DNA of 12,243 nt from Candidatus Zixiibacteriota bacterium (GTDB lineage Bacteria > SM23-81): positions 1 to 12,243 of the forward strand of contig DAOVRJ010000047.1 in NCBI GenBank assembly GCA_030628225.1, in the 5' to 3' direction. The notes beneath the pieces are model-generated. The model was given only the letters and a program-made list of their open reading frames with translations, did no database searches and had not been told where the DNA came from. Made by a program: the position numbers and the translations under genes. This document shows positions 1 through 12,243 of the stretch, piece after piece. Within the stretch, counting starts at the first letter, position 1, and the number at the start of each line of letters is the position of its first letter.

Positions 1-73
1 AGGGGCAAATTTAAAATTTGCACTTTGCACTTTTCATTTTGCATTTTTCATTTGGGGTGGTTGGGTTGGAAGG

Positions 74-262
74 GGGAGGTTTCCCCCTGGCTCCGGCCAG
101 CGTGCCCTGGGAGGGACCCGGGGCACCGGGGCGCTATAGGCGGCTGCGCCGCCGATGCCGTCCTTGCTCATCCGCTGCGGCCGGCCGCGCCCCTCGCCGT
201 CCTCCGCTACCCCCTCTTCTCGTGGTGAGACGTATGGTGCTGGTGAAGAGGGGAAACCTCCC
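74..262. repeat. GC-rich island bounded by 13-bp inverted repeats
   Basis: The 13-bp sequence GGGAGGTTTCCCC at 74-86 is repeated in perfect inverted orientation at 250-262 (GGGGAAACCTCCC). The enclosed 163 bp are far richer in G and C than the flanks and include a perfect 12-bp palindrome GCGGCCGGCCGC at 177-188. No open frame in it looks like a protein gene. A small non-autonomous element is possible, but no target-site duplication is evident. The right arm also overlaps the hairpin at 255-287, so the pairing may simply reflect neighbouring repeat units. Confidence 0.4.
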
Positions 263-287
263 GCGGGTTCCAAACCCGCGGGAGGTT
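255..287. repeat. 15-bp-arm hairpin with 3-nt loop
   Basis: AACCTCCCGCGGGTT (255-269) and its exact reverse complement (273-287) are separated by CCA. No T-run follows on either strand, so it is not a clear terminator. The arms are themselves partly palindromic (CCCGCGGG), which is typical of REP-like intergenic repeats. Confidence 0.6.
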
Positions 288-301
288 AAAACCTGCCTTG
301 A

Positions 302-374
302 GGGGGCAACGCCCCCGAAGAATCTGCTTTTTTTTTATTACCGGTTGACATCTAAAAGCAGATTCTTCGGGGGC
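302..374. repeat. Nested inverted repeat with 21-bp perfect arms
   Basis: The arm at 311-331 is exactly complementary to 354-374, with a 22-nt loop. The left arm begins GCCCCCGAAGAATCTGC. A second small hairpin, GGGGGC/GCCCCC (302-307 and 311-316, loop AAC), shares the left arm, so two alternative folds compete. The loop holds a run of T and the word TTGACA. It could be a MITE-like element or a secondary terminator beyond the one at 411-442. No transposase gene is in the window. Confidence 0.55.
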
Positions 375-410
375 GCTCAGAATGACACATTTTTACACCT
401 TCTCAAAAGC

Positions 411-442
411 AAAAAATAAAGGGGCTCAATATATTGAGCCCC
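411..442 (-). terminator. Rho-independent terminator of the seven-gene cluster
   Basis: On the minus strand, GGGGCTCAATA pairs with TATTGAGCCCC as a perfect 22-bp palindrome (421-442), followed at once by TTTATTTTTT (411-420). This is a GC-based stem plus a U-tract, the classic intrinsic terminator layout. It lies 128 nt past the stop of the outer-membrane barrel gene, the last gene of the minus-strand cluster. The plus-strand side lacks a T-run, so termination should be one-directional. Confidence 0.75.
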
Positions 443-570
443 TACAGACAAAATCAAAACGGTTGTTGGGGTGGATCGATCACGCCCGGTATTCGTTTTG
501 TCCCGCCTCTGCGAAAAAATCGAAGACCGTAGTGGGGGCAGAAGCTCCTACGAAAAAAAGCTTCCCGCGA

Positions 571-1920
571 TCAAAAACTACATTTAACCTTTAAATAGGC
601 CTCATCATTATCTTTCACTCTGCCGAAGGCGGTGGTGTTTTTGCCTTCTATAATGTGCGCTCCAAGCAAAATTTCTACATTGTCCATCGGATAGTACGTT
701 GTCTCGGGACCAAACAGGACTGCATAGTTGTTCTCTATGTCACCAAAGTCTTTGATTTCCACCCCACCACTAATGGGAGTTATTTTGAGTTTATCATCGA
801 GGATTTTCTTTTCTACACCAAAAACGACATAATCTTCAAGATTGTCTATGCCCCTCTCGTGAATAAATCCATGTAAATACTGTGCGTTAATGTAAACACC
901 GTTTTTGAAGGTATAATCAGCCCCAATAACGTACCTAATATAGGGTTTATCGTCCAAGGCAGTTTTCGTTTGGATGCCCATGCCCAGAGCAGTGAGATCT
1001 ATGGCCATTTCTACTTTTTCGGGGAAGAAAACAGCGCCCTCTGCCCAGATTCCCACCTCACCAATAGCACCAGCCATGTCACATCCCACAACCTGCATCT
1101 TGGGATAGATGAGTTTCGTCGATATATCAACGGTTCCCAGTGTGTCAACCGGGGTAATCCTGACATTTGTAGCCAAAGGAAGATCATCTCTTCCGTACAG
1201 ATAACTCAGAGAAAAATCCTGGCCAAGGAAATCTTTGGCTATTTTGAAAGCTGCTGTGGAGTTTTTCAATTTACTTTCAGGAGTCACAATCCGATCTTCC
1301 AACTTTCTTAAAGTGAGACCTGCAGGAATTTCCATTGGTGGAGAAAGCGCTTGAGCCCAATCTCCGGTCGGCAGAACCGCAGGAGTAAAAACCGGGATAT
1401 AACCCGCTGTCAGCGTGTAATCACCCAAGTAATAACTGGCCCTGACGGCGTTTGAGCCAAGATGTCTGCCGAAATCCCAGACGTCTTCTAGATCATCGGG
1501 GTTGAGATTATCTGTGGGATTGAGCTTGTCCGCAGTACCCCAGGCTATCCTCTGTCTGCCGATACGAATATCTAAATCGGGTAGTAGAAAACCGTACAAA
1601 TCCAGGTAAGCTTCTCTAACTGTCAAGTCCCAGGGTTGGACCTTGTCTTTCTGCGGTTCCATAAGCTCAGAGGAAGTCGTTACCTCAGGGAACCCAAAGC
1701 TTCTCACCCAGAGTTCGCTGTATATATGGGCTCCCTCTGTAGGTTGGGCGTCTATTTTTAAGTCAAGGAGGTTTTCATTCCACGAAAACATGTTATCCCC
1801 ACCAGTTTGCAGTCGAATATCGGCCTGAAGGTACCCGCCTATCTCCACCTGCGCGGCAGACAAGCCGGTAACCAATACAACCGTTGAGATTATCATAGAT
1901 GCTCCGATTTTATATAACAT
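571..1920 (-). CDS. Outer-membrane beta-barrel protein, DUF1302-like porin fold
   Basis: This 449-residue protein probably forms the outer-membrane end of the export cluster. Residues 1-23 look like a signal peptide: a short basic N-terminus, a hydrophobic stretch, then SAA before Gln. The mature part alternates polar and hydrophobic residues as in beta-strands and ends in phenylalanine (KVKCSF), the usual BAM recognition residue. The segment IGRQRIAWGTADKLNPTD (about 120-137) matches the GRQ..WG...NP signature I associate with DUF1302-type barrels, which are often encoded beside MMPL pumps and LolA-like proteins. The ATG start has GGAGG four bases upstream and follows the carrier gene by only 15 nt. 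A passive porin or an alginate-export-like channel is also possible. Barrel topology is confident; the passenger is unknown. Confidence 0.8.
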   Translation of the reverse strand: MLYKIGASMIISTVVLVTGLSAAQVEIGGYLQADIRLQTGGDNMFSWNENLLDLKIDAQPTEGAHIYSELWVRSFGFPEVTTSSELMEPQKDKVQPWDLTVREAYLDLYGFLLPDLDIRIGRQRIAWGTADKLNPTDNLNPDDLEDVWDFGRHLGSNAVRASYYLGDYTLTAGYIPVFTPAVLPTGDWAQALSPPMEIPAGLTLRKLEDRIVTPESKLKNSTAAFKIAKDFLGQDFSLSYLYGRDDLPLATNVRITPVDTLGTVDISTKLIYPKMQVVGCDMAGAIGEVGIWAEGAVFFPEKVEMAIDLTALGMGIQTKTALDDKPYIRYVIGADYTFKNGVYINAQYLHGFIHERGIDNLEDYVVFGVEKKILDDKLKITPISGGVEIKDFGDIENNYAVLFGPETTYYPMDNVEILLGAHIIEGKNTTAFGRVKDNDEAYLKVKCSF

Positions 1921-1935
1921 CGTTCCTCCATCTTT

Positions 1936-2757
1936 TCATCTGCGTTTTAGATAACGCTGCGTAAACAAATCGTCCTGCAAACCCTGGTCAAACTTGATAT
2001 CAATAATGACCATTCTGGTCTTGTGTTCTTTTTTAAGATCGGACATTTCCGTCTCTTTAGCCATCCAGTACCCCCCTTTTTTTTCTATCTTCCTTCTTTC
2101 CATCACCTTCCAGAGTTTCCCATCTTTGGAGTAATGTTCAATCCGGACTGGATAGAAATTGTCTTTTCCTATGCACATCACCAGCTTGGAATAGTCCTTC
2201 TTGACCCCTTCTTTTGGGGTGAGTTCAAGAAGATAGTGGTCAAGCTCCTCGTCCACCCATTTTTCCTCCTGCTCATCTTGTATCAGCACCAACCTTTTTT
2301 CTGTTCTGCTGCCGATTAACTCAGGATCGTACTCATCGGCATAATTGATGGATGCCATGTCATCGTACGTGAAGTCGGTGCCGGCAAAACTCTCATTCTT
2401 CACATGGGATGCAATTCGCCGTATCTTTTTAAAGGCAGGCAGATAGAGATACATCACATCATCTGGGAGGTCGAGAAAACCGATTCCCCTCTGGTCCGCC
2501 GGGGAGATGAATTTTATCATTCTCCTCTCATTCCCAATTTGCCACATTCTGGCTTCTCGTCTTTTCTCATTTCCGGCCTTGTTTATGAGGATCATCTCCA
2601 GCGTGATTTCCTGATCTACGGGTGCGTTTGCCACGGAATCGGCTTTCGTCAGGATCTGGAGAGCCGTGAGTTCTTCAGCATGTAGTATGCCCACCCGATA
2701 CGCAAATGGGCACATAGTCAGAAAAACAAGAGCGATGGACAGGATGGACTTTTGCAT
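1936..2757 (-). CDS. LolA-like periplasmic lipid or lipoprotein carrier
   Basis: This 273-residue secreted protein is of the outer-membrane lipoprotein-sorting (LolA-like) type found next to RND/MMPL pumps. Residues 1 to about 27 form a signal peptide (MQKSILSIALVFLTM, then a cleavage region near LHA-EE). Family-typical stretches are the redox-neutral beta core around RMIKFISPADQRGIGFLDL, MYLYLPAFKKIRRI, and ESFAGTDFTYDDM. The fold is a half-barrel that cradles acyl chains. I expect it to take a lipid from the RND pump across the periplasm to the barrel encoded next. The start at 2757 has AAGGAGG five bases away; a longer GTG-start version (2793) would overlap the pump stop and spoil the signal peptide. 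The gap to the pump gene is 32 nt. The family is confident; cargo identity is not. Confidence 0.85.
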   Translation of the reverse strand: MQKSILSIALVFLTMCPFAYRVGILHAEELTALQILTKADSVANAPVDQEITLEMILINKAGNEKRREARMWQIGNERRMIKFISPADQRGIGFLDLPDDVMYLYLPAFKKIRRIASHVKNESFAGTDFTYDDMASINYADEYDPELIGSRTEKRLVLIQDEQEEKWVDEELDHYLLELTPKEGVKKDYSKLVMCIGKDNFYPVRIEHYSKDGKLWKVMERRKIEKKGGYWMAKETEMSDLKKEHKTRMVIIDIKFDQGLQDDLFTQRYLKRR

Positions 2758-2762
2758 TTCTT

Positions 2763-2769
2763 CCTCCTT
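2763..2769 (-). promoter_or_regulatory. Ribosome binding site of the LolA-like gene
   Basis: AAGGAGG on the minus strand sits five bases before the ATG at 2757. It decides the start in favour of the version with an intact signal peptide. Confidence 0.8.
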
Positions 2770-2789
2770 GTTAGAGGTTAGCGGCCATT

Positions 2790-5729
2790 TCACTTATTCC
2801 CACTGATTCTATTCGACATTTTGGAGACCAGACCATTGGTCAATGCACCGAGCCTTCCGATAAACCCTGCCCTTGTCACCAAAAGAAGCGCGGGCAGGAT
2901 GGTAATTGACGCCGTGGCGCTGATTATCATCGTCAGGGCAATCAAGTAGCCAAAGCGCTGCATCGGAACGATGTTCCCCAGGACCAGCACCAGAAAGCCC
3001 ATCATCACCGATAGCGCATTGATGACGATTGCCTTCCCGGTTGTTTCCAGCGTCTTGTCAAGGGCCTCCAGCTCGGTCTTGCCGCGAGCATGTTCGGCCT
3101 TAAACCTGGTTATGAAATGGATTGTGTAGTCAATACCGATGCCAACCGCCACGCTGCCGATGAGAACAGTGACCACATCCAGAGGTATTCGGAAAATCGC
3201 CATTATGGTGAAATTAACGAGTATGGTAAAGACAATTGGAGTAATGGAGATAAGCCCACCGATGAGTGATTTCAGGCGGTAGGCGAGAAGGAAAAATACC
3301 AAGAGAATGGCGATGGAAAGGCTGAATGCCTGGCTTCTCATAATCTTCCTGTCGAGATCCATGTAAATTATAGGCATTCCCGTCTGCTGGGCAGAAAGTT
3401 CGGTCCGGTTCTCGACATCCTTTTCAGCGGACAGTTTCGTGTATTTTGAACTTGCAATGGTTGTCCGATCCTCGTTTATTTCCCAGACAGCGTCGCGCAG
3501 GTCGCTCAAGAATTCCTCATCACCTGCAAGGCCTTGGGGAAGAAGAGGTTTGATGCTAAGGATCAGGTTGTTTGTCCTCGCCCACCTTGTTTCATCCACG
3601 ATAATTGCCACAATCGATTCAGCGGCGTAGTCTACGGCCTCCGGGTCATCGGTGTATAGCGACTTGGGAACACCTCCTTTCAGAATGGTGATGATATCAT
3701 CCTCCCCCGTATTGCCCAACCGAAACGCATTGCCGATGTCAGCGACAATTGCGGTAATAATCTCTTCCGGTTCTATCTGGAAATCAGCATCGTCACTGTG
3801 GAGATGTTCGCTAATTTTTAACGCTATAACCTCAATTAAGGTATCGTCAAGTTCGCCACTATCGGCTGTCACTGCCGCGGCAACGGCCTTCCTTAGCTCG
3901 GGATTGTAAGCATTCCAGACGATGTTTTTCTGCCTAACGTCCCAATCTATCGCGGACAGTATTCGTTCAACTCGCTCTTTCTCCAGCTCTACGGCCAGCT
4001 CAGGGGAGGCGAGCGAAACCCTCACCTCAACCAAGTCGGTCCTCAGTTCGCCATATATGTATTCCTCGATCGCGCTGACCAGTGCCCGCATCTGTCTAGT
4101 GTTTACTGTTCCGAGTTTTGCCTGTATGAGCGCCTCGGAGCCGTCATCGGCCACAAGCTGATCCAACACCTCATTGCCCTCGATGAAGAACCAGAGATTG
4201 GCTACCCCCTCTCTGGTCTCGGGGATGGTATAGTGTCCGTTCATAACCCAGTTCATTTCGCAAATCAGGTCGGCAATAGACTGCGGGGCGTGGATATCAG
4301 GCTGAGCTTCCAGGAATTTCTCAAGCCTGAGCATTTCCTTCAGGACGAAGGGGTTTTTTAAATCTCCTTTGGCCACTATTTGAATGGGAATGGAACCACC
4401 GAGACTGTTCTCCATCATCTCCTCTGCCTGCCGGATTTCGCTGCTTTCCTTGAAGTAATCTATCATATTGACTTCACGACTCAGCCGGGGAATCATAATC
4501 AGCGAGAACAATACGACGAATGCACAGCCAGAAACGATGAGCTTCGTATTCCTGAGCACATACCCTCCCAGCTTATCCATCATCCTGGTCGACCACTCGG
4601 CCTCTGTCGCTTTGGCACTCAACTTGACACGTTTGACTTTCAAGAAGGAGAGCACCGCCGGCAGGAAGGTGACGGAGATTATCATGGCAAATGCCACGCC
4701 AAGGGCGGTAAAGACGCCGAATTCTCGTATCAGGTTCAGGTTGGAGGACAGGAATGCTAGGAAACCGATTAAAGTGGTGATGCCGGCAAGGAGTATCGGG
4801 ATACCGACTTCGCTCAGCGCGTCCTTTATCCCCTGTATTTTGCCGTCCCCCAGGCGGACATCCTCGTTGTACTTGGAGAGCATATGTATCCCGTATGCGC
4901 TGCCGATGGCAACAAGCAATACCGGCATTCCATCAGAGGCGATGGTCAGGGGAACTTTCAGCAAGCTCATGATTCCCAAAACCCAGACGGTGCTCATCAA
5001 TGCGCAGGAGAGAGGCAGGAAAACTCCCCGGAGGCTCCTGAAACTTATGAAAAGTATCGCCATAACCAAGATGATTACCAGAGGAATGAGTTTCTCTAAA
5101 TCGGACTGGATTATGTCGGTCAGGAAGATCATCTGGAACGGTATGCCGCCGTAATAGATTTTCTGGTCACCGTCTGTTCCCTCGACTATCTCTCTCATCA
5201 GGTGTCCGACAGCTATCTTATCGGTGTCCTCTTTTAATCGGGCAATGATTACCGTGATGTGCCCGTCGTCGGAAACGAGATTCCCCCGATACATGTCTTT
5301 GGAAAGAGTATAATTCCGCAATCGTTTCAGTTCTTCCGAATCTTCGGGGATATTATTCTTGTCAATGAGCTTGCCGATTTCCAGTCCCCATGCGGTCTTC
5401 TTGATATCGAGGATGTCGGTTAGGCTCATCACATGGGAGATTTCATCCAGCTCCTTGAACTGCCGTGTGATCTCATTTACTCTGGTCAGGTTTGTGTGAC
5501 TAAATGCGTCATCGCTCTCCAATGCCACCATGGCGAGCGAATTGCCCCCGAACGTATCCCCGACCTCATTGAAAAGCACTACTAATGGATCATCCTGTGG
5601 CAAGTAGCTCAGGATGTCGCTATTAATCCGCAGATCTTTTATGAAGTAAGCAAAAAACACCGTAGCGAGAATAGTTATTATAATAATTGCTACCCGGAAC
5701 TTAAGAACGAACTCAGCAAAAATTTTCAT
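2790..5729 (-). CDS. RND-superfamily transporter, MMPL/HpnN type, with enlarged periplasmic loop
   Basis: This 979-residue inner-membrane pump probably moves a lipid-like substrate outwards using proton motive force. Twelve membrane segments can be placed: about 11-31, five between 213 and 362, one at 396-414, and five between 800 and 950, arranged as two 6-TM halves. Half one carries IGSAYGIHMLSKYNED (about 275-290). Half two carries the matching VAVGIGIDYTIHFITRFK (about 860-877), whose Asp-Tyr is the family's conserved proton-relay position. The first periplasmic loop is about 180 residues, but the second is about 385, with an acidic helical insert (roughly 577-765). MMPL proteins of this type are more often nearer 750-900 residues. 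The ATG at 5729 has AGAGG suitably placed; the upstream TTG has no such signal. The close LolA-like and barrel partners support envelope export. Confidence 0.9.
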   Translation of the reverse strand: MKIFAEFVLKFRVAIIIITILATVFFAYFIKDLRINSDILSYLPQDDPLVVLFNEVGDTFGGNSLAMVALESDDAFSHTNLTRVNEITRQFKELDEISHVMSLTDILDIKKTAWGLEIGKLIDKNNIPEDSEELKRLRNYTLSKDMYRGNLVSDDGHITVIIARLKEDTDKIAVGHLMREIVEGTDGDQKIYYGGIPFQMIFLTDIIQSDLEKLIPLVIILVMAILFISFRSLRGVFLPLSCALMSTVWVLGIMSLLKVPLTIASDGMPVLLVAIGSAYGIHMLSKYNEDVRLGDGKIQGIKDALSEVGIPILLAGITTLIGFLAFLSSNLNLIREFGVFTALGVAFAMIISVTFLPAVLSFLKVKRVKLSAKATEAEWSTRMMDKLGGYVLRNTKLIVSGCAFVVLFSLIMIPRLSREVNMIDYFKESSEIRQAEEMMENSLGGSIPIQIVAKGDLKNPFVLKEMLRLEKFLEAQPDIHAPQSIADLICEMNWVMNGHYTIPETREGVANLWFFIEGNEVLDQLVADDGSEALIQAKLGTVNTRQMRALVSAIEEYIYGELRTDLVEVRVSLASPELAVELEKERVERILSAIDWDVRQKNIVWNAYNPELRKAVAAAVTADSGELDDTLIEVIALKISEHLHSDDADFQIEPEEIITAIVADIGNAFRLGNTGEDDIITILKGGVPKSLYTDDPEAVDYAAESIVAIIVDETRWARTNNLILSIKPLLPQGLAGDEEFLSDLRDAVWEINEDRTTIASSKYTKLSAEKDVENRTELSAQQTGMPIIYMDLDRKIMRSQAFSLSIAILLVFFLLAYRLKSLIGGLISITPIVFTILVNFTIMAIFRIPLDVVTVLIGSVAVGIGIDYTIHFITRFKAEHARGKTELEALDKTLETTGKAIVINALSVMMGFLVLVLGNIVPMQRFGYLIALTMIISATASITILPALLLVTRAGFIGRLGALTNGLVSKMSNRISGNK

Positions 5730-5827
5730 ATTTTCCTCTCTTATCAGTTCAAACTTCCAGAAATTCTGGTTTGGCAACGGGAAGGTGAGAAGCAGGTGGG
5801 GTGACCTTCCGAATACGATTTAAACAG

Positions 5828-5860
5828 TTGTAGGGGCGTATGGGCAATACGCCCCTACAA
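5828..5860. repeat. 14-bp-arm inverted repeat inside the cluster
   Basis: TTGTAGGGGCGTAT (5828-5841) pairs perfectly with ATACGCCCCTACAA (5847-5860) around the loop GGGCA. It occupies the 188-nt gap between the radical SAM and transporter genes, the widest gap in the cluster. There is no T-run on either side, so it is a poor intrinsic terminator. On the minus strand, TTGCCC and TTTAAA lie 17 nt apart starting within it, a very weak promoter match. It looks like an inserted dispersed repeat that could influence mRNA processing or downstream expression. Confidence 0.65.
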
Positions 5861-5917
5861 GCTCAGCACAAGCACCGCACCCATTTTTAACCAATTTCTA
5901 ATTGACCTGCAAATTTC

Positions 5918-7420
5918 TCATTTCGGGGGAGGCTTACAGGTCACGATTTCCAAGTCTGCATCAGGTTGCAGGTTCAATCTCTCCTCCCAGAGCGGATCGG
6001 TTAGTTTCCAGAGCTGGTGGTCAAATTCATCGATAGCCTCGAAATACTCCGGGTCTTCTAACGAGATGCGGGCGTTTTCATCTTCTGGCCGGGCATCGGC
6101 AGGGAGAATTTTTTCTCTGAAGTAACGGTAATGATCTCTTATGGAACAGGGGGCCAGAACATTTTTGGGGTGCTCGTCTAAATAACTGTACTTTTTCTGC
6201 CACTGTCTTCCATTCTTGAAGAAATCGCTCATCAGGGCGTCGAACACCGTTTTTCCAGCCTTGTAGACTTCCAGAATGTTGTCTTTGTAATATGGCACAA
6301 AGACACAGGGCATTATATTTCCGTTCCAGTCGATGTAAAAATATCCGCCACCTCTTCCATAGGCAATACAGCCGGTGCTTCCCGCTCCGCTATTCCAGAA
6401 GTCCCCGACGAAATACTGTTTTTCAAAAAGCAGCTTTTCCCAGAGGAGAAAGAGGTCCTTTCTCTCTTCAGGAGAGATCATCAAAGGGATGTTCTCTCTC
6501 GCTCTTCCGATGGGCATCAAATGGAACATCCACATATAAGTTGCCCCGACGTCCTTGAACCAGTAATCGTAAAACTCCTCTTTGCGCAGCAGGCTCATAT
6601 TTTGTTTAGTCGCCGTCACGGAGAGCCCGAAGGGAACGCCCACATCCTTTAACAGCTCCATCTTTTCTCGAATCCGCTTAAAAACCCCCTGACCCCTTCT
6701 TTGATCTGTCTCCGCTTCATATCCTTCAACAGAGATCGCTGGAGTGATATTTCCCGTTTTTTCCATCCTTTCCGCCTCTTCTCTTCCGATGGCCAGGGAA
6801 TTGGTATAGACGAGAAAGAAGACATCGGAGAATTCCTCTGCCAAATCTAAAATGCCTTTTCCCTCATCCTTCCACAGAAAAGGCTCTCCACCGGAGATCA
6901 CCACAAACCGAGAACCAGCTATATCATGCATCTCTTGAATTGTTCTCTTAACCACCGGGTAGGGTAAAGAAGCAGCGGTTTTAGCACTGCTGGAAGCATA
7001 ACAGCCGATGCATTTTAAATTACACTTCTGGGTGGGGGAGATGGTAAAGAAACCGGGAGGAGACTGCCCATATTTTTCCTCAAACTCCCTGCTCACCACT
7101 CCCCACCGATCTTTCAGCATTACTTTCTCGCCCATTACATCGACGATTTTGCCGGCGTAATGGGAGCTGATAAAGCCCCGGTCAATATTTTGCAGGGACT
7201 GCTTTATCAGGGCGATGATGAATCTGGACTTCACCTTCCAAAAATAGGGGATCCCCGAGCATTCATGTTCGGCAAGTATGTTCTCTATATCTCTCTCTGC
7301 TTTCCTCAGCAGAAATTCCCTTCCTTTCTTCCTGCCCAGGAGAAGACGAAGAGTTTCCAGAAGCAACTTCTTTTTCACTCCATAGGCGAGTTCTTTTGTT
7401 CTTTCTGCCACCGCGTACAT
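5918..7420 (-). CDS. Radical SAM protein with SPASM-like C-terminal cysteines
   Basis: This 500-residue enzyme should bind a [4Fe-4S] cluster and S-adenosylmethionine. The radical SAM motif CNLKCIGC supplies Cys133, Cys137 and Cys140, followed by Tyr-Ala. SGGEP (176-180) is the SAM-contacting GGE motif. A C-terminal stretch with Cys351, then IDWNGNIMPC (Cys372) and a later Cys425 resembles SPASM/twitch domains that hold auxiliary Fe-S clusters. The roughly 125 residues before the motif are basic and helical and may fix the substrate class. The substrate is unknown: no classic precursor peptide is adjacent, so the GNAT protein, the repeat protein or a lipid are candidates. Start at 7420: AAAGGAG is nine bases upstream; longer versions overlap the preceding gene. 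The gap to the GNAT gene is 22 nt. Family certain, reaction unknown. Confidence 0.88.
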   Translation of the reverse strand: MYAVAERTKELAYGVKKKLLLETLRLLLGRKKGREFLLRKAERDIENILAEHECSGIPYFWKVKSRFIIALIKQSLQNIDRGFISSHYAGKIVDVMGEKVMLKDRWGVVSREFEEKYGQSPPGFFTISPTQKCNLKCIGCYASSSAKTAASLPYPVVKRTIQEMHDIAGSRFVVISGGEPFLWKDEGKGILDLAEEFSDVFFLVYTNSLAIGREEAERMEKTGNITPAISVEGYEAETDQRRGQGVFKRIREKMELLKDVGVPFGLSVTATKQNMSLLRKEEFYDYWFKDVGATYMWMFHLMPIGRARENIPLMISPEERKDLFLLWEKLLFEKQYFVGDFWNSGAGSTGCIAYGRGGGYFYIDWNGNIMPCVFVPYYKDNILEVYKAGKTVFDALMSDFFKNGRQWQKKYSYLDEHPKNVLAPCSIRDHYRYFREKILPADARPEDENARISLEDPEYFEAIDEFDHQLWKLTDPLWEERLNLQPDADLEIVTCKPPPK

Positions 7421-7429
7421 CGTTCTCAT

Positions 7430-7436
7430 CTCCTTT
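7430..7436 (-). promoter_or_regulatory. Ribosome binding site of the radical SAM gene
   Basis: AAAGGAG abuts the in-frame ATG at 7429, which leaves no spacer, but is nine bases from the ATG at 7420. The latter is therefore the likely start, giving a protein that begins MYAVAERTKE. Confidence 0.7.
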
Positions 7437-7442
7437 CCGGTT

Positions 7443-8558
7443 TTAGATGGGCATCTCATAGATTCTGTATTTTTTATAGATTTTCCCTCCAATAGCCATG
7501 TCAAAACGGTTGATGAGATCGTTATCTTCTAAATTCCAGCCAAGTTCACCCCATTTGTAGCCTAATCGCTTAGCAGCTTTCTCCGTTTCATAAGACAGAA
7601 CGGCAATTATCCCCGTATTTCGGTATTCTTTTTTGACACCACCGATAAGGGAACGAACCCCCTCAATTTTTCTCTTATAACGTAGGAACTTTAATATTTC
7701 AATCGGTCCCAGTCTGCCGTTTAGCCTTTTCAACACATAATTTATGTCTGGAATAGTAACGGAGACTCCTATGGGTTCATTATCTATTTCCGCAAAGAGA
7801 ACAAGCTCTGGTTCTGCAAAGTATTTCAATTTCTTTGCTACTAGATCTATCTCCTTGTCCGTCATGGGAACAAATCCCCAATTCTTTTCCCAGGCAGAGT
7901 TATAGATATTTTTTAAATGCTGAACATCTCTTTCGAAGCTGTTCATAGCCAAGGGACGTATTATCACTCCGGTTTTCTTCTTTATTCTTTCTACCATTTT
8001 TCGAATCCGTTGGGGAATGCCATCCTCTACTTTTTTGTAAAAAGCATAGAGATCTTTTGCTTTCTGAAAACCATATCGTTCCGCAAACTCAAGATAGTAG
8101 GGTTGTGTATAGGGCATCATGACTGTCGGCGGTTTATCAAAACCATCCAGAAGAAACCCGCATTCGTCGTTCATACTTGGGCTTAGTGGTCCACGCATAA
8201 GATCCATACCATTCCATTTTAACCATCTTTTCGCCTGATCCCATAATAACCGGGCCACTTCAAAATCTTCTATGCATTCGAAAAACCCAAAGAATCCAGT
8301 ATTTTCTCCATGGAAATTGATATGGTTATCATCAAAAATGGCAACAACTCTCCCAGCGACTTTATCATCTTTTCTGACCAAAAACACCTCTCTTCTGGCA
8401 TGTTCCCAGAAAGGATGTTTTTCTGTATCGAGAGTATTTCGCACTTCACGTAAAACCGGAGGAACCCAGTGGGGGTTATCCCTATAGATTTCCCAAGGCA
8501 ATTTGAGAAATTGTCTCCAATCCTTTTTGGTTTTTAGATAAACTATTCTCATGCTCAT
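7443..8558 (-). CDS. GNAT-superfamily protein with two GNAT-like halves, YghO-like
   Basis: This protein of about 371 residues resembles the uncharacterised GNAT family that includes E. coli YghO. The N-terminal half runs from KTKKDWRQFLKLPWEIYRD through HPFWEHARREVFLVRKDDKVAGRVVAIFDDNH to GFFECIEDFEVARLLWDQAK. The centre has the characteristic MRGPLSPSMNDECGFLLDGF (about 121-140). The C-terminal half has a GNAT-like core: EPIGVSVTIPD, then GVKKEYRNTGIIAVLSYE (about 307-324), the expected acetyl-CoA pyrophosphate-loop position, though the loop is poorer in Gly than the usual (R/Q)xxGxG/A. It may acylate an amine, or the acyl-CoA site may be degenerate. The start is uncertain: ATG 8558 has only GAAG nearby, ATG 8552 is possible, and a TTG at 8606 would nearly touch the preceding gene. 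It is flanked by the repeat protein and radical SAM genes. Confidence 0.75.
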   Translation of the reverse strand: MSMRIVYLKTKKDWRQFLKLPWEIYRDNPHWVPPVLREVRNTLDTEKHPFWEHARREVFLVRKDDKVAGRVVAIFDDNHINFHGENTGFFGFFECIEDFEVARLLWDQAKRWLKWNGMDLMRGPLSPSMNDECGFLLDGFDKPPTVMMPYTQPYYLEFAERYGFQKAKDLYAFYKKVEDGIPQRIRKMVERIKKKTGVIIRPLAMNSFERDVQHLKNIYNSAWEKNWGFVPMTDKEIDLVAKKLKYFAEPELVLFAEIDNEPIGVSVTIPDINYVLKRLNGRLGPIEILKFLRYKRKIEGVRSLIGGVKKEYRNTGIIAVLSYETEKAAKRLGYKWGELGWNLEDNDLINRFDMAIGGKIYKKYRIYEMPI

Positions 8559-8617
8559 TTCAACTTCAGATTCTTCAAACGTTTGGGTTTTTTGTTCTGT
8601 TTCCAAACAAAAAATTT

Positions 8618-9043
8618 TTATTCTTCTTTCTTTTTAAAAACCTCTTTTGCACCTTCAGAGAGACCTTTTAAAGCGTCCCGGGCCATTTCTACTGCTTTAT
8701 CACCCGCTTCCCTGGCAGCCTCCAGAGTTGCCTCGGCGGCATATGCGGAAAGATCTGCCGCTTTTGCGCCAGCTTGCTTGGTTCCCTCAACGATGCCCCT
8801 GGCAGCCTGCTTGGTTAACTCTACGGCTTTTATCTTTGTCTCTTCGGCCCCTCGAATAACTCCTTTCATAGCATCTCTGGCCACTGCTTCCACTTTTTCT
8901 TTAGTAGGCTCGGTTTTCTCCAATGCTTTCCTAACAACCTCTCTGGTAATTCCAGCCACCTTTGTTCTCAGATCCTCACCCCGCTCAGCCGCTCTCACCA
9001 CCGCCTCTTTGACAGCTTGGGTGACCTTACTTTGCTCTTCCAT
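8618..9043 (-). CDS. Small amphipathic protein of six 22-residue repeats, apolipoprotein- or synuclein-like
   Basis: The 141-residue product is rich in Ala, Lys and Glu and contains no Cys, Trp or Pro-rich breaks, so it should be almost wholly helical. From residue 14 it divides into six consecutive 22-residue units (14-35, 36-57, 58-79, 80-101, 102-123, 124-141, the last incomplete). Each has Lys at its fifteenth position, and most open with a small or aliphatic residue. KGVIRGAEE, RGIVEGTKQ and KGLSEGAKE recur at the same phase in three of them. Tandem 22-mers made of 11-mers are the hallmark of helices that lie on lipid surfaces (apolipoprotein A, synuclein, LEA proteins, some phasins). 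With no signal peptide it would be cytoplasmic. AAGGAGGAG precedes the ATG. A lipid-droplet or membrane-surface role is inference; a stress-protective LEA-like role is the alternative. Confidence 0.8.
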   Translation of the reverse strand: MEEQSKVTQAVKEAVVRAAERGEDLRTKVAGITREVVRKALEKTEPTKEKVEAVARDAMKGVIRGAEETKIKAVELTKQAARGIVEGTKQAGAKAADLSAYAAEATLEAAREAGDKAVEMARDALKGLSEGAKEVFKKKEE

Positions 9044-9120
9044 GATTCTCCTCCTTAATCAGCTCGTCGAGAGCATCTCTCTGGCGATATTGCCCCTCCA
9101 TCTAATACAGTTTCCACCTT

Positions 9121-9717
9121 TCACCTGTGAAAAGGAATATATCTTTTTACAATTCCATTAAAAAGCACATCCAGCAATTTGTCAATATTCTTTTCTACTT
9201 CTGGTAAAGGTGTCTTCACTGTCCACGGGTATTCCAGACCTTTTAATGCTGAAATAATGGAAAAAGAAGTCAATTTTATGTCCCGGATTACAAAGACACC
9301 TTTTTGTACACCCTCTTTCAAGATTGCTTGAATTGTCTCTATTTCCTGTCGAAAGTTTCTCTCGCGTATTTCCTCTATAAAGGCATAATGGTCTAAATAA
9401 TCGTCTTTCAGCGCGCTATGGATGTTGGCCAGCTCGTTGAGATGTTTCATCCGGGTCTTCACATAGGCGCTGATCTTTTTTTGTGGAGCATCGACTTTGC
9501 GAATTGCCTCCTGAATTTTTTCTGTTAAGAATTGATGTTCCTGTTCAACAACCTCTCGAAAGATGTCTTCCTTGCTCTCGAAATAATGATAGAGGGATGC
9601 CTTGCCCATGCGAGCGGCTTTGGCTATTTCCCCCACAGTTGTTTTGAGAAAACCATATCTGGAAAATATCTTCCGTGCCCCCTGGGTGATGATTCCTTTT
9701 TTAATCGTTGCCTTCAA
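9121..9717 (-). CDS. TetR/AcrR-family transcriptional regulator
   Basis: This 198-residue repressor-type protein has the TetR N-terminal DNA-binding domain. FSRYGFLKTTVGEIAKAA (18-35) leads into the helix-turn-helix, and MGKASLYHYFESKEDIF (37-53) contains the recognition helix and the hallmark YxYFxSKE. The helical C-terminal part (about 60-198) is the variable ligand-binding and dimerisation domain. It is the first gene after a strong promoter, and the six genes behind it run the same way. I infer autoregulation and control of the whole cluster, with the exported compound or a precursor as inducer. GAGGAGG lies eight bases before the ATG. TetR regulators next to RND pumps or fatty-acid genes commonly work like this. 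The family is certain and the ligand unknown. Confidence 0.92.
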   Translation of the reverse strand: MKATIKKGIITQGARKIFSRYGFLKTTVGEIAKAARMGKASLYHYFESKEDIFREVVEQEHQFLTEKIQEAIRKVDAPQKKISAYVKTRMKHLNELANIHSALKDDYLDHYAFIEEIRERNFRQEIETIQAILKEGVQKGVFVIRDIKLTSFSIISALKGLEYPWTVKTPLPEVEKNIDKLLDVLFNGIVKRYIPFHR

Positions 9718-9764
9718 TGAAATCCGCCTCCTCTAATTTTCGACCATTTCGGTTTTGCGTTCCA

Positions 9765-9793
9765 AATATAACACATTTTTTGTCTCTTGTCAA
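9765..9793 (-). promoter_or_regulatory. Near-consensus sigma-70 promoter of the seven-gene cluster
   Basis: On the minus strand, a perfect -35 box TTGACA (9788-9793) and a -10 box TATATT (9765-9770) are separated by exactly 17 bp. The -10 box lies about 47 nt before the tetR-type ATG at 9717. Nothing comparable was seen in the short gaps further down the cluster, so this is probably the main promoter. A promoter this close to consensus would need a repressor to be silent, which fits the TetR gene behind it. Confidence 0.8.
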
Positions 9794-9799
9794 GTGTTA
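9769..9799. promoter_or_regulatory. Possible TetR operator overlapping the promoter
   Basis: TAACAC (9769-9774) and GTGTTA (9794-9799) form an inverted repeat 19 nt apart that brackets the -35/-10 spacer. The smaller palindrome CTTGTCAAG (9786-9794) overlaps the -35 box. Either could be the regulator's binding site by position. The arms are short and could arise by chance. Confidence 0.3.
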
Positions 9800-9880
9800 A
9801 TTTGTTTTTTTTTGAGTTTGGGTTTCTTGGAATGTTATTCTTGTGAGGAATTTATCTGGCTGGATTGAGCTGAAGGCCGA

Positions 9881-9943
9881 GACTCGAGACTCGAGATTCG
9901 TTAAAAGAATAACCCGATCCTGGATCCTGGATGCTGGATGCTG
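9881..9943. repeat. Heptanucleotide-periodic repeats
   Basis: GACTCGA, GACTCGA, GATTCGT follow one another at 9881-9901. Then four 7-mers, GATCCTG twice and GATGCTG twice, occupy 9916-9943. A third block, GATTCGA-GACTCGA-GATTCAT, lies at 10134-10154. All three have a 7-bp period and share the frame GAY-N-C-K-R, so they look like diverged arrays of one unit. Heptads do not preserve a reading frame, which argues against coding. Confidence 0.6.
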
Positions 9944-10010
9944 GTTTAAAGCGACAATAAAAGCTCGATGCTGGGTTGACGTTGTCGAAAAGTTGGGAGA
10001 ACTTCTCTTC

Positions 10011-10099
10011 TGTCATTCCGGCGAATGCCGGAATCTCCGCATTGGCCGTATTCTTCACTTGTTTTGCTTTCGGAGATGCCTGCATACGCAGGCATGACA
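10011..10099. repeat. REPIN-like doublet: two palindromic REP units in inverted orientation
   Basis: The left unit has a hairpin ATTCCGGC/GCCGGAAT with loop GAAT (10015-10034). The right unit has ATGCCTGC/GCAGGCAT with loop ATAC (10076-10095). The outer 28-base segments match each other as inverted repeats at 23 of 28 positions, running inwards from TGTCAT at the left end and ATGACA at the right. About 33 bp lie between the arms. Paired palindromic units of this build are the known form mobilised by RAYT (Y1-like) transposases, none of which is in the window. Confidence 0.65.
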
Positions 10100-10251
10100 A
10101 TACTTTTCCAGCTTCGAGCTTCGTAAAAACCGGGATTCGAGACTCGAGATTCATAAAATCAGCGGACTTATGATATGTTTTACGATTCCCGAACCTCAAA
10201 CCCTTTTTAAATCTTCGCTTTAAGCAACCTGGCACCAGTGGGATGCCAGCG

Positions 10252-12021
10252 TCAAGACCATTTCGCTCGACCAAGCAACTTCATGAAATTCCGCTTGCGT
10301 TTGTGCGCCGCGCGGACCGATTCCAGGTATCGGGCGAATTCGCTGCTCCGACCCAGCCGGTCCATCAGATGGCGGATCTGCCGTAGAAATCCCACGGCCC
10401 TCCGGTAGGCTTCATTGTTCGTTTGAGCCAGAGTCGGCTCGATCTGCTTCTGGTAGGCGGTCAGGGCGTCCTGGGGGTGATCCTTTTCCCGCTTGGCGGC
10501 CAGCTCCAACCAGAGATCGTTGGAACAGCCGCCCTCCTGGGCTTCGCGCCAGGCGGCCTCGACGTCCTTCTCCCAGAGGAAAATCCGCACCAGCTCCGAA
10601 TGGTCGGCCCGGAAGAACTGTGGCCAACGCTTTTTCTGCGATTCCCGCTTCGCCTTCGCTATCTGCTCGCGTATGGTGGCCAGGGCCTTCGCCCGCCAGA
10701 CCGGCCACTGGCTGATCCGGTCGGAGTGTCTCTTCAGGTTCCGATACTGGGCCAGGGATGGCTGTTCCGTGAACGTGGCCCAAACGAGAGCCATGGCCTC
10801 GTCATGACGTTTCCGGCGGTGGTACTCTGTGGCCAGGAGCTCGCGGAGCCTCCAGTCGGTCTGCTGCGGGAAAGCCTTTATCCCACGCTCGGCCCACTCC
10901 AGCGCCAGATCGCGCTTGCGCGCCTGCTGGTAGGTCTCGGCGATCTGGAGATAATCATACGCGGAGGAAAGGTCGCGCTTCATGACGGCGACGATCGCCT
11001 CGACATCGCCGCTCTGGCGAGCCAGCGTCTCCATGATGTGGGTGATCCGGAAGCGTTTCCCCCACTTGTCGGGATCATCTTGCCCGGGTTTCAGTTCCGG
11101 GACGCGCGCCCACTCCTTCTCGGCGAGCTGGCGGTACACGGCCAGACCTTTCTTGCCCAGAACCCGGGCATACGTCTCGGCCGCGCCAGAGAACGTGTCC
11201 CAGTCTGCATGAAGCTCCCACTCGAAGAGGCGTCGGGCCAGTTCCTCGGGGTTCGGTTTGGCCTTCCGGCAGGCATCGAGATGAAGATCCTGGAGCCTTG
11301 CGAGGATGTCACCCATGAAGCCGTCGGAGTCATCGACTTCGTTTATGGCCTCCTCGACCACGGTCAGGGCGTGCTCGGCGAGATCGATGACCTCCGCAGC
11401 ACAGCCTTCCTTGAGCAGCTCCGCGATCGAGTCGATAGTGTCATGGACGCCCCGGATGTAGTCGTACATCTCGTCATAGCGGACGAAGTCGTCGGGTTCG
11501 ATGGCCCTGTCGATGACCTGGTGGTAAGCCGCCAGATCAAGCCCTGCGGGCCTTCTCTTGGCCGCCGTGAGGAGTAGCCGCTGACGCAGGTGAAAGTCCT
11601 CCATGGCCTGCTTCATGAGCATATCGACCACCTCGTCCTTTTCCAGCCCGGCCAGATAGGCACGGACATCGTCCATGGTGACGGCGGGTTTGGCGGTCTT
11701 CTTGGGAGCCGGCCTGCCCTCGGAGCCTTGCTCGAGCCAGGTCAGACCGACTGCCACGCAGTGCTTGCAGAAGGCCCCATCGGTTCCCACAGGACAGGTG
11801 CACGAGAATTCGAGGTTCCCATCCGCGGCCCACAACTTGACGCGATACTCCCGCGTCCCGATGACACCGGCCGTGATGATCCCCTCATGCTCCACCAGGG
11901 AACGGACCCGCTCTCTTGTGAAGTAGTCCTCTCCCCTTTGGAACGAGCGGCCCCACGCCATCCGGCGCAGGATATGCCGGTCCAGGATATCCTTCAAGAC
12001 GTGTTCACTCGAGATACCCAT
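10252..12021 (-). CDS. SWIM zinc-finger protein with TPR-like helical C-terminus
   Basis: The 589-residue product carries a SWIM zinc finger of the form CxC-x8-CxH: Cys74 and Cys76 in FSCTCPVG, Cys85 and His87 in FCKHC. SWIM domains bind zinc and mediate nucleic-acid or protein contacts. The preceding part (WGRSFQRGEDYFTRERVRSL) is the usual lead-in of bacterial SWIM proteins. Residues 110 onward are long, charged and helical. About 355-425 (YLQIAETYQQARKRDLALEWAERGIKAFP) is TPR-like. There is no helicase or nuclease domain, though SWIM proteins often accompany SNF2-type ATPases. The function is unknown. The start at 12021 has GAGGTG just upstream; a GTG at 12087 falls inside a repeat and is unlikely. 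The gene is visibly more GC-rich than the seven-gene cluster, with many GC-ending codons, suggesting a different origin. It stands alone. Confidence 0.85.
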   Translation of the reverse strand: MGISSEHVLKDILDRHILRRMAWGRSFQRGEDYFTRERVRSLVEHEGIITAGVIGTREYRVKLWAADGNLEFSCTCPVGTDGAFCKHCVAVGLTWLEQGSEGRPAPKKTAKPAVTMDDVRAYLAGLEKDEVVDMLMKQAMEDFHLRQRLLLTAAKRRPAGLDLAAYHQVIDRAIEPDDFVRYDEMYDYIRGVHDTIDSIAELLKEGCAAEVIDLAEHALTVVEEAINEVDDSDGFMGDILARLQDLHLDACRKAKPNPEELARRLFEWELHADWDTFSGAAETYARVLGKKGLAVYRQLAEKEWARVPELKPGQDDPDKWGKRFRITHIMETLARQSGDVEAIVAVMKRDLSSAYDYLQIAETYQQARKRDLALEWAERGIKAFPQQTDWRLRELLATEYHRRKRHDEAMALVWATFTEQPSLAQYRNLKRHSDRISQWPVWRAKALATIREQIAKAKRESQKKRWPQFFRADHSELVRIFLWEKDVEAAWREAQEGGCSNDLWLELAAKREKDHPQDALTAYQKQIEPTLAQTNNEAYRRAVGFLRQIRHLMDRLGRSSEFARYLESVRAAHKRKRNFMKLLGRAKWS

Positions 12022-12024
12022 GAT

Positions 12025-12030
12025 CACCTC
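12025..12030 (-). promoter_or_regulatory. Ribosome binding site of the SWIM gene
   Basis: GAGGTG on the minus strand precedes the ATG at 12021 by three bases (five from the GAGG core). It supports this start over the GTG at 12087, which begins inside a palindromic repeat. Confidence 0.6.
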
Positions 12031-12065
12031 AGTTTTGCAGGAACATTTTACGGTCGGCGCATTAG

Positions 12066-12180
12066 TTGCGGTGGGGTGATGTCCCACCGTACAGTTGTTA
12101 AGTGCCGTCGGGTGGCCTCACCCGACGGTCCATCAACATCCTTACGCGGCGTCGGGTACGGTGACCCGACGCCACCGCAA
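12066..12180. repeat. Composite inverted-repeat element upstream of the SWIM gene
   Basis: Outer arms TTGCGGTGG (12066-12074) and CCACCGCAA (12172-12180) are exact reverse complements. They enclose two further hairpins with related arms: CCGTCGGGTG/CACCCGACGG (12105-12114, 12119-12128) and GGCGTCGGGT/ACCCGACGCC (12148-12157, 12164-12173). CGGTGGG also pairs with CCCACCG (12069-12075, 12083-12089). The two inner hairpins share the core GTCGGGT, so they are copies of one unit. The element ends 44 bp before the SWIM start codon and may overlap its leader. Confidence 0.6.
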
Positions 12181-12203
12181 AACTGCCGTCGGCTGAATGC
12201 GCG

Positions 12204-12229
12204 GGTGTGGGACAGCAACAACCCACACC
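12204..12229. repeat. 8-bp-arm hairpin near the window edge
   Basis: GGTGTGGG (12204-12211) pairs with CCCACACC (12222-12229) around a 10-nt loop. It continues the run of palindromes upstream of the SWIM gene. No T-run follows. Confidence 0.5.
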
Positions 12230-12243
12230 AACCAGTGAGAAAC

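Follow-up and report, generated by a model that had tools for sequence, protein, structure and literature searches.

A candidate lipid operon joining a YghO/CerS-family acyltransferase and a radical SAM enzyme to an RND-LolA-barrel set in Candidatus Zixiibacteriota

Introduction

What is made, altered or exported by seven consecutive genes in which a TetR-family regulator, an amphipathic protein, an N-acyltransferase and a radical SAM enzyme precede a pump, a periplasmic carrier and a barrel? The question is raised by the window analysed here, a stretch of 12,243 nucleotides from a Candidatus Zixiibacteriota bacterium (contig DAOVRJ010000047.1, assembly GCA_030628225.1). Mss-type radical enzymes join lipid tails, and HpnN and BstA are RND transporters of hopanoids and sterols, respectively. 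Bacterial ceramide biosynthesis has been described in Caulobacter and E. coli, with Spt, AcpR, AasR, CerR and CerS/YghO as its components (PMC9386255, PMC11324152); yghO and CC_1154 are given as the same ceramide N-acyltransferase gene (PMC9386255). The transit of bacterial sphingolipids from the inner to the outer membrane was stated to be unknown in papers of 2024 (PMC11324152, PMC11087976). A first-pass annotation of the window had proposed a system that makes and exports a hydrophobic molecule. This is largely supported by the present analysis, which narrows the molecule to a ceramide-type lipid as the most likely product: we give about an even chance to the reading that the locus is a lipid-responsive operon making such a lipid, tailoring it and exporting it to the outer membrane.

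Gene order and flanking signals

The seven open reading frames lie on the minus strand, each where the first-pass annotation had placed it, and their consecutive order is thereby confirmed (Table 1). Gene starts were refined from Shine-Dalgarno sites and the N-termini of homologues; for the acyltransferase an alternative TTG is found at 8606. The intergenic gaps, in gene order, are about 77, 59, 22, 188, 32 and 15 nt. Both the near-consensus promoter and the intrinsic terminator claimed for the two ends are plausible. Only one other 11/12 promoter match occurs in the window, and it is located inside a gene. The 188-nt gap before the pump had been regarded as the weak point of the operon. It does contain an inverted repeat, which shares a family of palindromic repeats (TGTAGGGGC...GCCCCT) with the terminator palindrome, and this family has four further sites in this genome; however, the gap palindrome is not followed by a T-run and was not called as a terminator, so that termination is not forced by the sequence. 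An Rfam search of the window gave no matches.

Table 1. Features of the window (for minus-strand genes the higher coordinate is the start)
Feature	Position	Strand	Basis
Sigma-70-type promoter, TTGACA-17-TATATT, TG before -10	9765..9793	-	11/12 consensus match; lies 48 nt before the TetR start
TetR-family regulator, TTG start, SD GGAGG	9121..9717	-	PF00440, E 5e-16
141-aa Ala/Lys/Glu-rich amphipathic helical protein, apolipoprotein/phasin-like	8618..9043	-	Profile below cut-off; helical periodicity
N-acyltransferase of the bacterial ceramide synthase (YghO/CerS) family; paralogue clade associated with pump and TetR	7443..8558	-	YghO homology, invariant residues, tree
Radical SAM/SPASM enzyme of a lipid family that probably contains Mss; clade sister to the Thermotogales/Clostridia members	5918..7420	-	PF04055, cysteines, model, tree
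Perfect palindrome of 14 bp within the 188-nt gap	5828..5860		Member of a genomic repeat family
MMPL/HAE3-type RND inner-membrane transporter	2790..5729	-	PF03176, E 6e-59
LolA-like periplasmic lipid carrier	1936..2757	-	PF17131, E 9e-54; signal peptide by eye
Predicted outer-membrane beta-barrel	571..1920	-	Signal sequence, C-terminus, all-beta model
Intrinsic-terminator-like palindrome with T-rich tail	420..443	-	12+12 perfect; repeat family shared with the gap palindrome

The acyltransferase belongs to the ceramide synthase family

By sequence comparison the gene first described as a GNAT modification enzyme is a full-length homologue of the YghO/CerS family of bacterial ceramide (N-acyl) synthases, showing 35% identity to E. 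coli YghO over 370 aa (E 6e-74). Its identity as a CerS paralogue had been missed in the first-pass annotation. The predicted reaction is the acylation of a long-chain base. A search of PDB sequences with this protein gave no useful match. In the family tree, from which the row L162_none (a badly cut sequence with a branch length of 10) was disregarded, the window protein is situated outside the canonical Spt-linked CerS clade, in a distinct clade with a support of 95/100 and zero Spt- or CerR-adjacent rows.

This position bears on the alternative that the exported product is a hydrophobic N-acyl lipid of a non-sphingolipid kind (a lipid built on an acylated amino acid or amine, for instance), the enzyme having changed its amine substrate. 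As would be expected of a paralogue with a new substrate, the clade never adjoins Spt and has partners of its own, namely TetR, patatin, the pump, ACP and PlsC. Against this, Spt is encoded in all 10 sampled genomes that carry the clade, the window's genome included (P 5e-6 against the sample rate, while not significantly more than the 85/107 of other YghO-family carriers, P 0.20), and the two paralogue classes, YghO included, share 42 invariant residues and are cleanly separated at only one position. We therefore regard this alternative as possible, albeit doubtful.

For the family as a whole, co-occurrence with Spt was found in 95 of the 117 listed genomes with the acyltransferase (Fisher 4e-46, sample of 386 genomes), and linkage within 10 kb in 61 of that sample. 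In E. coli AVS0193 yghO adjoins spt, acp, an epimerase and an acyl-AMP ligase. The Spt of the window's own genome (G000:C39; 39% identity to E. coli Spt, E 8e-88) adjoins a second YghO/CerS paralogue.

The radical SAM enzyme and its lipid-related family

A radical SAM enzyme, as first proposed, is supported by the PF04055 match and by invariant cysteines; its probable Mss family had not been noticed. The hallmark of radical SAM/SPASM proteins is found in a CX3CX2C motif (C161/C165/C168) and C-terminal auxiliary-cluster cysteines, with C379, C400 and C453 likewise invariant in 52 homologues (long-ORF numbering). The predicted model has a pLDDT of 89.7. The enzyme matches Thermotogales and Clostridia proteins with E values of about 1e-60 to 1e-64, and on this homology to named proteins its family probably includes Mss. 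The Mss criterion of BLAST E<=1e-30 with more than 30% identity refers to a verified Mss; the comparison made here was with a Pseudothermotoga homologue (37%, E 6e-64). In two genomes the radical SAM gene is located within two genes of Spt (G003, locus L045; G331, locus L213). A scan of viral contigs for the enzyme gave no matches.

The same homology could indicate an enzyme that makes membrane-spanning lipids from ordinary glycerolipids, in which case the operon would build and place glycerol-based membrane-spanning or coupled lipids and the acyltransferase would be accessory. The phylum list of the family resembles the published Mss hits (PMC11868695), and locus L032 holds PlsC together with a DAG-kinase-type gene. 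However, the tree places the window enzyme outside the Thermotogales and Clostridia members, in a separate sister clade with full support (SH-aLRT 100), and most of the Thermotogales and Clostridia loci examined have no such pump adjoining, which makes a glycerolipid product unlikely.

Regulator and amphipathic protein

The best NCBIfam match of the regulator is to a FadR-type fatty-acid regulator (E 5e-15, under the cut-off), and it is 33-76% identical to TetRs adjoining the acyltransferase, radical SAM or MMPL genes in other genomes. The amphipathic protein matches the Pfam Apolipoprotein profile at E 2e-4 and 21.5 bits, below the gathering score of 90, and the Pfam search returned no phasin match. 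Its hydrophobic periodicity at 98.5 degrees, as in a helix, exceeds that of all 2000 shuffles, and phasins are present in the equivalent clusters L032, L193, L195 and L213.

The trans-envelope set

The pump passes the gathering score of PF03176 (200 bits against 20.5) and matches TIGR00921 under its cut-off (E 2e-87). Like HpnN and BstA it would be an RND lipid transporter of the MMPL/HAE class, giving partial matches to both equivalog profiles, but it falls far below their cut-offs (143/752 bits and 43/1400 bits) and is accompanied by a LolA-like carrier and a barrel. The carrier passes the gathering score of the LolA_like profile PF17131 (182 bits against 30). The barrel has a signal sequence and ends in ...KVKCSF, the terminal SF being kept in all homologues. 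Its model is all-beta and of low confidence (pLDDT 44.5), with outer-membrane porins as the best Foldseek matches, and only the all-beta character was therefore used. Since no Pfam family was matched at E<=0.01, DUF1302 included, the first-pass name of DUF1302-like is unsupported. An ordinary drug-efflux operon was considered and rejected, as MFP- and TolC-type partners are absent and a LolA-like carrier and lipid enzymes are found instead.

Conservation and linkage of the modules

The claim that pump, carrier and barrel recur together holds: they form a core conserved in about 12 genomes, mostly downstream of a related TetR. The further claim of a self-contained set, and the neighbourhood comparison proposed for it, gave a divided result. 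The majority of radical SAM and acyltransferase homologues have no pump within 10 kb, so that the system appears modular and the seven-gene unit is not obligatory; however, the same combination is found in one genome of another phylum, in a single cluster (L032, TetR-MMPL-rSAM-...-LolA-barrel-phasin-UbiB-DAGK-PlsC-MTase-GNAT), with partial versions in L058, L059, L061, L163 and L164, and linkage to the pump is above chance both for the radical SAM gene (3/79 radical SAM-selected loci, 0.015 expected) and for the acyltransferase (2 observed, 0.10 expected, own genome left out). In the 386-genome sample the radical SAM-pump linkage is borderline (P 0.054), being significant only in the larger radical SAM-selected set, and no Spt-pump linkage was found within 10 kb. 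Linkage between radical SAM and acyltransferase genes, own genome left out, is not significant (P 0.18), and the pump was undetected in the three sampled relatives from the window's phylum. Some genomes that have the pump core (e.g. G342, G084 and G209) give no strong match to Spt, so the cargo of this core may vary.

These data also bear on the reading of the locus as two units adjacent by chance, with the regulator, amphipathic protein, acyltransferase and radical SAM enzyme set apart from a pump set carrying another hydrophobic cargo, possibly as hydrocarbon import. Besides the palindrome in the gap and the many genomes having the pump core without these enzymes, this is favoured by Thalassolituus oleivorans, where an MMPL-LolA protein, naturally fused and adjacent to a porin (TOL_3187/TOL_3188), is induced on n-C28 alkane and the porin is proposed to pass alkanes in uptake (PMC6304351). 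The resemblance lies in an MMPL with a LolA-like domain next to a porin and in expression on very hydrophobic compounds; that system differs in serving alkane growth, and a radical SAM or CerS gene is not described there. We consider chance adjacency improbable, as the modules recur jointly beyond chance in other phyla, a TetR subfamily is common to both and the gap palindrome lacks a T-run. Export of a peptide matured by the radical SAM/SPASM enzyme as a RiPP maturase is very improbable: the model is nearer to peptide-modifying SPASM enzymes than to the lipid enzyme Tes, its nearest solved structures being the peptide- or protein-modifying anSMEcpe (Z 23.7), SuiB (23.4) and SkfB (22.8), but no obvious precursor peptide lies between the genes, the recurrent neighbours are lipid genes (patatin, PlsC, KAS III, phasin and Spt) and the carrier is LolA-like.

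Discussion

For the preferred reading, a ceramide-type lipid that is made, tailored and exported, we propose the following pathway. The operon would be controlled by the TetR protein, which, judging from its family, may sense acyl-CoA or a lipid. The YghO/CerS paralogue would then N-acylate a long-chain base supplied by the Spt encoded elsewhere, as its family and the co-occurrence with Spt suggest, and the radical SAM enzyme, given its family and its Spt neighbourhood, may modify or couple an acyl chain of the resulting lipid. The 141-aa amphipathic protein may coat or hold the hydrophobic intermediate. Finally, the MMPL pump would lift the lipid from the inner membrane, the LolA-like carrier would take it across the periplasm and the barrel would receive it at the outer membrane; the protein families and their conserved clustering are observed, and the cargo and direction are those we predict. 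A more specific version is tentative, and we hold it with low confidence: the RND-LolA-barrel set, and not an Lpt-like bridge, would be the dedicated export route for a sphingolipid modified, and perhaps C-C coupled or made membrane-spanning, by the radical SAM enzyme, with a second ceramide synthase and an Mss-like enzyme in the cytoplasm.

The likeness to the ceramide pathway of Caulobacter and E. coli resides in the full-length CerS/YghO homologue, in the Spt and CerR-like genes that the window's genome carries at another locus and in the ACP added in related loci. In contrast, the window paralogue belongs to a distinct clade with TetR, radical SAM and the MMPL-LolA-barrel genes, and where LptC2/F2/G2 and a flippase are the proposed export genes of Caulobacter, the window has an RND pump. 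With the Mss of Thermotoga and Clostridia the radical SAM enzyme probably shares a common radical SAM/SPASM family spread over diverse, largely anaerobic phyla; it differs in its sister clade, in inserts near the auxiliary-cluster cysteines and in its association with CerS/Spt and the pump.

A CerS-family enzyme tied to a complete RND/LolA/barrel set constitutes a testable candidate for sphingolipid export in phyla far from Caulobacter. Furthermore, a probable Mss-family radical SAM enzyme near Spt and CerS suggests a class of sphingolipids, coupled or modified in other ways, that has so far gone unrecognised; this class would be relevant to the lipid biomarkers of anoxic environments.

Operon layout and family assignments

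The seven minus-strand genes proposed by the first-pass annotation were borne out between 9717 and 571, with gene starts refined from homologue N-termini and ribosome-binding sites. A strong promoter match lies 48 nt upstream of the TetR gene; 3' of the barrel gene, a palindrome trailed by a T-rich stretch is a predicted terminator. The 188-nt gap preceding the pump, earlier regarded as the weak point of the cluster, contains a 14-bp perfect inverted repeat that forms one repeat family with the terminator palindrome and four more sites elsewhere in the genome; the gap palindrome has no T-run, and thus transcription need not terminate there. A 15-bp perfect inverted repeat also occurs at 255-287, close to the left end of the contig.

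Pfam and NCBIfam matched TetR, the radical SAM protein (rSAM), MMPL/HAE3 and LolA_like, gave weak matches to GNAT and apolipoprotein, and none for the barrel, which ends in Phe and whose low-confidence, all-beta model matches porins only. The helical hydrophobic periodicity of the 141-aa protein exceeds that of all 2000 shuffles.

Features and gene orders at the window and related loci (L; G000, own genome; C, contig)
Feature	Location	Remark
SWIM zinc-finger / DUF6880 protein	10252-12087	upstream of operon, 62% GC
Palindromic repeat family TGTAGGGGC...GCCCCT	420-446 (predicted terminator); 5828-5860 (gap ahead of the pump); G000 contigs C23, C48, C75, C170	
Second CerS paralogue, Spt-adjacent	L173 2461-3567 (G000:C39)	one in-frame TAA
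TetR-MMPL-GNAT-LolA-barrel	L163	
Barrel-GNAT-patatin-PlsC	L164	
MMPL-GNAT-patatin-LolA-barrel-...-rSAM-KAS III	L061	
rSAM joined with MMPL	L058, L059	

Relationship of the GNAT to ceramide synthase

The GNAT matches E. coli YghO over its full length (35%, E 6e-74) and is by homology a ceramide-synthase (CerS) paralogue; the literature equates yghO with Caulobacter CC_1154, the gene for ceramide N-acyltransferase (PMC9386255). Neighbours of yghO in E. coli AVS0193 are spt (serine palmitoyltransferase), genes for an acyl carrier protein, for an epimerase and for an acyl-AMP ligase, and genes with the annotations lptF and lptG. In a domain-wide sample of 386 genomes, carriers of the GNAT family tend also to have Spt (Fisher 4e-46, odds ratio 46), and at least 61 genomes have the two no more than 10 kb apart against about 1 expected, counts that are approximate because the GNATs were taken from the best matches listed.

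The clade of the window gene stands separate in the GNAT tree (support 95/100), takes in every locus that neighbours TetR, patatin or pump genes, and holds none that neighbours Spt or CerR. In four of its rows (window, L032, L061, L135) the contig also carries the pump, and in a fifth (L136) it carries the barrel; the remaining rows have TetR, in some cases along with ACP and patatin, and their contigs end nearby. Spt is present in 10/10 genomes with this clade (P 5e-6 versus the sample rate), a presence that does not differ from that in other carriers of the GNAT family (P 0.20). Contig C39 of the own genome carries a second GNAT paralogue along with Spt and a CerR-like gene; the in-frame TAA of this paralogue may signal a pseudogene or a fault in the assembly, and in the former case the window copy would be the only intact one in this genome.

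The radical SAM enzyme

In a named-genome scan, relatives of rSAM were found in Goldiibacteriota (56%), Aminicenantes (53%), Latescibacterota, WOR-3 and Anaerolineae, and at 34-37% in Pseudothermotoga, Thermosipho, Clostridium and thermophilic Clostridia. This phylum list resembles that reported for the membrane-spanning lipid synthase Mss (PMC11868695), identified in T. maritima and confirmed through expression in E. coli (PMC11604127). The rSAM tree splits into two branches with 100% support, the window enzyme in one, Thermotogales and Clostridia in the other. A confident model (pLDDT 89.7) comprises a radical SAM barrel and a SPASM-like region; its best matches are peptide-modifying SPASM enzymes (Z 23-24), with tetraether synthase Tes at Z 16.9, and therefore the fold alone gives no substrate.

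The rSAM gene lies within two genes of Spt in G003 (L045) and G331 (L213), two linkages against 0.16 expected (P 0.011). The L213 cluster comprises rSAM, Spt, TetR, patatins, a phasin, a UbiB-like kinase, a CDP-alcohol transferase and a GT2. Within its 8919-13001 segment rSAM is two genes from Spt, which is directly followed by the CDP-alcohol phosphatidyltransferase, possibly a cluster for a modified phosphosphingolipid.

Pump set, assembly and acquisition

About a dozen genomes keep MMPL, the LolA-like carrier and the barrel as a group, in most cases preceded by a related TetR. L032 has the window set, its amphipathic protein replaced by a phasin and a coiled-coil protein, plus a UbiB-like kinase, a lipid kinase, PlsC and a methyltransferase. 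Among loci picked by rSAM alone, the window MMPL subfamily occurs in 3/79 versus 0.015 expected (P 5e-7). Patatin-like phospholipase, KAS III, PlsC, phasin and UbiB-like kinase recur next to GNAT or rSAM (L061, L158-L160, L164, L213, L050, L034) and form a wider lipid gene set.

Pump links are scattered over the rSAM tree, 9 pump-linked rows requiring 9 changes, a pattern suggesting that the modules were put together repeatedly. The operon was likely acquired horizontally, since the pump was not detected in three sampled same-phylum relatives and GC differs (operon 46%, neighbouring gene 62%, own genome's Spt 59%); the SWIM zinc-finger gene marks a likely border of acquired DNA.

Discussion

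The individual parts are of known kinds; their combination and the two sub-clades are undescribed in the open-licence literature searched, where no paper joining these parts was found. It is possible that the pump set imports instead of exporting, for which an alkane-induced MMPL-LolA fusion provides a basis (PMC6304351). Beside the observed families, clustering, Spt co-occurrence, paralogue clade and conserved family positions, we propose an export scheme in which TetR would sense a lipid, a long-chain base would be acylated by the CerS paralogue, an acyl chain would be altered by the radical SAM enzyme and the amphipathic protein would hold the intermediate. The route of bacterial sphingolipids to the outer membrane is given as unknown (PMC11324152; PMC11087976); here the pump, carrier and barrel would transport the lipid outwards.
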